Assembly (NCBI RefSeq): GCF_030687495.1
Contig: NZ_CP117435.1
Location: forward strand, 2,046,001-2,110,000
DNA length: 64,000 nt
Source of the DNA: Pseudomonas sp. FP453
Lineage (GTDB): Bacteria; Pseudomonadota; Gammaproteobacteria; Pseudomonadales; Pseudomonadaceae
Direction of reading: 5' to 3'
Below are positions 1 to 64,000 of the stretch, one piece after another; the first letter of the stretch is position 1, and each line of letters starts with the position of its first letter. The position numbers were made by a program, and so were the translations under genes. Under the pieces are notes generated by a model. That model worked only from the letters and a program-made list of their open reading frames with translations. It was not told the origin of the DNA and made no database searches.

Positions 1-3
1 ACG

Positions 4-1872
4 ATGAGCCACCCCTCGCAATTCACCTTGCTGCGCACACGGCGCTTCCTGCCGTTTTTCATTACCCAGTTGCTGGGCGCCTTCAACGACAACATCTTCA
101 AGCAATCGCTGATCCTCGCCATTCTCTACAAGCTGACCATCGACGGTGACCGCTCGATCTGGGTCAACCTGTGCGCATTGCTGTTTATCCTGCCGTTCTT
201 CCTGTTCTCGGCGCTGGCCGGGCAGTTTGGCGAGAAATTCAACAAGGACGCATTGATCCGCGCGATCAAGATCGGCGAGATCGTGATCATGGCCGTGGGC
301 GCCACGGGTTTCCTCACCAACCACCTGGAACTGATGCTGCTGGCGCTGTTTGCCATGGGCACCCACTCCGCGCTGTTCGGCCCGGTGAAGTACTCGATCA
401 TGCCCCAGGCCCTGCACGAAGATGAGCTGGTGGGCGGCAACGGCCTGGTGGAAATGGGCACGTTCCTGGCGATTTTGGCCGGTACCATTGGCGCTGGGAT
501 CATGATGTCGTCCACCCATTACGCGCCGGTGGTGGCGGTGGCGATTGTCGGCGTGGCCGTGCTCGGCTACCTCGCCAGCCGCAGTATTCCGCGGGCGGCG
601 GCGTCGACCCCGGGGCTGCGGTTGAACTGGAATATCTTCAGCGAATCCTGGGCCACCTTGCGCCTGGGCCTGGGGCAGACGCCGGCCGTATCGCGTTCCA
701 TTGTCGGCAACTCGTGGTTCTGGTTTGTCGGGGCGATTTATCTGACGCAGATCCCGGCCTACGCCAAGGAATGGTTGTACGGCGACGAAACCGTGGTGAC
801 GCTGATTCTTACCGTGTTCTCGGTGGGCATCGCCCTCGGCTCGATGCTCTGCGAGAAACTGTCCGGGCGTAAGGTGGAAATCGGCCTGGTGCCGTTCGGT
901 TCGTTCGGTTTGACCGTGTTCGGCCTGTTGCTCTGGTGGCACTCCGGCGGCTTCCCGCAAAACGTGCAGGCCAACGATTGGCTGGCGGTGCTCAGTTACG
1001 GCCAGGCCTGGTGGGTGTTGTTCGATATCCTCGGGCTGGGGGTGTTTGGCGGCTTCTATATCGTGCCGCTGTATGCGCTGATCCAGTCGCGTACCGCCGA
1101 GAACGAGCGTGCGCGGGTCATCGCCGCCAACAACATCCTCAACGCGCTGTTCATGGTGGTGTCGGCCATCGTCTCGATCCTGCTGCTCAGCGTGGCCAAG
1201 CTGTCGATCCCCGAGTTGTTCCTGGTGGTGTCGCTGCTCAACATCGCCGTGAACCCCTACATTTTCCGCATCGTCCCCGAGTTCACCATGCGCTTCATGA
1301 TCTGGCTGCTCAGCCATTCCATGTACCGCGTGGAGCATCGCAACCTGGAGGCGATCCCGGACGAAGGCGCGGCGTTGCTGGTGTGCAACCATGTGTCGTT
1401 TGTCGATGCGCTATTGATCGGCGGCGCGGTGCGTCGGCCGATTCGCTTTGTCATGTACTACAAGATCTACCACTTGCCGGTGCTGAACTTTATCTTCCGC
1501 ACGGCCGGGGCGATTCCGATTGCCGGGCGCCATGAAGATATCCAGATCTACGAAAAGGCCTTCACGCGGATTGCGCAGTACCTGAAGGACGGCGAGTTTG
1601 TGTGCATCTTCCCGGAGGGCAAGTTGACGGCCGATGGCGAGATGAACGAGTTCCGCGTTGGGGTGACGCGGATTCTGGAGGAGACGCCGGTGCCGGTGAT
1701 TCCGCTGGCGTTGCAGGGGTTGTGGGGGAGTTTTTTCAGTCGCGATCCGAAGAAAGGGTTGTTTCACCGGATTTGGTCGCGGGTGGTGTTGGTGGCGGGG
1801 GAGCCAGTGCAAGAGCCGACGCCGGCAAGGTTGCAGGAGGTTGTGGGTGGGTTGCGGGGGAGTGTCAGGTAG
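4..1872 (+). CDS. MFS lysophospholipid flippase / 1-acylglycerol-3-phosphate acyltransferase fusion
   Basis: A 622-residue inner-membrane fusion. The first ~420 residues are an MFS transporter of the LplT type, opening with an FFITQLLGAFNDNIFKQSL segment typical of lysophospholipid flippases. The C-terminal ~200 residues are a PlsC-type glycerolipid acyltransferase with the HX4D box (H463 and D468 in NHVSFVDALL) and the EGK box (FPEGK, 536-540). E. coli Aas adds a C-terminal acyl-ACP synthetase domain; this protein ends right after the acyltransferase, so it is a two-domain version. The likely role is flipping lysophospholipids inward and re-acylating them, which is inferred from the domains. 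The ATG lies three bases into the window, so its ribosome site and promoter are not visible. Confidence 0.88.
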   Translation: MSHPSQFTLLRTRRFLPFFITQLLGAFNDNIFKQSLILAILYKLTIDGDRSIWVNLCALLFILPFFLFSALAGQFGEKFNKDALIRAIKIGEIVIMAVGATGFLTNHLELMLLALFAMGTHSALFGPVKYSIMPQALHEDELVGGNGLVEMGTFLAILAGTIGAGIMMSSTHYAPVVAVAIVGVAVLGYLASRSIPRAAASTPGLRLNWNIFSESWATLRLGLGQTPAVSRSIVGNSWFWFVGAIYLTQIPAYAKEWLYGDETVVTLILTVFSVGIALGSMLCEKLSGRKVEIGLVPFGSFGLTVFGLLLWWHSGGFPQNVQANDWLAVLSYGQAWWVLFDILGLGVFGGFYIVPLYALIQSRTAENERARVIAANNILNALFMVVSAIVSILLLSVAKLSIPELFLVVSLLNIAVNPYIFRIVPEFTMRFMIWLLSHSMYRVEHRNLEAIPDEGAALLVCNHVSFVDALLIGGAVRRPIRFVMYYKIYHLPVLNFIFRTAGAIPIAGRHEDIQIYEKAFTRIAQYLKDGEFVCIFPEGKLTADGEMNEFRVGVTRILEETPVPVIPLALQGLWGSFFSRDPKKGLFHRIWSRVVLVAGEPVQEPTPARLQEVVGGLRGSVR

Positions 1873-1892
1873 GGTTGTGTTGAGTGGGCTGG

Positions 1893-1984
1893 CGCCATCG
1901 CAGGCAAGCCAGCTCCCACAGTTGACCGAGTTGTTCTGTCGAGCGCGGTCTGGTGTGGGAGCTGGCTTGCCTGCGATAGCGGTA
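1893..1984. repeat. REPIN (paired inverted REP sequences)
   Basis: Two REP palindromes in inverted orientation, one ending GCAAGCCAGCTCCCACA and one starting GTGGGAGCTGGCTTGCC, separated by about 40 bases of unrelated sequence. It lies between two convergent genes, the usual position for P. fluorescens REPINs. The same unit recurs at least six more times in the window. Confidence 0.85.
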
Positions 1985-1989
1985 GTGGC

Positions 1990-2304
1990 CTAGGTGCTGA
2001 TCTTGAGCCCAACCAGCCCACAGATAATCAACGCCACACTGGCCAACCGAACCAACGCCATGGATTCTCCAAACAGGATAATCCCGGCAATCACCGTGCC
2101 CACGGCACCCACTCCAGTCCAGATCGCATAGGCAGTGCCCAGCGGCAGTTCCTTCATGGCCAGCCCCAGCAACCCAAGGCTCACCGCCATGGCCGCAATG
2201 GTCAGCGCAGTGGGCAGTGGCTTGCTGAAACCGTCGGTGTATTTCAGGCCGACGGCCCAGCCCACTTCAAACAATCCGGCAAAAAACAGAATGATCCAGG
2301 ACAT
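1990..2304 (-). CDS. sugE: SMR-family guanidinium exporter (SugE/Gdx)
   Basis: A 104-residue four-helix small multidrug resistance protein. The essential membrane glutamate is E13 in [16 protein letters not shown]. The LKYTDGF and [14 protein letters not shown] segments are those of the SugE/Gdx branch rather than the EmrE branch. Gdx proteins export guanidinium in exchange for protons as dual-topology dimers. The leader carries two hairpins with ACGA loops matching a guanidine-II riboswitch, which argues strongly for guanidinium rather than a general drug as substrate. Translation starts at the ATG after a GAGAGAGGG Shine-Dalgarno-like stretch. Confidence 0.93.
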
Positions 2305-2325
2305 GCTGACCCTCTCTCTATAGAC

Positions 2326-2382
2326 GTGGGGTCGTCCCCGGATTAGGCGCTTGAGCGCTTCGCGGGGTCGTCCCCGCGAAGC
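2326..2382 (-). promoter_or_regulatory. Guanidine-II (mini-ykkC) riboswitch
   Basis: Read on the minus strand, there are two GC-rich hairpins, each presenting the tetraloop ACGA closed by C/G pairs. The first has its GGGGACGACCCC core inside a long GCTTCGC...GCGAAGC stem (2357-2382). The second has the same core at 2328-2339. About 16 bases separate them, and the second ends about 20 bases before the sugE start codon. Two stem-loops with ACGR loops are the diagnostic architecture of the mini-ykkC class, which binds guanidine and relieves sequestration of the ribosome site. Confidence 0.87.
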
Positions 2383-2412
2383 TCGCTAGAGTGCCGAACA
2401 ATCATCCGGCGA

Positions 2413-3324
2413 TCAAGTTTGCGGGGTGTTTTCCAGAATGCGACGGTCTTCCTTTTCGCTCATGCGGCGGAAGTAAGTCGACAGCAACGCCCCGGAAATG
2501 TTGTGCCACACGCTGAACAGCGCACTCGGCACCGCCGCCAATGGCGAGAAGTGCGCACTGGCCAGTGCGGCGCCCAGCCCGGAGTTCTGCATGCCGACTT
2601 CCAGCGCCAGCGATTTGCGCTGTGCCAGCGGCAGCTTGAACACGCGGCCAGTGAAGTAGCCCAGCAGGTAGCCGAAGCTGTTATGCAGCATGACCACGGC
2701 CATGATCAGCAGGCCCGATTCGGCGATCTTCGCCTGGCTCGCGGCAACCACCGCCGCGACGATGATTACGATGCTCACCACCGACACCAGCGGCAGTACG
2801 TCCACCGCATGGCGCACGCGCTCGCCGAGCACACGCTGCGCCACTACGCCGAGCACGATCGGCAGCAGCACCACTTGCAGGATCGACCAGAACAGCTCCA
2901 TGAACGACACCGGCAACCAGGCCGAGGCCAGTAGCCAGATCAGCGCCGGCGTGAGCAGCGGGGCGAGGAGGGTGGTGACGGCGGCGATGGCCACCGACAG
3001 CGCCAGGTCGCCACGGGCCAGCCAGGTCATGACGTTGGACGAGGTGCCGCTTGGGCAGCAACCGACGAGGATTACGCCGACGGCGATTTCCGGTGGCAGG
3101 TGGAAGGCCTGGCACAGAAGCCACGCCACGCCGGGCATGATTACGAAGTGCGCGACCACGCCCAATGCCACGCGCCACGGATGGCGGGCGACTTCGGCGA
3201 AGTCATCCATCTTGAGGGTCAGCCCCATGCCGAACATCACCAGGCCCAGCAGCGGCACGATGGCGGTTTTCAGGCCGATGAACCAGCTGGGTTCGAGGAA
3301 CGCGAGCACCGCGAAAATCAGCAC
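2413..3324 (-). CDS. Bile acid:sodium symporter family (BASS) transporter, N-terminal frameshift
   Basis: A multi-pass membrane protein of the BASS/SBF family: about nine hydrophobic helices, with conserved GCCPSGTSSNVMTWLARGD and EVGMQNSGLGAALA segments. It is probably a sodium-coupled importer of an organic acid; the substrate cannot be read. As it stands the frame opens at a GTG (303 residues). The true start is probably the ATG at 3379, which has an AAGGA ribosome site 8-9 bases upstream and encodes MRALAALSRFVGNTFAYW before running into this frame. One extra base in the four-C run at 3324-3327 breaks the join. This is either a sequencing or assembly error or a very recent lesion. The protein is intact downstream. 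Confidence 0.85.
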   Translation of the reverse strand: MLIFAVLAFLEPSWFIGLKTAIVPLLGLVMFGMGLTLKMDDFAEVARHPWRVALGVVAHFVIMPGVAWLLCQAFHLPPEIAVGVILVGCCPSGTSSNVMTWLARGDLALSVAIAAVTTLLAPLLTPALIWLLASAWLPVSFMELFWSILQVVLLPIVLGVVAQRVLGERVRHAVDVLPLVSVVSIVIIVAAVVAASQAKIAESGLLIMAVVMLHNSFGYLLGYFTGRVFKLPLAQRKSLALEVGMQNSGLGAALASAHFSPLAAVPSALFSVWHNISGALLSTYFRRMSEKEDRRILENTPQT

Positions 3325-3440
3325 CCCAGTAGGCGAAGGTGTTGCCGACGAAGCGGCTCAGGGCGGCGAGTGCGCGCATGGGGTGTCCTTGTTATTGGAT
3401 TTTTGAAGTGGCAATGAGATCAATGTGGGAGCCGGGCTTG

Positions 3441-3534
3441 TGTGGGAGCTGGCTTGCCTGCGATAGCATCACCGCGGCCTGACTGAAGACCGAGGTGCCT
3501 GCATCGCAGGCAAGCCAGCTCCCACACTGACTGT
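3441..3534. repeat. REPIN between convergent/tandem minus genes
   Basis: An inverted pair of REP palindromes: GTGGGAGCTGGCTTGCCTGC on the left and its reverse complement on the right. A partial extra REP head (GTGGGAGCCGGGCTTG) sits immediately left at 3425-3440, as if two elements had recombined. Confidence 0.82.
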
Positions 3535-3555
3535 GCCCACTTGGGAACGGTGTTG

Positions 3556-4476
3556 TTAGATGCCCTGCGGGGTCTCTTCACCGCCGAGCGCTTCAACCAG
3601 CGCCGGGATGAACTCGCCGAATGTCAGCATCATCAGGGTGAAGCTCGCATCCAGTTGGCCCAGGGCTTCGTCGCCACCGTCTTGCTCGGCCTGGTCTTGC
3701 AGCAGGTCTTCGAACTTCAGGCGCTTGACGGTCATCTTGTCGTCGAGCATGAAGGACAGTTTGTCCTGCCAGGCCAGGGACAGCTGGGTCACGACTTTGC
3801 CGGTGGTCAGGTGCAGCTGGATCTCTTCGCCGGTCAGGTCCTGGCGCTTGCAGCGCACAATGCCGCCGTCTTCGTGGGTGTCGCGCAGTTCGCATTCGTC
3901 GAGGACGAAGAAGTCATCGGCCGGTTTCTGGGTGGTGACCCAGTCGGTCATGATCGCGGTTGGCGCGGTTTTCACGGTGAGCGGACGCACCGGCAGGGTG
4001 CCGATCACTTCACGCAGGGTGGAGAGCAGGTCTTCGGCGCGTTTCGGGCTGGCCGAGTTCACCAGGATCAGGCCTTGTTTCGGCGCGATGGCGGCGAAGG
4101 TCGACGAGCGACGAATAAAGGCACGCGGCAGGAAGGCCTGGATGATTTCATCCTTGAGCTGGTCGCGTTCCTTCTTATAGACCTTGCGCATTTGCTCGGC
4201 CTCGATCTCTTCGACTTTCTCTTTCAGTGCATCACGCACCACGCTGCCCGGCAGGATACGTTCTTCCTTGCGCGCGGCGATCAGCAGGAAGTCACCGCTG
4301 ACGTGAACCAGGGGAGCGTCTTCACCTTTACCAAAAGGTGCGACGAAACCGTAAGTGGTCAACTCCTGGCTTGCACAAGGGCGCGCCAGTTTGGTGGCCA
4401 TTGCAGTTTCCAACGCCTCGGCATCAACAGGCAGATCTTGGGTCAGGCGATAGATAAGCAGGTTCTTGAACCACAT
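3556..4476 (-). CDS. rdgC: Recombination-associated protein RdgC
   Basis: A 306-residue protein that starts [11 protein letters not shown] and shows the family's charged middle section ([26 protein letters not shown]) and C-terminal [27 protein letters not shown]. RdgC is a ring-forming nucleoid DNA-binding protein that antagonises RecA loading. The frame stays open upstream, but the ATG at 4476 has the right N-terminus for the family and a GGAGAG ribosome site at a suitable distance. It is transcribed alone on the minus strand. About 110 bases separate it from the divergent tRNA promoter. Confidence 0.96.
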
Positions 4477-4586
4477 GGGGTGAGTCTCTCCTTTATACAA
4501 AGGCGGGCATTATTGTCTTGATAGCGTCTGAGGCCAACCCTGCCTAAGCCATTGGAAGGCCTCAAAAAAAAGATTTAAGAAAGTGC

Positions 4587-4615
4587 TTGCCAGACCTTGG
4601 GTCGCTCCGTAGAAT
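4587..4615 (+). promoter_or_regulatory. tRNA operon promoter (copy 1)
   Basis: A TTGCCA -35 (4587-4592), a 17-base spacer and a TAGAAT -10 (4610-4615), followed by a GC-rich discriminator (GCGCGCC). This is the pattern of stringently controlled stable-RNA promoters. It precedes the tRNA-Val gene by about 20 bases. Confidence 0.75.
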
Positions 4616-4635
4616 GCGCGCCACACCGAGACGAA

Positions 4636-4711
4636 GGGTGATTAGCTCAGCTGGGAGAGCATCTGCCTTACAAGCAGAGGGTCGGCGGTTCGATCCCGTC
4701 ATCACCCACCA
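4636..4711 (+). tRNA. tRNA-Val (anticodon UAC), copy 1
   Basis: A 76-base cloverleaf with CCA encoded. The acceptor stem is GGGTGAT/ATCACCC, the anticodon loop reads CTTACAA with anticodon TAC, and the T-arm contains GGTTCGATCC. It is followed after 19 bases by tRNA-Asp; the pair ends at a shared terminator. An identical copy lies at 9168. Confidence 0.97.
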
Positions 4712-4730
4712 TTCGCTTCATGTGTTACGC

Positions 4731-4807
4731 GCAGCGGTAGTTCAGTCGGTTAGAATACCGGCCTGTCACGCCGGGGGTCGCGGGTTCGAGTCCCGTCCGC
4801 TGCGCCA
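4731..4807 (+). tRNA. tRNA-Asp (anticodon GUC), copy 1
   Basis: A 77-base tRNA with encoded CCA. The acceptor stem is GCAGCGG/CCGCTGC, the anticodon is GTC within CCTGTCACG, and the T-loop is GTTCGAGTC. It is cotranscribed with the preceding tRNA-Val. Confidence 0.97.
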
Positions 4808-4848
4808 TATTCGGAAACCTGGAACACTGAACGCCAGGTCACCACAGA

Positions 4849-4876
4849 AAGCCCGCTCATTGAGCGGGTTTTTTTT
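4849..4876 (+). terminator. Rho-independent terminator of tRNA pair 1
   Basis: The hairpin GCCCGCTCATTGAGCGGG, with flanking As on the 5' side, is followed by eight Ts. It ends the tRNA-Val/tRNA-Asp transcript. Confidence 0.9.
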
Positions 4877-4898
4877 CGTCTGCGATTTGTGTAGGAGC

Positions 4899-4938
4899 AA
4901 CCTTGTGCTGAGGGAGGAAGCTCCATCAGCACAAGGTT
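4899..4938. terminator. Inverted repeat beyond the TonB receptor stop
   Basis: Perfect 13-base arms (AACCTTGTGCTGA at 4899 and its complement ending at 4938) around a 14-base loop, placed 10 bases past the stop codon of the minus-strand receptor gene. It has no clear T-run, so a transcript-stabilising or weak terminator hairpin is the most that can be said. Confidence 0.5.
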
Positions 4939-4947
4939 TGTTGGCCT

Positions 4948-7380
4948 TTAGAAATCCCAGCGGGTGGTCACCATGACGTTGCGTGGCTCACCGTAGGCGG
5001 CGGAGTTATAGAAGCCGATATTGGTGTAGTAGCTCTTGTCGAAGATATTGTTGACGTTCAACGTCGCCGACAGGTTCTTGCTGATCTGATATTTGCTCAT
5101 CAGGTCCACCAGCCAATACGCCTCTTGGGAAAACTCCTCATAGCCGCCACGCGGGCTGTTATAGATGTCCTGCCAACCCACGCTCTGCCAGCGCACGCCG
5201 CCGCCGACGGTCAACTTGTCCAGGTTGCCCTTGAGTTTGTAGGTGGTGTACAGCTTGACCTGGTCTTCCGGTTCAAAGGTGGAGATCTTCACGCCCTTGT
5301 CGTCGCGCACGATCTTGTGGGTGTAGCCGGCCTGCAGCTGCCAGCCAGGGGCGATTTCGCCGGACATCTCCACTTCATAACCCTTTGTCACCGCCTTGCT
5401 GCTTTTATAGGCATAGTTGTTCGGTGTGGGCTTGAGGTTGTTGTACTCGTCGTCGGACAGCGCACGGTTGGACTCGTGGATTTCAAAGTAGGCGGCGCTG
5501 GCATTCACTCGACCGTCGAGATAGTCGGCCTTGATCCCCAGCTCCCAGTTCTGGCCTTCATCCGGTTCCAGCAGCTTGTTGTCGCGGTCGCGGTTGTAGT
5601 TTTCCTGCGGCATGAAGATATCGGTGTAGCTGGCGTAGAGCGCGTAGGTGTCGTTCAGGTCGTAGACCGCGCCGATATACGGCACGACGCGCCCGGACTC
5701 GCGGTAACTGGGGTTGTAACCGGTGACCTGATAGTTGACCAGGCGCGCGCCGAGCAGCACCTTGAGGTCGTCGGCGAGGTTCAGGCGTGTGGTCGCGTAC
5801 GCGCCGGTCTGGCGCACGGTATCGTCGATCAGCGATTGCGCCTTGCCCCAGTCCGGCATGGTTGCGTGGCCGTGCCAGTTATTGAAGTCGACGATATTGG
5901 GGTCGAGGTTCCAATAGCCTTTGCCTTTCCACTCCGAGGCGCTGATCGAGCCGCCCAGCACCAGCTCATGTTCACGCCCGCCGAGGCTGAACGGGCCGCT
6001 GACATACAGGTCGGCGGAGTCGCTGACGGTTTCCCCGGTGTATTTGCCCGAGGTCAGTTGCGCGGTGCCATCCGGCTGCGGCTGGTCGCCCTGGATCGAG
6101 CCCATCAAGGCGTGGTAGCCGTTGATCTTGTGGTCCAGTTGCAGCTTGCTCACCCAGCCATTGCCCAGGTCATGTTCGAGCATGGCGAACACGGTGCGGG
6201 TGTATTGCTCCCAACTGCTCCACTCGGCGGCGTCGTTGAACGAGCGCTTGACGCTGTTGCGATTGCCCTGGGAGTTGATCAGCGGAAAGCTGCCCGACCA
6301 GGACGAGCCTTTTGGCAACGTGTCCTGGTAGTCGCCGCCTACGGTCAGCAGGGTATCGGGCGACAGGTCGAACTCCATGATGCCGTAGTACGTCGGGCTC
6401 TTGCGCGAGTAGTGGTCCATGAACGAATGCTTGTCTTGGTAGGCCGCCACCGCACGGCCGCGTACGTTGCCGCTGTCGTTCAGCGGGCCGCTGACGTCCA
6501 GTTCGCTGCGGTAGTTGTCCCACGAACCGGCGCCGAGGGTGGCGTGGCCCTGGAAGTCGGCGGTGGGTTTCTTGCGCACCAGGTTGATCGTCGCGCCGAG
6601 GGAGCCGGCGCCAGTGAGCAGGCCGGTGGCGCCCTTGAGCACTTCGACGCGGTCGTAGATCGCCATGTCGCTCAGGGTGTTGCCCGCCGAATAGGCGACG
6701 TTGCGCGCAGTGGAAGGGATGCCGTCGTACTGGAAATTATTGATCGAGAAGCCGCGCGCATAGTAGTTGCTGCGCTCGGTGTCGAAGGCCGACACGGTGA
6801 TGCCGGGCGTGTGGCGCATCACGTCGTCGACGTTGGTCAGGCCGAAGTCATCCATGTGCTGGCGGGTGACCACGGAGACCGATTGCGGGGTTTCCTTGGG
6901 CGTCAGCACCAGGCGCGTCGAAGTCGCGAGCGTGCCAGGGGTGTAGGAGCCCGTGCCTTCGGTGATATTGCCCAGTTGGGTGGCGCTGACTTGGGTCGGG
7001 CTCAGTTCCATGCTGCCATCGCTGGCGATGGGCGCCGGTTGCAGGGCGTAGACCTGATCACCTTTTACCGCGCGATAACCGCTGCCCAGCAGCAACCGGT
7101 CGAAACCGTCCTGGATGCCGTAGCTGCCCTTGAGGCCAGGGCCGTTGAGGCCTTCCAGTTCGTGGGACTGGAACACGATGGCCACGCCGGCTTGTTGCGC
7201 AAAGCGATTGAGCGAGCTGCCCAGCGGCCCGGCCGGGATGTCGTAGGCCTGGGCGGCCACGTTGACGCTGTCCGCGTGTGCCGGGCTGATGCTCAGCACC
7301 GAGGCGCTGAGCATGGCCAGGGACAGCGGCGCGAGTTTCAGTAGGCCAAAGCGCCCACGCGGGTAGGAAGGGGTGTGCAT
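4948..7380 (-). CDS. TonB-dependent siderophore receptor/transducer (FpvA-like)
   Basis: An 810-residue outer-membrane receptor. It has a signal peptide ending near AHA-DS, then an STN/secretin signalling domain (YDIPAGPLGSSLNRFAQQAGVAIVF, about residues 45-110), then a plug domain (ETPQSVSVVTRQHMDDFGL... YDRVEVLKGATGLLTGAG), then a 22-strand barrel ending in an aromatic residue (TRWDF). The STN domain marks it as a transducer that signals to the FecR protein encoded just upstream. It should carry a ferric siderophore; the barrel resembles the pyoverdine/hydroxamate receptor group, but the ligand cannot be read. A Fur-like site lies just upstream, so iron repression is expected. Confidence 0.92.
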   Translation of the reverse strand: MHTPSYPRGRFGLLKLAPLSLAMLSASVLSISPAHADSVNVAAQAYDIPAGPLGSSLNRFAQQAGVAIVFQSHELEGLNGPGLKGSYGIQDGFDRLLLGSGYRAVKGDQVYALQPAPIASDGSMELSPTQVSATQLGNITEGTGSYTPGTLATSTRLVLTPKETPQSVSVVTRQHMDDFGLTNVDDVMRHTPGITVSAFDTERSNYYARGFSINNFQYDGIPSTARNVAYSAGNTLSDMAIYDRVEVLKGATGLLTGAGSLGATINLVRKKPTADFQGHATLGAGSWDNYRSELDVSGPLNDSGNVRGRAVAAYQDKHSFMDHYSRKSPTYYGIMEFDLSPDTLLTVGGDYQDTLPKGSSWSGSFPLINSQGNRNSVKRSFNDAAEWSSWEQYTRTVFAMLEHDLGNGWVSKLQLDHKINGYHALMGSIQGDQPQPDGTAQLTSGKYTGETVSDSADLYVSGPFSLGGREHELVLGGSISASEWKGKGYWNLDPNIVDFNNWHGHATMPDWGKAQSLIDDTVRQTGAYATTRLNLADDLKVLLGARLVNYQVTGYNPSYRESGRVVPYIGAVYDLNDTYALYASYTDIFMPQENYNRDRDNKLLEPDEGQNWELGIKADYLDGRVNASAAYFEIHESNRALSDDEYNNLKPTPNNYAYKSSKAVTKGYEVEMSGEIAPGWQLQAGYTHKIVRDDKGVKISTFEPEDQVKLYTTYKLKGNLDKLTVGGGVRWQSVGWQDIYNSPRGGYEEFSQEAYWLVDLMSKYQISKNLSATLNVNNIFDKSYYTNIGFYNSAAYGEPRNVMVTTRWDF

Positions 7381-7445
7381 GGTGAAGGCAATCCTTTACG
7401 TGTCGAATTACCTCTCTTGACGGGCAACTGCGAGAAAACCGGAAG

Positions 7446-7465
7446 CAAATGCGAATAATTATTTA
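7446..7465 (-). promoter_or_regulatory. Fur-box-like site before the TonB receptor
   Basis: The sequence CAAATGCGAATAATTATTTA, AT-rich with a GAATAATTATT core, closely resembles Pseudomonas Fur boxes. It spans the end of fecR and the short gap before the receptor, giving the receptor its own iron control besides ECF-sigma activation. Confidence 0.6.
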
Positions 7466-8442
7466 TTGGCGCTGTCGTCTGGGTCCACGAGGATCAGCCA
7501 GGGCGTAAAACTTCTGACCTTGATCGGTAAGGTTTGCGCGAGTAATTGCAGGGCGTGATCGCTGTCGTCCAAGGGGATGACGGCCGATACACGCAGGCTT
7601 TGCAGTGCCGCACGATCGAACTGCACTCGCCCGGTTCGATGGCGGGAGATTTCATCCAGCACCTCGGGCAATGGCCGGTTTTCCACCACCAACTGATGGC
7701 GGCGCCAGGCTTCGTTGATGCTGGCGGGGTCGATGCTGCCGCTCAGCTGCACGCTGTGGGCAGAGACCAGCGCCCGGGAGCCGGCATCGACTTCCAGGGT
7801 CTGCTGGGCATTCGCGCTCTGTGCCGCCACGCGCGACTGCAACATGCTCAGCACGGTGACATCGCCTTCACGCTTGACTACAAACCGCGTGCCCAGTGCG
7901 CGCAAAGTGCCTTGGGCGGTCTGCACGATAAACGGCCGCGTGCTGTCGTGGGCCACTTCCACGAGGATCTCGCCTTGCAGCAATTCGATGCGGCGCTGTT
8001 TGGCGTCGAAATGCAGGTTCGCCGCGCTGATGCCGTTGAGAGTCAATGTCGAGCCGTCCGCCAATTGCAGGGTTTGCCATTGGCCAGGGCCATTGCGCAC
8101 ATCGGCCATCCATTGTTGCGGGTAAGGGCTGACGAGCAGCGCCGCGGCCGGAATCGCCAGGCTGCACGCCAGCAGCAGGGCGCGTACGGCGCGCTTGCGA
8201 CGGTGGGATTTCTGCTGGGCAAACGCGGCATTCAAGGCGGCCCGCGCCGGTGCTTTTTTACCGCGCAGGGCCTGCATGCGCGCAATCACTTCTTCCATGC
8301 GCGCGGCGGCTGCGGCGTAGTGCGGGCCTTGTTGTTTCCAGCATTCGAACGCCAGGCGCTGGGCTTCGCTCAGCTCACCTTCGTGCAGGCGCAGCAGCCA
8401 TTCGGCGGCTTGTTCTTCGATCTGTTGGCGGGCGTCGTGCAT
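7459..8442 (-). CDS. FecR-family sigma factor regulator (system 1)
   Basis: A 327-residue inner-membrane anti-sigma/sigma-activator. The cytoplasmic N-terminus begins with the DUF4880 motif (EEQAAEWLLRLHEGELSEAQRLAFECW). One membrane helix is near residues 85-105 (ALLLACSLAIPAAALLVS). The periplasmic FecR domain (QLADGSTLTLN...RPFIVQTAQGTLRALGTRFVV) is followed by a DUF4974/STN-like C-terminus that contacts the receptor's signalling domain. It lies 6 bases behind the sigma gene and ahead of the receptor, the standard sigma-FecR-TonB order. Confidence 0.92.
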   Translation of the reverse strand: MHDARQQIEEQAAEWLLRLHEGELSEAQRLAFECWKQQGPHYAAAAARMEEVIARMQALRGKKAPARAALNAAFAQQKSHRRKRAVRALLLACSLAIPAAALLVSPYPQQWMADVRNGPGQWQTLQLADGSTLTLNGISAANLHFDAKQRRIELLQGEILVEVAHDSTRPFIVQTAQGTLRALGTRFVVKREGDVTVLSMLQSRVAAQSANAQQTLEVDAGSRALVSAHSVQLSGSIDPASINEAWRRHQLVVENRPLPEVLDEISRHRTGRVQFDRAALQSLRVSAVIPLDDSDHALQLLAQTLPIKVRSFTPWLILVDPDDSANK

Positions 8443-8448
8443 GTGCGC

Positions 8449-8967
8449 TCAGGTGTCCAGGCTGTGGCCGCAATGCACGAGCGCCTGGATCAGGTACTTG
8501 CGCACGGTGCGTTCCGACAGCTTGAGCTGGCGGGCGATCTGTTGCTGGGTCAGTTCTTCGAGGTAATACAGCACGAAGGCCTCGCGCGAATAGACGTGCA
8601 TGCCTTCGAGAATAAACGCGATCTGCTCCAGGGCCTCAAGGGTGGTGTGGATCTGCTCCGGCGACTGGAACCCTTCCAGGACGTCCACCGTCAGCGCCAA
8701 CTCTTGCAGGTAGGCGTTTTCGATCTGCTTGCGCCGGGCCTGGTCGATAAGCAGGCGCCGCGCCGTGGTGCTCAAGTACGCCCGCGGTTCGCGAATGCTT
8801 GCCACCGACTCGCGGGCGTTGAGGATACGCGCGAACGTGTCCTGCGCCAGGTCCGCCGCGTTCTGCCGGCAGCCCAATTTGCGCCGCAGCCACGCCAGCA
8901 GCCAGCCGTGATGCTCACTGTAGAGCGCGGTTATTTCCCGTTGGAAGGGCGGTTCACCCACAGACAT
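8449..8967 (-). CDS. ECF sigma factor, FecI-like (system 1)
   Basis: A 172-residue iron-starvation ECF sigma factor. Region 2 reads LYSEHHGWLLAWLRRKLGCRQNAADLAQDTFARIL and region 4 reads LEELTQQQIARQLKLSERTVRKYLIQAL. It should direct RNA polymerase to the adjacent receptor promoter when the receptor is occupied. It is the first gene of a sigma-fecR-receptor transcription unit, with a Fur-like site about 20-35 bases upstream of its start codon. Confidence 0.92.
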   Translation of the reverse strand: MSVGEPPFQREITALYSEHHGWLLAWLRRKLGCRQNAADLAQDTFARILNARESVASIREPRAYLSTTARRLLIDQARRKQIENAYLQELALTVDVLEGFQSPEQIHTTLEALEQIAFILEGMHVYSREAFVLYYLEELTQQQIARQLKLSERTVRKYLIQALVHCGHSLDT

Positions 8968-8987
8968 AGGCGTGGCTCAAGCGTTAT

Positions 8988-9002
8988 TGAGAATGGTTTT
9001 TA
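8988..9002 (-). promoter_or_regulatory. Fur-box-like site before sigma factor 1
   Basis: TGAGAATGGTTTTTA matches about 10 of 15 positions of the 7-1-7 Fur consensus, with a strong left half-site, in the expected place just upstream of an iron-starvation sigma gene. Confidence 0.45.
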
Positions 9003-9120
9003 ATTGTGCGGCCAAGTGTCGGGTAAACGCAATAGACTCGCGTTTGTGGGGTGAAAAGCCCGTATTTACGGGCTTTGCGTCCCCCTTTGAAAAATATTTC
9101 AAATAAATTGCATATAAAAC

Positions 9121-9148
9121 AAGACATTGCGGATTTTTGGTGTAAGAT
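9121..9148 (+). promoter_or_regulatory. tRNA operon promoter (copy 2)
   Basis: A weak -35 (AAGACA), a 16-base spacer and a TAAGAT -10 followed by GCGCCC. The -10 and discriminator parallel copy 1, but the -35 regions differ, so the near-identity of the two tRNA loci starts around the -10. Confidence 0.5.
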
Positions 9149-9167
9149 GCGCCCACACCGAAACGAA

Positions 9168-9243
9168 GGGTGATTAGCTCAGCTGGGAGAGCATCTGCCT
9201 TACAAGCAGAGGGTCGGCGGTTCGATCCCGTCATCACCCACCA
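9168..9243 (+). tRNA. tRNA-Val (anticodon UAC), copy 2
   Basis: Identical over all 76 bases to the copy at 4636, including the encoded CCA. It is followed by the second tRNA-Asp. Confidence 0.97.
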
Positions 9244-9262
9244 TTCGCTTCAAGTGTTACGC

Positions 9263-9339
9263 GCAGCGGTAGTTCAGTCGGTTAGAATACCGGCCTGTCA
9301 CGCCGGGGGTCGCGGGTTCGAGTCCCGTCCGCTGCGCCA
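9263..9339 (+). tRNA. tRNA-Asp (anticodon GUC), copy 2
   Basis: Identical over 77 bases to the copy at 4731. The 19-base spacer from tRNA-Val differs from copy 1 at a single position. Confidence 0.97.
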
Positions 9340-9380
9340 TATTCGGTAACCTGGAACACTGAACGCCAGGTCACCACAAG

Positions 9381-9409
9381 AAAGCCCGCTCATTGAGCGG
9401 GCTTTTTTT
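9381..9409 (+). terminator. Rho-independent terminator of tRNA pair 2
   Basis: The hairpin AAGCCCGCTCATTGAGCGGGCTT runs into a T-run, the same stem as in copy 1 with a slightly longer base-paired foot. Confidence 0.9.
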
Positions 9410-9440
9410 CGTCTGCGATTTTTGCAGGAACAAACCTGTT

Positions 9441-9533
9441 GTGGCGAGGGAGCTTGCTCCCGCTGGGCTGCGTAGCGGCCCCAAAAATCTTGGGAGCGCT
9501 TCGCACTCCAGCGGGAGCAAGCTCCCTCGCCAC
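9441..9533. repeat. REP-like inverted repeat of a second family
   Basis: GTGGCGAGGGAGCTTGCTCCCGC on the left and its reverse complement on the right, about 45 bases apart. This is a REPIN-type element of a different palindrome family from the GCTGGCTTGCC elements, located past the stop codon of the second receptor. Confidence 0.8.
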
Positions 9534-9545
9534 GACGTATCAGGT

Positions 9546-11993
9546 TCAGAACTGGTACTTGAGGCCCACCGTCATATTGCGCGGGTCACCGTAGAATGCG
9601 CTGCTATACAGACCGTAGCCGGCGTAGTACTCGCGGTCGAAGAGGTTGTTCAGGTTCAGCGACGCGCTGAGGTTCTTGCTCACATCATAGCGCGCCATCA
9701 ACCCCACCACGGCGAAACTGCCTTCGTCGGCGCGCGCATCCATCGGGTAGGTGATGGCCGAATAGGTTGAACTCTGCCACGTCACATTGCCGCCCACTGT
9801 CAGGTCACGCAGGGCACCTTCAAGCTTGTAGGCCGTGGACAGTTTGAACTGGCGCTCCGGCAGGTTGGTGTTGATGCGGTTGCCGTCCTTGTCCCGGGGT
9901 TGGGCGTAGGTGAAGCCGGCAAGCATCTGCCAACCCGGCGTCAGTTGGCCGGACAGCTGCATTTCAAACCCTTTGGTGGTGGTGCCGCTGACGGCCTTGT
10001 AGGCCGTAAGGCCTCCCGTGCGAACGCCGTCGTCCACCCCCAGGTTGTCCTGCTTGATGGTGAACACGGCGACACTGGTGTTGAGCGCACCGTCGAAATA
10101 TTCCGACTTCAGGCCCGCTTCATAGCTTTGCCCCGTCAGCGGTTCCAGCGCCTTGTCGTTTTTGTCGAACAACGACTGCGGCGTGAAGATGTCGGTGTAG
10201 CTGACGTAGAGCGAGTGGATGTCATTGAGGTCGTAGACGATGCCAGCATAAGGCACCAGCTTGCCGGTTTTCCTGGCGCTGTCGTCCGACGGATCATTGG
10301 GCTTCCATCCGTAGGTCAGGGTGCCTTCACGCTCATAGTTGACGACCCGGCTGCCGAGGATCACATGCCAGTCGTCCAGCGGGTTCAGGCGCAATGCCGC
10401 GTACCCACCGGACTCCTTGATCTTGTAGCCCTGGCTCTGTTGGAAGGTGAACGCATCCGGCTGAGGCGGGTTGTTGCCCCAGGTCTCGTAGTTCACGTTG
10501 AGGCTGCCACCGTCCAGTGACTGATAGTCCGAGCGGCGGTTACTCGCATTCAAACCCACCACCAACTCATGGGTACGCCCCAGCAGCGAAAAAGGCCCCG
10601 TCGCGTAGGCATCCGCGGAGTCGGCGTTGATCGTGTAGGTCACGCGGCTGCGCTGCAGTTCGGCAAGGTGGGTCGTCTCGTCGGGGAACGGCCCCCAGCC
10701 GACGATGTTGCCTTGCAACTGATCGGTGGTGCCTTTCCAGTGGCTGGCTTCTACGCGCAACAGCCAGTCATTGTCGAAGCGCTGCTCGATGCCGGCAAAG
10801 TATTTGGTGCTTTGGCTGTCGGCATAGGTCCATTTGGCCGCCGGGTTGGTCGAGCGTTTGAAGTTGGCGCGGTTGCCATCGGCGTTGTACAGCGGCAGCT
10901 GGCCAAAACTGGAGCCGTCGGCGTCGATTTTCTGATAGTCGATGCCGGCGTACAGCGTGGTGTCCGGCGTGATATCGGCCTCGCCGATGGCGTAGAACAC
11001 GTCCTTTTTCTGCGTGTAGTAATCAATAAATGAATGGTTGTCCTGATGAGCTGCCACCACGCGCCCACGCAGCGCGCCGTTTTCGGACAACGGCCCGGAC
11101 AGGTCCATTTCCGTGCGGTAGCGATCCCAGGTGCCACCACTGCCGGAGACATAGCCCTGGAAGTCTTTGGTCGGACGTTTGCGGACCAGGTTGACCACCC
11201 CCGCCGGGCTGCCGACGCCACTCATCAACCCCGTGGCGCCGCGTACCACTTCGACGCGGTCGTAGATGGCCATGTCGCGCACGCCCAGGCCGTTGGTATT
11301 GGTGGTGAAGTCTGACGTCGGCACACCGTCGTACTGAAAACTGTCCAAGGCAAAACCGCGGGAGTAGAAGTTGTAACGCTCACTGTCGTCGTGCATCACC
11401 GTCACGCCAGGGGTTTGCCCGAGGACTTCGGCGATGGAACCCAGGCCCTGGTCAGTCATGTGCTGGCGGGTGATGACGGTCACCGACTGGGGAGTCTCGC
11501 GCAGGGACATGGGCAATTTGGTTGCCGTGCTGGTGCTGCCCGTGGTGTAGGAGCCGGAGTTTTCGGTGGTCTGGCCCAGTTGTTGGCCGGTGATACTGGT
11601 GGCCCCCAGCTCAATGCTTGACCCATCTCCCAATGGATACAGCGTGTAGGAGCCGTCCCCGGAGGCGACCGCATTTAGCCCGCTACCGCGCAGCAGGCTG
11701 CGCAATCCCTCATCGATGCCGGTGTTGGCATTCAGCCCGGTACTGCGCTTGCCTTCCACCAGCGCCGGGTCGATCGGCAGGGTGATGCCGGCCTGGCTGG
11801 CGAACTCGGCCAGCGCCGTGCTCAAGGCGCCGGCGGGAATCGTGTAATGGCGCACGTGCTGCTGGCCGATAGGTTCTGCCAGCAGGGGGGGGCTGGTCAC
11901 CACCGAGCCTGCAACCAGCAGGCCCAAGGTCGCCCCGCGTATTGCCAGGGCTAAGGAGTGGAAGGGTAGGACGTACCGCTGTGGTTGCCGCAT
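9546..11993 (-). CDS. TonB-dependent siderophore receptor/transducer (system 2)
   Basis: An 815-residue outer-membrane receptor with the same architecture as the one at 4948: signal sequence, STN domain (YTIPAGALSTALAEFASQAGITLPI), plug (ETPQSVTVITRQHMTDQGLGSIAEVL... YDRVEVVRGATGLMSGVG) and a barrel ending LKYQF. I chose the ATG at 11993 over a longer in-frame extension because it gives a proper signal peptide and has GGGGAA as ribosome site. The two receptors share many motifs but are clearly diverged, so each probably binds a different ferric siderophore. It is the third gene of a sigma-fecR-receptor unit. Confidence 0.91.
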   Translation of the reverse strand: MRQPQRYVLPFHSLALAIRGATLGLLVAGSVVTSPPLLAEPIGQQHVRHYTIPAGALSTALAEFASQAGITLPIDPALVEGKRSTGLNANTGIDEGLRSLLRGSGLNAVASGDGSYTLYPLGDGSSIELGATSITGQQLGQTTENSGSYTTGSTSTATKLPMSLRETPQSVTVITRQHMTDQGLGSIAEVLGQTPGVTVMHDDSERYNFYSRGFALDSFQYDGVPTSDFTTNTNGLGVRDMAIYDRVEVVRGATGLMSGVGSPAGVVNLVRKRPTKDFQGYVSGSGGTWDRYRTEMDLSGPLSENGALRGRVVAAHQDNHSFIDYYTQKKDVFYAIGEADITPDTTLYAGIDYQKIDADGSSFGQLPLYNADGNRANFKRSTNPAAKWTYADSQSTKYFAGIEQRFDNDWLLRVEASHWKGTTDQLQGNIVGWGPFPDETTHLAELQRSRVTYTINADSADAYATGPFSLLGRTHELVVGLNASNRRSDYQSLDGGSLNVNYETWGNNPPQPDAFTFQQSQGYKIKESGGYAALRLNPLDDWHVILGSRVVNYEREGTLTYGWKPNDPSDDSARKTGKLVPYAGIVYDLNDIHSLYVSYTDIFTPQSLFDKNDKALEPLTGQSYEAGLKSEYFDGALNTSVAVFTIKQDNLGVDDGVRTGGLTAYKAVSGTTTKGFEMQLSGQLTPGWQMLAGFTYAQPRDKDGNRINTNLPERQFKLSTAYKLEGALRDLTVGGNVTWQSSTYSAITYPMDARADEGSFAVVGLMARYDVSKNLSASLNLNNLFDREYYAGYGLYSSAFYGDPRNMTVGLKYQF

Positions 11994-12074
11994 TGAGTGT
12001 TCCCCGTCGAAGAGTGTTGGCTGTTTTACGAGGAGGACGCATGGCGGCTGAAAAACACGACACACGCGGGAAAT

Positions 12075-13028
12075 TCAGCTTTCCCGGGCGGCGATGGTCA
12101 CCCAGTAGCGGCTGCGGGTGCGGATGTCTACCGGCAGGGTGCGGGCCAGGGCGGCCAATGCCAGGTCGGTGTCGTGTAACTGAAATGTGCCGGAGATCTG
12201 CCAGTCTGCCACTGCCGGATCGCAGCGCAGCAGGCCGGGACGATAGCGGCCGAGCTCGAGGGCAAAGTCGGCCAGGCGCATTTTCTCCGCGCGCAGTACG
12301 CCTTGGGTCCAATCGCTGCTGCTGCGTTGCAGCGTGGCCACGGGCGCAATCAGGGCGCGACTGAACTCGGTCTGCTGGCCCGCTTCCAGGCGCAGGAAAT
12401 CCTTGGCGTGAGCGGGATAGACCTGCACCGCCCCTTCCAGCACTGCGATACGGGTTTTGCCGTCGAGCTGGCGCACGTCGAAACGCGTGCCAACCGGGCG
12501 CAAACGGCCTTCGGCGGTTTCCACCACGAGTGGGCGGTTGAGCGGGTCGGCGGCGGTGCTGACCAGGATCTCGCCGGCGTACAGGCGCAGCAGGCGCTGC
12601 TGGCTGTCGAAGCGGATGTCCATGGCGCTGGCGGTGTTGAGCATCACCCGGGTGCCGTCCGGCAGCACGCATTCGCGACGCTCGCCGGCCACGGTGCGTT
12701 GGTCTGCGCTCCACTCCCGCCAGGGCAGTGCCTGGTAGGCGAATGTGCCCAGCGGCGCAGCGATGATCAGGCTGGTCAGCAGTTTCAGGGTGTGGCGCCG
12801 ATCAAGGCTTGCCGGGCGGCCCAGCGCGGGCATGCCGATATCCGCTGGGATCGCGTCGAAGCGTGCGTGGAACCCTGCCGCCAATTGCCAGGCGCGCTCG
12901 TGGTCGGCATGGCTGGCGCGCCAGTGGTCGCAGGCTTCCCGATCACGCGGGCTGGCGTTGCCTTGCAGGCGCACGAACCAGCGGGCCGCCTGGCGCGCAA
13001 TGCGCCGGTCAATCGGCTGGGCACTCAC
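12075..13028 (-). CDS. FecR-family sigma factor regulator (system 2)
   Basis: About 317 residues, with the DUF4880 start (IDRRIARQAARWFVRLQGNASPRDREACDHW), a membrane helix around TLKLLTSLIIAAPLGTFAYQ, a FecR domain (CVLPDGTRVMLNTASAMDIRFD...RPLVVETAEGRLRPVGTRFDV) and a C-terminal DUF4974. I prefer the GTG at 13028, which overlaps the sigma stop codon in a GTGA junction. An upstream ATG at 13055 is possible but leaves its ribosome site too close. It transduces siderophore binding by the next gene's product to the ECF sigma factor. Confidence 0.88.
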   Translation of the reverse strand: MSAQPIDRRIARQAARWFVRLQGNASPRDREACDHWRASHADHERAWQLAAGFHARFDAIPADIGMPALGRPASLDRRHTLKLLTSLIIAAPLGTFAYQALPWREWSADQRTVAGERRECVLPDGTRVMLNTASAMDIRFDSQQRLLRLYAGEILVSTAADPLNRPLVVETAEGRLRPVGTRFDVRQLDGKTRIAVLEGAVQVYPAHAKDFLRLEAGQQTEFSRALIAPVATLQRSSSDWTQGVLRAEKMRLADFALELGRYRPGLLRCDPAVADWQISGTFQLHDTDLALAALARTLPVDIRTRSRYWVTIAARES

Positions 13029-13534
13029 GCTGAAGTTGTGGCCAGGATGATGCATTCCTCATAGGCGCGCGCGAGATGGCGTTGCACCGAGCGCACATGG
13101 ATACCCAGGTGGCTGGCGATTTCCTCTTGGCTGTAACCCTCAAGTTGAGCCATCAGAAAGGCCTGGCGCGTCCTGGCCGGCAGGCACGAAAGCACCTGGT
13201 CGACCTCATGCAGCGCTTCGAGAATCAACGCCTGGCTCTCCAGCGAGGGGGTGTTCTGCTCGGGCAGGTGGGCCAGGGTTTCCAGCCACGCCTGCTCCAG
13301 CGAGCGCCGGCGGTACAGGCTGATCAGCAAGCGATTGGCGACGGTGGCCAGGTAGGCGCGCGGGCTGTGGAGGGTACGTGGCTTGGCGCCCAGCAGGCGG
13401 ATGAAGGTATCTTGCGTCAAGTCCGCCGCGTCGGCGCTGTTGCCCAGGCGCTGGCGCAACCAGCCCACCAACCAGCCGCGATGGTCGCGATAGAGGTCGC
13501 CGATATTCTGGTAAGGACTGGTTGGAAGGGGCAT
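13025..13534 (-). CDS. ECF sigma factor, FecI-like (system 2)
   Basis: A 169-residue ECF sigma factor with region 2 LYRDHRGWLVGWLRQRLGNSADAADLTQDTFIRLL and region 4 LEGYSQEEIASHLGIHVRSVQRHLARAYEEC. The ATG at 13534 is preferred over a TTG eight codons upstream. It heads the second sigma-fecR-receptor operon. A Fur-like site lies about 30 bases upstream, as expected for an iron-starvation sigma factor. Confidence 0.91.
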   Translation of the reverse strand: MPLPTSPYQNIGDLYRDHRGWLVGWLRQRLGNSADAADLTQDTFIRLLGAKPRTLHSPRAYLATVANRLLISLYRRRSLEQAWLETLAHLPEQNTPSLESQALILEALHEVDQVLSCLPARTRQAFLMAQLEGYSQEEIASHLGIHVRSVQRHLARAYEECIILATTSA

Positions 13535-13564
13535 GGGGCTTGTTATTGACCAAAGCAATGCAAG

Positions 13565-13579
13565 TGAGAATTCATCTCA
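13565..13579 (-). promoter_or_regulatory. Fur-box-like site before sigma factor 2
   Basis: TGAGAATTCATCTCA is a near-palindrome matching about 11 of 15 positions of the 7-1-7 Fur consensus, just upstream of the iron-starvation sigma gene. The rest of 13580-13866 shows no gene; it holds the promoter regions of the two divergent units. Confidence 0.55.
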
Positions 13580-13866
13580 TTCTATCGGTGGCTACGCCTT
13601 GCTCGCAAGGCTACACCTTGAATGTTTACCCGCGTACGCCTTGCCGTTGTGCACTGCCTACACCCGCTGAACTGTGCTGGTGCGTCATGACGTGAGGGAA
13701 TACCCCCATGCCCATTGGTCGATTGCGCCCCTTGCCGCATAAACGGTTATCTATAGCCACGCGAAGACTTCCAGGCGAGCTACCGGCAGCAGGACGCTGC
13801 GGTGCCCGCTCTCTAACAATGGCCTTTCAAGGCAATAAAAATAGTCTGCAAGGGGAACGGCACTCC

Positions 13867-15450
13867 ATGAAATATCCACTGCGTCCGTTGGTGTTCTGGC
13901 CAACTTTCCTGATTCTGCTGGCGGCGGTGATCGCCAGCTATATCGACCTGAATGCGTTCCTTGCGGTGAGCAAGCAGCTCAATAATCTGATCCTGAAAAA
14001 CTTCTCCTGGCTGTTCAGCGCCGGCTCGTTTGCCATGGTGGTGTTGACCGCCATCGTGTACTTCTCGGCACTGGGCAAGGTGCGCATCGGCGGTGAAGAC
14101 GCCCAGCCGTTGCTGAGCAAATGGCGCTGGTTCATGGTGGCGCTGTGCACCACGCTGGCGGTTGGTGTGTTGTTCTGGACCACCGCCGAACCGCTCTACC
14201 ACCTGTACGGCCCGCCCACCAGCCTGCCGATTGAAGCGGGCAGCTCGGCGGCGAAAAGCTTTGCGATGTCGACGATGTTCCTGCACTGGACCATCACCCC
14301 GTACGCCATCTACCTGGTGCCGTCCCTCGTGTTTGCGCTGGTGTTCTACAACCGCCGCAGCAACTTCTCGATTGGCGCGATGCTCGAACCCTTGCTGGGC
14401 GCGGCGCGGGTCAAGCGCTACGCCGGGCTGATCGACACCCTGGCGATGTTCGCCCTGGTCGCCGGCATGGCCTCGTCCCTGGGCACGGGCGCACTGACCC
14501 TGGCCGGCGGCCTGAGCCAATACATCGGCGGCGAAACCACGCCGTTCCGCTTGGCGATCATCATCGCAATCATCGTCATCACCTTTGTCGCCTCGGCCGC
14601 CAGCGGCCTGCAAAAAGGCATCGTGATGCTGTCCTCGTTCAACACCTGGATCATGCTGGCCCTGGGGCTGTTCGTGCTGCTGTGCGGGCCGACCCTGTAC
14701 ATGTTCAGCCTCGGCGTCGAATCCCTCGGCGTGTACCTCGACACCTTCTTCAGCCGCAGCTTGTTCACCGGCGCCGCCAGTGGCGACACCTGGCCGCAAA
14801 GCTGGACAGTGTTCTACTGGTCGGTGTGGTTTGCCTGGGCGCCAGTGAGTGCGCTGTTCCTCGGCAAGATCGGCCGTGGCTATACCGTGCGTGAATTCAT
14901 CCATATCAACATGCTGTTCCCGGCGCTGTTCACGGCGGTGTGGATCTGCATCTTCTCCGGCACCAGCCTGTACTTCGATGCGCTCGGCGACGGCAGCCTC
15001 AACCGCGTGCTCAACGAGCAGGGTGTGGAGCACGTGCTGTACCAGATGTTCCAGCAACTGCCGGCCAGCGGGCTGATGATTGCGTTCCTGCTGTTCGTTG
15101 CCTTCATTTCGTTTGTCACCGCGGCGGACTCCAGCACCGACGTGATCGCCAACCTGTGCAGCAAGGGCGTGACCGCCGATTCCGACCTCGACGGCAACCC
15201 GATGCTGAAGATTGTCTGGGGCGTGATCATCGGCACGGTGTCGTGGGTGATGGTGTCGTTTATCGGCATCGACGGGGTGAAGATGCTCTCCAATCTCGGC
15301 GGTCTGCCGGGGATGATCCTGGTGCTGCTGGCCAGTACCTCGCTGATCTTCTGGCTGAAAAACCCGGCGCTGCTCGATGTGAAACACCTCAAGCCGGCCA
15401 CCGATCCCGCGCTGCGCGGCGCCAGCCCGGTCGCCGAGTTCGCCCGCTAA
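13867..15450 (+). CDS. BCCT-family (betaine/choline/carnitine) transporter
   Basis: A 527-residue, about 12-helix transporter with the BCCT signature (DTWPQSWTVFYWSVWFAWAPVSALF) and the GMASSLGTGALTLAGGLSQY segment. The family imports trimethylammonium compounds with protons or sodium. Its length lacks the long C-terminal osmosensing tail of BetP or BetT, so it is probably a catabolic importer. The ATG has a GGGGA ribosome site; the longer open frame upstream does not look like protein. A CocE-type hydrolase follows 84 bases later and is probably cotranscribed, suggesting import then hydrolysis of a quaternary-amine ester or amide. The substrate is inferred, not read. Confidence 0.9.
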   Translation: MKYPLRPLVFWPTFLILLAAVIASYIDLNAFLAVSKQLNNLILKNFSWLFSAGSFAMVVLTAIVYFSALGKVRIGGEDAQPLLSKWRWFMVALCTTLAVGVLFWTTAEPLYHLYGPPTSLPIEAGSSAAKSFAMSTMFLHWTITPYAIYLVPSLVFALVFYNRRSNFSIGAMLEPLLGAARVKRYAGLIDTLAMFALVAGMASSLGTGALTLAGGLSQYIGGETTPFRLAIIIAIIVITFVASAASGLQKGIVMLSSFNTWIMLALGLFVLLCGPTLYMFSLGVESLGVYLDTFFSRSLFTGAASGDTWPQSWTVFYWSVWFAWAPVSALFLGKIGRGYTVREFIHINMLFPALFTAVWICIFSGTSLYFDALGDGSLNRVLNEQGVEHVLYQMFQQLPASGLMIAFLLFVAFISFVTAADSSTDVIANLCSKGVTADSDLDGNPMLKIVWGVIIGTVSWVMVSFIGIDGVKMLSNLGGLPGMILVLLASTSLIFWLKNPALLDVKHLKPATDPALRGASPVAEFAR

Positions 15451-15534
15451 ATCCTCAAACCTGTGTGTCTCCTCACGCGCTCCCCAGAGAGCGCGGGGGA
15501 GCCGTTTGTTTGCAACAAAAGTTTGGAGTTACCG

Positions 15535-17544
15535 ATGGAAATCGTTACCGAATTTGCCTACAAGGTCCGTGAAATCGAACACTGCCTGATCCCCCTGAAG
15601 GACGGCACCCAACTGGCCGCGCGCATCTGGCTGCCGGAAGTCGCCGGCCTGCAAACCTTCCCGGCGATCCTCGAATACCTGCCGTACCGCAAGCGCGATG
15701 GCACCGCCGTGCGTGATGCGCTGACCCACCCGTGGATGGCTGGGCAAGGCTATGTGTGCGTGCGTGTGGACATGCGCGGCAACGGCGAATCCCAAGGGTT
15801 GATGGCCGACGAATACCTGTTGCAGGAGCAGGACGACGCCCTCGAAGTGATCGACTGGCTGTGCCAGCAGCCGTGGTGCGACGGCAACGTCGGCATGATG
15901 GGCATCTCCTGGGGCGGCTTCAACGGCCTGCAAGTCGCGGCGCGCCAGCCCGAGGCGCTGAAGGCGATCATCACTCTGTGTTCCACCGATGACCGCTTCG
16001 CCGACGACATCCATTACAAGGGCGGCAACCTGCTGATGGAGAACTTCGGTTGGGCCGCGACCATGCTCAACTTCAGCGCTGCCGTGCCCGATCCGCTGCT
16101 GGTCGGCGATGCATGGAAAACCCTCTGGCAGCAACGCCTGGACGCCATGCCGCTGCTTGCCGAAACCTGGCTGCAACACCAGACCCGCGATGACTATTGG
16201 CGCCACGGCTCGGTGTGCGAGGACTATTCGCAGATCAAGGCGGCGGTGTATGCGGTGGGCGGCTGGGGCGATGCCTACCGCAACACGGTCTCACGGCTGA
16301 TGGAACACCTGCCGGGGCCGAAGAAAGCCATGATCGGCCCGTGGATTCACAAATACCCACACTTCGCCGTGCCGAATCCGGCCATTGGCTTCCTGCAAGA
16401 GGCCAAGCGCTGGTGGGATCACTGGCTGAAGGGCATCGATAATGGGGTGATGGATGACGCAGCCTGCACCTTTTACCTACAGGATGTTCTACCGCCACAG
16501 GGCAGTTATGCCGAGCGGCCAGGTATCTGGGTGCAGACGGCGGGGTGGCCTGATCCGCAAATACAGTGGCGCGATTTCAGCCTTGGCGAACAGGGCCTCA
16601 ACCCCGGCGCGGACCCCTTGGCCACCCCACGCAGCATCTGCTCGCCGCTGACCACCGGCCTGCACCAGGGCGAATACTGCGCCATCTGGTTTGGCCCCGA
16701 CGGCCCTACGGATCAGCGCCGTGACGATGCGAATTCGCTGTGTTTCGACTCCCAGCCGCTGAGCGAACCCCTCGCGTTGCTCGGCGATGCGCGCCTCACA
16801 GTGCGCCTGGCCAGTGACACCGCCTGCGGGCAACTGGTCGCACGCCTGAATGCCATCGCGCCGGACGGGCAGGTCACGCAGATCAGTTACGGCGTACTCA
16901 ATCTCACGCTTCGTGAGGACTTTTCCCACGTATCACCCGTAGTCCCCGGTGCACCGATGGACGTGCAGTTAAACCTCGACCATATGGGCATGCGCCTGCC
17001 GGCCGGCTACCGCTTGCGCCTGGCCCTGAGCACCGCGAGTTTCCCGTTGCTGTGGCCGAGCCGCGAGCTGACCACCCTGACCTTGTTGCCCGGCCTGCAA
17101 CGCCTGCAACTGCCGGTGTTTACCGGCGAAGCGGTGGCGTGCCCGTTCGAAGCGCCGCAATCGGCACCGCCGGCCAACCTGGAAGTGCTGCGTGCCGCCG
17201 CGCCGAAGCGCACCTTGATCGAAGACGTGGGCAGTGGCGAGGTCTGCGTGAAGATCGAAGACGACCTGGGTTCGGTGCGTTTTACCGACCACGGCCTGGC
17301 GGTGGACCAGCGTTGCACCGAGCAATACCGCACCTTGCCGTGGGACCCGTTGTCGACCCGCGCCGATATCGAGTGGCACTATCGGGTGGGTCGCGATGAA
17401 TGGAACGTTGAGGTGGAAAGCCGCCTGAGCGTGAGCGCCGATGCCGAGTGGTTCTACGTCGAAGCCGAGCAGACCGCGTGGGAAAATGGCCAGTTGGAAC
17501 ATCGCCGCCAGTGGAGCAAACGCGTGGCCAGGGTCGCGCTGTGA
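15535..17544 (+). CDS. CocE/NonD family hydrolase (X-Pro dipeptidyl-peptidase-like)
   Basis: A 669-residue cytoplasmic serine hydrolase of the cocaine esterase / glutaryl-7-ACA acylase class. The alpha/beta-hydrolase core (RDALTHPWMAGQGYVCVRVDMRGNGES) carries the nucleophile elbow GISWGG with S125. Downstream is the family's C-terminal jelly-roll domain (SDTACGQLVARLNAIAPDG...). The ATG has a GGAG ribosome site 8 bases upstream. Members cleave esters or amides of small acids; the substrate is unknown. The position between a BCCT importer and a LysR regulator suggests action on an imported betaine-like compound. No signal peptide is visible. Confidence 0.88.
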   Translation: MEIVTEFAYKVREIEHCLIPLKDGTQLAARIWLPEVAGLQTFPAILEYLPYRKRDGTAVRDALTHPWMAGQGYVCVRVDMRGNGESQGLMADEYLLQEQDDALEVIDWLCQQPWCDGNVGMMGISWGGFNGLQVAARQPEALKAIITLCSTDDRFADDIHYKGGNLLMENFGWAATMLNFSAAVPDPLLVGDAWKTLWQQRLDAMPLLAETWLQHQTRDDYWRHGSVCEDYSQIKAAVYAVGGWGDAYRNTVSRLMEHLPGPKKAMIGPWIHKYPHFAVPNPAIGFLQEAKRWWDHWLKGIDNGVMDDAACTFYLQDVLPPQGSYAERPGIWVQTAGWPDPQIQWRDFSLGEQGLNPGADPLATPRSICSPLTTGLHQGEYCAIWFGPDGPTDQRRDDANSLCFDSQPLSEPLALLGDARLTVRLASDTACGQLVARLNAIAPDGQVTQISYGVLNLTLREDFSHVSPVVPGAPMDVQLNLDHMGMRLPAGYRLRLALSTASFPLLWPSRELTTLTLLPGLQRLQLPVFTGEAVACPFEAPQSAPPANLEVLRAAAPKRTLIEDVGSGEVCVKIEDDLGSVRFTDHGLAVDQRCTEQYRTLPWDPLSTRADIEWHYRVGRDEWNVEVESRLSVSADAEWFYVEAEQTAWENGQLEHRRQWSKRVARVAL

Positions 17545-17627
17545 GTGGGCAACTGGCAGGATGCTTGCCCACGTGATCTCTGCGGGCCCGGGGCAACCCG
17601 GGCCTGTCTCTGCCATTGGAATCCTTC

Positions 17628-18572
17628 ATGTCGCGCCGAAACGTCGATCTTCCTCCGCTCAATTGCCTGCAGACCTTCGAAGCGGCCGCCCGTCATTTGA
17701 GCTTTACCCAGGCCGCCCATGAGCTGAACCTGACCCAAAGCGCGGTCAGCCGCCAGGTCAAGCGCCTGGAAGAAGACCTCGCCCGCCCGCTGTTTTACCG
17801 ACTGGCCCAGGGCCTTAGCCTCACGCCGGCCGGGGTGCGTTACTTCCGCACGATCCAGCGCCTGCTGCGCGAACTCGACCGCGAGTCCGCCGAGTTGCGC
17901 CGGCGCGGTGCCGACCGCCAGTTGACCCTGGCCAGCACGCCGACCATCAGTTCCATCTGGCTGGCCGGCTTGCTGCCGGACTTCCAGCGCGAACACCCGG
18001 ACCTGGACATCCGCATCCTGTGCAGCGAAAGCCCCAGCCACCTGGATGTCAGCGAATATGACCTGGGCCTGTTCTACCACCTCGACGAACTGCCCGCGCC
18101 CCACGGCCTTGAACTGTCGCCGGTGTTCGACAACGAACAGGTCATCACCGTGTGCAGCCCGGCTTATATAGAGCGCCACGGCCCGATTCACGACGTGCAA
18201 CACCTGCTGCACGGCCACACCTTGCTGATCGTCGAAGACCACTACCACGACTGGCTGACCTGGACCGACTGGTTCGCCGACGCCGACGCCCACTATCACA
18301 CCCCGCGCCATGCGTTGCGCACCAACAGCTATCAACTGTTGATGCAGTCGGCGGTGATGGGGCACGGCGTAGCCCTCGGCTGGAAGAGCCTGCTCGCCGG
18401 CGAACTGGACGCCGGGCGCCTGCAAATGGCCTTGCCCCACACCATGCACAGCCGTGGTCGCCTGCACCTGATGCAACCCCATCACCGCAACCCGCCCTCG
18501 GCGGCGCGCAGTTTTCGCCAATGGTTGCTGGCCCATGCCAGCCGTTTGAACAACCCCCCTGAGCCCTCATGA
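17628..18572 (+). CDS. LysR-family transcriptional regulator (GcvA-like)
   Basis: A 314-residue LTTR with the winged helix-turn-helix at the start (PLNCLQTFEAAARHLSFTQAAHELNLTQSAVSRQVKRLE) and a periplasmic-binding-like effector domain. The ATG at 17628 follows a TTGGAA stretch; a TTG four codons upstream is an alternative. It is on the same strand as the transporter and hydrolase before it, and overlaps the following MFS gene by four bases, so it is the probable local regulator of this module. Confidence 0.88.
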   Translation: MSRRNVDLPPLNCLQTFEAAARHLSFTQAAHELNLTQSAVSRQVKRLEEDLARPLFYRLAQGLSLTPAGVRYFRTIQRLLRELDRESAELRRRGADRQLTLASTPTISSIWLAGLLPDFQREHPDLDIRILCSESPSHLDVSEYDLGLFYHLDELPAPHGLELSPVFDNEQVITVCSPAYIERHGPIHDVQHLLHGHTLLIVEDHYHDWLTWTDWFADADAHYHTPRHALRTNSYQLLMQSAVMGHGVALGWKSLLAGELDAGRLQMALPHTMHSRGRLHLMQPHHRNPPSAARSFRQWLLAHASRLNNPPEPS

Positions 18573-19840
18573 ACCTGACATTCCTGACCTTTCCCGCGCT
18601 GTACAGCGCGACCATTCTGATGCTCACCGGCAACGGCCTGTTTTTCAGTTTTATCGGCCTGCGCCTGAGCAGCGAGGGTATCAATGAGGTCTGGATCGGT
18701 GCGCTGACGGCGGCGTATTACGGCGGCATGGTGTGTGGCGCCAAGTTCGGCCACCGCATGATTGCCGGGGTCGGGCATGTGCGTTCGTATGTGGCGTGCG
18801 CCGGCGTCGCCACCATCATCGTGTTGCTGCATGTACTGTTCGAGCAGCTGGAGTTCTGGCTGGCGCTGCGTTTTGTGATGGGCCTGGTGATGATGAACCA
18901 GTACATGGTCATCGAAAGCTGGCTCAACGAGCAGGCGGAAAACAACCAGCGCGGCGCGGTGTTTGCCGGTTACATGGTGGCGGTGTCGCTGGGCCTGATG
19001 CTGGGGCAGGGCGTGCTGGTCTGGCGCCCGGAGCTGGACTTCAAGCCGCTGCTCATCGTCGCGATCTGCTTTGCCGCGTGCCTGTTGCCGGTGACCATGA
19101 CCAAGCGCCTGCACCCGGCCAAGCTGGTGGCGGCGCCGCTGGAAGTGGGGTTTTTCTGGCGACGGGTGCCCCAGGCGCTGACCACGGTGTTTGTCACCGG
19201 CCTGATGGTCGGCGCGTTTTATGCGCTGGCCCCGGTGTTTGCCACGCGCAACGGCTTGAGCACCGCCGAGGCGAGTACCTTTGTTGCGGTGTCGATTTTT
19301 GCCGGGTTGTGCGGCCAGTGGCCCATCGGCTGGCTGTCGGATCGCATCGATCGCTCGCGCTTGATTCGTGCGTGCGCCCTGGCCTTGGGGCTGGTGGTGA
19401 TTCCGCTGTGGGGCCTGGTGCAGTTGCCCTATGCACTGCTGCTGGTGTTCGGTTTTCTCAGCGGCTTGCTGCTGTTCACCCTCTACCCGTTGGCGGTGGC
19501 GCTGGCCAATGACAACGTCGAACAACCACGACGTGTGCCGTTGAGCGCGATGCTGCTGGCCACCCACGGCATCGGTGCCAGCCTGGGGCCGATGCTCAGC
19601 GGTGCGCTGATGAACAGCTACGGCCACGGCGCGTTCTACATGCTGTTTTCGGCCTGCGCGCTACTGCTGATCTGGCGCGTGCAGCCGAAGAAAGTCACCG
19701 GCGAATACCTCGTCGAAGGCGCGCCGTTGCATCACGTGGCCATGCCTGAACACCCGATGGGCGCGGTGCTGGATCCACGGGTGGATGAGATCCCTGAGGA
19801 ACTGGTGATCAGCGAACCGGCGCCCGCTACCAAGGCCTGA
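18569..19840 (+). CDS. MFS transporter (YcaD-like)
   Basis: A 423-residue, 12-helix MFS protein related to the YcaD group (GLFFSFIGLRLSSEGINEVWIGALTAAYYGGMVCGAKFG; NQYMVIESWLNEQAENNQRG). It starts inside the LysR stop codon (ATGA overlap), so translation is coupled. The last ~50 residues are hydrophilic and acidic and extend past the usual core. The substrate is unknown; co-expression with the BCCT/hydrolase/LysR genes suggests export of a product or an accessory import route. Confidence 0.87.
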   Translation: MNLTFLTFPALYSATILMLTGNGLFFSFIGLRLSSEGINEVWIGALTAAYYGGMVCGAKFGHRMIAGVGHVRSYVACAGVATIIVLLHVLFEQLEFWLALRFVMGLVMMNQYMVIESWLNEQAENNQRGAVFAGYMVAVSLGLMLGQGVLVWRPELDFKPLLIVAICFAACLLPVTMTKRLHPAKLVAAPLEVGFFWRRVPQALTTVFVTGLMVGAFYALAPVFATRNGLSTAEASTFVAVSIFAGLCGQWPIGWLSDRIDRSRLIRACALALGLVVIPLWGLVQLPYALLLVFGFLSGLLLFTLYPLAVALANDNVEQPRRVPLSAMLLATHGIGASLGPMLSGALMNSYGHGAFYMLFSACALLLIWRVQPKKVTGEYLVEGAPLHHVAMPEHPMGAVLDPRVDEIPEELVISEPAPATKA

Positions 19841-19843
19841 CGG

Positions 19844-19960
19844 CTACTTGGCTTTTTTCTTGCGCGGTTGGCGCGTGGCCAGGTGCTCGAAGCAAAAAGC
19901 GGCGGTGCCGAACACGGCGATGAGGGTCAGTACGAGCATGCCGAGGGTTGAACTTTCCAC
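19844..19960 (-). CDS. Small single-pass membrane peptide (38 aa), unknown function
   Basis: A 38-residue frame opening with GTG after an AGGA ribosome site 8-9 bases upstream. It reads MESSTLGMLVLTLIAVFG then TAAFCFEHLATRQPRKKKAK: one membrane helix followed by a basic tail, so an inner-membrane peptide with the tail in the cytoplasm. It lies convergent with, and 3 bases from, the MFS gene. I do not recognise it. The ribosome site, the coding-like composition and the helix-plus-basic-tail design support a real gene. Confidence 0.6.
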   Translation of the reverse strand: MESSTLGMLVLTLIAVFGTAAFCFEHLATRQPRKKKAK

Positions 19961-20037
19961 GGTGAATTCCTACGTGATGGGGTAGGCATTCACCGTAGAG
20001 GTGCGGCGAAAGCGCCTCAATAGAGGCGACGCAATCC

Positions 20038-21540
20038 TTACGGCGCCGGGTTGATTGTTACGCAGTCTTTACGCGGTTCAGGCTGTTGGCGGCCGAGGAA
20101 GAGATAGACGATCACGGCCGTCAGCGCGGTGAACACGGCCAGCACTTGCAACAAGGTATTGAACCCTGCGTTGTAGGCCGTACGCAGTTTCGCTATGGGA
20201 ATTTGCCCGGTCTGTTGCAGATCACCCATGACCAGATGTTGTGCCGCCCGTGACAGTTCTTCTGGCGACAGGCTGCTGTCGAGGCTCAGGTGACGCGCCA
20301 CCAGCGCACTCAATACCGCCACGGTAACCGCCAGCGCCACGCCTTCGCTGGCCACGCGGGTGGTGTTGAAAATTCCCGCTGCCATGCCTGCTTGCTCCTT
20401 GGGTACCACGCTGATCGACAGGCCGTCCATCAAGCCCCACGGCACTGCTGTGCCCAAGCCGATCAGCAGCAAGGCGGCGATCAGTTGACCGTGTGCGTCG
20501 GCGGGCAGGATGCTCAACCGATAAAGGCCAGCGGCGGCCAGCAAAAATCCTACGGTGCACAGGCGCCCGGCCGACACCCAACGGGTCAACGACGCCGCCA
20601 GCATCGGCACCAGCAGCATAGGCGCCGACAAGGCGAGCATGCGCAGCCCCGCGTCGAACGCGCTGAGGCCATCGACGCCGATAAAGCGGATCGGCAGCAA
20701 TACCACCAACACGATAAAGCAGTAGCAGGTGCCGATTGGCAGGATCTGCACGCCGACGAAGCGCGGGAAACGCAACAGCCGCAGCTCCAGCATGGGCTGC
20801 TTGGCACGGGTTTCCACCCACGCAAACACGGCGGCAAGCAACCCCGACACAACGAGCAATGCCTGGATCAACGGCGCGTTCCAGCCGTGCCCAGGCGCGA
20901 TAATCACGGCACTGGTGAAGGCAATCAACAGACCCGAAAACGCCAGTACGCCGGGTGTGTCCAGGTGCTGAGCGTGCGGGTTGCGGCTTTCCCGCAGGTT
21001 CGGCACGGCAAACACCAGGGACACCCCCGCCAGCAGTGCGGTAAACAGGAAGATCCCGCGCCAGCCCAGCCACTCGATCAACACGCCCGACAACAGCGGG
21101 CCAAACGCGAGGCCGACGCCAAACGTGGTGCCCAACACGCTGAACGCCCGCGTGCGCGCATGGCCGTCGAACTCCTGCGCCAGCGCGGCCGTCCCGCCCG
21201 CCAAGGCGGCAGCGGCGGCGATGCCTTGGGCGCCGCGCAACAGGTCCAGCCAGAACACCGTGGGCGCCACCGCCAGCAACAGGGAGACGCCGGCAAACAA
21301 GCCCATGCCGCCGATGAACAAGCGCTTGCGCCCATAACGGTCGGCAAGGGTGCCGGCGGCCATCAGCAGGCTGCCGAAACTGAGCATGAACGCATTGGTG
21401 ATCCATGCCAGTTCAGTGGGCGTGGCGTCAAACGCCCGGCCAATGAACGGCGTGGCCACGGCGCCGCCGGTAAAACTCATCGGCAAGACCAGTGCGGCCA
21501 GGCAAATCGCCGCGAGGATGGTGTAGCGATGGGGGTGCAT
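20038..21540 (-). CDS. MFS transporter, DHA2 (EmrB/QacA) type
   Basis: A 500-residue, 14-helix MFS exporter with the DHA2 motif A region (GTLADRYGRKRLFIGGMGLFAG) and antiporter motif C (LGTTFGVGLAFGPLLSGVLIEWLGWRGIF). Proteins of this set pump out hydrophobic drugs or metabolites in exchange for protons. A LysR regulator is divergently encoded 113 bases away and an inverted repeat lies between them, so substrate-inducible control by that regulator is likely. The substrate is unknown. Confidence 0.9.
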   Translation of the reverse strand: MHPHRYTILAAICLAALVLPMSFTGGAVATPFIGRAFDATPTELAWITNAFMLSFGSLLMAAGTLADRYGRKRLFIGGMGLFAGVSLLLAVAPTVFWLDLLRGAQGIAAAAALAGGTAALAQEFDGHARTRAFSVLGTTFGVGLAFGPLLSGVLIEWLGWRGIFLFTALLAGVSLVFAVPNLRESRNPHAQHLDTPGVLAFSGLLIAFTSAVIIAPGHGWNAPLIQALLVVSGLLAAVFAWVETRAKQPMLELRLLRFPRFVGVQILPIGTCYCFIVLVVLLPIRFIGVDGLSAFDAGLRMLALSAPMLLVPMLAASLTRWVSAGRLCTVGFLLAAAGLYRLSILPADAHGQLIAALLLIGLGTAVPWGLMDGLSISVVPKEQAGMAAGIFNTTRVASEGVALAVTVAVLSALVARHLSLDSSLSPEELSRAAQHLVMGDLQQTGQIPIAKLRTAYNAGFNTLLQVLAVFTALTAVIVYLFLGRQQPEPRKDCVTINPAP

Positions 21541-21569
21541 GGCAGCCGTCCTTTATCGTCCAGTTGAAG

Positions 21570-21590
21570 TCCTGATTAATCTATTCAGGA
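21570..21590. promoter_or_regulatory. Inverted repeat, candidate LysR operator
   Basis: Arms TCCTGA and TCAGGA are separated by 9 AT-rich bases in the divergent intergenic region, the spacing and position expected for a LysR-type box controlling the MFS exporter and the regulator. Confidence 0.5.
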
Positions 21591-21653
21591 TGCAATCGTA
21601 GATAAACAGGCTTACCTTCCACTGATAGCGGACAAAAAGGATGTAATGGATCA

Positions 21654-22547
21654 ATGGACAGCCTGGGTGGTGTGATTTCCTTCGTTAAAACGGCAGAGGC
21701 CCTCAGTTTTGTCGCGGCGGCGCGGAGCCTGGGGATTTCGGCGTCGGCAGTCGGTAAAAACGTCGCCAAGCTGGAAGCGTCGCTGAATGTGCGGTTGCTG
21801 CAGCGCAGTACGCGCAAAGTCAGTCTGACGGCGGAGGGGCAATTGTTTTACGAGCGTTGTCGGAAAATCCTCGACGACTTGCAGGACGCGCAGGCCATGC
21901 TCTCCCATGTGGTCCAGCAACCCCGTGGCAAGTTGCGGGTGAGTCTGCCCACCATCGGCTATCGCTTCCTCATGCCGCACATGGCGGCATTCCGCAGCGC
22001 CTACCCGGAGGTTGAGCTGGAGCTGGATTTCAACGACCTGCTGGTGGACGTGATCGAGGAGGGCATCGATGTGGCGATCCGCAGCGGCGGCCTGGCGGAT
22101 TCGAAGCTGATGGCGCGTCGGCTCGGGCCGTTCAGGTTTCTGCTATGTGCCTCGCCGGAATATTTCCAGCGCCATGGCCGGCCGCTGGTGGTGAAGGATC
22201 TGGAGCACCACGCCTGCCTGCGTTACCGGTTTGCCACCACCGGCAAAATCATGGACTGGACCCTGGCCGCCGACCCCGCATTCACCGGGCTGCGCCTGCC
22301 CACGGCGATGACCCTGAACAACATGGAAGCCATGCTCATGGCCGCCGTCGACGGGCACGGCATCGCCTTTGTCCCGGATTTTCTCGCCCGCGAGGCCTTG
22401 GCCCAGGGGCGCCTGCACAGCGTGCTGGATGAGCAGTGCAGCGATAGGGGACAGTTCTGGGCGTTGTGGCCGTCCAGCCGTCACCTGTCGCCGAAAATCC
22501 GCGTGTTCGTGGACTTTATTGCCGAGCGCCTGTTCCCCTCAAGCTAA
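21654..22547 (+). CDS. LysR-family transcriptional regulator
   Basis: A 297-residue LTTR of the CrgA/DmlR-like group: wHTH at 1-60 (FVKTAEALSFVAAARSLGISASAVGKNVAKLEASLNVRLLQRSTRKVSLT), then the effector domain (HMAAFRSAYPEVELELDFNDLLVDVIEEGIDVAIRSGGL). It is divergent from a DHA2 exporter, which is its most probable target. Its stop overlaps by four bases that of the convergent catalase-like gene. Confidence 0.9.
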   Translation: MDSLGGVISFVKTAEALSFVAAARSLGISASAVGKNVAKLEASLNVRLLQRSTRKVSLTAEGQLFYERCRKILDDLQDAQAMLSHVVQQPRGKLRVSLPTIGYRFLMPHMAAFRSAYPEVELELDFNDLLVDVIEEGIDVAIRSGGLADSKLMARRLGPFRFLLCASPEYFQRHGRPLVVKDLEHHACLRYRFATTGKIMDWTLAADPAFTGLRLPTAMTLNNMEAMLMAAVDGHGIAFVPDFLAREALAQGRLHSVLDEQCSDRGQFWALWPSSRHLSPKIRVFVDFIAERLFPSS

Positions 22548-23710
22548 GGCGCGTTGCGGCTGTGGCGGTAATCACTGACGGCCTCGTACACCGCTTTGCG
22601 CAGGCGATTGATACCGCCGATGGGACGGTGCTCCGCCACGCCGAACCACGGGTTGAAGGACTGGTTGTCACACGCCAGGTTCTGCTCAGGGGTGTCGAAG
22701 TCCTGTGCCGGGATGCGAATTTTCGCCACGGTTTCGTAGGGCGCGTCGCTTTCTTTCCATTCGATGCTGGTGTCTTCGATCGGCATGAATTTCTGCGGGT
22801 TCTGCCGCTGGATCTGCAACACAAAACAGGCCGCGACGCGGTCGGTGGACAGTTGCTGAGTCAACGCGCTGCGCAGGAAGTTCGGCAGGTCCTGGTTCTG
22901 TTTCGGCAGCACGTACTGCGGGCAGTTTTGCGCATCGGGTGCGACGCGGAACTTGGCATTCGCTGCGCCGAACTTGTAGGGCGAGACGGAAAAATACGTG
23001 GTCTGCGTCGGGCTGGCCGGGGCTGGCGCCAGGGTGGCCAGGGCGATAAACAGGTGACGCACTTGCCAGCTGCGCGGGTCGACCTTGGGGAAGAACGCCA
23101 GGACCTTTTTGCCATCCGCCTGGGCGCCGATGTTCTGCGCGTATTCCGCCACGTCGCTGACAAAAAAGTTCGGGTGGCTGAACATCACGAAGTCTTGTTC
23201 GCTGCGGTTTTGCTGGTCGGCCAGCAGTTGCTTGCCCGGCACATCCAGCAGCTTGAGCGCCATGCCGCGCGCATCGCGAATGCTGTCGAACTGCGGGTAG
23301 GCGTTGCCGTTGGACAAGCGCATCGTCGCCTGCCAGGTCTTGCCCGGTTCGGCGAACACGCCTTGGCGCAGCGCCGGGTCGAGGTCCGCCAGCACGCTGA
23401 CTTCGGCCTTCACGCAGCCATGGGCCTTGGCGTGGGCATCGCGCAGGTAGCGCGTGCCTTCACGGTGCTGGTCAACGATGCGCACGGCTGTCTGGATGAT
23501 GCCTTGGGTCATGGCGGCTTCGCCTGGCGGAATCTGCTCATCCGGCGATACCGGGCCACTGTGCTGCCAGGCATACCAGGCGGTGGCGCCGAGCCAGCCG
23601 AGCAGGCCGAGGCCCACCAGCCACAGGAGGGTCTTGCCGAGAAAGGCGCCGATGCGCAGCCACAGGCGTGCGAGCAGGGAAGGGCGGTCGTAGGGGGATC
23701 GAATCATCAT
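22544..23710 (-). CDS. Catalase-like heme protein (y4iL-type)
   Basis: A 388-residue protein with an N-terminal membrane anchor (GKTLLWLVGLGLLGWLGATAWYAW) followed by a divergent catalase-fold domain (AHGCVKAEVSVLADLDPALRQGVFAEPGKTWQATMRLSNG; QDFVMFSHPNFFVSDVAEY). It resembles the small catalase-related y4iL group, a relative of allene oxide synthases and hydroperoxide-metabolising heme proteins, rather than a true catalase. Its start overlaps the di-heme protein gene by four bases, so the two are cotranscribed and probably act together in the periplasm. Peroxide or lipid-hydroperoxide turnover is an inference. Confidence 0.78.
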   Translation of the reverse strand: MMIRSPYDRPSLLARLWLRIGAFLGKTLLWLVGLGLLGWLGATAWYAWQHSGPVSPDEQIPPGEAAMTQGIIQTAVRIVDQHREGTRYLRDAHAKAHGCVKAEVSVLADLDPALRQGVFAEPGKTWQATMRLSNGNAYPQFDSIRDARGMALKLLDVPGKQLLADQQNRSEQDFVMFSHPNFFVSDVAEYAQNIGAQADGKKVLAFFPKVDPRSWQVRHLFIALATLAPAPASPTQTTYFSVSPYKFGAANAKFRVAPDAQNCPQYVLPKQNQDLPNFLRSALTQQLSTDRVAACFVLQIQRQNPQKFMPIEDTSIEWKESDAPYETVAKIRIPAQDFDTPEQNLACDNQSFNPWFGVAEHRPIGGINRLRKAVYEAVSDYRHSRNAP

Positions 23711-25515
23711 GGCAGTTGTTGCTCCAGCGGGCCGCCCAGTACTTTGAGGTATTCCAGCAGCGCCCAGCGTTCCTGCGGCAGCAAGCCACGGCCGATGACG
23801 CCATTGCCACGCTGGCCAGCACGGAATTCGTGGCCGCTGTTGTGGTTGCCGGTGATGTTGGTATCGAACAGGAAGGCGTTCTTGAACGCGCCGGTCTGAA
23901 AGCCGAGGTGGCGCGGGTCGTAGTCGAAGGTGCCTTTATAGAAGGTGGTGCTGCGTTCGTCCTGGGGCGACAGCAATTGGTAGATCGTCGGCACCGAACC
24001 GTTGTGCAAGAACGGCGGCGTGGCCCACACACCGGCCAGTGGCCGGGCCTTGTAGGCGCGCAGTTCGCGCACGCCGATGGGCAGGCCGTAGCCGTCCAGG
24101 CGCGGACGCTCGGCGGGAGTGACGCCGGCGGCGCGGTAGGCGTGCTCCTCGACGAATGCAGTGACGTAGGCCAGGCCCTTGGCCACGGACATTTTTTTCA
24201 GGTCCAGGGGTTCGGTTGGCGTGGGGTGCAACTGCACATTCAGCTGGGCCAGTTCGGCCGGGTCCCATTGCAGGGCGCTGAGGTCGTAGCGTTGGTCGGC
24301 GATGTTGTTGGCGGTGCCGGGGTCGGTGCCGATGTAGTCCACCGGGAGCATTTTCAGTTGCTGTACCGGGCGGCCGTTTTCCTCGGTGACGCTGGGCACA
24401 TGGCAGCCGGCGCAGTTTTCGGCGAAGAGTGCGCGGCCCTGGGCAGCGAGGGGTTTGTCTACTGCGCCGAACAGGTCTTCGGGCCAGGCCGGCGGCTTGA
24501 GGCGTTGCAGGGTTTCTTCGATCAGGTTGAGGTCACGCACGCGTACGCTGGACGGGTAGCGCGCATCACCTTGCAGGGGTTGGCCCGCGCTGTCGAAAAA
24601 GCTCAGGGTGGCACCGACGCCGAGGGCTTCGCCGATGTTGCGCGCCATGGGCTGCTGGGCCGAGCCGTTCCATTGCACCCAGTCGAAGGTCCAGATGTCC
24701 CACAGCTGTGGGTAATCCACCGGTGCGTTGGCGATGCGATAGTTATCCGGGGAGATCGCGTCGCCGAAGCTGGCATTGGCGATGCGGCCGAACGCGTCGG
24801 TTCGGCCGGGGCCTTCCTGGGTGGGGTAGAGGCCGCGGTGCGTGTCGTTCCAGGCGACTTTGAGGAAGGTGTTCAGCGACTGCTTGAAGTCCTCGCGCAG
24901 TTGGCTGTGCTCGGCGTCGTAGCGGTCGCCCAAGACCTGGCGGGCGAAACGCTCGAATTTCCACGGGTTGTAGTAGGTGGCGGTAAGGCTGGCGACGAGG
25001 GCCTGGCCGAAGCTGCCACCACGCAGGGTCGGTACGCTGGACGGCAGCACATGCTGGGCCGAACCGCCGTCGATGCGCAGGGCCTGGCCGTTGAAATGCA
25101 ACTCGCCGGTGTGGCACGCGGCGCAGGTGATGTCCAGGAATTCGGCACGGTTGCCGGCGTTCTGGTGACGGGCGAAACCTACCGGCAGGTTGCCGGGGTT
25201 TTGCGCGGTGGCGACTTGCTTGGGGTCCACCAGGAAGCCGAAGCGCGCCAGGTACTCGGGCGTGGCGAAACGCTGTTCGGAAAACGGCAGCTCAAGGGCG
25301 GTGAACCAGTCGTAGTGCAGGCCCTTGACCTGGGTGCCCTGGGGCGTGAAGTAGTAGGTCTGGCGGTCGGCGGCACTCCATTGCTCGCCGTAGTGCACCT
25401 GCTGCACGGCCACGTAGTCCGGCAGCTTGGGGTTGACGATGTAATAGAGCACCACGGCCAGGATCAGCCCCAGTGCTGCGAGTATCAGCAGGAAAACACG
25501 GGAAAAAATGCGCAA
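23707..25515 (-). CDS. Di-heme cytochrome c peroxidase / RoxA-like dioxygenase
   Basis: A 602-residue protein with an N-terminal membrane/signal helix (FLLILAALGLILAVVLYY) and two c-type heme sites, CAACH (131-135) and CAGCH (368-372). It is much longer than the ~320-residue CcpA peroxidases and has the size and layout of the RoxA-like group, which includes rubber oxygenase and the P. aeruginosa fatty-acid dioxygenase/diol synthase pair. It opens with TTG, preceded by AGGA at 8 bases; no better start is visible. It is cotranscribed with the catalase-like gene. Oxygenation of an unsaturated lipid or hydrocarbon is a reasonable hypothesis; simple H2O2 reduction is the alternative. Confidence 0.82.
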   Translation of the reverse strand: MRIFSRVFLLILAALGLILAVVLYYIVNPKLPDYVAVQQVHYGEQWSAADRQTYYFTPQGTQVKGLHYDWFTALELPFSEQRFATPEYLARFGFLVDPKQVATAQNPGNLPVGFARHQNAGNRAEFLDITCAACHTGELHFNGQALRIDGGSAQHVLPSSVPTLRGGSFGQALVASLTATYYNPWKFERFARQVLGDRYDAEHSQLREDFKQSLNTFLKVAWNDTHRGLYPTQEGPGRTDAFGRIANASFGDAISPDNYRIANAPVDYPQLWDIWTFDWVQWNGSAQQPMARNIGEALGVGATLSFFDSAGQPLQGDARYPSSVRVRDLNLIEETLQRLKPPAWPEDLFGAVDKPLAAQGRALFAENCAGCHVPSVTEENGRPVQQLKMLPVDYIGTDPGTANNIADQRYDLSALQWDPAELAQLNVQLHPTPTEPLDLKKMSVAKGLAYVTAFVEEHAYRAAGVTPAERPRLDGYGLPIGVRELRAYKARPLAGVWATPPFLHNGSVPTIYQLLSPQDERSTTFYKGTFDYDPRHLGFQTGAFKNAFLFDTNITGNHNSGHEFRAGQRGNGVIGRGLLPQERWALLEYLKVLGGPLEQQLP

Positions 25516-25761
25516 GATAACTATCCTTGTCGAGTTGTCGCGTTGTTATGCCACTACGCCACAGGTGCGGCAAGTGGCCATGAGCCCGGAACAGGCGGTC
25601 CCGCGATCCTTCGCGGGCCCTCATCATGAATGAAAATGCTTTTAAACACGTGAACTTATCGCAAGTTTGTGGCTCACATGCCGGTAGCCATTGGTCGTGG
25701 CCGCCTGATAAGCTCGCGACTTTATTCGAATGCCCTTTTGGCGCATGAACAAGGAAATAGC

Positions 25762-26502
25762 ATGAAACAGCATCGGTTGGCGGCGGCGGTGGCCCTGGTT
25801 AGCCTGGTACTTGCGGGTTGTGATTCGCAGACCAGCGTAGAGCTGAAAACCCCGGCGCAGAAAGCTTCCTACGGCATCGGCCTGAACATGGGCAAGAGCC
25901 TGGCTCAAGAAGGCATGGATGACCTGGACTCCAAAGCGGTAGCCCAAGGCATCGAAGACGCCGTCGGCAAGAAAGAGCAGAAGCTCAAAGACGACGAACT
26001 GGTTGAAGCGTTTGCCGCACTGCAAAAGCGTGCTGAAGAACGCATGACCAAGATGAGCCAGGAGTCGGCAGCCGCCGGCAAGAAGTTCCTCGAAGACAAC
26101 GCCAAGAAAGACGGCGTCGTCACCACCGCTTCCGGTCTGCAGTACAAGATCACCAAGAAAGCCGACGGCGCACAGCCTAAGCCGACTGACGTGGTGACTG
26201 TTCACTACACCGGCAAGCTCACCAACGGCACCACCTTTGACAGCTCCGTGGATCGCGGTAGCCCGATTGACCTGCCGGTCAGCGGTGTGATCCCGGGTTG
26301 GGTCGAAGGCCTGCAACTGATGCACGTGGGCGAGAAGGTCGAGTTGTACATTCCGTCCGACCTGGCCTACGGCGAGCAGAGCCCGAGCCCGGCGATTCCA
26401 GCCAACTCCGTGCTGGTGTTCGACCTGGAACTGCTGGCCATCAAGGACCCAGCCAAGGCTGAAGCCCCTGAGGCACCTGCTGCACCAGCCGCCAAGAAGT
26501 AA
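25762..26502 (+). CDS. FKBP-type peptidyl-prolyl isomerase lipoprotein (Mip/FklB-like)
   Basis: A 246-residue protein starting with a lipoprotein signal (LVSLVLAGC, lipidated C20). It has an alpha-helical FKBP N-terminal dimerisation domain (ASYGIGLNMGKSLAQEGMDDLDSKAVAQGIEDAV) and a C-terminal FKBP domain (VVTVHYTGKLTNGTTFDSSVDRGSPIDLPVSGVIPGWVEGLQLMHVGEKVELYIPSDLAYG). The tail is Ala/Pro/Lys-rich. It catalyses proline isomerisation of envelope proteins. The ATG has an AAGGA ribosome site. A terminator follows 18 bases after the stop, so it is a single-gene unit. Confidence 0.93.
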   Translation: MKQHRLAAAVALVSLVLAGCDSQTSVELKTPAQKASYGIGLNMGKSLAQEGMDDLDSKAVAQGIEDAVGKKEQKLKDDELVEAFAALQKRAEERMTKMSQESAAAGKKFLEDNAKKDGVVTTASGLQYKITKKADGAQPKPTDVVTVHYTGKLTNGTTFDSSVDRGSPIDLPVSGVIPGWVEGLQLMHVGEKVELYIPSDLAYGEQSPSPAIPANSVLVFDLELLAIKDPAKAEAPEAPAAPAAKK

Positions 26503-26520
26503 TCGGCGCCTGAACACACA

Positions 26521-26550
26521 ACGCCCCGTCTCGACGGGGCGTTGTTGTTT
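26521..26550 (+). terminator. Terminator of the FKBP gene
   Basis: The hairpin ACGCCCCGTCTCGACGGGGCGT is followed by a T-rich stretch, 18 bases past the FKBP stop codon. Confidence 0.88.
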
Positions 26551-26571
26551 CTGGGAGGTGCATATTTATAC

Positions 26572-26601
26572 CTGTGGGAGCTGGCAAGCCAGCTCCCACA
26601 G
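26572..26601. repeat. Collapsed REP palindrome (perfect 14-bp arms)
   Basis: CTGTGGGAGCTGGC, two bases, then its exact reverse complement. Compared with other REPINs in the window, the internal part (the GATAGC motifs and the spacer) is missing, leaving a perfect short hairpin. Confidence 0.8.
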
Positions 26602-26782
26602 ATCCGAGCGAACGTCTGTAGCAGGCAACAGTCTGATATAACGTCCCGGTGTGGGTAGCCGCACAGCAACATCAAGTCAATGAAATATTGGGTTTTTTTT
26701 ATGTGCGCAAAAAATGCCCGATCTGACTGAAAGCCTTCTAGTACGGGCGTTTCAGCCTGCAAAACAGGCTCTGTTCACAAGG

Positions 26783-26805
26783 TTATCCACAATTTGTGTG
26801 GATAA
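26783..26805. promoter_or_regulatory. Inverted pair of consensus DnaA boxes
   Basis: TTATCCACA (26783-26791) and its reverse complement TGTGGATAA (26797-26805) are separated by 5 bases. Both match the DnaA-box consensus TTATNCACA exactly. They lie 32 bases upstream of the ykvA-like start codon, where a DnaA-bound site could control transcription. The region 26602-26780 shows no gene. Confidence 0.65.
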
Positions 26806-26836
26806 CATTTCTGTTGGCCTGGAACTGGAGTGACCG

Positions 26837-27295
26837 ATGAAACCACCCTTCAATTTCACCCGCTTCCTGCCCATGGCCGCACGTCTGCTGGGCCGTGGGC
26901 GTTTGCCTACGCTGCTCTTCGCGGTCGCCGCCAAGGGCTCAAGCCAGGGCAATCGCCTGGGCAAGCTCAAGGATGATCTCAAGTTGCTCCAGGCCTTGTG
27001 CCTGGCCTACTGGCGTGGCGAATACCGGGCCATCAGCCCGAAGGCGCTGATCTCGGTGGTGGCGGGGTTGATGTATTTCCTCAGCCCGATCGATGCGATC
27101 CCGGACTTTATCCCGATGTTTGGCATGCTCGACGACATTGCCGTGCTGGCATGGGTCATGAAGACCCTGGACGGCGAACTGAGCGCCTTTCGTGCCTGGC
27201 GTGAGGCGCAGCGCCCGGAAAAGCTCGCGGTGGTTGAGCGGCTGCCTGCGACGCCGGCGCTGCTGGCCAGGGAAAACCCGCAAAAAAACCAATGA
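26837..27295 (+). CDS. YkvA family protein (DUF1232)
   Basis: A 152-residue protein with the DUF1232 core (LKLLQALCLAYWRGEYRAISPKALISVVAGLMYFLSPIDAIPDFIPMFGMLDDIAVLAWVMKTL), including the conserved YFLSPIDAIPDFIP membrane segment. Function of the family is unknown; it is probably an inner-membrane protein. The ATG has a GGAG ribosome site. The upstream region holds an inverted pair of DnaA boxes. Confidence 0.87.
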   Translation: MKPPFNFTRFLPMAARLLGRGRLPTLLFAVAAKGSSQGNRLGKLKDDLKLLQALCLAYWRGEYRAISPKALISVVAGLMYFLSPIDAIPDFIPMFGMLDDIAVLAWVMKTLDGELSAFRAWREAQRPEKLAVVERLPATPALLARENPQKNQ

Positions 27296-27388
27296 TGGTT
27301 ATATCCCCCTACGACCTTTGTGACTGTTAGGATTACACTCCTAAGGAAAGAGCTTACTTAGTAAGTGTTGTTATCCTACGGGGCAGTC

Positions 27389-27730
27389 ATGGATATTCAG
27401 ATAATTTCACGCGATGGCGCACCCGAATACGCGGTGTTGCCATGGGACCAGTACCAGGCGCTGCTAAAAGCTGCCGGTCAGCAGCAACCCGTCACACCTC
27501 CTCCTGTTTCTCCTGCCCAAGCCGCACCGGCCCAGGACTTGCGCCCGCTCGCAGACCTGCGCGGATTGCGCGAAGCCAAGGGCCTGGCGATTGAGACGCT
27601 GGCCCGCACCGTGGGCATCAGCCCGTCGTACCTTGGATTGATCGAAAGTGGTGAACGCCAGCCGGATGCCGCGATCCGCCGCGGCCTGGCCTGGGAATTG
27701 GGCGTTGCAGGTTGGAGGGATGAATCTTGA
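27389..27730 (+). CDS. XRE-family helix-turn-helix regulator
   Basis: A 113-residue protein with a short N-terminal Phd-like segment (IISRDGAPEYAVLPWDQYQALL), a Pro/Gln-rich linker and a C-terminal Cro/C1-type HTH (LADLRGLREAKGLAIETLARTVGISPSYLGLIESGERQPDAAIRRGLAWELGV). The ATG at 27389 follows a GGGG stretch. Its stop codon overlaps the next gene's TTG start, so the two are translated together. It may be an antitoxin-like or autoregulatory factor; its target cannot be read. Confidence 0.83.
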   Translation: MDIQIISRDGAPEYAVLPWDQYQALLKAAGQQQPVTPPPVSPAQAAPAQDLRPLADLRGLREAKGLAIETLARTVGISPSYLGLIESGERQPDAAIRRGLAWELGVAGWRDES

Positions 27731-28098
27731 GCCTACGTATCAGCCGTCAACACTGGGATGGGTTACTTAACGAACTGGACCAGGCGCGCCGCCAGCGCCA
27801 TCTGCTGACGTACCGCGCGTTGCTGGAGCGCTTGCAGTTCCCCACGCCGGCCATGCAAACCCTGGCTGCGGCGCTGGAACACCTGGCGGCGCTGGACGCC
27901 AAGGCCGAGCAGCCGTTGCGCAGTTCCCTGGTGATCAGCCAAGGCGCGAGCCGCCTGCCGCGCACCGGTTTTTTTGAGTGCGTGGAGCGCCTGGGGCGCT
28001 TCAGCGGGCCGTCCGACGGCGTGGCCGCCGCGTCCTGGCACGCGTCGGAAGTGGTGCGGGTGTTCGAGTACGAGTACCCGGAATCGGCCGAGGCCTAA
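27727..28098 (+). CDS. Conserved hypothetical protein coupled to the XRE regulator
   Basis: A 123-residue soluble protein opening with TTG in a TTGA overlap with the preceding gene's stop. The sequence (RISRQHWDGLLNELDQARRQRHLLTYRALLERLQFPTPAMQTLAAALEHLAALDAKAEQPLRSSLVIS) is rich in Leu/Arg/Ala helices. I recognise no family or catalytic motif. Tight coupling suggests it works with the HTH protein. Its end overlaps by four bases the end of the convergent EAL-GGDEF gene. Confidence 0.72.
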   Translation: MSLRISRQHWDGLLNELDQARRQRHLLTYRALLERLQFPTPAMQTLAAALEHLAALDAKAEQPLRSSLVISQGASRLPRTGFFECVERLGRFSGPSDGVAAASWHASEVVRVFEYEYPESAEA

Positions 28099-29861
28099 AC
28101 CTGCGGCACTGCGTCCATGCTGTCGATCACGTGGATGCTGTAGCCGGCCACGTCCTTGGCATGGTGTTTGGCCTGCGACGCCAACTCTGCCAACTGGCTG
28201 GCATCGAGTTGTCCACAGGCCTGTGGATACAAATGCACGACGCCGATGGACAGTGACAGCAAGGCAAACTCCTGGCGCATGCCCTGGCGGTTCAGTGCCA
28301 CGAAGCAACCGGCGTCCAGGTGCTCGGCGCGGTAGAAACGCCGGCATTGGGTGTGGAAGTCATCCAGCAGTTGATTGAGGCGCTTGCGCCAATCCTGCGG
28401 CCCCAGCACCAGCAAGAAGTCATCGCCACCGATATGCCCGACAAAGTCGCGGCTGGGATCGACCCGGTCGTTCAGGCACTGCGCCAGGCACAACAACACC
28501 TCATCCCCACGCCCATAGCCGTAGATATCGTTGAACGGCTTGAAGCTGTCGATATCCACGTAGCAGATCACCGATTCCCGCTGCTGTTGCAGCAGCCGCG
28601 TCAGGCACTGCTGGATCGGCACGTTGCCGGGTAGCAAGGTCAGCGGGTTGGCGTAGCGCGCCTGCTGGATTTTCAGCTCGGTGATCAGCTTGAGTACGTC
28701 GATCACCCGCCCCAGGCCCAGGTAGTCGCCATTGAGGGTGATGATGAAGTCTTCTTCGATACGTTGCCGCGCGCGGCTGGTCAGCAGGCGGCTGACCTGT
28801 TGCAGCGACTGGCTCAATTCCACGGCGAGGAAGTCGTTGCTCATCAAGCGGCTGATGGGCTTGCGCGCAAACAGGTCGGTGGCGAACGGCTTGAGCAGCG
28901 CATCCGACAGCGAATGCCGGTGCACGATGCCCACCGGGTGGCCGCGCCCGTCCAGCACCGCCAGCGAGTTGAGGTTGGCCTGGCGGCGGAAGGCTTCCAG
29001 GACCTGGGCGGTGGCGGTGTCCTGATCCACGGCCGGCTGTTCGTTGAGCAGGGCGCTGAGATCGCTGCCTTCGTCGCTCAGGGCTGCGTTGGTATTGTCG
29101 GGCTTGGGCAGCATCAGGCGCGCTTCCTGCGGCGGATGTTCCTGGGGACGACAGAGCAGATAGCCTTGCACCAGGTCCACGCCCATCTCGGTCAACACCG
29201 CCAGCTCCTCCGGCAACTCGATACCTTCGGCAATCACCTGGGCACGCGACGCCTTGGCGATTTGCAGGATCGAGCCGACAAACTCGCGCTTGAGCGCATC
29301 CTGGTGAATGCCGTCGATAAAGTGCCGGTCGATCTTCACGTAATCCGGGCGCAGCTCCGACCACAGGCGCAGGCTGGAGTAGCCGGCGCCGAGGTCATCC
29401 AGGGCAATTGAGAAACCCATGTTGCGGTAGTGATGCAGCGCGGTTTGCAGCAGGTCGAAATCGTCGGTGGGGGTCTGCTCGGTGAGTTCGATCACCACCT
29501 GGCTTGGCGCAATGCCATAGTCGCGCAGCAATTGCAGGGTGCGCCCCGGCTGGTGCGCGGTCTCCATCAGGGATTCCGGCGAGACATTGAGGAACAGCAT
29601 GCCCGGCAGCTTCTGGTCGCTGAAGCGCCGGCACGCACTTTCGCGGCAGGCCATTTCCAGTTCGCTGAGGCGCCCCGCCTGGTTGGCCACCGAGAACAAT
29701 GCGACGGGGGAGTGCAGCGGGCTGTTGGATGGGCCGCGGCTGAGGGCTTCATAGCCAAGGATGCGCCGTTCGGACAGACAGATGATCGGTTGGAACAGGC
29801 TGTGCAAACTGCCTTGAGCCAGGATTGAGCCCAATGCATTCAGCTGTTCGGTCATGGTCAT
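28095..29861 (-). CDS. EAL-CBS-GGDEF c-di-GMP signalling protein
   Basis: A 588-residue cytoplasmic protein. The N-terminal EAL phosphodiesterase domain has EAL at 38-40 and the catalytic motifs NVSPES, VIELTEQTPTDD, IALDDLGAGYSSL and VKIDRHFIDGI. A pair of CBS domains follows (~residues 275-400), then a GGDEF domain whose signature reads GGDDF (478-482). The EAL side looks active; the D in place of E in the GGDEF motif makes cyclase activity uncertain, so it may be a regulatory GTP-binding or phosphodiesterase-biased protein. The CBS pair may sense adenine nucleotides. The same gene type precedes prc in P. aeruginosa. Confidence 0.9.
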   Translation of the reverse strand: MTMTEQLNALGSILAQGSLHSLFQPIICLSERRILGYEALSRGPSNSPLHSPVALFSVANQAGRLSELEMACRESACRRFSDQKLPGMLFLNVSPESLMETAHQPGRTLQLLRDYGIAPSQVVIELTEQTPTDDFDLLQTALHHYRNMGFSIALDDLGAGYSSLRLWSELRPDYVKIDRHFIDGIHQDALKREFVGSILQIAKASRAQVIAEGIELPEELAVLTEMGVDLVQGYLLCRPQEHPPQEARLMLPKPDNTNAALSDEGSDLSALLNEQPAVDQDTATAQVLEAFRRQANLNSLAVLDGRGHPVGIVHRHSLSDALLKPFATDLFARKPISRLMSNDFLAVELSQSLQQVSRLLTSRARQRIEEDFIITLNGDYLGLGRVIDVLKLITELKIQQARYANPLTLLPGNVPIQQCLTRLLQQQRESVICYVDIDSFKPFNDIYGYGRGDEVLLCLAQCLNDRVDPSRDFVGHIGGDDFLLVLGPQDWRKRLNQLLDDFHTQCRRFYRAEHLDAGCFVALNRQGMRQEFALLSLSIGVVHLYPQACGQLDASQLAELASQAKHHAKDVAGYSIHVIDSMDAVPQV

Positions 29862-29880
29862 GGCGATCTCGATCGAAAAA

Positions 29881-29913
29881 AAAGGACCGCGGGCGGTAAG
29901 CCAGCGGTCCTTT
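29881..29913. terminator. Bidirectional-looking hairpin between EAL-GGDEF and prc
   Basis: AAAGGACCGC paired with GCGGTCCTTT around a 13-base loop, with A/T-rich flanks on both sides. It lies past the prc stop on the minus strand and before the EAL-GGDEF start, and most likely terminates prc. Confidence 0.75.
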
Positions 29914-29979
29914 ATTTCACGACAGAATGATGTCTATATGATGACAGCTCGGGGAGCGGTCACATTAAATTGCCATCAT

Positions 29980-32094
29980 TTACTGCTTGGCCACCTGTTT
30001 GCTGATCTTCAGGTAGTCCAGCAGGATCCGGCCTGTCTCCGCCATGTAGGCGTCGTCTTCCGGCTTGGTTTTGTCCGCCTCGGTTGGCAGCGCGTCTTCA
30101 TCTTCTTTCTTCAGCTCTTTGAGCGGGTCTTCGCCCTTGGCCTTGCGGCGCGCGTTTTCCAGCACCAGCTGTTGATTTTCGATGTCGGCATGCTGCTTGC
30201 GACGATCCACTTCGTTGAGGCTCACGGATTTTTCTTCCATCAGCTTCTTGGCCAGGGCCAGCTTGTCGCGGATAAACACGAACTCGGCATCTTTGGCGGA
30301 GCGCGTCTCGTGGTCAGCTTTCAACTGTGTCAGGAACGGTTTGAACGGGTCCGACGCCGGCTTGATTGCCGGGCGGATGGTGTCCCACGGCATGGCTTCC
30401 GGCAGGGCGCTTTCGCCGATTTCCTTGGTGTCGATGATCGACGGGAAATCGATGTCCGGCAGCACGCCCTGGTGCTGGGTGCTCTGCCCGGAAACCCGGT
30501 AGAACTTGGCCAGGGTCAGCTTCAGCTCGCCATGGTTCAGCGGCTGGATGGTCTGCACGGTGCCTTTGCCGAAGGTCTGGCCGCCGATGATCAGCGCGCG
30601 GTGATAATCCTGCATGGCACCGGCGAAAATCTCCGAAGCCGAGGCCGAGAGACGGTTGACCAGCAACGCCATCGGGCCTTTGTAGAAGGCACCCGGGTTC
30701 TCGTCTTCCAGCACATCGACACGGCCGTCCGCGTTGCGTACCAACACGGTTGGACCCTTGTCGATAAACAGGCTGGTCAGCTCGGTGGCTTCCTGCAGGG
30801 AACCGCCGCCGTTGTTGCGCAGGTCGATGACCACGCCGTCGACTTTTTCCTTCTGCAGTTCTGTCAGGATTTTCTTCACATCGCGGGTGGTGGACTTGTA
30901 GTCCGGGTCGCCAGCGCGGAAGGCCTTGAAGTCCAGGTAGAAGGCCGGGATCTCAATCACGCCCAGCTTGTAGTCCTTGCCATCCTGCTTGAGGTTGAGG
31001 ACTTTCTTCTGCACGGCCTGGTCTTCGAGCTTCACCGCTTCACGGGTGATGGACACGATCTTGCTGGTCTGGTCGTTGGGTGCATTGGTGTGCGGAATCA
31101 CTTCCAGACGCACCACGCTGCCTTTCGGCCCACGGATCAGCTTGACCACTTCGTCCAGGCGCCAGCCGACCACATCGACCATCTCTTTGTCGGCCTGGGC
31201 CACACCGATGATCTTGTCAGCCGGGGCGACCTGCTTGGTCTTGTCCGCCGGACCTGCCGGCACCAGGCGCACGATCTTCACCTGGTCATTGTCGCTTTGC
31301 AGGACGGCACCGATGCCTTCCAGGGACAGACTCATGTTGATATCAAAATTTTCCGCGTTATCCGGCGACAGATAATTGGTGTGCGGGTCGTAGGACATCG
31401 CGAAGGTGTTGATGTAAGCCTGGAAGATATCTTCGGCACGGGTCTGGTCCAGGCGCGCCAGTTGATTCTTGTAGCGCTTGGTCAGCAGTTCCTGGATCGC
31501 CTTGGGCTCTTTGCCGGCGATCTTCAGGCGCAGCACCTCGTCCTTGACGCGTTTGCGCCACAGGTCGTCGAGGGCGGCGGTGCTGGTCAGCCAAGGGGCG
31601 TCCTTGCGGTCCACCAGAAGGGTTTCCTTCTCGGTGAAGTCGAGCTTGTCGACGCCTTTGTTCAGCTCGGCCAGGGCGAAGTCCAGACGCGCTTTGACGC
31701 GGTCCAGGTAACGCTTGTAGATGGTGAAGCCGGGTTGCAGGTCGCCGCTCTTGAGGAAGTCGTCGAACTGCGTCTTCCACTTGTCGAACTCAGCGATATC
31801 GCTGGCCAGGAAGTAGCTGCGCGACGGGTCCAGCAGCTTGAGGTAGCTGTCGTAGATGATCACTGAGCGAGCGTCGTCGAGCGGCGGCTTGCTGTAGTGA
31901 TGGCGCTTGAGCAACTCGACAACGTTAAGGCTGGCAATCACCTCATCGCGATCCGGCTGAAGGTTGTCCCAGCTGTTGGCTGCGAACGTATTGGTCGACA
32001 TCGACGCGAAGCCGAGACCAATGAAAAGAGCGAGTGCGGTGCTGGGGAACAAATGCTTCATGCTGATTCGACGCGGGGGCAATTGATAACGCAT
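29980..32094 (-). CDS. prc: Tail-specific protease Prc (AlgO)
   Basis: A 704-residue periplasmic carboxy-terminal processing protease. It has a signal sequence (STALALFIGLGFASMSTNTFA), a helical N-terminal domain, a PDZ domain (LEGIGAVLQSDNDQVKIVRLVPAGPADKT), the S41 catalytic core with Ser in RLSASASEIFAG and Lys in GGQTFGKGTVQ, and a C-terminal DUF3340 charged domain. In P. aeruginosa this protease (AlgO) degrades truncated MucA anti-sigma and affects alginate control. The ATG at 32061 would also fit, giving a cleaner signal peptide. The gene order EAL-GGDEF / prc / quinone oxidoreductase / HAD / ABC matches P. aeruginosa PA3258 down to PA3250. Confidence 0.94.
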   Translation of the reverse strand: MRYQLPPRRISMKHLFPSTALALFIGLGFASMSTNTFAANSWDNLQPDRDEVIASLNVVELLKRHHYSKPPLDDARSVIIYDSYLKLLDPSRSYFLASDIAEFDKWKTQFDDFLKSGDLQPGFTIYKRYLDRVKARLDFALAELNKGVDKLDFTEKETLLVDRKDAPWLTSTAALDDLWRKRVKDEVLRLKIAGKEPKAIQELLTKRYKNQLARLDQTRAEDIFQAYINTFAMSYDPHTNYLSPDNAENFDINMSLSLEGIGAVLQSDNDQVKIVRLVPAGPADKTKQVAPADKIIGVAQADKEMVDVVGWRLDEVVKLIRGPKGSVVRLEVIPHTNAPNDQTSKIVSITREAVKLEDQAVQKKVLNLKQDGKDYKLGVIEIPAFYLDFKAFRAGDPDYKSTTRDVKKILTELQKEKVDGVVIDLRNNGGGSLQEATELTSLFIDKGPTVLVRNADGRVDVLEDENPGAFYKGPMALLVNRLSASASEIFAGAMQDYHRALIIGGQTFGKGTVQTIQPLNHGELKLTLAKFYRVSGQSTQHQGVLPDIDFPSIIDTKEIGESALPEAMPWDTIRPAIKPASDPFKPFLTQLKADHETRSAKDAEFVFIRDKLALAKKLMEEKSVSLNEVDRRKQHADIENQQLVLENARRKAKGEDPLKELKKEDEDALPTEADKTKPEDDAYMAETGRILLDYLKISKQVAKQ

Positions 32095-32199
32095 ATTAGG
32101 CCGTCTTTGAGGGAGCCGGTTCCATATGGTCCGGTCGCATAATGCAAAAAGCCCGGCGATACAGCTACGGGCTCAGTCCAGACTCACTATGGAGGCACT

Positions 32200-33164
32200 G
32201 TGAAAGCATTGCAAGGCGTTGACGGTCACGTGGCGTGGTTGGAAGAACCCAGTCCTACCTGTGATGTAGGCCAAGTTCGCATTCGTGTGGCGGCAGCGGG
32301 CCTCAATCGCGCCGATTTATTACAGCGTGCGGGGCTGTATCCGCCGCCTGCGGGTGCCAGCGCCGTGTTGGGCCTGGAGTGTTCCGGGGTGATCAGCGAA
32401 GTGGGCGCGGGCTCGTCCTGGCAAGTCGGTGACCGTGTCTGCGCGCTGCTGGCCGGCGGCGGCATGGCCGAAGAAGTGGTGGTGGACGCACGCCATGTGC
32501 TGCCGGTGCCGGAAGGCTTGTCGCTGCTCGAAGCGGCGGCGTTGCCGGAGGTGTACAGCACGGCGTGGCTGAATCTGTTCCAGCTGGCGGGCCTCAAGCC
32601 GGGTGAGAAAGTGTTGCTGCATTGCCGGCGCCAGTGGCGTGGGCTCGGCGGCGATCCAGCTGTGCAAGGCGTTTGGCAGTCCGTGCTGGGTCAGCGTCGG
32701 CTCGACCGAGCGCCTGGCCTACTGCGAGGCCCTGGGCGCGCAGGGCGGGGTGGTGCGTACCGATGGGATTGAAGGGCTGCGGGATTTCGGGCCGTTCGAT
32801 GTGATCCTCGACCCGGTGGGTGGCGACTATGCGGCGCTGGACCTCAAGCTGCTGGCCCTGGACGGTCGTTGGGTGTTTGATCGGTTTGATGGGCGGTCGC
32901 GAGGCCAAGCTGGACCTGGCGCAGGTGCTGGGCAAGCGCGTGCAGTTGCTGGGCTCGACCTTGCGTAGCCGCAGCGATCAGTTCAAGGCGGACCTGCTCA
33001 GTGATCTAAGCCAGCACGTGTGGCCGTTGTTTGTTGAAGGGCGCCTGAGCCCGCAATTGGCCAAGACCTTCCCGATCAAGGATGCCGAGGCGGCGTTTGC
33101 CGAGCTGGCGACCAACCAGATTTCCGGGAAGCTTGTGTTGGTGGTCGATGAAAGCCTGACCTGA
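32200..33164 (+). pseudogene. NAD(P)H:quinone oxidoreductase (zinc-free MDR family), two frameshifts
   Basis: The reading passes through three frames. Frame one gives MKALQGVDGHVAWLEEPSP... LAGLKPGEKVLLH. An extra T at 32622-32623 (CATTGCC instead of CATGCC) shifts to AGASGVGSAAIQLCKAFGSPC... LLALDGRWV. A second extra T in the TTT run at 32876-32878 shifts to LIGLMGGREAKLDLAQVL... GKLVLVVDESLT. Removing both bases restores a 320-residue quinone oxidoreductase of the PIG3/Qor type with an intact Rossmann motif (AGASGVGSAAIQL). GTG start with a GGAGG ribosome site. No other decay is visible, so sequencing error is as likely as real inactivation. Confidence 0.87.
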
Positions 33165-33186
33165 TTTCAACTTGAAATGCAGTCAA

Positions 33187-33276
33187 TGTGGGAGCTGGCT
33201 TGCCTGCGATAGCGGTCCATCAGTGAAGAATTCTTCATCTGACACACCGCTATCGCAGGCAAGCCAGCTCCCACAG
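33187..33276. repeat. REPIN
   Basis: TGTGGGAGCTGGCTTGCCTG (GCGATAGCGG continues) and its inverted partner (CCGCTATCGCAGG, then CAAGCCAGCTCCCACAG), with about 30 bases between. It lies between the convergent quinone oxidoreductase and HAD genes. Confidence 0.86.
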
Positions 33277-33309
33277 TTGATTGGGTTTTCAATTCAAGGG
33301 GGAGGGTGA

Positions 33310-33963
33310 TCAGATCCAGTGGTGGATTGGCCAGCCGGCTTGCTCGGCATGGGCACGCAATACGGGGTCGGGGTTCACCACCTGCGGATGATCCACCTTC
33401 AACAGCAACGGCAAGTCATTGCGCGAATCCGAATAGAAATACGCCCCCTCCAACGTCTCACCTTCCTGCGCCAACCATTCCAGCAAACGCGTGATCTTGC
33501 CTTCACGGTAAGTCAGCACCCCCACGGTACGCCCGCTGTACACGCCATGGCTGACGTCCAGCTCGATCCCCAGCACTTCATCAATGCCGATCCGCGCTGC
33601 AATCGGTTTGACCAGGTGGACGCCAGACGCCGAGATCACCAGGATCCGATCGCCATTGGCCCGATGGCGGGCGATGGTCTTGGTGGCATCGCTGTAGATC
33701 AGCGGCTCGATCACGTCCTCGACCCAGGGCTCTACCAGGTGTTCGATTTCCGCCGGGGTGCGGCCGATCATCGGCTCCAGGCTGAAATCCATGAAGTCTT
33801 CCATCTTGAGTTCGCCCCGGCTGTAGGCGGCCATCAGCTCACTGTTCTTGCGCATGAACGACTCTGGGTCCACCCAGCCCAGGCGGCCCATCTGCTCGCT
33901 CCACAGGGTGGCGCAGTCGCCGTGGATAAGGGTGTCGTCCAGATCGAAAATTACCAATGCCAT
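33310..33963 (-). CDS. HAD-family phosphatase (HAD-IB, SerB-like)
   Basis: A 217-residue HAD hydrolase. Motif I is FDLDDTLIHGD with the nucleophile and acid aspartates at its start, motif II is VISASG, and the C-terminal acidic motif is YSDSRNDLPLL. The helical cap suits the HAD-IB subgroup (phosphoserine-phosphatase and CicA-like). It lies 30 bases downstream of the ABC ATPase gene and is on the same strand, so it may dephosphorylate a product of the imported phosphorus compound. The substrate is inferred only. Confidence 0.88.
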   Translation of the reverse strand: MALVIFDLDDTLIHGDCATLWSEQMGRLGWVDPESFMRKNSELMAAYSRGELKMEDFMDFSLEPMIGRTPAEIEHLVEPWVEDVIEPLIYSDATKTIARHRANGDRILVISASGVHLVKPIAARIGIDEVLGIELDVSHGVYSGRTVGVLTYREGKITRLLEWLAQEGETLEGAYFYSDSRNDLPLLLKVDHPQVVNPDPVLRAHAEQAGWPIHHWI

Positions 33964-33993
33964 CCGTCATGCTCTCTGAAATAAAACGTTGCG

Positions 33994-34983
33994 TCAGGCT
34001 ACTTCACACAGGGCGCTTGGGTCGATGGAAAGTGCCAGGCGTTGCCCGTCCGGGTGCAGGTCGTCGGCCGAGCGGTTGAGCACGTCCACCACCAGTTCCA
34101 CGCCGCGCGCCTCGATGCGATAGCGGATCACGTTGCCCAGCAGGCTGTGGCTGCGCACCAGGGCGTCCAGCTCGCCGTTGCGGCTCAGTTCGATGGCTTC
34201 CGGGCGAATCGCGATACGGCTGTTGATCGGGCGTTGCAGCAGCAGGCTGGCCTTGTCGGCGTCCAGTAGATTGTAGTTGCCGATAAAACCGGCCGCGAAC
34301 ACGTCCACTGGCGCGGTGTACAGCGTCTCGGCATCGCCGCTCTGCACGATCTTGCCCTGGTTCATCAGGAAGATGCGATCGGACATGGTCAGGGCTTCTT
34401 CCTGGTCATGGGTCACAAAGATCGTGGTCAGCCCCAGCTCGCGCTGGATCTGGCGGATCTGTTCACGCAGGTGCTTGCGGATCCGCGCATCCAGCGCCGA
34501 CAGCGGCTCATCCAGCAACAGCAGGCGCGGGCGCGTCACCAGGGAACGGGCGAGGGCCACGCGCTGGCACTGGCCGCCGGACATCTGGTGCGGGTAGCGG
34601 CTGGCGAGGTCCTTGAGTTCCACCAGTTGCAGCACTTCCTGCACGCGCTGGTGGCTGTCGTCGGCGTTGACCTTCTGCATGCGCAGGCCAAAGGCGACGT
34701 TTTGTTCCACGGTCATGTTGGGGAACAGGGCATAGCTCTGGAACACCATGCCGATGTGACGTTTCTGCGGGCTCAGCGGGACGATGTCCTGGCCATCCAG
34801 CAGGATTTTCCCACTGTCCACCGAGGTCAGCCCGGCGATGCAACGCAGCAGCGTGGACTTGCCGCAACCGGACGGGCCGAGCAGGGTGACGAACTCGCCC
34901 TTGGCGATCTCGCAGTTGATATCACTGAACACCGGGGTGCCGGCGTAGCCTTTTTGCAGGTGTTGGACGCTGACGAAGCTCAT
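33994..34983 (-). CDS. ABC importer ATP-binding protein (PotA/FbpC/PhnT type)
   Basis: A 329-residue ATPase with Walker A GPSGCGKST, signature LSGGQ-type MSGGQCQRVALARSL, Walker B LLLLDEPLSALD and a C-terminal TOBE-like regulatory region (INSRIAIRPEAIELS). It overlaps the next permease gene by four bases. With two permeases and a binding protein it forms an importer of the iron(III)/spermidine/2-aminoethylphosphonate class. The neighbouring phosphatases favour a phosphorus-containing substrate. Confidence 0.9.
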   Translation of the reverse strand: MSFVSVQHLQKGYAGTPVFSDINCEIAKGEFVTLLGPSGCGKSTLLRCIAGLTSVDSGKILLDGQDIVPLSPQKRHIGMVFQSYALFPNMTVEQNVAFGLRMQKVNADDSHQRVQEVLQLVELKDLASRYPHQMSGGQCQRVALARSLVTRPRLLLLDEPLSALDARIRKHLREQIRQIQRELGLTTIFVTHDQEEALTMSDRIFLMNQGKIVQSGDAETLYTAPVDVFAAGFIGNYNLLDADKASLLLQRPINSRIAIRPEAIELSRNGELDALVRSHSLLGNVIRYRIEARGVELVVDVLNRSADDLHPDGQRLALSIDPSALCEVA

Positions 34984-35780
34984 TGGCTTTTGTCCTTGTT
35001 CAAGATATTGGCGGCCCAGGTCAGCACCAGCACAAAGAAGAAGTAGGAAATCACGACGGCGCTGGTGAAGTGGCCGCTGCTGTTGCGCATGTTGTTGAGG
35101 TACACCTGCAGGGTTTCGTAGCGGGTGCCTACCAGAATGTTGGCAAACACGAACTCACCGAACAGGAACGAGAACGACAGCAGCAGCGCCACCATCAGGC
35201 CTTTGCGCAGGTTCGGCAGCACCACGAAGATCGCCGCCTGCCAGGTGCTGGCGCCGAGCAGTTGGGAGGCGTCCATCAGGTCGCGCAGGTTAATGGCCTG
35301 CAGGTTGTTGGTGATCGCCCGGTACATGAACGGCAACGCCACGGTGAAGTAGCAACCGATGAGGATCCATGGCGTGCCCACCATCGCCAACGGCCCGGAA
35401 CCGTACAGTTGCAACAGACCCACAGACGACACCACCGGCGGCACCGCGAAGGGCAGCAGGATCAGGATGTTCATCAGCGCGTCGAGCTTGGGGAAGTGGT
35501 AGTGCACCACGAACAGCAGCGGCAGGATCAGCACCACCGACAGGATCAGCGCCCCCACGCACACCAGCAACGACTGCCCGAAGGCCATCAGGAAGCGCGG
35601 GTCGCTCCACAGTTGCACGTACCATTTCACGGTAAAGCCGGCGGGCAGGATGGTTGCCGACCAGCTACTGGCGATGGAATAAACGAAGGTGCCCACCAAG
35701 GGCAGCACGAGGATTGCAAACAACAGCCACACCACCACCCGATGGTAGAGGGCGGCCGGGCCGGCTTCAGCGCGAGACAT
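34980..35780 (-). CDS. ABC importer permease, subunit 2
   Basis: A 266-residue inner-membrane permease with six predicted helices and the EAA-type cytoplasmic loop (LRDLMDASQLLGASTWQAAIFVVLPNLRKGLMVAL). Overlaps the ATPase gene by 4 bases and the other permease by 14 bases, so all are translationally coupled. Confidence 0.9.
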   Translation of the reverse strand: MSRAEAGPAALYHRVVVWLLFAILVLPLVGTFVYSIASSWSATILPAGFTVKWYVQLWSDPRFLMAFGQSLLVCVGALILSVVLILPLLFVVHYHFPKLDALMNILILLPFAVPPVVSSVGLLQLYGSGPLAMVGTPWILIGCYFTVALPFMYRAITNNLQAINLRDLMDASQLLGASTWQAAIFVVLPNLRKGLMVALLLSFSFLFGEFVFANILVGTRYETLQVYLNNMRNSSGHFTSAVVISYFFFVLVLTWAANILNKDKSQ

Positions 35781-36603
35781 GGTAGCTCCTCTTGAGCAGC
35801 AGTTGATGGACCACGGTGACCACGGTCATCAGCGCCACCAGCACCACGGCCAGGGCGCTGGCCATGTTCGGGTCGAGGGACACGTCGCCGGACACCAGGC
35901 CCGCGATGCGGATCGGCAGCACGTTGAAGTTGCCGGTGGTCAACGCGTACACCGTGGCGTAGGCGCCGAGGGCATTGGCCAGCAGGATCACAAAGGTGCC
36001 GAGCAAGGCCGGCGTGAGCACCGGCAAGCCGATATGGCGCCAGAACTGCCAGCCACTCGCACCGAGCAGCGCGGCCGACTCCCGCCAGTCCTCGCGCAAC
36101 GCATCAAAGGCCGGGTAGAGCAACAGCACGCCCAGCGGAATCTGGAAGTAGGTATAGAGGATGATCAAACCGGTCTTGGAGTACAGGTTGAAGTCCTCAA
36201 TGATCCCCGCCTGCTTGAGCATGATGGTGATGCTGCCGTTGAAGCCCAGCAGGATGATGAACGCGAAGGCCAGGGGCACACCGGCGAAGTTGCTGGTCAT
36301 GTTGGCAAAGGCGGTGACGAAGTTGCGCAGCGGCGAATCGACCCGGCGCAGCGAGTAGCTGCCGAGGGTAGCGATGATGATGCCGAAGACGCTGGAGTAG
36401 AAACTGATCTCCAGGCTGTACTGGATCGCTTGCAGGTAGAACTTCGAGCTGAAGATGCGCACGAAGTTTTCCAGGCCCCAGCCGGCCTCTTCGGTTTGCA
36501 GGCTGTTGATCAGTACCCACGCCAGCGGAGCGATTTCGAACACGATAAAGAACAACGCGAAAGGCACCAGGCACAACAGCGCCAGCCATTTGCCACGGGT
36601 CAT
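35767..36603 (-). CDS. ABC importer permease, subunit 1
   Basis: A 278-residue permease with six helices and an EAA loop (FDALREDWRESAALLGASGWQFWRHIGLPVLTPALLGTFV). The start at 36603 (MTRGKWLALLCLVPF) overlaps the stop of the upstream phosphatase gene in an ATGA junction, which decides against the slightly longer frame. Confidence 0.9.
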   Translation of the reverse strand: MTRGKWLALLCLVPFALFFIVFEIAPLAWVLINSLQTEEAGWGLENFVRIFSSKFYLQAIQYSLEISFYSSVFGIIIATLGSYSLRRVDSPLRNFVTAFANMTSNFAGVPLAFAFIILLGFNGSITIMLKQAGIIEDFNLYSKTGLIILYTYFQIPLGVLLLYPAFDALREDWRESAALLGASGWQFWRHIGLPVLTPALLGTFVILLANALGAYATVYALTTGNFNVLPIRIAGLVSGDVSLDPNMASALAVVLVALMTVVTVVHQLLLKRSYHVSR

Positions 36604-37406
36604 TTCAACAACTCCCGGCACACCGGTTTGTCGTGGGGCACGCCCAGCAGTTCGCAGACAGTGCCGCAGAGTTCGGTCTGTTTCGGCGCGGCCCCGGCGT
36701 CCAGGCTGAACGCGTCGCCGAGGACAAACAGCGGGACTTCGCGTTCCTCCGGCAACAGGCCATTGTGGGAGCGGTCGTTGTTCATGCCATGGTCGGCGGT
36801 GACCAGCATCTGGTAGCCGGCGTCGAGCCAGGCTTGCAGGTAGTCGGCCAGGATGATGTCGGCCGAGCGCGCGCTGTTGCGGTATTGCGCGGTGTCGAGG
36901 CCGTGCTTGTGGCCGGCGTCGTCGATGTTCATCGGGTGCACCACGAGGAAGTTCGGCGTGTGTGTGCGGCGCAGGCTTTCGGCGTCGGCAAACAGGTGGG
37001 AGTCCGGGTAGTGGTCATTCCAGTAGAAATGCCCGTGCTGGATCGCCAGCGCCTTGTCGTCGGTATGACGATCACGGGCGGCGAGGAAGGGCGTGCGGTT
37101 ATACAACTCGCTGACCCAGTGGTAAGCCGCCGCCGCCGTGGTGAGGCCGGCGTCGGTGGCGTAATGGAAAATGCTGCGCTGGTTGGACAGGCGCGAGACA
37201 TTGTTGTGCACGATGCCGCTGTGGATCGGTGGCACGCCGGTGAGGATGCATTCATACAGCGGGCGGGACAGGGCGGGCAGTTCACATTCCAGCTTGTAGA
37301 GGGCTGCGCGTCCTGCGCCGACATAGGCCTGCAAGTGCCCCATGGCGTGCCGGGCAACCTCGAAATTCAGGCCGTCGAGCACGACAAGGATGACATTGTG
37401 CTTCAT
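36600..37406 (-). CDS. Alkaline phosphatase superfamily phosphodiesterase/hydrolase
   Basis: A 268-residue member of the alkaline-phosphatase / nucleotide-pyrophosphatase superfamily. The N-terminal metal site is in VILVVLDGLNFEVARHAMG; the later metal ligands appear in VVHPMNIDDAGHKHG and VTADHGMNNDRSHNG. No signal peptide is visible, so it acts in the cytoplasm. It lies between the binding-protein and permease genes, so it probably hydrolyses the imported compound (a phosphodiester, phosphonate or phosphoester). The open frame extends upstream into REP sequence; the ATG at 37406 is the real start by family alignment. Confidence 0.87.
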   Translation of the reverse strand: MKHNVILVVLDGLNFEVARHAMGHLQAYVGAGRAALYKLECELPALSRPLYECILTGVPPIHSGIVHNNVSRLSNQRSIFHYATDAGLTTAAAAYHWVSELYNRTPFLAARDRHTDDKALAIQHGHFYWNDHYPDSHLFADAESLRRTHTPNFLVVHPMNIDDAGHKHGLDTAQYRNSARSADIILADYLQAWLDAGYQMLVTADHGMNNDRSHNGLLPEEREVPLFVLGDAFSLDAGAAPKQTELCGTVCELLGVPHDKPVCRELLK

Positions 37407-37468
37407 GGGGGGAGGTGCTCCGCAACAGTAGGCTTGACTCAATCTCTCTGACACCACCGGATCAAATT

Positions 37469-37557
37469 GTGGGAGCTGGCTTGCCTGCGATAGCGGTCTG
37501 ACATTCAGCATTTATGTCGACTGATACACCGCTATCGCAGGCAAGCCAGCTCCCACA
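37469..37557. repeat. REPIN inside the ABC operon
   Basis: Inverted REP pair (GTGGGAGCTGGCTTGCCTGC at the left, its complement at the right) lying between the binding-protein gene and the phosphatase gene, all on the minus strand. A hairpin here could lower expression of downstream genes relative to the binding protein. Confidence 0.86.
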
Positions 37558-37577
37558 CTGACCGCATTTCAGGTCTG

Positions 37578-38654
37578 TTACTTCATCTCTACGATGACTT
37601 GCTCGTTCCACAGTTGTGGCAGCTTCTTGGAGGTCGCTTCCCAGGCATCGGCATCCTTGATCGGCTGCGGGTTGGCCTTGGTGTACTGCTCGCCCGGGAT
37701 CAGGTTCTTGGCGATATCGGCCGGCAGTTTCAGGTCGGTTTCGGCGCGGATCGGGCGCGCATTGCCCTTCGCCAGGTTGAGTTGGCCGGCATCGCTGAAG
37801 ATGTATTCGCGGGTCAGCTTGGCGGCGTTCGGGTGCTTGGCGTGTTTGTTGATGATGGTGGTGTAGCCGGATTTCACCGAGCCATCCGACGGGATCAGCA
37901 CCACGTAGTCATCCGGGTTGGCCATCTTGGCTTTGTAACTGAGGCCGTTGAAGTCCCAGACGATGCCCACTTCGACTTCGCCTTTTTCCATTGTTTGAAT
38001 GGTCGGGTTGTTCACGCCAAGACGGCCTTGCTGGGCAATCTTGGTGAAGAACTGCAAACCAGGTGCGATGTTCTTCTCGTCGCCTTTGTTGGCGATGGCC
38101 GCTGCCAGTACACCGTTGGCCGCCTGGGCCGCAGTGCTTACGTCACCGATGGAGACTTTGTACTTGCCGTTTTGCAGGTCGGCCCAGCTGGTAGGCACTT
38201 CGGATCCGTGCAGCAGCTTCTTGTTGATGATGAAGGCGATGGTGCCGGTGTAGGCCAGGGCCCAGTGACCGTCTTTGTCTTTTGCCCAATCCGGCACCTG
38301 GGCCCAGGTGGACGGTTTGTACGGCTGGGTGACGTCCTGCTTCACCGCAATCGGGCCGAAGGCCGCACCGACGTCGCCGATGTCGGCGCTGGCGTTGTCT
38401 TTTTCAGCCTTGAACTTGGCGATTTCCTGGGCCGAGCTCATGTCGGTGTCGATGTGCTTGAGGCCGTAGGTCTTGGCCAGGTCTTCCCAGGTGCCTTTCC
38501 AGTTGGCCCAGTCATCGGGCATGCCGACGCTGTTGACGGCGCCTTCCGCTTTCGCGGCGGCTTCCAAGGTTTTTAGATCGGTATCAGCGGCCATGGCGGC
38601 GGTGCACATGGCAATGGTCGAGCCTAACAGTGATGCCAGGAAAAGCTGTTTCAT
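37578..38654 (-). CDS. ABC importer substrate-binding protein
   Basis: A 358-residue periplasmic protein with a signal peptide (LASLLGSTIAMCTAAMAA) and the iron(III)/spermidine-binding-like fold (DIGDVGAAFGPIAVKQDV... GHWALAYTGTIAFIINKKLL... WADLQNGKYKVSIGDVS). The family covers ferric, polyamine, thiamine and aminoethylphosphonate binders. The first gene of the importer operon and divergent from the GntR/UTRA regulator, with an operator-like TGGTCTAG site between. The ligand is unknown; phosphonate or phosphoester is favoured by the neighbouring enzymes. Confidence 0.88.
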   Translation of the reverse strand: MKQLFLASLLGSTIAMCTAAMAADTDLKTLEAAAKAEGAVNSVGMPDDWANWKGTWEDLAKTYGLKHIDTDMSSAQEIAKFKAEKDNASADIGDVGAAFGPIAVKQDVTQPYKPSTWAQVPDWAKDKDGHWALAYTGTIAFIINKKLLHGSEVPTSWADLQNGKYKVSIGDVSTAAQAANGVLAAAIANKGDEKNIAPGLQFFTKIAQQGRLGVNNPTIQTMEKGEVEVGIVWDFNGLSYKAKMANPDDYVVLIPSDGSVKSGYTTIINKHAKHPNAAKLTREYIFSDAGQLNLAKGNARPIRAETDLKLPADIAKNLIPGEQYTKANPQPIKDADAWEATSKKLPQLWNEQVIVEMK

Positions 38655-38711
38655 CCGAAGCTCCTTTGGGCGTTTTCAACGCGGCGTTTTTTATGAACGT
38701 TTGCGGTGGTG

Positions 38712-38725
38712 TTGGTCTAGGTCAG
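38712..38725. promoter_or_regulatory. Candidate GntR/UTRA operator, importer side
   Basis: TTGGTCTAGGTCAG shares the TGGTCTAG core with the site at 38980. It lies 58 bases upstream of the binding-protein gene, where it would overlap that gene's promoter. The region 38726-38979 has no gene; a further CAATCTAGGCCC half-match lies at 38738. Confidence 0.55.
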
Positions 38726-38979
38726 CAATACCTGAGCCAATCTAGGCCCGGTGGATGACAGTTTCATGTCGATGTCGTTTTTAAATCGCGGATGTCGCGA
38801 CTCGCTGTCTGAGCGTAGACCATGCCCAAGTGCCCGCATTGATTGGACTTGGCCGATGTATTGCAGGGTGTTCTGCGCGGGGGCGACACGGACTGTCATC
38901 TGTCGGTCATCTGCAATGCCTAGGCTGGCAGGCAACCGCAACAGCCCGAATACAGCGCGGTTTATGCACCCGAACGGTG

Positions 38980-38993
38980 CTGGTCTAGTCCAG
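38980..38993. promoter_or_regulatory. Candidate GntR/UTRA operator, regulator side
   Basis: CTGGTCTAGTCCAG is palindromic except for the TC/GT centre pair and matches the TGGTCTAGACCA-type sites known for the HutC/UTRA branch of GntR regulators. It lies 14 bases before the regulator's start codon, suited to autorepression. Confidence 0.6.
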
Positions 38994-39006
38994 ATAGGTA
39001 ACGTTG

Positions 39007-39720
39007 ATGCGTGATGAGGCAATCAAGGCGGTGACATCCATCGGCCTGGCGCTGCAAGAGCAGATCGACCACGGCCTGTTGCCGCCCGCCAGCAAACTCC
39101 CGGCCGAGCGCAAGCTCAGCGAGTTGTTTGGTACCACCCGGATTACCGTGCGGGAAGCCTTGTTACAACTGGAGGCCCAGGGCCAGATCTATCGCGAAGA
39201 GCGCCGTGGCTGGTTTGTCTCGCCGCCACGGCTGGCCTACAACCTGATGCAGCGTAGCCACTTTCACGCCATGGTCAGCGACCAGGGGCGCGTGGCGTCC
39301 ACCGAAGTGATCTCGGCGCGCTTGCAGCCGGCGTCGGCGGCGGTGTGTGCGTGGTTGCAGTTGCCGGCGTTGTCGAGTGTGATCCAGATCTGCCGGGGCC
39401 GGCGGATCGATGGGCGCCTGGTGTTGTATGTGGAGCATTACCTGAACCCGCAGTATTTTCCGGGGATCCTGGACTGCGACCTGAACCAGTCGATGACCGA
39501 GCTGTATGCCCGCAAGTACGACCTGCACTACGGGCGGGTGCGCTTTGAAATCGTGCCGACGTCACTGCCGGTGGAGGCGGCCGCGACGTTGCGCGTGTCG
39601 GTGGGCAGCCCGGGCTTGCGCATCGCCCGGGTCAATTATGACCAGCACCAGCGCTTGATCGACTGCGACCTGGAGTTCTGGCGGCATGATGCGATCCACG
39701 TCGGCGTGGATGTGGCGTGA
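39007..39720 (+). CDS. GntR-family regulator with UTRA domain
   Basis: A 237-residue HutC-type regulator: N-terminal winged HTH (LPPASKLPAERKLSELFGTTRITVREALLQLEAQGQIYREERRGWFVSP) and a C-terminal UTRA ligand domain (QICRGRRIDGRLVLYVEHYLNPQYFPGILDCDLNQSMTELYARKYDLHYGRVRFEIVP). Divergent from the ABC importer operon with palindromic sites in between, it is the likely substrate-responsive repressor of that operon. The order matches the P. aeruginosa PA3249-PA3250 region. Confidence 0.9.
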   Translation: MRDEAIKAVTSIGLALQEQIDHGLLPPASKLPAERKLSELFGTTRITVREALLQLEAQGQIYREERRGWFVSPPRLAYNLMQRSHFHAMVSDQGRVASTEVISARLQPASAAVCAWLQLPALSSVIQICRGRRIDGRLVLYVEHYLNPQYFPGILDCDLNQSMTELYARKYDLHYGRVRFEIVPTSLPVEAAATLRVSVGSPGLRIARVNYDQHQRLIDCDLEFWRHDAIHVGVDVA

Positions 39721-39736
39721 CCCTTGTGGCGAGGGT

Positions 39737-40696
39737 TTAGGGTGTGAGTGCCTTGATCACCTGATCCACATTGGTTTCCAGCTCTGCCACTGGGTCCGCG
39801 CCATCCACATTCAACACCAACAGCTGCGAACCGCCAGCCGCAACCGCCGCTTTTACCGCCTCACTTGGCTGGCGATGGTGCAGCACCACCGCCACATCGT
39901 TGTCCTTCAACTCAGCACTGAGTTTCTGCAAGGCTTCCGGCGTCCACTCGGCGTCCGGCCGTGCATCGGTGCTGACGACTTCCAGGTTCAAGCTGCTGAC
40001 CAGGTAGGCAAAGTGATCGCTCAGGCTGACCACGCTGAGGTTGTCGGCCTTGGCCAGCCGCGCTTCGCTGTCGGCACTGAGTTTGAGCAGGCGTTGCTTG
40101 AGGGCGGCGAGGTTGGCATCGATCTGCGGTTTGGCGCCAGGTGCCAGGCGGCTGAGGTCGGCGGCCAGCACATCGGCCATGCGCCCGAGGTTGTTGCTCG
40201 ATTGCCACGGTTGGCTGTTCAAGCCATCGGCCACGCCGGGCTGCACGGCGATGCCCGGCAGGCCGCCGTCCACCGGGCGGGCGGCGTCGATTTCGACGAT
40301 GCGGATGTTGCTGCGCCGCGCCACCGGGTACAGCGGGTCGTCCGCCCACAGCGAGCGCAGGCCGATGGCGGCGTCGGCGTCTTCGGCCAGCTTGCTCAGC
40401 GCCGGGGCGCCACGGCCGGTGAAATAGGAGACCTGCCGCGAACCGGGCAGATTCGACGGTGCGGCGCGTTCGAGTTGCACGTCGGTGCCTTTGAGCAACA
40501 CCTCGGCCAAGCCATAGGTGATCGGCAGCGAGGCCAGCACTTTGACCGGCTTGATCGACTTGGCCTTGCTCAGCGCGGCATGGCCGAGGCCATGATTGGT
40601 TTTGAAATCATTGGCCGCGAAACCATCCACGGCCAACGCCGAGGTGCTGATCAAGCAAGCGATGGCCAAGGCCAGTGGGCGAAAGACAGGGCGCAT
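39737..40696 (-). CDS. fpvF: Periplasmic metal-binding protein FpvF
   Basis: A 319-residue periplasmic protein with a signal peptide (LALAIACLISTSALAVDG) and a TroA/ZnuA-like metal-receptor fold (IKPVKVLASLPITYGLAEVLLKG; SVVSLSDHFAYLVSSLNLEVV). It is the last gene of an eight-gene minus-strand operon that matches fpvGHJK-fpvCDEF. In P. aeruginosa FpvF binds the ferripyoverdine/pyoverdine complex in the periplasm with FpvC to help release iron. The start is at 40696 overlapping the permease stop by one base; the longer frame upstream is not protein-like. Confidence 0.85.
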   Translation of the reverse strand: MRPVFRPLALAIACLISTSALAVDGFAANDFKTNHGLGHAALSKAKSIKPVKVLASLPITYGLAEVLLKGTDVQLERAAPSNLPGSRQVSYFTGRGAPALSKLAEDADAAIGLRSLWADDPLYPVARRSNIRIVEIDAARPVDGGLPGIAVQPGVADGLNSQPWQSSNNLGRMADVLAADLSRLAPGAKPQIDANLAALKQRLLKLSADSEARLAKADNLSVVSLSDHFAYLVSSLNLEVVSTDARPDAEWTPEALQKLSAELKDNDVAVVLHHRQPSEAVKAAVAAGGSQLLVLNVDGADPVAELETNVDQVIKALTP

Positions 40697-41595
40697 TATC
40701 CAAGATTCCCTTTGAGGCTGGGCACGATGCCGCGCGCGATGGCGGCGAGGGCGAAGGCGATACCGGCCATCAGGATGATCGCGGCACCGGACGGGATCGG
40801 CAGGTCGAAGATGATCGGCAGCAGGATGCCGCACAGGGTGCTGACGGTGGCGATCAGCACCGAAATCCAGAAGAACCCCTTCAGCGACTGGCTCAACAAA
40901 CGCGCCGCTGCGGCCGGAATTACCAGCAGGGCGCCGACGAGGATCGCGCCGATCACCTTGACCGCCGCCACGGTGATCAGTGTCACCAGGATCACGAACA
41001 GATAATCCAGGGTCTTCACCGCCACGCCACGCACGGCCGCCAGTTGCGGGTTGAAGCTGGCGAGCATGATGCGGTTGTACAGCGGCAACGCCAGGGCCAT
41101 CACCAGTGAACCGACAATCGCCAGCACCAGCAGGTCGTTGCCGTTGACCGTCAACACCGAGCCAAACAGCACGTTTTCGAGGATGTGTACGTTGATCTTG
41201 CCCGCGAGGATCAGCAGCAGGCTCGCGCCCAATGCCAGGGACACCGAGAGGAATACGCCGATCAAGGTGTCCGGCGCCAGGCCGGTGCGGTTGCGCAGGT
41301 AGTTGAGCAGGATGCCGAACAGCAGGCAGTAGCCAAACAGCGCGCCGTACGGCCCGGTGTAGGGTTCGCCGAGCAGGATGCCCACGGCCACGCCGGTCAG
41401 CGCCGCATGGCCGACCGCTTCGGAGAAAAACGCAAAGCGCTTGACCACCACCAGCGTACCCAGGCCGCCCAATACCGGGCCGATCAGCAAGCCGGCGAGC
41501 AAGGCGTTGACGACAAAACCATAGGCCAGCGCTTCCGGCAGGTACCCGGAAGAGGCCCAGCCCTGGACCATCAAGCGAAAGGCTTCATAACTCAT
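40696..41595 (-). CDS. fpvE: Metal ABC transporter permease FpvE
   Basis: A 299-residue permease of the ABC-3 metal family with about eight helices (LPEALAYGFVVNALLAGLLIGPVLGGLGTLVVVKRFAFFSEAVGHAALTGVAVGILL). It brings iron released from pyoverdine across the inner membrane. Starts at the ATG at 41595 in an ATGA overlap with the stop of fpvD. Confidence 0.9.
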   Translation of the reverse strand: MSYEAFRLMVQGWASSGYLPEALAYGFVVNALLAGLLIGPVLGGLGTLVVVKRFAFFSEAVGHAALTGVAVGILLGEPYTGPYGALFGYCLLFGILLNYLRNRTGLAPDTLIGVFLSVSLALGASLLLILAGKINVHILENVLFGSVLTVNGNDLLVLAIVGSLVMALALPLYNRIMLASFNPQLAAVRGVAVKTLDYLFVILVTLITVAAVKVIGAILVGALLVIPAAAARLLSQSLKGFFWISVLIATVSTLCGILLPIIFDLPIPSGAAIILMAGIAFALAAIARGIVPSLKGNLG

Positions 41596-42338
41596 TGCGC
41601 CGGGCTCCGAGGGTGGGTGGAGAACAGGGTCAGCAGGCGATCCGGGGTCAGCGCCTCTTCTGGCGTGGCGTCGAACAGCACGCGGCGGTTCAGGCCGGTG
41701 ACGCGGTCGGCCAGGCGGCCCACGGCTTCCAGGTCGTGTTCGATCCACAGCACGGTGATGCCGGCCAGGCGCCAGTCATTGAGCAGGCGTTCGAACACCT
41801 GGATGCCGGCCTCGTCGAGGGCCGACATCGGTTCGTCCAGCACCAGCAATTGCGGCGCCGGGATCAAACCCTGCGCCAGCAGCACACGCTGGCGTTCACC
41901 ACCGGACAGCGCGCCCATGCGGCGCTTGCGCTTGTCCTGCATGCCGACGCGTTCCAGCGCATCGCCAATCGCGCCGGCGTAATGCCTGGACAGGCCAAGA
42001 AACGCCGGGCGGCGCTGGCACATGGCAGCCATGAAATCATCCACGGTCATCGGCAGGCCCCGGTCGAACTCCAAGGCCTGGGGCACATAACCCACGGTGC
42101 CCACGCTGTTCGGCCAGTGCAGGCGCAACTGCCCCTGGTGCGGCGTTTGCCCCAGCAGCGTCTTGATCAGCGAGCTTTTGCCGCCGCCGTTGGGGCCGAC
42201 CAGCGCGTGGATGCTGCCCGGTTGCACCTGGAAACTCACGCCATCGAGGATCACCGTGCGGCCCAGGGTCAACGAGACTTTGTCGAACTCAAGCGTCGGG
42301 CCGACGCTGGCCACTGTCAGGTGTTCGGCCGCCGTCAT
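41592..42338 (-). CDS. fpvD: Metal ABC transporter ATP-binding protein FpvD
   Basis: A 248-residue ATPase: Walker A GPNGGGKSS, signature LSGGERQRVLLAQGL, Walker B LLVLDEPMSALD. It pairs with FpvE in the inner-membrane iron importer of the ferripyoverdine pathway. ATGA overlaps with both neighbours show translational coupling. Confidence 0.91.
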   Translation of the reverse strand: MTAAEHLTVASVGPTLEFDKVSLTLGRTVILDGVSFQVQPGSIHALVGPNGGGKSSLIKTLLGQTPHQGQLRLHWPNSVGTVGYVPQALEFDRGLPMTVDDFMAAMCQRRPAFLGLSRHYAGAIGDALERVGMQDKRKRRMGALSGGERQRVLLAQGLIPAPQLLVLDEPMSALDEAGIQVFERLLNDWRLAGITVLWIEHDLEAVGRLADRVTGLNRRVLFDATPEEALTPDRLLTLFSTHPRSPAQ

Positions 42339-43255
42339 GCCCCCGACTCCTGGATCGCCCGCACCACGGTGTTGAGGTTGCCGGTCATCTCCACTTCGTA
42401 CTTCTCGGGCGAGTATTCGCCGTAGGAAATATGCGACAGGGGGTACAGCTTGACCCCGGATTCACGCTGGATGGTCTCGACGTAGGTGGACGGGAAATCC
42501 ATCTCCGAGAAGATCACCTTCACGTCCAGGGCGCGCAGTTCATCGATGGTCTTTTTCAGTTGGCTCGGGCTCGGTTCGATGCCGTGGGCCGGTTCGACCA
42601 CGGCGGTGACTTCCAGGCCGAACTCGCGCAGCAGGTAGTCGTAGGCCGCGTGTACGGTGGCGACGCGCAGGTCCGGGTTGGGCGCGCTGGTCAGTTTGGC
42701 CAGGGCGTCGGCGCGCATCTGGCGCAGGCGTTTGCCGTAGGCGCGGGCGTTCTGGGTGTAGGTCTTGGCGTTGTCCGGGTCGAGCTTGCCCAGTTCGCGG
42801 GCGATGTTGTTGACCTGGGCGATCGACGCGCTGATCGACAGGAAGGTGTGCGGGTTGACCACCTTGCCCGCGCCGCGCGCCGCATTGCCGGTGGCCGCGA
42901 GCAGCGGCACGTTGGCGTTGGCTTCGATCACCGGGATGTCCGGGCGCTCGCTGGTGGCGATCATGCGGTCGGCAAAATCGTCATGGCCGACGCCATTGAG
43001 CACGATCACGTCGAGGCTGCCGATACGCTTGATGTCATCGGCGCGCGGCTCGTAGGCATGGGGGTTGAAACCGGCAGGAATCAACGGCACCACCTCGGCC
43101 TTGTCGCCGACGATATTGCTCACATAGCTGTAGTACGGGTGCAGGGTGATGCCGATACGCAGGCGTTTAGCCGCCTCGGCATTGGCCAGCGGGGCGAGCA
43201 TCAGGCTGCACAGGCCGACCAGCAACAGACGCAACAGGGGAGATGAAATAGACAT
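42335..43255 (-). CDS. fpvC: Periplasmic iron-binding protein FpvC
   Basis: A 306-residue TroA/ZnuA-type solute-binding protein with a signal peptide (LLLVGLCSLMLAPLANA) and metal-site histidines in TLHPYYSYV, FNPHAYEPR and KVVNPHTFLSI. FpvC acts as a periplasmic iron chelator and, with FpvF, receives iron from pyoverdine after reduction. The ATG at 43255 is chosen over the GTG two codons upstream. Confidence 0.9.
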   Translation of the reverse strand: MSISSPLLRLLLVGLCSLMLAPLANAEAAKRLRIGITLHPYYSYVSNIVGDKAEVVPLIPAGFNPHAYEPRADDIKRIGSLDVIVLNGVGHDDFADRMIATSERPDIPVIEANANVPLLAATGNAARGAGKVVNPHTFLSISASIAQVNNIARELGKLDPDNAKTYTQNARAYGKRLRQMRADALAKLTSAPNPDLRVATVHAAYDYLLREFGLEVTAVVEPAHGIEPSPSQLKKTIDELRALDVKVIFSEMDFPSTYVETIQRESGVKLYPLSHISYGEYSPEKYEVEMTGNLNTVVRAIQESGA

Positions 43256-43274
43256 GGGCACTCGGTCTTCTCGT

Positions 43275-43835
43275 TCAGTGACGGTGCTGGCGCGTCACGC
43301 CGGCATCGAATTGCGTGACCACTTGTTGCCAGCCGGCTGCGATCAGCGCCTGGTCAGTGAGGTCGGCGGGGGCGCTCAGGTTGGCGCTGCGGTTGAGCCA
43401 CACATCCGGCTCGGCACCGTGCACGCGCATCAGCAGCGAGCCGGCGGTGCTCGGCACCTGGCTCAGGCCCAGGTAGGACGAAGGCTCCAGCACCTGCCAG
43501 CGATGGTCGCCACGGCTGACCGAACTGGCGTCCTGGGCGAAAGGCGCGAAGCCTTCTTCGGCCAGTTGCGCCGGTGTCGGCAGGCTGCTCTGCTCCTGCT
43601 GCAACAACTGGATTTCATCCAGGGTCACCCGCAGGTCCGCATAGATCCCTTGCTCGGCGGCGCTCAGGTCGCGGCGCGCATCCAGCTGGTGGCTGGGCAC
43701 GGCGGCGACTTCCTGGGTTTCGCCGTGCAGCGCGATGACTGAACCGGCCACGGCCAGGATGATCAGGCACAGCAGCAGGACGTAGAGGGTTTCGTAGCCG
43801 GCGCCGGCGGGGCGGACAACTTGTGTGGTGGTCAT
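43275..43835 (-). CDS. fpvK: Inner-membrane protein FpvK
   Basis: A 186-residue protein with one N-terminal helix (ETLYVLLLCLIILAVAGSVIAL) and a periplasmic domain. It is the DUF6162-type protein in the fpvGHJK group that assists iron release from pyoverdine. Identified mostly by operon position and topology. Starts in an ATGA overlap with fpvJ. Confidence 0.83.
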   Translation of the reverse strand: MTTTQVVRPAGAGYETLYVLLLCLIILAVAGSVIALHGETQEVAAVPSHQLDARRDLSAAEQGIYADLRVTLDEIQLLQQEQSSLPTPAQLAEEGFAPFAQDASSVSRGDHRWQVLEPSSYLGLSQVPSTAGSLLMRVHGAEPDVWLNRSANLSAPADLTDQALIAAGWQQVVTQFDAGVTRQHRH

Positions 43836-44161
43836 TGCGGCTGGATGTCCGCTTGGTCGATTTCCACCACGTGGCCGGGGCCCGCATCAAACAGCACATA
43901 GAACTCGGCGGACGGCTTCTTGAAGGTCAGGGTCGAGTCCTGGCCGAGCTTGCCGGGCACCAGGATGGTTTCGTCGTAGCCGATCACATCCAGGGTCACG
44001 CCGGGGGCGCCGCTGCCGTCGGAAAAGCCGCCAGTGCACTGGATCTGCTCGCCGGGGATTTCCTTGCATTCGCACATCGGGTTGTGGGCCAGGGCCAGGG
44101 TGCTGAAGCCGGCACCGATCAACAGGGCCGCGCAGGTGCGCGTCAGGCGCATCAAAGTCAT
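43832..44161 (-). CDS. fpvJ: Small periplasmic protein FpvJ
   Basis: A 109-residue exported protein: signal peptide (CAALLIGAGFSTLALA) then a short beta-rich domain with three Cys residues, two of them in the MCECKE segment. In P. aeruginosa FpvJ interacts with the ferripyoverdine reductase complex. Assigned from operon position and size; coupled by ATGA overlaps on both sides. Confidence 0.82.
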   Translation of the reverse strand: MTLMRLTRTCAALLIGAGFSTLALAHNPMCECKEIPGEQIQCTGGFSDGSGAPGVTLDVIGYDETILVPGKLGQDSTLTFKKPSAEFYVLFDAGPGHVVEIDQADIQPQ

Positions 44162-44694
44162 GGTTTAACTCCTTGCTTGTTCAGCCAGGCAATAGTGGCA
44201 GGCGAGGCCTGGCTCAGCGGGATGGAACCCTGGTGCATGCTGCCGTCCCAGCCTTCCATGGTGACCCACACTTCGGCGTCGGCCGGGGTGCGTTCCGGGA
44301 TCGGCAGGGCGGCGCCCATGCGGTACGGCGTGCCAAAGAAGATCACCCCGGCGGCGCGCAGGCTGCGGGGCTTGCCGATACGCAGGTAGGTGGCCTTGAC
44401 CTGCTCGGCGCAGGTGTCGCACAGGGCGGCGTTGAAGAATTTCATCGGCCCGGCCGGGTCGGGGCGCGGGGCTTCGTTGCGAAACTCGGCAAGGGTCAGG
44501 CTCCAGGGCCCGACCTGCACGTCACCGGCCACGCGTTCGCCGATGCCGGTGTCGCCACGGAACAACGCGGCGTCGGCAAAGTACTTGGGCATGAAACCCA
44601 GGGGCACCAGCAACAGCAGGACATTGATATGGAAACGCCATTTCAGCCAAAAGGCCCGCAGCGGCGAAGGCTGTGCAGCAACGACTTTGCTCAT
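44158..44694 (-). CDS. fpvH: Inner-membrane protein FpvH
   Basis: A 178-residue protein with one membrane helix (FHINVLLLLVPLGFMPKYFADAALF) and a periplasmic domain containing the CDTC pair, which could take part in redox or metal chemistry. It is the second gene of the fpv operon; the family modulates the FpvG reductase. Assigned from context and topology. Confidence 0.83.
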   Translation of the reverse strand: MSKVVAAQPSPLRAFWLKWRFHINVLLLLVPLGFMPKYFADAALFRGDTGIGERVAGDVQVGPWSLTLAEFRNEAPRPDPAGPMKFFNAALCDTCAEQVKATYLRIGKPRSLRAAGVIFFGTPYRMGAALPIPERTPADAEVWVTMEGWDGSMHQGSIPLSQASPATIAWLNKQGVKP

Positions 44695-45893
44695 GGGTGG
44701 GCCTCCGAGGTTTCAGTCTGCATGGCCGGGGTGGCCGCCGGCGCGCGCTGGGTCTTGGCTTCGCGCTTGAGGGCATTGAGGGTGGCCAGGGCGGTGCGTT
44801 TGGTCCAGATCAGCAGGCCGCTCAACACCATCATGCTCATGATCAGGCCGAAAAAGGCCCAGATCAGCTTGATCCACAGGCCGCCAAAGTCGCCGGTGTG
44901 CAGCGGGCGCATGGATTCGGTGACGAACTCCAGCTTCGAGCGGTCGGAGAGCAGGTGCGCCGCAGCGACCTCGCCGTCATACGGGTTGATCTGTGCGGTC
45001 TGGTACATCAGCGGGTACCAGCCGCGGCCGCCAATCTGCAAGTGGCTGTAGGCATTGAGCGGCAGGCTGACGAAACTCGCCTCCAGGCCCGGGATGCGCT
45101 GGGTGGCGATCTTGATTGCCTCGTCCACCGGAATCATCGGCGCTGGCACGCCGGGTTGCGACATCGGCACCTTCTCCCGGGCAATCACCGGGATCACCGG
45201 CTCGGTGGAGATGGAAATCTGGTTGTCCCCCAGGATCGCGCGGATCAGGAACCAGATGCCGGTGACGGCGATCACCAGGATGAACCAGATCGACCAGATA
45301 CCGCTCAGGCGGTGGAAGTCGCCCCAGAAGATCCGCGCACCGTGGCGCACACGCAGGGTGGGGCGCAGGAAGCCTTTCCAGAATTTCTTGTACACCACCA
45401 GCCCGGTCACCAGCGACGCCAGCAGCGGAATGCCCAGCGCCGACACCAGGTACCAGCCCCAGCTGTAGCCATTGGTGAACGGCACCAGCCACCAGCCATG
45501 CAGGGCACGGGTAAAGGCCTGGAAGTTGAAGGACGGGCTGATGCCCTGGATCGCGCCGGTGTAGGGGTTGACGTACACCTCGACGGAGCGCCCGTCGGGG
45601 TAGCTGAGGTCGACGCTGAGGGCGAAATGGGATTCGTCAGGGCGGCTGATCGACTGGACGAACACCGCAGGTTCATCGCGCTTGATGGCGGCGATCACCT
45701 GGTCGTAGCTCAGCGGTTCGGCATCATCCGACGGCTTGCTTGCGCGGATGTCCGGGTTGGCCAGCCAGACGATCTCCTGGCTGACCACCGCCAAGGTGCC
45801 GGTGACACAGACGATCAGTACAAAAAACCAGATGGGCAATGCCAGCCAGCTATGTACGAGAAACCAGAGTTTTGAACGTGACTTCTTCGACAT
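44691..45893 (-). CDS. fpvG: Ferripyoverdine inner-membrane reductase FpvG (PepSY domain)
   Basis: A 400-residue protein with four membrane helices (WFLVHSWLALPIWFFVLIVCVTGTLAV; WGWYLVSALGIPLLASLVTGLVVY; GIWSIWFILVIAVTGIWFLIRAIL; IWAFFGLIMSMMVLSGLLIW) and PepSY repeats between. Conserved membrane histidines (HSWLA, LHGWW, DFHRLSG) fit heme or electron transfer. In P. aeruginosa FpvG reduces Fe3+ in ferripyoverdine in the periplasm so that FpvCDEF can capture Fe2+. It is the first gene of the operon; a weak Fur-like GATGAGAATCGGAAATC lies at about 45989, and the rest of the 253-base gap to leuC holds no gene. Confidence 0.9.
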   Translation of the reverse strand: MSKKSRSKLWFLVHSWLALPIWFFVLIVCVTGTLAVVSQEIVWLANPDIRASKPSDDAEPLSYDQVIAAIKRDEPAVFVQSISRPDESHFALSVDLSYPDGRSVEVYVNPYTGAIQGISPSFNFQAFTRALHGWWLVPFTNGYSWGWYLVSALGIPLLASLVTGLVVYKKFWKGFLRPTLRVRHGARIFWGDFHRLSGIWSIWFILVIAVTGIWFLIRAILGDNQISISTEPVIPVIAREKVPMSQPGVPAPMIPVDEAIKIATQRIPGLEASFVSLPLNAYSHLQIGGRGWYPLMYQTAQINPYDGEVAAAHLLSDRSKLEFVTESMRPLHTGDFGGLWIKLIWAFFGLIMSMMVLSGLLIWTKRTALATLNALKREAKTQRAPAATPAMQTETSEAHP

Positions 45894-46146
45894 GGGGATG
45901 CGGGTCTTGAGCGGAGGGGGCGATGGAGGCCCGGGAAAGGCCGGTCGTAGCTTTTGCTGACGCGACGGGCTGTATCTAAGTTAAGACGGATGAGAATCGG
46001 AAATCCCTAACCCGGAAATGAAAGTAAATGTTTCTGCGCCCCCCGATCGAACACGAAACATGTTCCCAGCCTTCACCCAGGCGCCGTTGATAGGGGCGCC
46101 GGGCTCCGTAGGATGGGCGCATACCGTTGCGTGAGCCCGAAGAAAA

Positions 46147-47565
46147 ATGACCGCCAGAACCCTCTACGACAAACATATCGACGCCCACACGGTGTGCGCC
46201 CTGGATGACCAGGGCCATGTGCTGCTTTATATAGACCGCCAGGTGATCAACGAATACACCAGCCCCCAGGCGTTCAGTGGCCTGCGTGAAGCCGGGCGCA
46301 AGGTGTGGCGCCCCGGCACGGCGCTGGCGGTGGTTGACCATGTAAACCCCACCACGCCTACACGCATTGCGGCGATGTCCGACGCGGGCGGTGCACGGCA
46401 GGTGTCATACCTGGCGGAGAATTGCCGGGACTTTGGCATCGAACTGCTGGACATCCTCGACAAGCGCCAAGGCATCGAACATGTGATCGCCCCGGAGCAG
46501 GGCTTTATCCTGCCGGGCATGGTGATCGCCGCCGGTGACAGCCACACCACCACCTATGGCGCCCTCGGCGCCTTCGGTTTTGGCATCGGCACGTCGGAAA
46601 TCGAGCACCTGCTGGCCTCGCAGACGCTGGTCTACAAGCGGTTGAAGGCGATGCGCGTGACGGTGGATGGCGCGCTGGCGCCGGGCCTGACGTCCAAGGA
46701 TGTGATCATGGCGCTGATCGGCCAGATCGGCGCCTCGGGTGCCACGGGTTACGCCATCGAATTCCGTGGATCGACCATTGATGCGCTGAGCGTCGAGGCG
46801 CGCATGACCATCTGCAATATGGCGGTGGAGGCCGGCGCGCGGGGCGCGTTCATGGCGCCGGATGAAAAGGTCTTCGCCTACCTCAAGGGCAAGCAGCGTG
46901 CGCCGCAAGGCGCGCTGTGGGAGCAGGCACTGGTGGGCTGGCGCCAACTGCATTCGGACGCCGACGCGGTGTTCGACCGCGAAGTGCACCTTGATGCCAC
47001 CACCCTGCAACCCATGGTCACCTGGGGCACCAGCCCCGACCAGGCCGCGCCCATCGGCGCCCGCGTGCCGGACCCGCAAGCAATCAGCGACCTGATCCTG
47101 CGCCAGGACATGCGCCGCGCCCTCAACTACATGGGCTTGGAGGCCGGCATGCCGTTGAGTGACATCGTCATCAGCCATGCGTTTATCGGCTCCTGCACCA
47201 ACGCACGCATCGAAGACCTGCGCGACGCCGCCCGCGTGGTGCGCGGCAAACACGTGGCCGCGCATGTGCGGGCGATGATCGTGCCTGGCTCCACCGAAGT
47301 GCGCGACCAGGCCGAGGCCGAAGGGCTGGCGGCGATCTTTATCGACGCCGGCTTTGAATGGCGCCAGTCGGGCTGCTCGATGTGCCTGGCGATGAACGAC
47401 GACGTGCTGGCCCCCGGCGACCGCTGCGCCTCCAGCACCAACCGCAACTTCGAAGGCCGCCAGGGCGCGGGCGCACGCACCCACCTGATGAGTCCGGCGA
47501 TGGTCGCCGCTGCCGCCATCACCGGCCGTCTCACCGACATCCGCCACTTTGGAGACCGTTCATGA
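46147..47565 (+). CDS. leuC: 3-isopropylmalate dehydratase large subunit paralogue (LeuC-like)
   Basis: A 472-residue aconitase-superfamily protein with the [4Fe-4S] ligands C350 (GSCTNARIEDL), C410 and C413 (GCSMC). It is a full-length LeuC relative, but features such as DHVNPTTPTRIAAMSDAGGARQ differ from the DH.VPT canonical sequences. It is not next to leuB and lies apart from the usual leuCDB operon, so it is probably a second copy acting on isopropylmalate or a related 2-hydroxy-diacid such as citramalate or a methylmalate. It is followed directly by leuD-like. Confidence 0.85.
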   Translation: MTARTLYDKHIDAHTVCALDDQGHVLLYIDRQVINEYTSPQAFSGLREAGRKVWRPGTALAVVDHVNPTTPTRIAAMSDAGGARQVSYLAENCRDFGIELLDILDKRQGIEHVIAPEQGFILPGMVIAAGDSHTTTYGALGAFGFGIGTSEIEHLLASQTLVYKRLKAMRVTVDGALAPGLTSKDVIMALIGQIGASGATGYAIEFRGSTIDALSVEARMTICNMAVEAGARGAFMAPDEKVFAYLKGKQRAPQGALWEQALVGWRQLHSDADAVFDREVHLDATTLQPMVTWGTSPDQAAPIGARVPDPQAISDLILRQDMRRALNYMGLEAGMPLSDIVISHAFIGSCTNARIEDLRDAARVVRGKHVAAHVRAMIVPGSTEVRDQAEAEGLAAIFIDAGFEWRQSGCSMCLAMNDDVLAPGDRCASSTNRNFEGRQGAGARTHLMSPAMVAAAAITGRLTDIRHFGDRS

Positions 47566-48176
47566 GCCTGCAACCCTTTACCCACGTCACCGGCAAGGCC
47601 GCGCCGATGCTGGCGGCGAATATCGACACCGACGTGATCATGCCCAAGCAGTTTCTCAAGGGCATCGACCGAAGTGGGCTGGATCGTGGGTTGTTCTTTG
47701 ATTTGCGCTTTCTGGCCAGCGGTGAGCTGAACCCTGGGTTCGTGCTGAACCAGCCGGGCTGGCAAGGGGCGAGCTTTATGGTGGTGGGGCCGAACTTCGG
47801 CTGTGGCTCCAGCCGCGAGCATGCGGTGTGGGGGTTGCAGCAGATGGGGATTCGGGCGCTGATCGGCAGCAGTTTTGCCGGGATTTTTTATGACAACTGC
47901 CAGCGGAATGGGGTGTTGTTGATTAGCTTGGACGAGGCGGTGTTACAGGGGCTGGGGCAGACGGTCAGCCGGGCGGACGGGGCGCAGATCAGTGTGGACT
48001 TGGAAGCACAAGAGATTCAGTTGGTGGATGGGCAAGTGATCCCGTTCCAGATCGACACCTTGCGCAAGACTGCGCTGTTGTTGGGGTTGGATGCGATTGG
48101 CACGACGTTGCAGCGCAGCGAGCAGATCAAGGCTTTCGAGCGCAAGCACTTGAAAGCCAACCCCTGGCTCAACTAA
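47562..48176 (+). CDS. leuD: 3-isopropylmalate dehydratase small subunit paralogue (LeuD-like)
   Basis: A 204-residue swivel subunit of the isopropylmalate isomerase type (AANIDTDVIMPKQFLKGIDRSGLDRGLFFDLRF; GPNFGCGSSREHAVWGL). It begins in an ATGA overlap with the large-subunit stop, so the pair forms one enzyme. The substrate caveat for the large subunit applies. Confidence 0.87.
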   Translation: MSLQPFTHVTGKAAPMLAANIDTDVIMPKQFLKGIDRSGLDRGLFFDLRFLASGELNPGFVLNQPGWQGASFMVVGPNFGCGSSREHAVWGLQQMGIRALIGSSFAGIFYDNCQRNGVLLISLDEAVLQGLGQTVSRADGAQISVDLEAQEIQLVDGQVIPFQIDTLRKTALLLGLDAIGTTLQRSEQIKAFERKHLKANPWLN

Positions 48177-48194
48177 CACACCTCAGTACAAATT

Positions 48195-48282
48195 GTGGGA
48201 GCTGGCTTGCCTGCGATAGCGGTGGATCAGCTTGCACATCTGTGGCTGACAGACCGCTATCGCAGGCAAGCCAGCTCCCACA
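48195..48282. repeat. REPIN
   Basis: GTGGGAGCTGGCTTGCCTGC and its inverted partner about 45 bases on, between the convergent leuD-like and LysR genes. Confidence 0.86.
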
Positions 48283-48311
48283 TTTGAACGCATTCCAAGC
48301 TGGGGGCCGGG

Positions 48312-49226
48312 TTAGAGTGAGAGCTGTTTGAAGTGCTCCTGCAAAAACTCCACACACGCCCGCAACTTCCCGGAGTGCGCCAGCCGTGTCGGGTACACCG
48401 CCCACACGTTGGCGCTCTGGGAATAGTCATGCAGCACCTGCATCAGCGTGCCTTGCTCCAGCAATGGCTGCACATCCCACAGCGAACGCAGCAACACGCC
48501 GCGCCCATCCAGGGCCCACTGCAACACGATCTCGCCATTGTTCGACGACAACGGCCCACGCACGCGCACGCTGGCCGGCGCGCCGCGGCTCTCCAGGTTC
48601 CAGATGCCAAACGCGTTGTCGCGTTCCTTGATTACCAGGCAATCGTGTTGCTCCAGGTCACCCAACTGTTGTGGTGTGCCTCGGCGCTCTAAATACGAGG
48701 GCGCGGCGCACAGCACCCGTCGATTGCTCACCAGGCGCCGGCCGATATGCTGGCCGGGGATGTCATCGCCGACGCGGATCTCCAGGTCGAAGCCTTCGTT
48801 GACGATATCCACCACGCGGTCGAACAGGTCCAGGCGGATTTCCAGGTCCGGGTACTGTTGCGCCAGCAAGGACACGGCGGGGGCCACATGGTTGCGGCCA
48901 AAGCCGAAGCTGCTGCACAGGTGCAGGCGCCCGCGCGGGCTGTCGTGGGCGTCGGACAGTTCATCGGACAGTTGCTGGAAGTCTTCGAGGATGCGCACCG
49001 CCCAACGCTGTACCCGTTCGCCGTCTTCGGTCACGGCGATGCGCCGGCTGGTGCGGTGCAACAGGCGCGTGGCCAGGGTGGTTTCGAGGATCTGGATGCG
49101 CTTGCTCACATACGCCGGCGATAGCCCCAGCTCATCGGCGGCGGCCGCGAAGCCCGCCTTGCGGATCACGGTGAGGAATACCCGCAGGTCTTCGGGGAGG
49201 GGCACGGTATCTTTCTTATGGGTCAT
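48312..49226 (-). CDS. LysR-family transcriptional regulator (DmlR/TtdR-like)
   Basis: A 304-residue LTTR with HTH FLTVIRKAGFAAAADELGLSPAYVSKRIQILETTLATRLLHRTSRRIAVT and an effector domain (PDLEIRLDLFDRVVDIVNEGFDLEIRVGDD). The N-terminus resembles regulators of D-malate/tartrate dissimilation, which suits the neighbouring isomerase-type leuCD paralogue. It is convergent with leuCD and 39 bases downstream of a dehalogenase gene on the same strand. The ATG at 49226 is preferred over an upstream extension. Its target is inferred. Confidence 0.88.
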   Translation of the reverse strand: MTHKKDTVPLPEDLRVFLTVIRKAGFAAAADELGLSPAYVSKRIQILETTLATRLLHRTSRRIAVTEDGERVQRWAVRILEDFQQLSDELSDAHDSPRGRLHLCSSFGFGRNHVAPAVSLLAQQYPDLEIRLDLFDRVVDIVNEGFDLEIRVGDDIPGQHIGRRLVSNRRVLCAAPSYLERRGTPQQLGDLEQHDCLVIKERDNAFGIWNLESRGAPASVRVRGPLSSNNGEIVLQWALDGRGVLLRSLWDVQPLLEQGTLMQVLHDYSQSANVWAVYPTRLAHSGKLRACVEFLQEHFKQLSL

Positions 49227-49265
49227 CGCAAGCAGACGTGGCGGCATGAGCCGCCAGAATAGCAC

Positions 49266-50141
49266 TCAGCGCAGAAAGGCCAGGACTTCGCCCAACAACA
49301 ACTCGGGGGCTTCCTCGGCGAGGTAGTGACCGGCGGGCAGGGCTTTGCCGCGCACGTTGGTGGCGACTTGCTGCCATTGCTTGAGCGGCTCGAAACAGCG
49401 CCCGACGGTGCCTTCGGCGCCCCACAGCACCAGCAACGGCAGGTCGAGGTGTTTGCCCGCGGCGATATCGGCCTGGTCGTGCTCAAGGTCAATGCCCGCC
49501 GATGCGCGGTAGTCCTCGCAGATGCCGTTGGCGGCGCCCGGCAATTTGATGCAGCGCAGGTATTCGGCGAAAGCCTCATCGGTGAACGGCTTTAACCCGG
49601 CGCTGCGGCTGCCCATCACGCTGCGCAAATACAGCTCGGGGTTGCTCTCGATCAAGGCTTCCGGCAACGGCGCCGGGCGGATCAGGAAGAACCAGTGCCA
49701 GTAGGCGCGGGCAAAGGCTTCGTTTGTTTGCGCGTACATCGCCAGCGTCGGTGCGATATCCAGCAGTACCAGGCGTTGCACGCAGCCTGGGTGGTCCAGG
49801 GCCAGGCGATGGGCGACGCGGGCGCCACGGTCGTGGGCCAGTACCGAGAAGCTGTTGAAGCCCAGGGCGCGCATCAGTTCGACGCTGTCCCGGGCCATTT
49901 CCCGTTTAGAGTAGTTGGCGTGATGATCGTCGGCTGGCGGTTTGCTGCTGTCGCCATACCCGCGCAGGTCGGCGGCGACCACGGTGAAGTGTCGGGCCAA
50001 CTCTTCGGCGACTTTGTGCCAGATCACGTGGGTTTGCGGATGCCCGTGCAGCAGGAGCAGGCCAGGGCCCGTGCCGCCTTTGCGGTAGCTGATGTCGACG
50101 CCGTTGACGTGGCAATGGTCTTTCTGGAAGCCGGCGAACAT
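49266..50141 (-). CDS. Haloacetate (fluoroacetate) dehalogenase-like alpha/beta hydrolase
   Basis: A 291-residue alpha/beta hydrolase with the whole catalytic pattern of fluoroacetate dehalogenases: nucleophile D104 with flanking R105 and R108 (AHDRGARVAHRLALDHP), acid D128, halide-pocket H149, W150 (YWHWFF) and Y211 (CEDYRASAG), and base H272 (PAGHYL). In that family Asp attacks the C-F or C-Cl carbon of 2-haloacids. Epoxide hydrolases share the Asp nucleophile but not the H-W-Y pocket. The ATG at 50141 has an AAGGGG ribosome site; the upstream extension is not protein-like. Substrate by homology, confidence moderate. Confidence 0.82.
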   Translation of the reverse strand: MFAGFQKDHCHVNGVDISYRKGGTGPGLLLLHGHPQTHVIWHKVAEELARHFTVVAADLRGYGDSSKPPADDHHANYSKREMARDSVELMRALGFNSFSVLAHDRGARVAHRLALDHPGCVQRLVLLDIAPTLAMYAQTNEAFARAYWHWFFLIRPAPLPEALIESNPELYLRSVMGSRSAGLKPFTDEAFAEYLRCIKLPGAANGICEDYRASAGIDLEHDQADIAAGKHLDLPLLVLWGAEGTVGRCFEPLKQWQQVATNVRGKALPAGHYLAEEAPELLLGEVLAFLR

Positions 50142-50281
50142 GGAATGACCCCTTGTGAGAATGGTCTGCATCGTCGGACTACTGGGTGGACGAGGCAAGG
50201 CGCAAAGCGTGGAGGGGGTGTTCATGAAGTGTGTAGGAAGGGTCTTTCAACCAATGAAGATCCGGCATGGGAACCGGCTGG

Positions 50282-50370
50282 TGTGGGAGCGGGCTTGCCC
50301 GCGATTACGGAGTGTCAGGCGAGGTATTCGTCACAGGCAGACCGCTATCGCGGGCAAGCCCGCTCCCACA
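50282..50370. repeat. REPIN, CGGGCTTGCCCGCG variant
   Basis: GTGGGAGCGGGCTTGCCCGCGAT and its inverted copy, around about 40 bases. The stem is CGGGC rather than CTGGC, a distinct REP variant from the other elements here. Confidence 0.85.
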
Positions 50371-50388
50371 TTGGATGTGTGTCAGTCC

Positions 50389-50850
50389 TTAACTCTGTTG
50401 GAACATCGCTTCGGCACGCTGGCGAATCTGCGCTTCAGTCAGCTCCTCTTTGTGCGTGGCCATGAACCACACATGGCCGAACGGGTCTTTCAGCGTGCCG
50501 GAGCGGTCGCCGTAGAACTGATCCTTGGGTTCTGAGATCACGGTGCCACCCGCGGCGATGGCTTGTTTGTACTGCGCATCCACATCGTTGACATAGAGGT
50601 GGATACCGACACTGGTATGCCCGTCGCGCGGGCTGCCGAAGGCACTTTCATCGCAGGGCGAGCCGAGCATGATCGGCGAGTCGCCGATGCGTAACTCGGC
50701 GTGGCCGACCTTGCCGTCGGGCATGTCCAGGCGCATGACTTGGATGGCATCGAAGGCTTTTTTGTAGAACTCGATCGCTTCGGCGGCTTTTTCAACGCCC
50801 AGGTACGGCGTAATACTGTGAAAGCCCTCGGGGATAGGTTTGACGCTCAT
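50389..50850 (-). CDS. VOC family protein (PhnB/glyoxalase-like)
   Basis: A 153-residue vicinal-oxygen-chelate protein (HSITPYLGVEKAAEAIEFYKKAFDAIQVMRLDMPDGKVGHAELRIGDSPIMLGSPCDE; FYGDRSGTLKDPFGHVWFMATHKEE) of the PhnB-like subgroup. Function cannot be deduced beyond the fold; members bind metal or small organic ligands. Start at 50850, with GGAGAA upstream. Confidence 0.88.
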   Translation of the reverse strand: MSVKPIPEGFHSITPYLGVEKAAEAIEFYKKAFDAIQVMRLDMPDGKVGHAELRIGDSPIMLGSPCDESAFGSPRDGHTSVGIHLYVNDVDAQYKQAIAAGGTVISEPKDQFYGDRSGTLKDPFGHVWFMATHKEELTEAQIRQRAEAMFQQS

Positions 50851-50924
50851 TTCGTTCTCCTTGGGTGGTGGTTTTGGAGGGACGGCTTTTTCACTATAGG
50901 TCACGTCTCCAAGGCAGCCACCTT

Positions 50925-51374
50925 TCAGGGTTGTGTGGTGGGCTCCAGCAACTGTGCCCCTGGCCCACGCTCTCCCAACTGATCATCCTGATTGCGCAGC
51001 GGGCACGCCTCCAACGACAAACAGCCACAGCCGATACAACCATTGAGCTTGTCGCGCAGCAGCAACAACTTGTTGATGCGCTCATCCAGATCCTCGCGCC
51101 ACAGCGCCGACAGGCGTTCCCAATCCTTGGCCGTCGGCGTGCGCCCATCCGGCAGTGTTTGCAGCGCCTCGCCAATCGTCGCCAGGGGAATGCCCAGGCG
51201 CTGGGCGATCTTGATCACCACCACGCGCCGCAACACGTCACGTGGATAGCGCCGCTGATTGCCCGCGTTGCGATTACTTTTGATCAGTCCCTTGTTCTCG
51301 TAGAAATGCAGCGCCGTCACCGCTACACCGCTGCGCGCCGCCAGTTGGCCGACGGTGAGTTCCTTGTTGATCAT
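50925..51374 (-). CDS. soxR: Redox-sensing MerR-family activator SoxR
   Basis: A 149-residue MerR protein with an N-terminal wHTH ([46 protein letters not shown]), a dimerisation helix and the [2Fe-2S] cluster motif CxxCxCx5C (C113, C116, C118, C124). In Pseudomonas SoxR responds to redox-cycling compounds such as phenazines and controls efflux and oxygenase genes. It is divergent from the monooxygenase gene with a SoxR box between, the same arrangement as PA2273/PA2274. Confidence 0.95.
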
Positions 51375-51394
51375 GCAAAAACCCCTAACAGTGC

Positions 51395-51425
51395 TTGACC
51401 TTGACTTAACTAGAGGTTTTACCCT
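51395..51425 (+). promoter_or_regulatory. SoxR box within a MerR-type promoter
   Basis: A TTGACC -35 (51395-51400) and a TACCCT -10 (51420-51425) with a long 19-base spacer, the hallmark of MerR-activated promoters. Within the spacer CCTTGACTTAACTAGAGG (51399-51416) is a dyad resembling the E. coli SoxR box CCTCAAGTTAACTTGAGG. It drives the gene at 51475. Confidence 0.82.
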
Positions 51426-51474
51426 GCGTGGCATCGGATCGCAAGATTCTGCCTACAGAGAAAGGGGAGTGTTC

Positions 51475-51840
51475 ATGCAGGTATCAGAGAAGAATCGCAG
51501 CTTCACTCAATTGATCGAATTTCAGATCGAACCCCGCCAGCAAGTTGCCCTGGTGGCCGCGTTGAGTACCCAAAGCGAGCGCCTGGCGCAAGGCCATGGC
51601 GGTTTTATCAATGCGAGTGTGCAGGTCAGCGACGATGGGCGACGGGTGCTCAATTACCTGCAATGGCGCTCCCGTGAGGACGGCGAGGCGGCGTTTAAAT
51701 GCTTTGAGCATGGCGAGGAAGATTTCTGGACGCTGATCCGCGCCCACCAGGCCACGGCCGTGACCTTCGGTTCGTTCCAGGTGCTGCGCAGTTTCGAGCG
51801 CAGCCATGACAATGCCTTGCACTGCCGCCTAGATGGATAA
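51475..51840 (+). CDS. Antibiotic biosynthesis monooxygenase-like protein, SoxR target
   Basis: A 121-residue ABM-fold protein (NRSFTQLIEFQIEPRQQVALVAALSTQSERLAQGHGGFINASVQVSDDGRRVLNYLQWRSREDGEAAFKCFE). Homologous in position to P. aeruginosa PA2274, a known SoxR regulon member. ABM proteins are cofactor-free oxygenases of quinones or anthrones, suggesting detoxification of a redox-active quinone. The ATG has an AAAGGGGAG ribosome site. Its end overlaps the convergent sfnR gene by 12 bases. Confidence 0.85.
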   Translation: MQVSEKNRSFTQLIEFQIEPRQQVALVAALSTQSERLAQGHGGFINASVQVSDDGRRVLNYLQWRSREDGEAAFKCFEHGEEDFWTLIRAHQATAVTFGSFQVLRSFERSHDNALHCRLDG

Positions 51841-52932
51841 GTGCAACATGCGCTCGCCTTGCAGGTTTTCGCCGGGGCGGCGCTTGTTTACCGCCAGCTC
51901 GCCGATCTTGATCAGCCGCGTGCGCGTGACGTTGCGGCTCAGGCCCAGCAGGTTGGCGGTGTGGACCTGGTTGTAATGGCTGAAGCGGTAGGCGGCACGC
52001 AGCAGCGCATCTTCGACTTTTTCATGCAGGGCACCGGCCTGTTCTTCGAAGAGTTTCTGGAAGGCACGCTCCAGTAACGCGGCGGCGCTGTTGTCGGTGC
52101 CGTGCCCGCTGTCGTCCTGGCGCTCGATGCGCAGGTTGGACAGGCGCAGGTCGTCCCGTTCGATCACGCCGTTGCGGCAGATCAGCAGGGTGTGGTGAAT
52201 CACGTTTTCCAGCTCGCGGATATTGCCCGGCCAGCTGTAGCTTTTCAGCTTGTGCTCGGCCTCGCGGCTGATGGTGATCGGGCCGTAGCCGAGGCGTTGG
52301 CTGTAGGCTTCGATGAAATGCCGGGTCAGCGGCAGGATATCGCCGGGGCGCTCGCGCAGCGGGCTGAGTTCCAGGCTGACTACGTCGAGGCGGTAATACA
52401 GGTCTTCGCGGAAATGCCCGGCATTGATCGCCTTCTCCAATTGCACATTGGTTGCGGCGAGTACGCGCACATCAATCGGAATGCTCTTGCGTGAACCCAG
52501 GCGTACCACTTCGCGTTCCTGTAGGACGCGCAGCAGTTTGACCTGGATCGCCATCGGCAAGTCGCCAATCTCATCGAGAAACAAGGTGCCGCCGTCCGCC
52601 TCCTCGAACCAGCCGGCCTTGGCGCTGAGGGCGCCGGTGAAGGCGCCTTTTTCGTGGCCGAACAGTTCGGCCTCTACCAGGGATTCGGAGAACGCCCCGC
52701 AGTTCACCGCCACGAATGGCCGGTTGCGCCGCGCGCTGAGGTTGTGGATATGCCGCGCCACCAACTCTTTACCGGTGCCGGTCTCGCCGATGATCAACAC
52801 GCTGGCTTCGCTGGGCGCGACTTGCTGGATGTGGTCGAGCAGCGCCTGGGATTTCGGGTCTTCGAAGACCTGGGCGGTGGCGCGGATCGAGGTCGCAAGG
52901 GCGGGCGAGGGCGGTAGGGTTAATAGCTGCAT
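51829..52932 (-). CDS. sfnR: Sigma-54-dependent activator SfnR
   Basis: A 367-residue enhancer-binding protein lacking an N-terminal receiver domain. The AAA+ core has Walker A GETGTGKE (49-56) and the sigma-54 contact loop GAFTGA (96-101), followed by a C-terminal Fis-type HTH (NQVHTANLLGLSRNVTRTRLIKIGELA). This short architecture is that of SfnR, which activates sulfone/sulfonate utilisation during sulfur limitation. It is the last gene of the msuEDC-sfnR cluster on the minus strand. The ATG at 52932 is preferred over a GTG two codons earlier. Confidence 0.9.
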   Translation of the reverse strand: MQLLTLPPSPALATSIRATAQVFEDPKSQALLDHIQQVAPSEASVLIIGETGTGKELVARHIHNLSARRNRPFVAVNCGAFSESLVEAELFGHEKGAFTGALSAKAGWFEEADGGTLFLDEIGDLPMAIQVKLLRVLQEREVVRLGSRKSIPIDVRVLAATNVQLEKAINAGHFREDLYYRLDVVSLELSPLRERPGDILPLTRHFIEAYSQRLGYGPITISREAEHKLKSYSWPGNIRELENVIHHTLLICRNGVIERDDLRLSNLRIERQDDSGHGTDNSAAALLERAFQKLFEEQAGALHEKVEDALLRAAYRFSHYNQVHTANLLGLSRNVTRTRLIKIGELAVNKRRPGENLQGERMLHLSI

Positions 52933-52944
52933 GGGCACCTCTTC

Positions 52945-54132
52945 TCAGGAGTAGAACGTCGGAATGGGCAGGGAGTGGTTCAACGCCCAGTCCCCCAGTT
53001 CGTGGAGCTTGTAGTCCAGCGGATCGTGCAGGCTCTGGGTGCGCAGGTTGCGCCAGTGCCGATCCAGGCGTAGCGACGCGTGGGTAGAGCGCGCACCGGT
53101 GACTTCGAACAGGCGGCTGCACAACTCCAGGCCCTGGCGGGTGGCGGCGACTTTGGCGGTGGCGATGGCAATTGCCAGTTGGCCGCGCTCGTGTTCGCTG
53201 AGGCTGGGGCCCTTGGCCCACGCCTGGTCAAGCAAGTCGGCGGCGCGTTCGACCAACAGGCGTACGCCTTCCAGCGCCACCCAGAACTCGCCATAGTGAT
53301 GCAGCACGTAGGGGTCGTTGCGCACGTCGGTGGCGGAGGATTTATGCCAGGCGCGGGTTTCGGTAAGGGTGTAGTTGCGCGCTTCCTCAAAGGCGCCTTC
53401 GGCAATCCCGAGAAACATATGCGTGAAGGTCAACTGGGCGATCAACGGGCGCAGGCAGGCAAACGGCGTGCTCAGTGGGCCGGGGTCGAGCAGCAGCTCC
53501 GATTCTTCGACGCGCACCCGCTCGAAGCTGGCGCTGCCGCTGTCGGTCTGGCGCTGGCCGATGTTGTTCCAGTCATTGTGCAGGGTGATGCCGCTGCGCC
53601 CGCTGGGGATGGCGGCGATCAGCAGCTTGCCGCCGGCGCTTTCGTCCACCGCGGAGGCGATGAGCATCTCCGAGTCGCTGGCGCCGGAGCAGAAGCTCTT
53701 TTTGCCGGAGAATTCGCGCCAGCCACCGAAGTCCTTGACCACCGTACGCGTGTCCAGTGGGTTGAGAGCGTTGCCCCAGAACCAGTTCTTGCGCGCGGTC
53801 TGTTCGAACCAGGGTTGCCATTGGTCCGGGCGCGAAAACAGGCGCACGGTGGCCAGCATCAGGTGATGGAAGCCGAAGACGTGGGCGATGGAACTGTCGA
53901 CCTTGGCGAATTCGCGCACGATACCCAGGGTGTCGCTCCAGCGTGCGCCGAGGCCGCCGTATTGGGTGGGAATGCTCAGGGCCAGCAGGCCGCTGTGACG
54001 CAAGGCATCACGTTCGGCTTTGGGCGTGCCGCCGCGCTCGTCGCGTTCGACGGCGCTGAGGGCGAATTCGGCGGCCAGCAGTTTGGCGGTCTGCAAGGGG
54101 GAGGGCAGGACGCTGTGGGGTTTGGCTGTCAC
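52945..54132 (-). CDS. msuC: FMNH2-dependent methanesulfinate monooxygenase MsuC (acyl-CoA dehydrogenase fold)
   Basis: A 395-residue flavoprotein of the acyl-CoA dehydrogenase superfamily, close to the SfnB/DszC/MsuC subgroup (LLALSIPTQYGGLGARWSDTLGIVREFAKVDSSIAHVFGFHHLMLATVRLFS; WNNIGQRQTDSGSASFERVRV). MsuC oxidises methanesulfinate to methanesulfonate using FMNH2 supplied by MsuE. The GTG at 54132 has a GAGGA ribosome site; the upstream frame is REP-derived. Gene order msuE-msuD-msuC-sfnR matches PA2357-PA2354. Confidence 0.87.
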   Translation of the reverse strand: MTAKPHSVLPSPLQTAKLLAAEFALSAVERDERGGTPKAERDALRHSGLLALSIPTQYGGLGARWSDTLGIVREFAKVDSSIAHVFGFHHLMLATVRLFSRPDQWQPWFEQTARKNWFWGNALNPLDTRTVVKDFGGWREFSGKKSFCSGASDSEMLIASAVDESAGGKLLIAAIPSGRSGITLHNDWNNIGQRQTDSGSASFERVRVEESELLLDPGPLSTPFACLRPLIAQLTFTHMFLGIAEGAFEEARNYTLTETRAWHKSSATDVRNDPYVLHHYGEFWVALEGVRLLVERAADLLDQAWAKGPSLSEHERGQLAIAIATAKVAATRQGLELCSRLFEVTGARSTHASLRLDRHWRNLRTQSLHDPLDYKLHELGDWALNHSLPIPTFYS

Positions 54133-54187
54133 GCGGTGTTCCTCATTTTTTATCTGGCAATGAAGCCCAAATGTGGGGGCGGGCTTG

Positions 54188-54273
54188 TGTGGGAGCTGGC
54201 TTGCCTGCGATAGCCTCACCTCGGTCTAACTGACATACCGAGGTGCCTGTATCGCGGGCAAGCCCGCTCCCAC
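54188..54273. repeat. Hybrid REPIN between msuC and msuD
   Basis: The left end is GTGTGGGAGCTGGCTTGCCTGC and the right end is the inverted CGGGCAAGCCCGCTCCCAC variant, so the two arms belong to different REP subtypes. A fragment of another REP (GGGGGCGGGCTTG) lies immediately left. Confidence 0.82.
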
Positions 54274-54294
54274 ATAAAGCCGATCTCACTGCCC

Positions 54295-55437
54295 TCAGGC
54301 TTTTGTCGTGGGCAACACATCGTTGGCAATCATTTCGCCAAACGGTCCGGTGAGGTTGGTGATACCGCGCCCGGCCAGGCTGGCGTACGGCTCCGGCAAC
54401 AGGGGGAACACCAGCTCGGCAAACCGATAGGCCTCTTCCAGGTGCGGGTAACCGGAGAAAATGAAGCTTTCGATCCCCAGGTCAGCGTATTCCTGGATGC
54501 GCGCGGCCACTTGCTGCGGGTTGCCCACCAGCGCGGTGCCGGCGCCGCCGCGCACCAGGCCGACACCGGCCCACAGGTTGGGGGCGATCTCCAGGTTGTC
54601 GCGGCGCCCGTCATGCAGCGCGGCCATGCGGCGCTGGCCTTCGGAATCAAAACGCGAGAAGGATTTTTGCGCCGCGGCGATGGTTTCATCGCTGATGTGT
54701 TCGATCAGTTTGTCGGCGGCTTTCCAGGCGTCTTCCTCGGTCTCGCGCACGATCACATGCAGGCGAATGCCGAATTTCACCGTGCGGCCGTGACGGGCGG
54801 CGCGCTCACGCACATCGGCGAGTTTTGCTGCGACGGCGGCGGGCGGCTCGCCCCAGGTCAGGTACACATCCACCTGTTCGGCGGCGAGGTCGTGGGCGGC
54901 GTCTGAGGAACCGCCGAAGTACAGCGGCGGATACGGCTTCTGCACCGGTGGGTAAAGGGCCTTGGCGTTCTGCACCCGCAGGTGTTTGCCTTCGAAATCT
55001 ACCGATTCGCCCTGCAACACGCGGCGCCAGATCTGGAGGAATTCGTCGGAGACTTCGTAGCGTTCACTGTGGTCGAGGAAACTGCCGTCGCCACGGTTTT
55101 CGTCGGGATCGCCGCCGGTGACCACGTTGATCAGCAGCCGGCCGTTGGACAGGCGGTCCAGGGTGGCGGCCATGCGTGCGCTAACGGTGGGCGAAATGAT
55201 GCCCGGACGGATCGCCACCAGGTAACGCAGGCGTTCGGTAAGTGGCACCAGCGCCGAGGCGATGACCCAGGAGTCTTCGCACGAGCGCCCGGTAGGAATC
55301 AGCACGCCGTAGTAACCGAGGCTGTCAGCGGCTTGTGCGACTTGCTTCAGATAGTTGAGGGTGACAGGCCGCGCACCTTGCGTGGTGCCCAGGTAATGAC
55401 CGTCGCCGTGGGTCGGTAGAAACCAGAAAACATCCAT
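54295..55437 (-). CDS. msuD: FMNH2-dependent alkanesulfonate monooxygenase (MsuD/SsuD)
   Basis: A 380-residue luciferase-like monooxygenase matching the SsuD/MsuD family in length and sequence ([69 protein letters not shown]). It cleaves the C-S bond of alkanesulfonates to give sulfite for cysteine synthesis. The adjacent msuE and msuC favour methanesulfonate (MsuD) over SsuD, whose gene is usually in the ssuEADCB operon. Start at the ATG at 55437, right next to msuE. Confidence 0.92.
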
Positions 55438-55446
55438 GACAAATCC

Positions 55447-56010
55447 TTAAGCGATTTTCAGCAGAGAGGGGGAGTGCGCTGCAAACAACGGTGCAGCGCG
55501 TTCTGCCGCAAGGCGGATACGGCCCTTCAAGGGCTCACTGGTTATTTGGTAATCGGTGAAGTCGGCTTCGGTGGCGTACACGCCGATCGGCAAGGTCAGC
55601 GCCTGGAAGAAGCTGAACAGCGGGCGCAGCTGGTGATCGAGGACCAGTGCGTGGCGTTCGCTGCCGCCGGTTGCGGCGAGCAGCACTGGGGTGTTGATCA
55701 AGGCGTTGAGGCCGACCAGGTCGAAAAGGTGCTTGAGCAACCCTGGGTAGGAACCGCGATAGACCGGCGCGGCGACGATCAGCAGGTCGGCCTGTTCGAT
55801 GGCCAACAGTTGTGCTTCGACGTCGGCGGGTAATTCATCACGGGACAGGGCGCCGCCTAATGGCCGGGCAATGTCGCCCAGTTCGATCAAGGTGGTCTGG
55901 ATCGGCAGCAAGGTGGCCAGTTCAGCCAGCACCGCTTGGGTCAAGACGAGGGTACGGGACGGGCGCCAGGTTCCGCCGGAGAGGGCAACGACATTCAGGT
56001 GACGGGTCAT
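55447..56010 (-). CDS. msuE: NADH-dependent FMN reductase MsuE
   Basis: A 187-residue flavodoxin-like reductase (NVVALSGGTWRPSRTLVLTQAVLAEL; VVAAPVYRGSYPGLLKHLFDLVGLNALINTPVLLAATGGSERHALVLDHQLRPLFSFFQA) of the SsuE/MsuE group. It provides FMNH2 to MsuD and MsuC. It is the first gene of the cluster. The ATG at 56010 has an AAGGAA ribosome site. A -24/-12 promoter and a palindrome upstream fit sigma-54/SfnR control. Confidence 0.91.
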   Translation of the reverse strand: MTRHLNVVALSGGTWRPSRTLVLTQAVLAELATLLPIQTTLIELGDIARPLGGALSRDELPADVEAQLLAIEQADLLIVAAPVYRGSYPGLLKHLFDLVGLNALINTPVLLAATGGSERHALVLDHQLRPLFSFFQALTLPIGVYATEADFTDYQITSEPLKGRIRLAAERAAPLFAAHSPSLLKIA

Positions 56011-56062
56011 GAACAGTTCCTTTTTCAACAGGGGTTCGTAGCAAATCGGTGCAACGTGTTGA

Positions 56063-56077
56063 GCAAGAGCTGTACCA
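56063..56077 (-). promoter_or_regulatory. Sigma-54 (-24/-12) promoter of msuEDC-sfnR
   Basis: On the minus strand TGGTACAGCTCTTGC has GG and GC exactly ten bases apart and fits TGGCACG-N4-TTGC with two mismatches. It would start transcription about 40 bases before msuE. Confidence 0.8.
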
Positions 56078-56160
56078 ATGACGACGAGCCTTGATTGGCG
56101 TGGGCTGTGGGCTCGTAGCTGAAAAAGCGGGTGTTGCCTGCGTGGTGAATTGTTGAATGG

Positions 56161-56178
56161 CTGTTGCCTGGGCAACAG
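56161..56178. promoter_or_regulatory. Palindrome CTGTTGCCTGGGCAACAG, candidate SfnR enhancer site
   Basis: Eight-base perfect arms with a two-base centre, about 100 bases upstream of the -24/-12 promoter, the right distance for a sigma-54 activator site. Partial half-sites GTTGCCTG lie at 56132 and GTTGCG at 56179. Confidence 0.65.
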
Positions 56179-56249
56179 TTGCGTGGCGAACAGTTCCGGT
56201 GTGGTGTGTGGCCATTTATAGAAGGTTATGTTTATTCCGTAAATGAACG

Positions 56250-56280
56250 TATTTCCATATTTATAGATCATATGGAAATA
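56250..56280. promoter_or_regulatory. Inverted repeat upstream of msuE / divergent lipoprotein
   Basis: Perfect 11-base arms (TATTTCCATAT and ATATGGAAATA) separated by 9 bases, followed by a weaker dyad (GCTATCAG at 56291 and CTGATAGC at 56313). No protein reading is plausible through here. It may be an operator for an unidentified regulator. Confidence 0.45.
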
Positions 56281-56408
56281 TATGGCGGCAGCTATCAGAG
56301 GTGCTTCGATGGCTGATAGCGACTATCACGGGAGGTGATTTTTCTCTGTGAAAGTGCCGGAGTAGCCTGTGTTCATTGACTCGAAACCTACTTCGCAGAG
56401 CCGCCGCC

Positions 56409-56678
56409 ATGAACCGATTCCTTGCTGTTTGCTTGTTGCTTGTCACCGCCGTCCTCGCTGGCTGTGCGACCCATCCGTCACCTGAGTTGCGCCCTTACAC
56501 GGCAGACGAAAGCACACAGTTGGCCCTTGAGGCGTTGAGCCGTCGTGGTTTGTCGTTTGATGAATACCAACAGCAGCGCGCCGCACTGACTGGCCAGCCA
56601 CAGAAGCCTTTCGGCTTTGATCGCAGGGGCGAGATGAACGCCGAACGCAGCGTGACCCTGCATGGTCGTCCCAGTTGA
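56409..56678 (+). CDS. Small hypothetical lipoprotein
   Basis: An 89-residue protein with a type II signal and lipobox (VTAVLAGC, lipidated C19), then a short polar domain (RPYTADESTQLALEALSRRGLSFDEYQQQRAALTGQPQKPF). Envelope lipoprotein; no recognised function. The start at 56409 gives the proper signal peptide. No good ribosome site is visible. A terminator follows 20 bases after the stop. Confidence 0.75.
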   Translation: MNRFLAVCLLLVTAVLAGCATHPSPELRPYTADESTQLALEALSRRGLSFDEYQQQRAALTGQPQKPFGFDRRGEMNAERSVTLHGRPS

Positions 56679-56697
56679 GGGCGGTATTGGCCATGAA

Positions 56698-56735
56698 GAG
56701 CCCGAGGTTCTCCTTAAGGAATCTCGGGCTTTTTG
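56698..56735 (+). terminator. Terminator of the small lipoprotein gene
   Basis: GAGCCCGAG pairs with CTCGGGCTT around a 16-base loop and runs into TTTTTG. Confidence 0.85.
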
Positions 56736-56906
56736 TTTTCCATGGCACGACTTCAGCCTGTTAAGCTGAATTTCAGGAGCGTTCCTACGCACATTTACCT
56801 AAAGTGGTCCTTTTTTAATGGCATTTGATCGGTTAAACCTGACGACCTCTGTCCCGGTCGATGCCCCTGAGACGCTGCTCTCGGGAACCTGCTCTGCGAG
56901 TCTTTC

Positions 56907-58067
56907 ATGAATAAACGTCCGTTGTATTTCGACTACGCCGCCACCACGCCGGTGGATGAGCGGGTTATCCAGGTCATGGTTGAGTGTCTGGGTTTCAACG
57001 CCAATTTCGGCAACCCTGCGTCCAGTTCCCACGCGTTCGGCCAAGCGGCCCGGCAAACGGTTGAACAGGCGCGCCGCCAGGTGGCCGAGTTGGTGGGCGC
57101 CCAGGCTGAGCAGATCGTCTGGACGTCCGGTGCCACCGAATCCAACAACCTCGCCATCAAGGGCGTGGCCCAGGCGCGGGGTGTGGCGGGTGGGCATATC
57201 ATCACCAGCCAGATCGAGCACAAGGCCACGCTGGACACCGCGCGGCAATTGCAGGAAGCCGGCGTGGCCGTGACTTACCTGGTGCCGGACGCCGATGGGC
57301 TGATCACCGCCGATGCGGTGAGCGAAGCGTTGCGTGAAGACACCTTCCTGGTGTCGTTGATGCTGGTAAACAACGAACTGGGGACCCTCAACGACATTCC
57401 GGGCATTGGTGCGCGGGTGCGTGAGCATGGCGCGCTGCTGCATGTGGACGCGGCGCAAGGGGCGGGCAAGGTGGCAATCGACCTGGCGCAATGGCCGGTG
57501 GATCTGATGTCGTTTTCTGCCCACAAGCTGTACGGCCCCAAGGGCATCGGCGCGTTGTATGTCGGGCCGCGGGCGCAGCAGAAGGTGTTGGCGCAGATCC
57601 ACGGCGGCGGTCACGAAGGTGGTTTGCGCTCCGGTACCCTGGCGACCCATCAGATTGCGGGCATGGGCACGGCGTTCGCCCTGGCGGCGGCAGCTTTTGT
57701 TGAAGAAAAGGCCGTCATCGTAGCCTTGCGCCAGCGCCTGCTGGACCAGCTGGCAGCGGTGCCGGGTGTGCGCCTCAATGGCAGCGCGACGCAGCGGATT
57801 CCCCATACCCTGAGCCTCACGTTCGCCGAGGGCGAATTCAATGCGGCGGCGTTGAGCGCGGGGCTCGCGTTTTCGGCGACCTCGGCGTGCAATTCGGCAA
57901 GCAATGCACCGTCCCACGTGCTGCTGGCGTTGGGGCATGACGCGCGCAGTGCCGGCCGTACCATTCGCTTGAGCCTGGGCCGGTTTACCACCGAGCAGGA
58001 TATCGACCAGGCCGCGCAGTTGATCAAGGCGGCATTGGCCAGCGCACCGGCGTTCTGGGCGGTCTGA
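56907..58067 (+). CDS. Cysteine desulfurase (IscS/NifS-like)
   Basis: A 386-residue PLP enzyme with the lysine K207 in SFSAHKLYGPKG and the active-site loop carrying C328 in SATSACNSASN. The long loop (ACNSASNAPSHVLLAL) is the class I (IscS/NifS) form. It lacks the usual Isc neighbours, so it is an additional desulfurase rather than the housekeeping iscS; it may provide sulfur for a tRNA thiolation or local Fe-S target. Start ATG with no strong ribosome site; followed by pepP on the same strand. Confidence 0.9.
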   Translation: MNKRPLYFDYAATTPVDERVIQVMVECLGFNANFGNPASSSHAFGQAARQTVEQARRQVAELVGAQAEQIVWTSGATESNNLAIKGVAQARGVAGGHIITSQIEHKATLDTARQLQEAGVAVTYLVPDADGLITADAVSEALREDTFLVSLMLVNNELGTLNDIPGIGARVREHGALLHVDAAQGAGKVAIDLAQWPVDLMSFSAHKLYGPKGIGALYVGPRAQQKVLAQIHGGGHEGGLRSGTLATHQIAGMGTAFALAAAAFVEEKAVIVALRQRLLDQLAAVPGVRLNGSATQRIPHTLSLTFAEGEFNAAALSAGLAFSATSACNSASNAPSHVLLALGHDARSAGRTIRLSLGRFTTEQDIDQAAQLIKAALASAPAFWAV

Positions 58068-58116
58068 TCCCTTTTTCGCAACACATAATAATTATTCGTG
58101 GTTAGCAGGAGACACA

Positions 58117-59925
58117 ATGAGTACGCAGCCCTTGACCCATGGAACGGTTCCCCAGCGCCTGGCGCAGACCCGCGAACTGATGCGCCGCGAGGGCATTCAT
58201 GCCCTGCTGGTACCGTCAGCCGACCCGCACTTGTCCGAGTATTTGCCGGGCTACTGGCAGGGGCGCCAATGGTTGTCGGGGTTTCATGGCTCGGTGGGTA
58301 CGCTGATTGTCACTGCGGATTTCGCCGGCGTTTGGGCAGATAGCCGCTATTGGGAACAGGCAACCAAGGAACTCAAGGGCAGCGGTATCGAGTTGGTGAA
58401 GCTGCAGCCGGGCCAACCTGGGCCGCTGGAATGGCTGGCCGAGCAAACACCGGAAGGGGGTGTGGTGGCGGTGGATGGCGCGGTAATGGCCGTGGCTTCG
58501 GCGCGTACGCTCGGTGGCAAACTCGCGGAACGCGCTGCACGCCTGCGTACCGATATCGATCTGCTGAACGAGGTCTGGCAAGACCGGCCGACGTTGCCCA
58601 ACCAGCCGATCTATCAACACCTGCCGCCGCAGGCCACCGTCAGCCGTGGCGAGAAGCTCGCCGCACTGCGCGCCAGCCTGCAAGAGAAGGGGGCCGACTG
58701 GCACTTTATCGCCACCCTGGATGACATCGCATGGCTGTTCAACCTGCGTGGCGCCGATGTGTCGTTTAACCCGGTGTTTGTGTCCTTCGCGTTGATAAGT
58801 CAGCAGCAGGCCACGTTGTTTGTGGCGCTGAGCAAAGTCGATGCAGCGCTACGCGCAGTGCTGGAGCAGGACGGTGTCACCCTGCGTGATTACAGCGAAG
58901 TGGCGGATGCATTGCGCGCGGTGCCAGCGGGCGCCAGTGTGCAGATCGATCCGGCACGCGTCACGGCGGGCCTGCTGGAGAATCTTGATAGCGGCGTCAA
59001 GCTCGTGGAAGGGCTGAACCCGACCACGCTGGCCAAATCGCGCAAGAGCCTGGCGGACGCGGAACACATCCGTCAGGCCATGGAGCAGGACGGCGCGGCG
59101 TTGTGTGAGTTTTTCGCCTGGCTGGACAGTGCGTTGGGCCGTGAACGTATCACCGAGCTGACTATTGATGAGCACCTGACCGCTGCGCGTACCCGTCGTC
59201 CGGGTTATGTGTCGCTGAGTTTCAATACCATCGCTGCGTACAACGCCAACGGGGCGATGCCGCATTACCATGCCACCGAAGAAGAGCATGCGCTGATCGA
59301 GGGTGATGGCTTGTTGCTGATCGACTCGGGTGGCCAGTACCTGGGTGGTACCACGGACATCACGCGGATGGTGCCGGTCGGGACGCCGAGTGACGAGCAG
59401 AAGCGCGATTGCATGCGGGTGCTCAAGGGGGTGATTGCCTTGTCCCGTGCGCATTTCCCCAAGGGCATCCTGTCGCCGTTGCTGGACGCCATCGCCCGCG
59501 CGCCGATCTGGGCCGAGGGTGTGGACTACGGCCATGGCACAGGCCACGGTGTAGGTTATTTCCTGAATGTGCATGAAGGCCCGCAGGTGATCGCCTACCA
59601 GGCCGTGGCCGCGCCGCAAACGGCGATGCAGCCGGGCATGATCACGTCGATCGAGCCGGGTACTTACCGTCCGGGGCGTTGGGGGGTGCGTATCGAGAAC
59701 CTGGTGTTGAACCGTGAAGCGGGCAAGACCGAGTTTGGTGAGTTCCTCAAGTTTGAAACCCTGACCTTGTGCCCGATCGACACCCGCTGCCTGGTAGCGT
59801 CGCTGCTGACGGCGGACGAGCGTGAGTGGTTCAACGCTTACCACGCTGAAGTGCGCGAGCGCCTGAGCCCGTTGCTCAACGGCGCTGCGCTTGAGTGGTT
59901 GCAGGTGCGTACGGCGGCTATTTGA
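58117..59925 (+). CDS. Xaa-Pro aminopeptidase (M24 family)
   Basis: A 602-residue three-domain aminopeptidase P of the long cytosolic type. N-terminal creatinase domains precede a C-terminal pita-bread domain with the metal ligands: D-x10-D (LLLIDSGGQYLGGTTDITRM), H (GHGTGHGVGYFLNVHEGP), E (SIEPGTYRPG) and E (GVRIENLVL). It removes N-terminal residues preceding proline. The ATG has an AGGAGA ribosome site. Its end overlaps by 8 bases the end of the convergent isomerase gene. Confidence 0.93.
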   Translation: MSTQPLTHGTVPQRLAQTRELMRREGIHALLVPSADPHLSEYLPGYWQGRQWLSGFHGSVGTLIVTADFAGVWADSRYWEQATKELKGSGIELVKLQPGQPGPLEWLAEQTPEGGVVAVDGAVMAVASARTLGGKLAERAARLRTDIDLLNEVWQDRPTLPNQPIYQHLPPQATVSRGEKLAALRASLQEKGADWHFIATLDDIAWLFNLRGADVSFNPVFVSFALISQQQATLFVALSKVDAALRAVLEQDGVTLRDYSEVADALRAVPAGASVQIDPARVTAGLLENLDSGVKLVEGLNPTTLAKSRKSLADAEHIRQAMEQDGAALCEFFAWLDSALGRERITELTIDEHLTAARTRRPGYVSLSFNTIAAYNANGAMPHYHATEEEHALIEGDGLLLIDSGGQYLGGTTDITRMVPVGTPSDEQKRDCMRVLKGVIALSRAHFPKGILSPLLDAIARAPIWAEGVDYGHGTGHGVGYFLNVHEGPQVIAYQAVAAPQTAMQPGMITSIEPGTYRPGRWGVRIENLVLNREAGKTEFGEFLKFETLTLCPIDTRCLVASLLTADEREWFNAYHAEVRERLSPLLNGAALEWLQVRTAAI

Positions 59926-60511
59926 TCAAGGCTTCGCGCACAAACTCCAGACGGTCCTGACCGAAGAACAGCTGATTGCCTACAAACAGGCTGGGGGCGC
60001 CGAACACGCCGCGTTGAACGGCTTGTTCGGTCTTGTCCTTGAGGGCGGTCTTTACGCTTTCGTCATTGGCGAGAGCCAGGACCTCCTCAGGGTCAAAGCC
60101 GTGCTCGGTCAGTACTTTGGCAACGACGGCGGGATCGCCCAAGTGAAGGCCTTCGACCCAGAGGGCGCGGAACAGGCAGTCGACAAAAGCCTCGAAGCGC
60201 TCAGGCTGACGCATTTGGACACCGGTGACTGCACGCATCAGCACCAGGGTATTGATCGGGAAGTGCGGGTTGAACTTGAGGGTTACCTGGTAGCGCTGGG
60301 CGTATCGGGCCAGGTCGTCGAACATGTAGCGACCCTTTGCAGGGACGGTGATGGGGGAGGCATTGCCGGTGGCTTTGAATACCCCGCCCAATAACATGGG
60401 TTGGTACACCAGTTGAGCTGCGGTTTCGGCGCACAGTGCCGGCAGTTGGGTGTATGCCAGATAGCTGGCAGGGCTGCCGAGGTCGAAGAAGAACTCCAGG
60501 GTTTTAGGCAT
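59918..60511 (-). CDS. 2-hydroxychromene-2-carboxylate isomerase (DsbA/kappa-GST family)
   Basis: A 197-residue thioredoxin-fold protein (LEFFFDLGSPASYLAYTQLPALCAETAAQLVYQPMLLGGVFKATGNASP; GVFGAPSLFVGNQLFFGQDRLEFV). The SPASYLA motif replaces the CxxC of true DsbA. Members isomerise hydroxychromene carboxylate with glutathione in naphthalene breakdown, but many act on unknown substrates. It follows an SDR gene by 32 bases on the same strand, so they form a two-gene unit. Confidence 0.88.
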   Translation of the reverse strand: MPKTLEFFFDLGSPASYLAYTQLPALCAETAAQLVYQPMLLGGVFKATGNASPITVPAKGRYMFDDLARYAQRYQVTLKFNPHFPINTLVLMRAVTGVQMRQPERFEAFVDCLFRALWVEGLHLGDPAVVAKVLTEHGFDPEEVLALANDESVKTALKDKTEQAVQRGVFGAPSLFVGNQLFFGQDRLEFVREALIK

Positions 60512-60543
60512 GGCTGATGCTCTCTGCTTATTGTTATGGGGGC

Positions 60544-61275
60544 TTACCAGGGTTCATTCCAGGGGCGCAGATCCAGTTCAAACGTCCAGGCGTCGCGTGG
60601 CTGGCTGTGCAGGTACCAATAGTTGTCGGCAATGTGCTCGGGGTTGAGAATGCCGTCCTGATCCTTGAGGGCGTATTTCTGCGGGAAATTGTCGCGAATG
60701 AAGTCGGTGTCGATGGCGCCATCGACCACCACATGGGCGACGTGGATATTCCTCGGGCCCAGTTCCCTCGCCATGCTCTGTGCGAGCGCGCGAATGCCGT
60801 GCTTGGCCCCGGCGAACGCGGCAAAGCCCGCGCCGCCCCGTAATCCTGCGGTAGCACCGGTGAACAGGATCGTGCCTCGATTGCGGGTGACCATGCGCTT
60901 GGCGACTTCGCGTGCATTGAGGAACCCGGAGAAGCAGGCCATCTCCCAGATCTTGAAATATTTGCGCGCGGTTTCTTCGAGGATGCTGCAGGGGACGTTG
61001 GCGCCGATGTTGAAGACGAACGCTTCAATGGGGCCCAGCTCGGTTTCGATCTGGTCGACCAACGCGATCACGTCATCTTCCTTGCGTGCATCGCAGGCAA
61101 AGCCATGGGCTTCGCCGCCCGCAGATCGGATGCTGTCTACCAGGGGCTGCAATTTGTCGGCGCTGCGGCGGGTGACACAGGCGACATAGCCTTCGCGGGC
61201 AAAGCGCTTGGCAATGGCGCCACCGGTGGCATCACCGGCGCCCACTACCAATACGATTTTCTTGTTGTGCGTCAT
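60544..61275 (-). CDS. Short-chain dehydrogenase/reductase
   Basis: A 243-residue SDR with the cofactor motif VVGAGDATGGAIAKRF. The usual catalytic tyrosine motif YxxxK appears changed: FTGATAGLRGGAGFAAFAGAKHGIRAL has F-A-G-A-K where Tyr-x-x-x-Lys is expected, so classical activity is doubtful. It is on the same strand as the isomerase and is probably cotranscribed with it. Confidence 0.87.
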   Translation of the reverse strand: MTHNKKIVLVVGAGDATGGAIAKRFAREGYVACVTRRSADKLQPLVDSIRSAGGEAHGFACDARKEDDVIALVDQIETELGPIEAFVFNIGANVPCSILEETARKYFKIWEMACFSGFLNAREVAKRMVTRNRGTILFTGATAGLRGGAGFAAFAGAKHGIRALAQSMARELGPRNIHVAHVVVDGAIDTDFIRDNFPQKYALKDQDGILNPEHIADNYWYLHSQPRDAWTFELDLRPWNEPW

Positions 61276-61387
61276 GGGAACTCCGTTGGCTCGATAGTCG
61301 AGCAGGAGTCTAGACGCAGCGCCGCGAAGGGCCGGGTTTGTCGCGGGAATTAAATGCGAGCAGTCGGTGGTGGACCTGCTCGGGCGA

Positions 61388-61669
61388 CTATTTGCAAATG
61401 ACGATCATACTGCGACTGGTGTAGCCGGCAGGGTTGAGGCCGAAGGGGTAGTCCCCTGGTTCCTCGGAGTTGTCACCGGACTTGGCGATAACCCGGTAGC
61501 CTTTGGCGCCGCAGGAGTTGGTAGCGCTGGTGTAGCATTGGTCCCAGGAGGACGACAGGCCCGAACAGTTGATATGCAGCCCTTTTTTGCCCCGTTTTAC
61601 TTCTGTCTTGGTGGTCGCGGCACAGCCAGCAATGGCCATGACCATTAACAGTATCAAAATTCGCTTCAT
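61388..61669 (-). CDS. Small cysteine-containing lipoprotein of unknown function
   Basis: A 93-residue protein with lipobox MAIAGC (C16) and a domain bearing four further Cys residues (NCSGLSSSWDQCYTSATNSCG... IVICK), which may form two disulfides. The WDQCYTSATNSCGAKGYRVI pattern recurs in small Pseudomonas envelope lipoproteins. Clear AAGGA ribosome site. No neighbour suggests a role. Confidence 0.8.
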   Translation of the reverse strand: MKRILILLMVMAIAGCAATTKTEVKRGKKGLHINCSGLSSSWDQCYTSATNSCGAKGYRVIAKSGDNSEEPGDYPFGLNPAGYTSRSMIVICK

Positions 61670-61833
61670 TCCTATCCTTAATAGCCACTTCGCAATACTT
61701 GAAGCTGGCTCTACTCGCTCTCGAGTGTAGCGTTCGCGCTGTCCCTGTCGAAAATCTCCATGAATGACATTCGTTTACGGCTTAAACATGGCCTAAATGA
61801 GCGGCAAATACCAGAGCTACCTGCAAAGATGCC

Positions 61834-62722
61834 TCAATCCGCCGCAACCAGTGGCTTTGATTCGTTGCGCATTGTCAGCGTGGCACCGACGGAGGCCAGG
61901 ATGATGCAAGTGATCGCCAGCCATTGTGCCAGGGACAGGTGTTCTTGCAGGAATAATAGGCCAGAGAGTGCGCCGAATGCGGGTTCAATACTCATGAGGG
62001 TGCCGAAGGTGCGGGCGGGGAGGCGAGTCAATGCGACCATCTCCAGGGTGTAGGGCAAGGCCGTGGACAGAATGGCAACGCCGATGGCGACGGGGATCAG
62101 GGCGGGAGTGAGCAATGCGGCGCCGGCATGGACGATACCGATTGGCGCGATAAACAAGGCGGCGATCATCACACCCAATGCGGCGGTCTGGACGCCGTTG
62201 TCGTTTCCGGCTTTTTGGCCGAACAGGATATAGAGGGCCCAGCAGACGCCAGCGCCCAGCGCATAGGCGGCGCCGATCAAGTCGATGCCGTGGCTGGCCT
62301 CTCCCATGGGGATCAACAGCAGCAGGCCGATGATTGCCAGGCCAATCCACAGGAAGTCGACGGCTCGTCGCGATGCGTAGATGGCTACGGCGAGCGGCCC
62401 GGTGAACTCTAGCGCTACGGCGATACCCAGCGGGACAGTGCGCAGCGACATATAGAAGAGAAAGTTCATGCCACCCAACGCGATACCGTAGATGACTACG
62501 GTGCGCAGCGACTTTGCTGTCAGCTTGGCGCGCCATGGCCGCAATAGAAGCAGCATGATCACACTGGCGAAAACCAGACGCAGGGTTGTGGTGCCCTGTG
62601 CTCCGACTATAGGAAACATTGCTTTTGGCCAGTGAGGCGCCGGATTGAATAGACGCCATGGCGATCAACAGCAGGCCGACAGGAAACAATGCCGAGGCCA
62701 GGCTGCGGGGGGAGGTGGTCAT
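61834..62722 (-). pseudogene. rhtA: RhtA-like EamA transporter, one frameshift
   Basis: A DMT-superfamily exporter in two frames. The N-terminal part (MTTSPRSLASALFPVGLLLIAMASIQSGASLAKS, from 62722) runs to about 62621; the rest (MFPIVGAQGTTTLRLVFASVIMLLLL... MRNESKPLVAAD) follows in another frame. One extra T of the TT at 62619-62620 (AGCAATG instead of AGCATG on the coding strand) breaks a 295-residue RhtA-like amino-acid exporter with 10 helices and two EamA repeats. The sequence is otherwise intact. Confidence 0.87.
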
Positions 62723-62883
62723 TGGGGTGTTCGTCCGAGGTCGTATGTAGAGAAACATTGGACGCTATGATGCTTAACTGTTTGTGGTTGAGCAATATAT
62801 TGCTCAATTATCTTGGTTTGGTCCTTCTATATAGAGGGAGCTCGGCTTTTTTGGCTTGTTTGATAGAAAAACCAAATTAACGG

Positions 62884-62911
62884 TTGACGGCAGATTCTGG
62901 ATGTCTATAAT
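62884..62911 (+). promoter_or_regulatory. rRNA operon promoter P1
   Basis: TTGACG, a 16-base spacer and TATAAT. It is about 450 bases upstream of the 16S start. The stretch 62723-62883 contains no gene that I can support. Confidence 0.65.
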
Positions 62912-63029
62912 TCGCCCCAATTCCGGCGCAGTCGAAACGGAAAACTCCTTGGTAAACAATGAGTTATGTGAGTTTCGGCAGCAGGTTGCTTCAGTTCATC
63001 GAAGCCAGAAAGAAGTTGAAAAAGAGGTG

Positions 63030-63057
63030 TTGACAGCAGCGTGTAACGCTGTAGAAT
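63030..63057 (+). promoter_or_regulatory. rRNA operon promoter P2
   Basis: Consensus TTGACA, a 16-base spacer and TAGAAT, followed by a GC-rich discriminator (TCGCCTCCCGC). Confidence 0.78.
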
Positions 63058-63140
63058 TCGCCTCCCGCTGATGAGAGATCTGAAGCGCAAGTGGTTGAAG
63101 TTGTTGAAGAATTCTTCGAAAGCTTCTTTAAAATAATCAC

Positions 63141-63168
63141 TTGACAGCAAATGAGGCTGCTGTAGAAT
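63141..63168 (+). promoter_or_regulatory. rRNA operon promoter P3
   Basis: TTGACA, 16 bases, TAGAAT, then GCGCGCC. An A/T-rich stretch (TTCGAAAGCTTCTTTAAAATAA) lies immediately upstream like an UP element. Its -10 and discriminator match the tRNA promoter at 4587. Confidence 0.82.
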
Positions 63169-63203
63169 GCGCGCCTCGGTTGAGACGAAAGATCTTAACC
63201 AAC

Positions 63204-63215
63204 CGCTCTTTAACA
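63204..63215 (+). promoter_or_regulatory. rRNA boxA antitermination site
   Basis: CGCTCTTTAACA matches the boxA core (TGCTCTTTA) in the rRNA leader, about 150 bases before 16S. Confidence 0.75.
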
Positions 63216-63365
63216 ACTGAATCAAGCAATTCGTGTGGGTGCTTGTGGAGTCAGACTGATAGTCAACAAGATTATCAGCATCACAAGTTACTCCGCGAGA
63301 AATCAAAGATGTAACCAACGATTGCTGAGCCAAGTTTAGGGTTTCTTAAAAACCCAAAGATGTTT

Positions 63366-64000
<635 letters not shown>

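Follow-up and report, generated by a model that had tools for sequence, protein, structure and literature searches.

In P. aeruginosa the PA2078-PA2077 operon, also called 'FadCcp', encodes an oleate 10S-dioxygenase (10S-DOX) and a diol synthase (7,10-DS). Excerpts of two papers describe the oxylipins of this operon as promoting biofilm formation and mediating cell-to-cell communication (PMC5155153, PMC6377657). The dioxygenase RoxA, a rubber oxygenase, cleaves polyisoprene according to excerpts of PMC6797691, and its F317 variants, Leu included, show drastically reduced or no activity and lose the heme-bound O2. Yet another system, presented in excerpts of three papers (PMC9410191, PMC13049297, PMC11719350), is that of Nostoc punctiforme, in which a 10S-DOX related to COX is combined with a catalase-related 10S-hydroperoxide lyase.

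The locus compared here with these systems lies in a 64,000-nucleotide stretch of the Pseudomonas sp. FP453 genome, referred to below as the window, and comprises two overlapping genes (Table 1). The first-pass annotation of this DNA had described a protein of 602 residues that carries CxxCH twice and an overlapping partner of catalase fold, and both ORFs are indeed present at the coordinates given there. The GC content of codon position 3 exceeds that of position 2 by 0.39 in the di-heme ORF and by 0.38 in the catalase-like ORF, and close homologues of equal length were found for both proteins; together with the pairing of the genes in 124 of 126 cases, discussed below, this excludes chance ORFs. 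Translation of the two genes is probably coupled via the overlap. Genes of the FKBP isomerase, LysR and MFS types adjoin the pair. The current NCBI names, 'di-heme-cytochrome C peroxidase' for the family of the first protein and 'catalase family protein' for the partner, place the pair under stress defence.

Table 1. Features of the di-heme/catalase-like gene pair (window coordinates)
Feature	Position	Strand	Details
Di-heme c-type oxygenase-like protein	23707..25515	-	602 aa, TTG start; NF040606, PF21419
Catalase-related heme protein (partner)	22544..23710	-	388 aa, ATG start
ATGA overlap of both genes, 4 bp	23707..23710	-	partner ATG over upstream TGA stop
N-terminal hydrophobic helix, di-heme protein	25435..25497	-	residues ~7-27
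N-terminal helix, catalase-like protein	23564..23677	-	residues ~12-49
C-terminal axial-ligand candidate			H562 of di-heme protein
Trp at RoxA W302 site			W282 of di-heme protein

We give about even chances to the pair being a membrane-anchored, periplasm-facing two-enzyme pathway of lipid oxygenation and hydroperoxide conversion. The basis of this reading is the sequence class, the heme-site residues, the predicted catalase fold, the strict pairing and the hydrophobic N-termini; the periplasmic side, the lipid substrate, the O2 chemistry and the hand-over of a hydroperoxide within the pair are what we infer.

The CxxCH sites of the di-heme protein, CAACH (C131-H135) and CAGCH (C368-H372), are spaced by 237 residues, and an HNGSVP motif is found within FLHNGSVP at 502-509 (H504). 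The protein matches NF040606 with 585.2 bits over positions 1-523 of the 524 of the profile, which also covers the PA2077-like (529 bits) and PA2078-like (488 bits) proteins of genome G507. The two G507 genes were assigned not by name but by published features, namely an ORF of 1875 bp, CAGCH130/CAACH365, a Ser where RoxA has W302, a spacing of 245 residues and the gene order; their products are not identical to the published proteins. In the tree, the window protein and the PA2077/2078-like proteins fall within one clade of 30 rows (100/99), the PA2077/2078-like pair in a sub-clade of 11 rows and the window di-heme protein in one of 19. PF03150 (CCP_MauG) gave no match for the di-heme protein at E <= 1 and none anywhere in the host's own genome, vs 191.7 and 199.9 bits for two CcpA controls. 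In both controls the W(D/N)G motif is followed by 'NPVEM' or 'SPVEM', the Glu of which is catalytic in CcpA; this motif is missing after W282-N-G of the di-heme protein. The lack of the motif and of a PF03150 match rules out a classical CcpA, and a H2O2-reducing peroxidase with the matching ligands was not seen as best match. The earlier assignment of the protein to the branch of RoxA and the P. aeruginosa diol synthase, rather than to classical CcpA, is supported by the NF040606 match, RoxA as the nearest solved structure and the PF03150 result. The AF2 model of the protein is weak (pLDDT 70.6, with residues 227-324 below 50); Foldseek with this model, of low confidence in 227-324, gave no match at E <= 0.001.

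The membrane anchoring proposed for the system in the first-pass annotation agrees, by hydropathy alone, with a hydrophobic N-terminal segment in each: the top 17-residue hydropathy is 3.29, starting at residue 7, in the di-heme protein, and 1.78, starting at residue 28, in the catalase-like protein. The former helix may act as a signal anchor and the latter as a membrane anchor.

The predicted structure of the partner is nearest to coral allene oxide synthase (cAOS) and MAP-2744c of M. avium, in keeping with the catalase-related fold originally suggested for it. Its heme residues are the distal H93, the arginines R90, R131 and R382, and the proximal Y375 in an RxxxY motif. By motif and profile, R90, R131, R382, H93 and Y375 are the counterparts of cAOS R64, R102, R360, H67 and Y353, and they are kept in 47/47 aligned rows, H93 being partly pre-selected by the search pattern. 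The site of cAOS T66 is occupied by A92. At the site of the distal Asn (cAOS N137, catalase N148), present in 36 of the 47 relatives, the partner probably has a Ser, since profile alignment with catalase points to S178; a weak direct alignment with cAOS puts the counterpart elsewhere. A single-sequence search of solved structures returned 1u5u only, with an E of 0.45. The match to PF00199 is borderline (25.4 bits vs a cut-off of 25, profile positions 45-142 of 383 only; 24.4 in a genome-wide search), which makes a true monofunctional catalase unlikely. Three full-length catalase matches are already present in the host genome.

Orthologues of the partner are carried by 126 of the 248 sampled Pseudomonadaceae genomes and are, in 124 of these 126, located immediately 3' of a di-heme gene, so that the pair is conserved. 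Six further pairs were found outside the Pseudomonadaceae, and a protein search with alignment A4 gave Pseudomonas-like rows alone among the 120 matches listed. A Pfam tally of neighbours covered 105 of 117 genes at 21 of 25 non-Pseudomonadaceae loci, leaving out six catalase-like genes, one di-heme gene, five long or doubtful ORFs, the near-duplicates L116-L118 and the fragment L121. General hydrolases and dehydrogenases head this tally (best 25 of 125 families), and its raw counts speak neither for nor against lipid enrichment of the neighbours. Additionally, the neighbour or fused protein was scanned in a chosen, non-random set of 19 loci with an unpaired or fused catalase-like gene; five are lipid-related, two are likely H2O2 makers and 12 are neither. 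The lipid-related loci carry an An_peroxidase (L073, L178), a phospholipase (L092, L182) or a member of the MCRA family (L089), which we take to have the oleate hydratase role; the distal His is missing in the family member beside the An_peroxidase of L073. A lipoxygenase search of the host's own genome was uninformative, its controls all being silent.

At the two loci with likely H2O2 makers, the catalase-like domain is fused to LodA, an H2O2-forming oxidase type (L105), or adjoins a PF01593 amine-oxidase-type protein, a class that forms H2O2 (L163); part of the family may thus do no more than remove H2O2. Both cases, like the NCBI names and the catalase distal His and proximal Tyr retained in the partner, favour a periplasmic peroxide-defence pair, that is, a di-heme peroxidase as annotated plus an enzyme removing H2O2 or organic peroxides, with no purposeful lipid product. 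We regard this as unlikely, if the best of the alternatives, because the di-heme protein has no PF03150 match (CcpA controls, 192 and 200 bits) and no SPVEM/NPVEM motif after W282-N-G, its nearest structure is RoxA, and the genome has its three full-length catalase matches.

RoxA (PDB 4b2n) shares with the di-heme protein the two-heme layout, the Trp between the hemes and the C-terminal GN.N.GH motif. Its F301 is replaced by Q281 and its F317 by an aliphatic residue, which is L298 in one of the two possible alignments and V300 in the other. With distal Phe not kept and scores of 50.9 bits for NF050033 (RoxA; cut-off 1000) and 56.2 bits for NF050034 (cut-off 900), a rubber oxygenase of the RoxA/RoxB type is ruled out. 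The di-heme protein might nevertheless oxygenate another unsaturated periplasmic substrate, such as an isoprenoid, a terpenoid, a hopanoid or an aromatic side chain, with the partner only protecting the hemes or removing leaked peroxide. The polyisoprene cleavage by RoxA reported in excerpts of PMC6797691 is in line with this, as are a remote relative that branches outside the main clade of NF040606 and adjoins a GMC oxidoreductase-hydrolase (L071) and further relatives adjoining P450s (L075, L112). The Gln and the aliphatic residue at the F301 and F317 sites, and the action on fatty acids of the characterised operon with relatives in NF040606, make it rather improbable. That the di-heme protein itself converts hydroperoxides from elsewhere as PA2078 does, the partner being a second sink, is the least probable reading, for although a PA2078-like protein belongs to the same NCBIfam family (488 bits), the window protein keeps W282 as in PA2077 and RoxA, whereas PA2078 has Ser at the W302 site.

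In the two-enzyme lipid pathway, the di-heme protein would be a c-type oxygenase of the branch of RoxA and the P. aeruginosa oleate 10S-dioxygenase. Its N-terminal heme (H135) would bind O2 and oxygenate an unsaturated lipid, with a fatty acid as the probable substrate, and electron transfer would be the task of the C-terminal heme (H372, H562). The lipid hydroperoxide would pass to the co-translated catalase-related protein, which would rearrange, cleave or reduce it, yielding the final oxylipin and preventing toxicity. On the side of the di-heme protein this reading is weakened by the aliphatic F317 site, the position outside the PA2077-like sub-clade, and the weak AF2 model without a Foldseek match; on the side of the partner, by Ala at the Thr66 site, the probable Ser at the distal Asn, the lack of the distal His in L073, the E of 0.45 for 1u5u and the same-family domains accompanying LodA or an amine-oxidase-type protein. 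The general enzymes heading the neighbour tally and the FKBP, LysR and MFS neighbours in the window weaken it as well.

Both the window pair and PA2078-PA2077 form a two-gene operon, and the logic of the latter is to oxygenate and then consume the hydroperoxide. Common to their di-heme proteins are hemes 235-245 residues apart and the HNGSVP motif. The window protein, about 32-34% identical to the PA2077- and PA2078-like proteins of G507, has Gln and Trp at the RoxA F301/W302 sites as does PA2077, and W282 aligns with the VQW of the PA2077-like protein (PA2077 W251). The second enzyme is a catalase-fold protein in the window and a di-heme paralogue in P. aeruginosa, and PA2077 and PA2078 have predicted cleavable signal peptides whereas those of the window seem to be anchored. 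The PA2077/2078-like operon and the di-heme/catalase-like pair occur together in genome G507. Tentatively, and with somewhat less confidence than in the pathway itself, we propose that about half of the sampled Pseudomonadaceae (126/248) possess an undescribed periplasmic oxylipin system of a di-heme dioxygenase and a catalase-related hydroperoxide enzyme, of which the P. aeruginosa operon would be a variant with a di-heme duplicate as the second enzyme. If so, bacteria would make oxylipins in the periplasm much more widely than the single case known so far suggests, and an overlooked lipid-signalling or lipid-modifying pathway would extend across a large part of the pseudomonads.

To our knowledge, RoxA has no catalase-like partner. 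The coral AOS/HPL (1u5u, 3dy5) and MAP-2744c (3e4w, 3e4y) resemble the window partner in fold, Arg triad, distal His and proximal Tyr at 17-22% identity; they differ from it in its Ala for Thr66, its probable Ser at the distal Asn and its N-terminal hydrophobic helix. The coral enzyme is accompanied by a lipoxygenase and the window partner by the di-heme protein. No account of a di-heme/catalase-like pair was found in searches of the open-licence PMC literature, in agreement with the first-pass annotation. As far as the excerpts on Nostoc punctiforme go, its tandem likewise combines a heme dioxygenase with a catalase-related enzyme, so the principle is not new, but its dioxygenase is COX-like whereas that of the window is a di-heme c-type protein. 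Should the proposed pathway prove correct, three dioxygenase types (lipoxygenase, COX-like and di-heme c-type) would share the catalase-related fold as their second enzyme.

The di-heme gene and the gene of its catalase-like partner overlap by four bases, with the ATG of the latter meeting the stop codon of the former, and both reading frames lie where the first-pass annotation had placed them. The neighbouring LysR-type regulator could control this pair or the MFS efflux gene.

Features of the di-heme/catalase-like locus in the window
Feature	Position	Strand	Remarks
Di-heme gene	25515 to 23707	minus	TTG start, 602 aa
Heme sites of di-heme protein			CAACH ending at H135; CAGCH ending at H372
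Catalase-like gene	23710 to 22544	minus	388 aa
FKBP-type isomerase gene	25669-26502	plus	Divergent, upstream of di-heme gene
LysR gene	21654-22547	plus	Tail-to-tail 4-bp overlap with end of catalase-like gene
MFS efflux gene	20038-21540		Divergent from LysR gene

The pair is old and strict. A survey of 398 Pseudomonadota genomes gave 38 with a score above cut-off for the NCBIfam model NF040606, which matches the di-heme protein, and 42 with the catalase-like protein; the two genes are adjacent by coordinates in 20 genomes, of which 14 are from the Pseudomonadaceae, three from elsewhere in the Gammaproteobacteria (G336, G318, G385) and three from other classes (G047, G187 and G373, the last in reverse order). 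Their spacing varies from the overlap in the window to gaps of up to about 275 bp (locus L068). In a second survey of 248 Pseudomonadaceae genomes, some shared with the first, an orthologous catalase-like gene was present in 126, from 6 of 19 genera, and in 124 of these 126 it is preceded on the same strand by the di-heme gene, the 5' end of the PF21419 (Pfam) domain lying 341-783 bp ahead of the start of the catalase-like match. The exceptions are G606, with no PF21419 among the matches listed, and G551, with the genes on separate contigs; among the PF21419 matches listed, weak rows left out, 12 of 136 had no catalase-like partner. In the named scan, which kept the best 80 of 572 confirmed catalase-like stretches, 43 of the 80 have an adjacent di-heme gene, some of the others being truncated at the end of a contig or by the way ORFs were called.

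An N-terminal hydrophobic stretch (mean hydropathy of at least 1.6 over 17 residues) was found in 46 of 49 partnered versus 21 of 54 unpartnered catalase-like proteins, although some of the latter, such as L191, are probably cut pairs. Since c-type hemes are attached in the periplasm, the catalytic domains of both proteins probably face this compartment.

Most likely, the N-terminal heme of the di-heme protein would bind O2 and oxygenate an unsaturated lipid, and the resulting hydroperoxide would then be consumed by the catalase-like partner. The model for this logic is supplied by the PA2077/PA2078 operon of P. aeruginosa (oleate 10S-dioxygenase and diol synthase), for which PMC4496055 reports that cells overexpressing PA2077 do not survive without PA2078 and still suffer toxicity when chromosomal PA2078 is all they have, that expression of the complete PA2078-PA2077 operon gives normal growth, and that mutation of either heme His abolishes PA2077 activity. 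A dedicated H2O2 scavenger, still a conceivable role for the catalase-like protein, is less needed, as other parts of the genome hold three catalase matches of full length and one more match to the catalase family. The latter gene, G000:C1:3824775-3825614(-), is a second non-classical member of the family, with a 392-residue frame scoring 102 bits.

The weak point of the proposed oxygenation mechanism, as judged by alignment, is the set of residues matching the pocket of the rubber oxygenase RoxA, the closest solved structure. According to PMC6797691, RoxA relies on hydrophobic residues alone, F301 and F317 lying near O2, and has no acid-base catalyst, and F317 variants have drastically reduced activity or none. 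The window protein has Gln281 in place of F301, while the F317 counterpart is L298 or V300 according to how the sequences are aligned, aliphatic either way; Gln at the F301 site is also reported for PA2077 and PA2078 (PMC4496055).

Other loci offer mixed contexts. Two pairs (L062, L063) stand in a four-gene run of patatin, SGL, di-heme and catalase-like genes, a P450 gene directly follows the NF040606 gene in two distinct lineages (L075:6675-10109(-) and L112:5841-9199(+)), and an An_peroxidase gene adjoins it at L077. The di-heme/P450 arrangement is reminiscent of fungal DOX-CYP enzymes. A single 881-aa ORF of Methylorubrum rhodesianum (L178:4845-7490(+)) joins an N-terminal catalase-like to a C-terminal An_peroxidase (PF03098) domain, and could be a one-protein form of dioxygenase plus hydroperoxide enzyme. 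Against the patatin/SGL, P450 and An_peroxidase contexts stand a 985-aa fusion of a catalase-like domain to LodA, an H2O2-forming quinoprotein of the lysine oxidase type (L105:4052-7009(-), genome G186; such fusions are mentioned in PMC4417212), an amine-oxidase-type protein beside a catalase-like gene at L163, and the tally of 105 neighbours, headed, in counts uncorrected for background, by general hydrolases and dehydrogenases. At L072:2767-10559 in G086, the genes of two distant di-heme proteins cluster with those of an OYE-type flavin reductase and a strongly matching An_peroxidase (366 bits), in what looks like a further pathway for oxygenated lipids. At L115, L116, L117, L118 and L120 the NF040606 protein has about 920-945 aa, with an extra domain beyond the di-heme part, and its neighbour about 600 aa; at L115, the one scanned singly, this neighbour is a cyclase-TPR protein.

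The first-pass annotation had considered the pairing undescribed. This holds for the di-heme version, of which no description was found in the open-licence PMC literature as far as its accessible text goes, but not for the principle of a heme dioxygenase with a catalase-related hydroperoxide enzyme, already known from the 10S-DOX and catalase-related lyase of Nostoc punctiforme (PMC9410191, PMC13049297, PMC11719350). Because of this analogue and the absence of the di-heme version from that literature, the pair can be considered a putative new form of a known principle, its proposed function being unproven.

A link to the P. aeruginosa enzymes is provided by G507, from another genus of the same family, where PA2077/PA2078-like identity was assigned by features published in PMC4496055. 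Its two tandem di-heme genes are in the order published for PA2078/PA2077; the PA2078-like gene, 1875 bp long, with CAGCH130/CAACH365 and with Ser where RoxA has W302, and the PA2077-like protein, with CxxCH sites 245 apart and Trp at that site, agree with the published features, and score 488 and 529 bits, respectively, with NF040606. G507 also carries a window-type di-heme/catalase-like pair. When 37 di-heme proteins are placed in a tree, rooted for drawing only and with G373 as a long branch of unsure position, the sister of the G507 PA2077/PA2078-like pair is the catalase-partnered di-heme protein of G047 (support 97/95), all within a 30-row clade (100/99); the window protein falls in a different sub-clade, alongside further catalase-partnered proteins. 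It shares with both PA2077/PA2078-like proteins of G507 the CxxCH spacing (237 in the window), the HNGSVP motif, the C-terminal G-N-x-N-x-G-H and the Gln at the F301 site, and its Trp between the hemes (W282) is as in PA2077 and RoxA, unlike PA2078.
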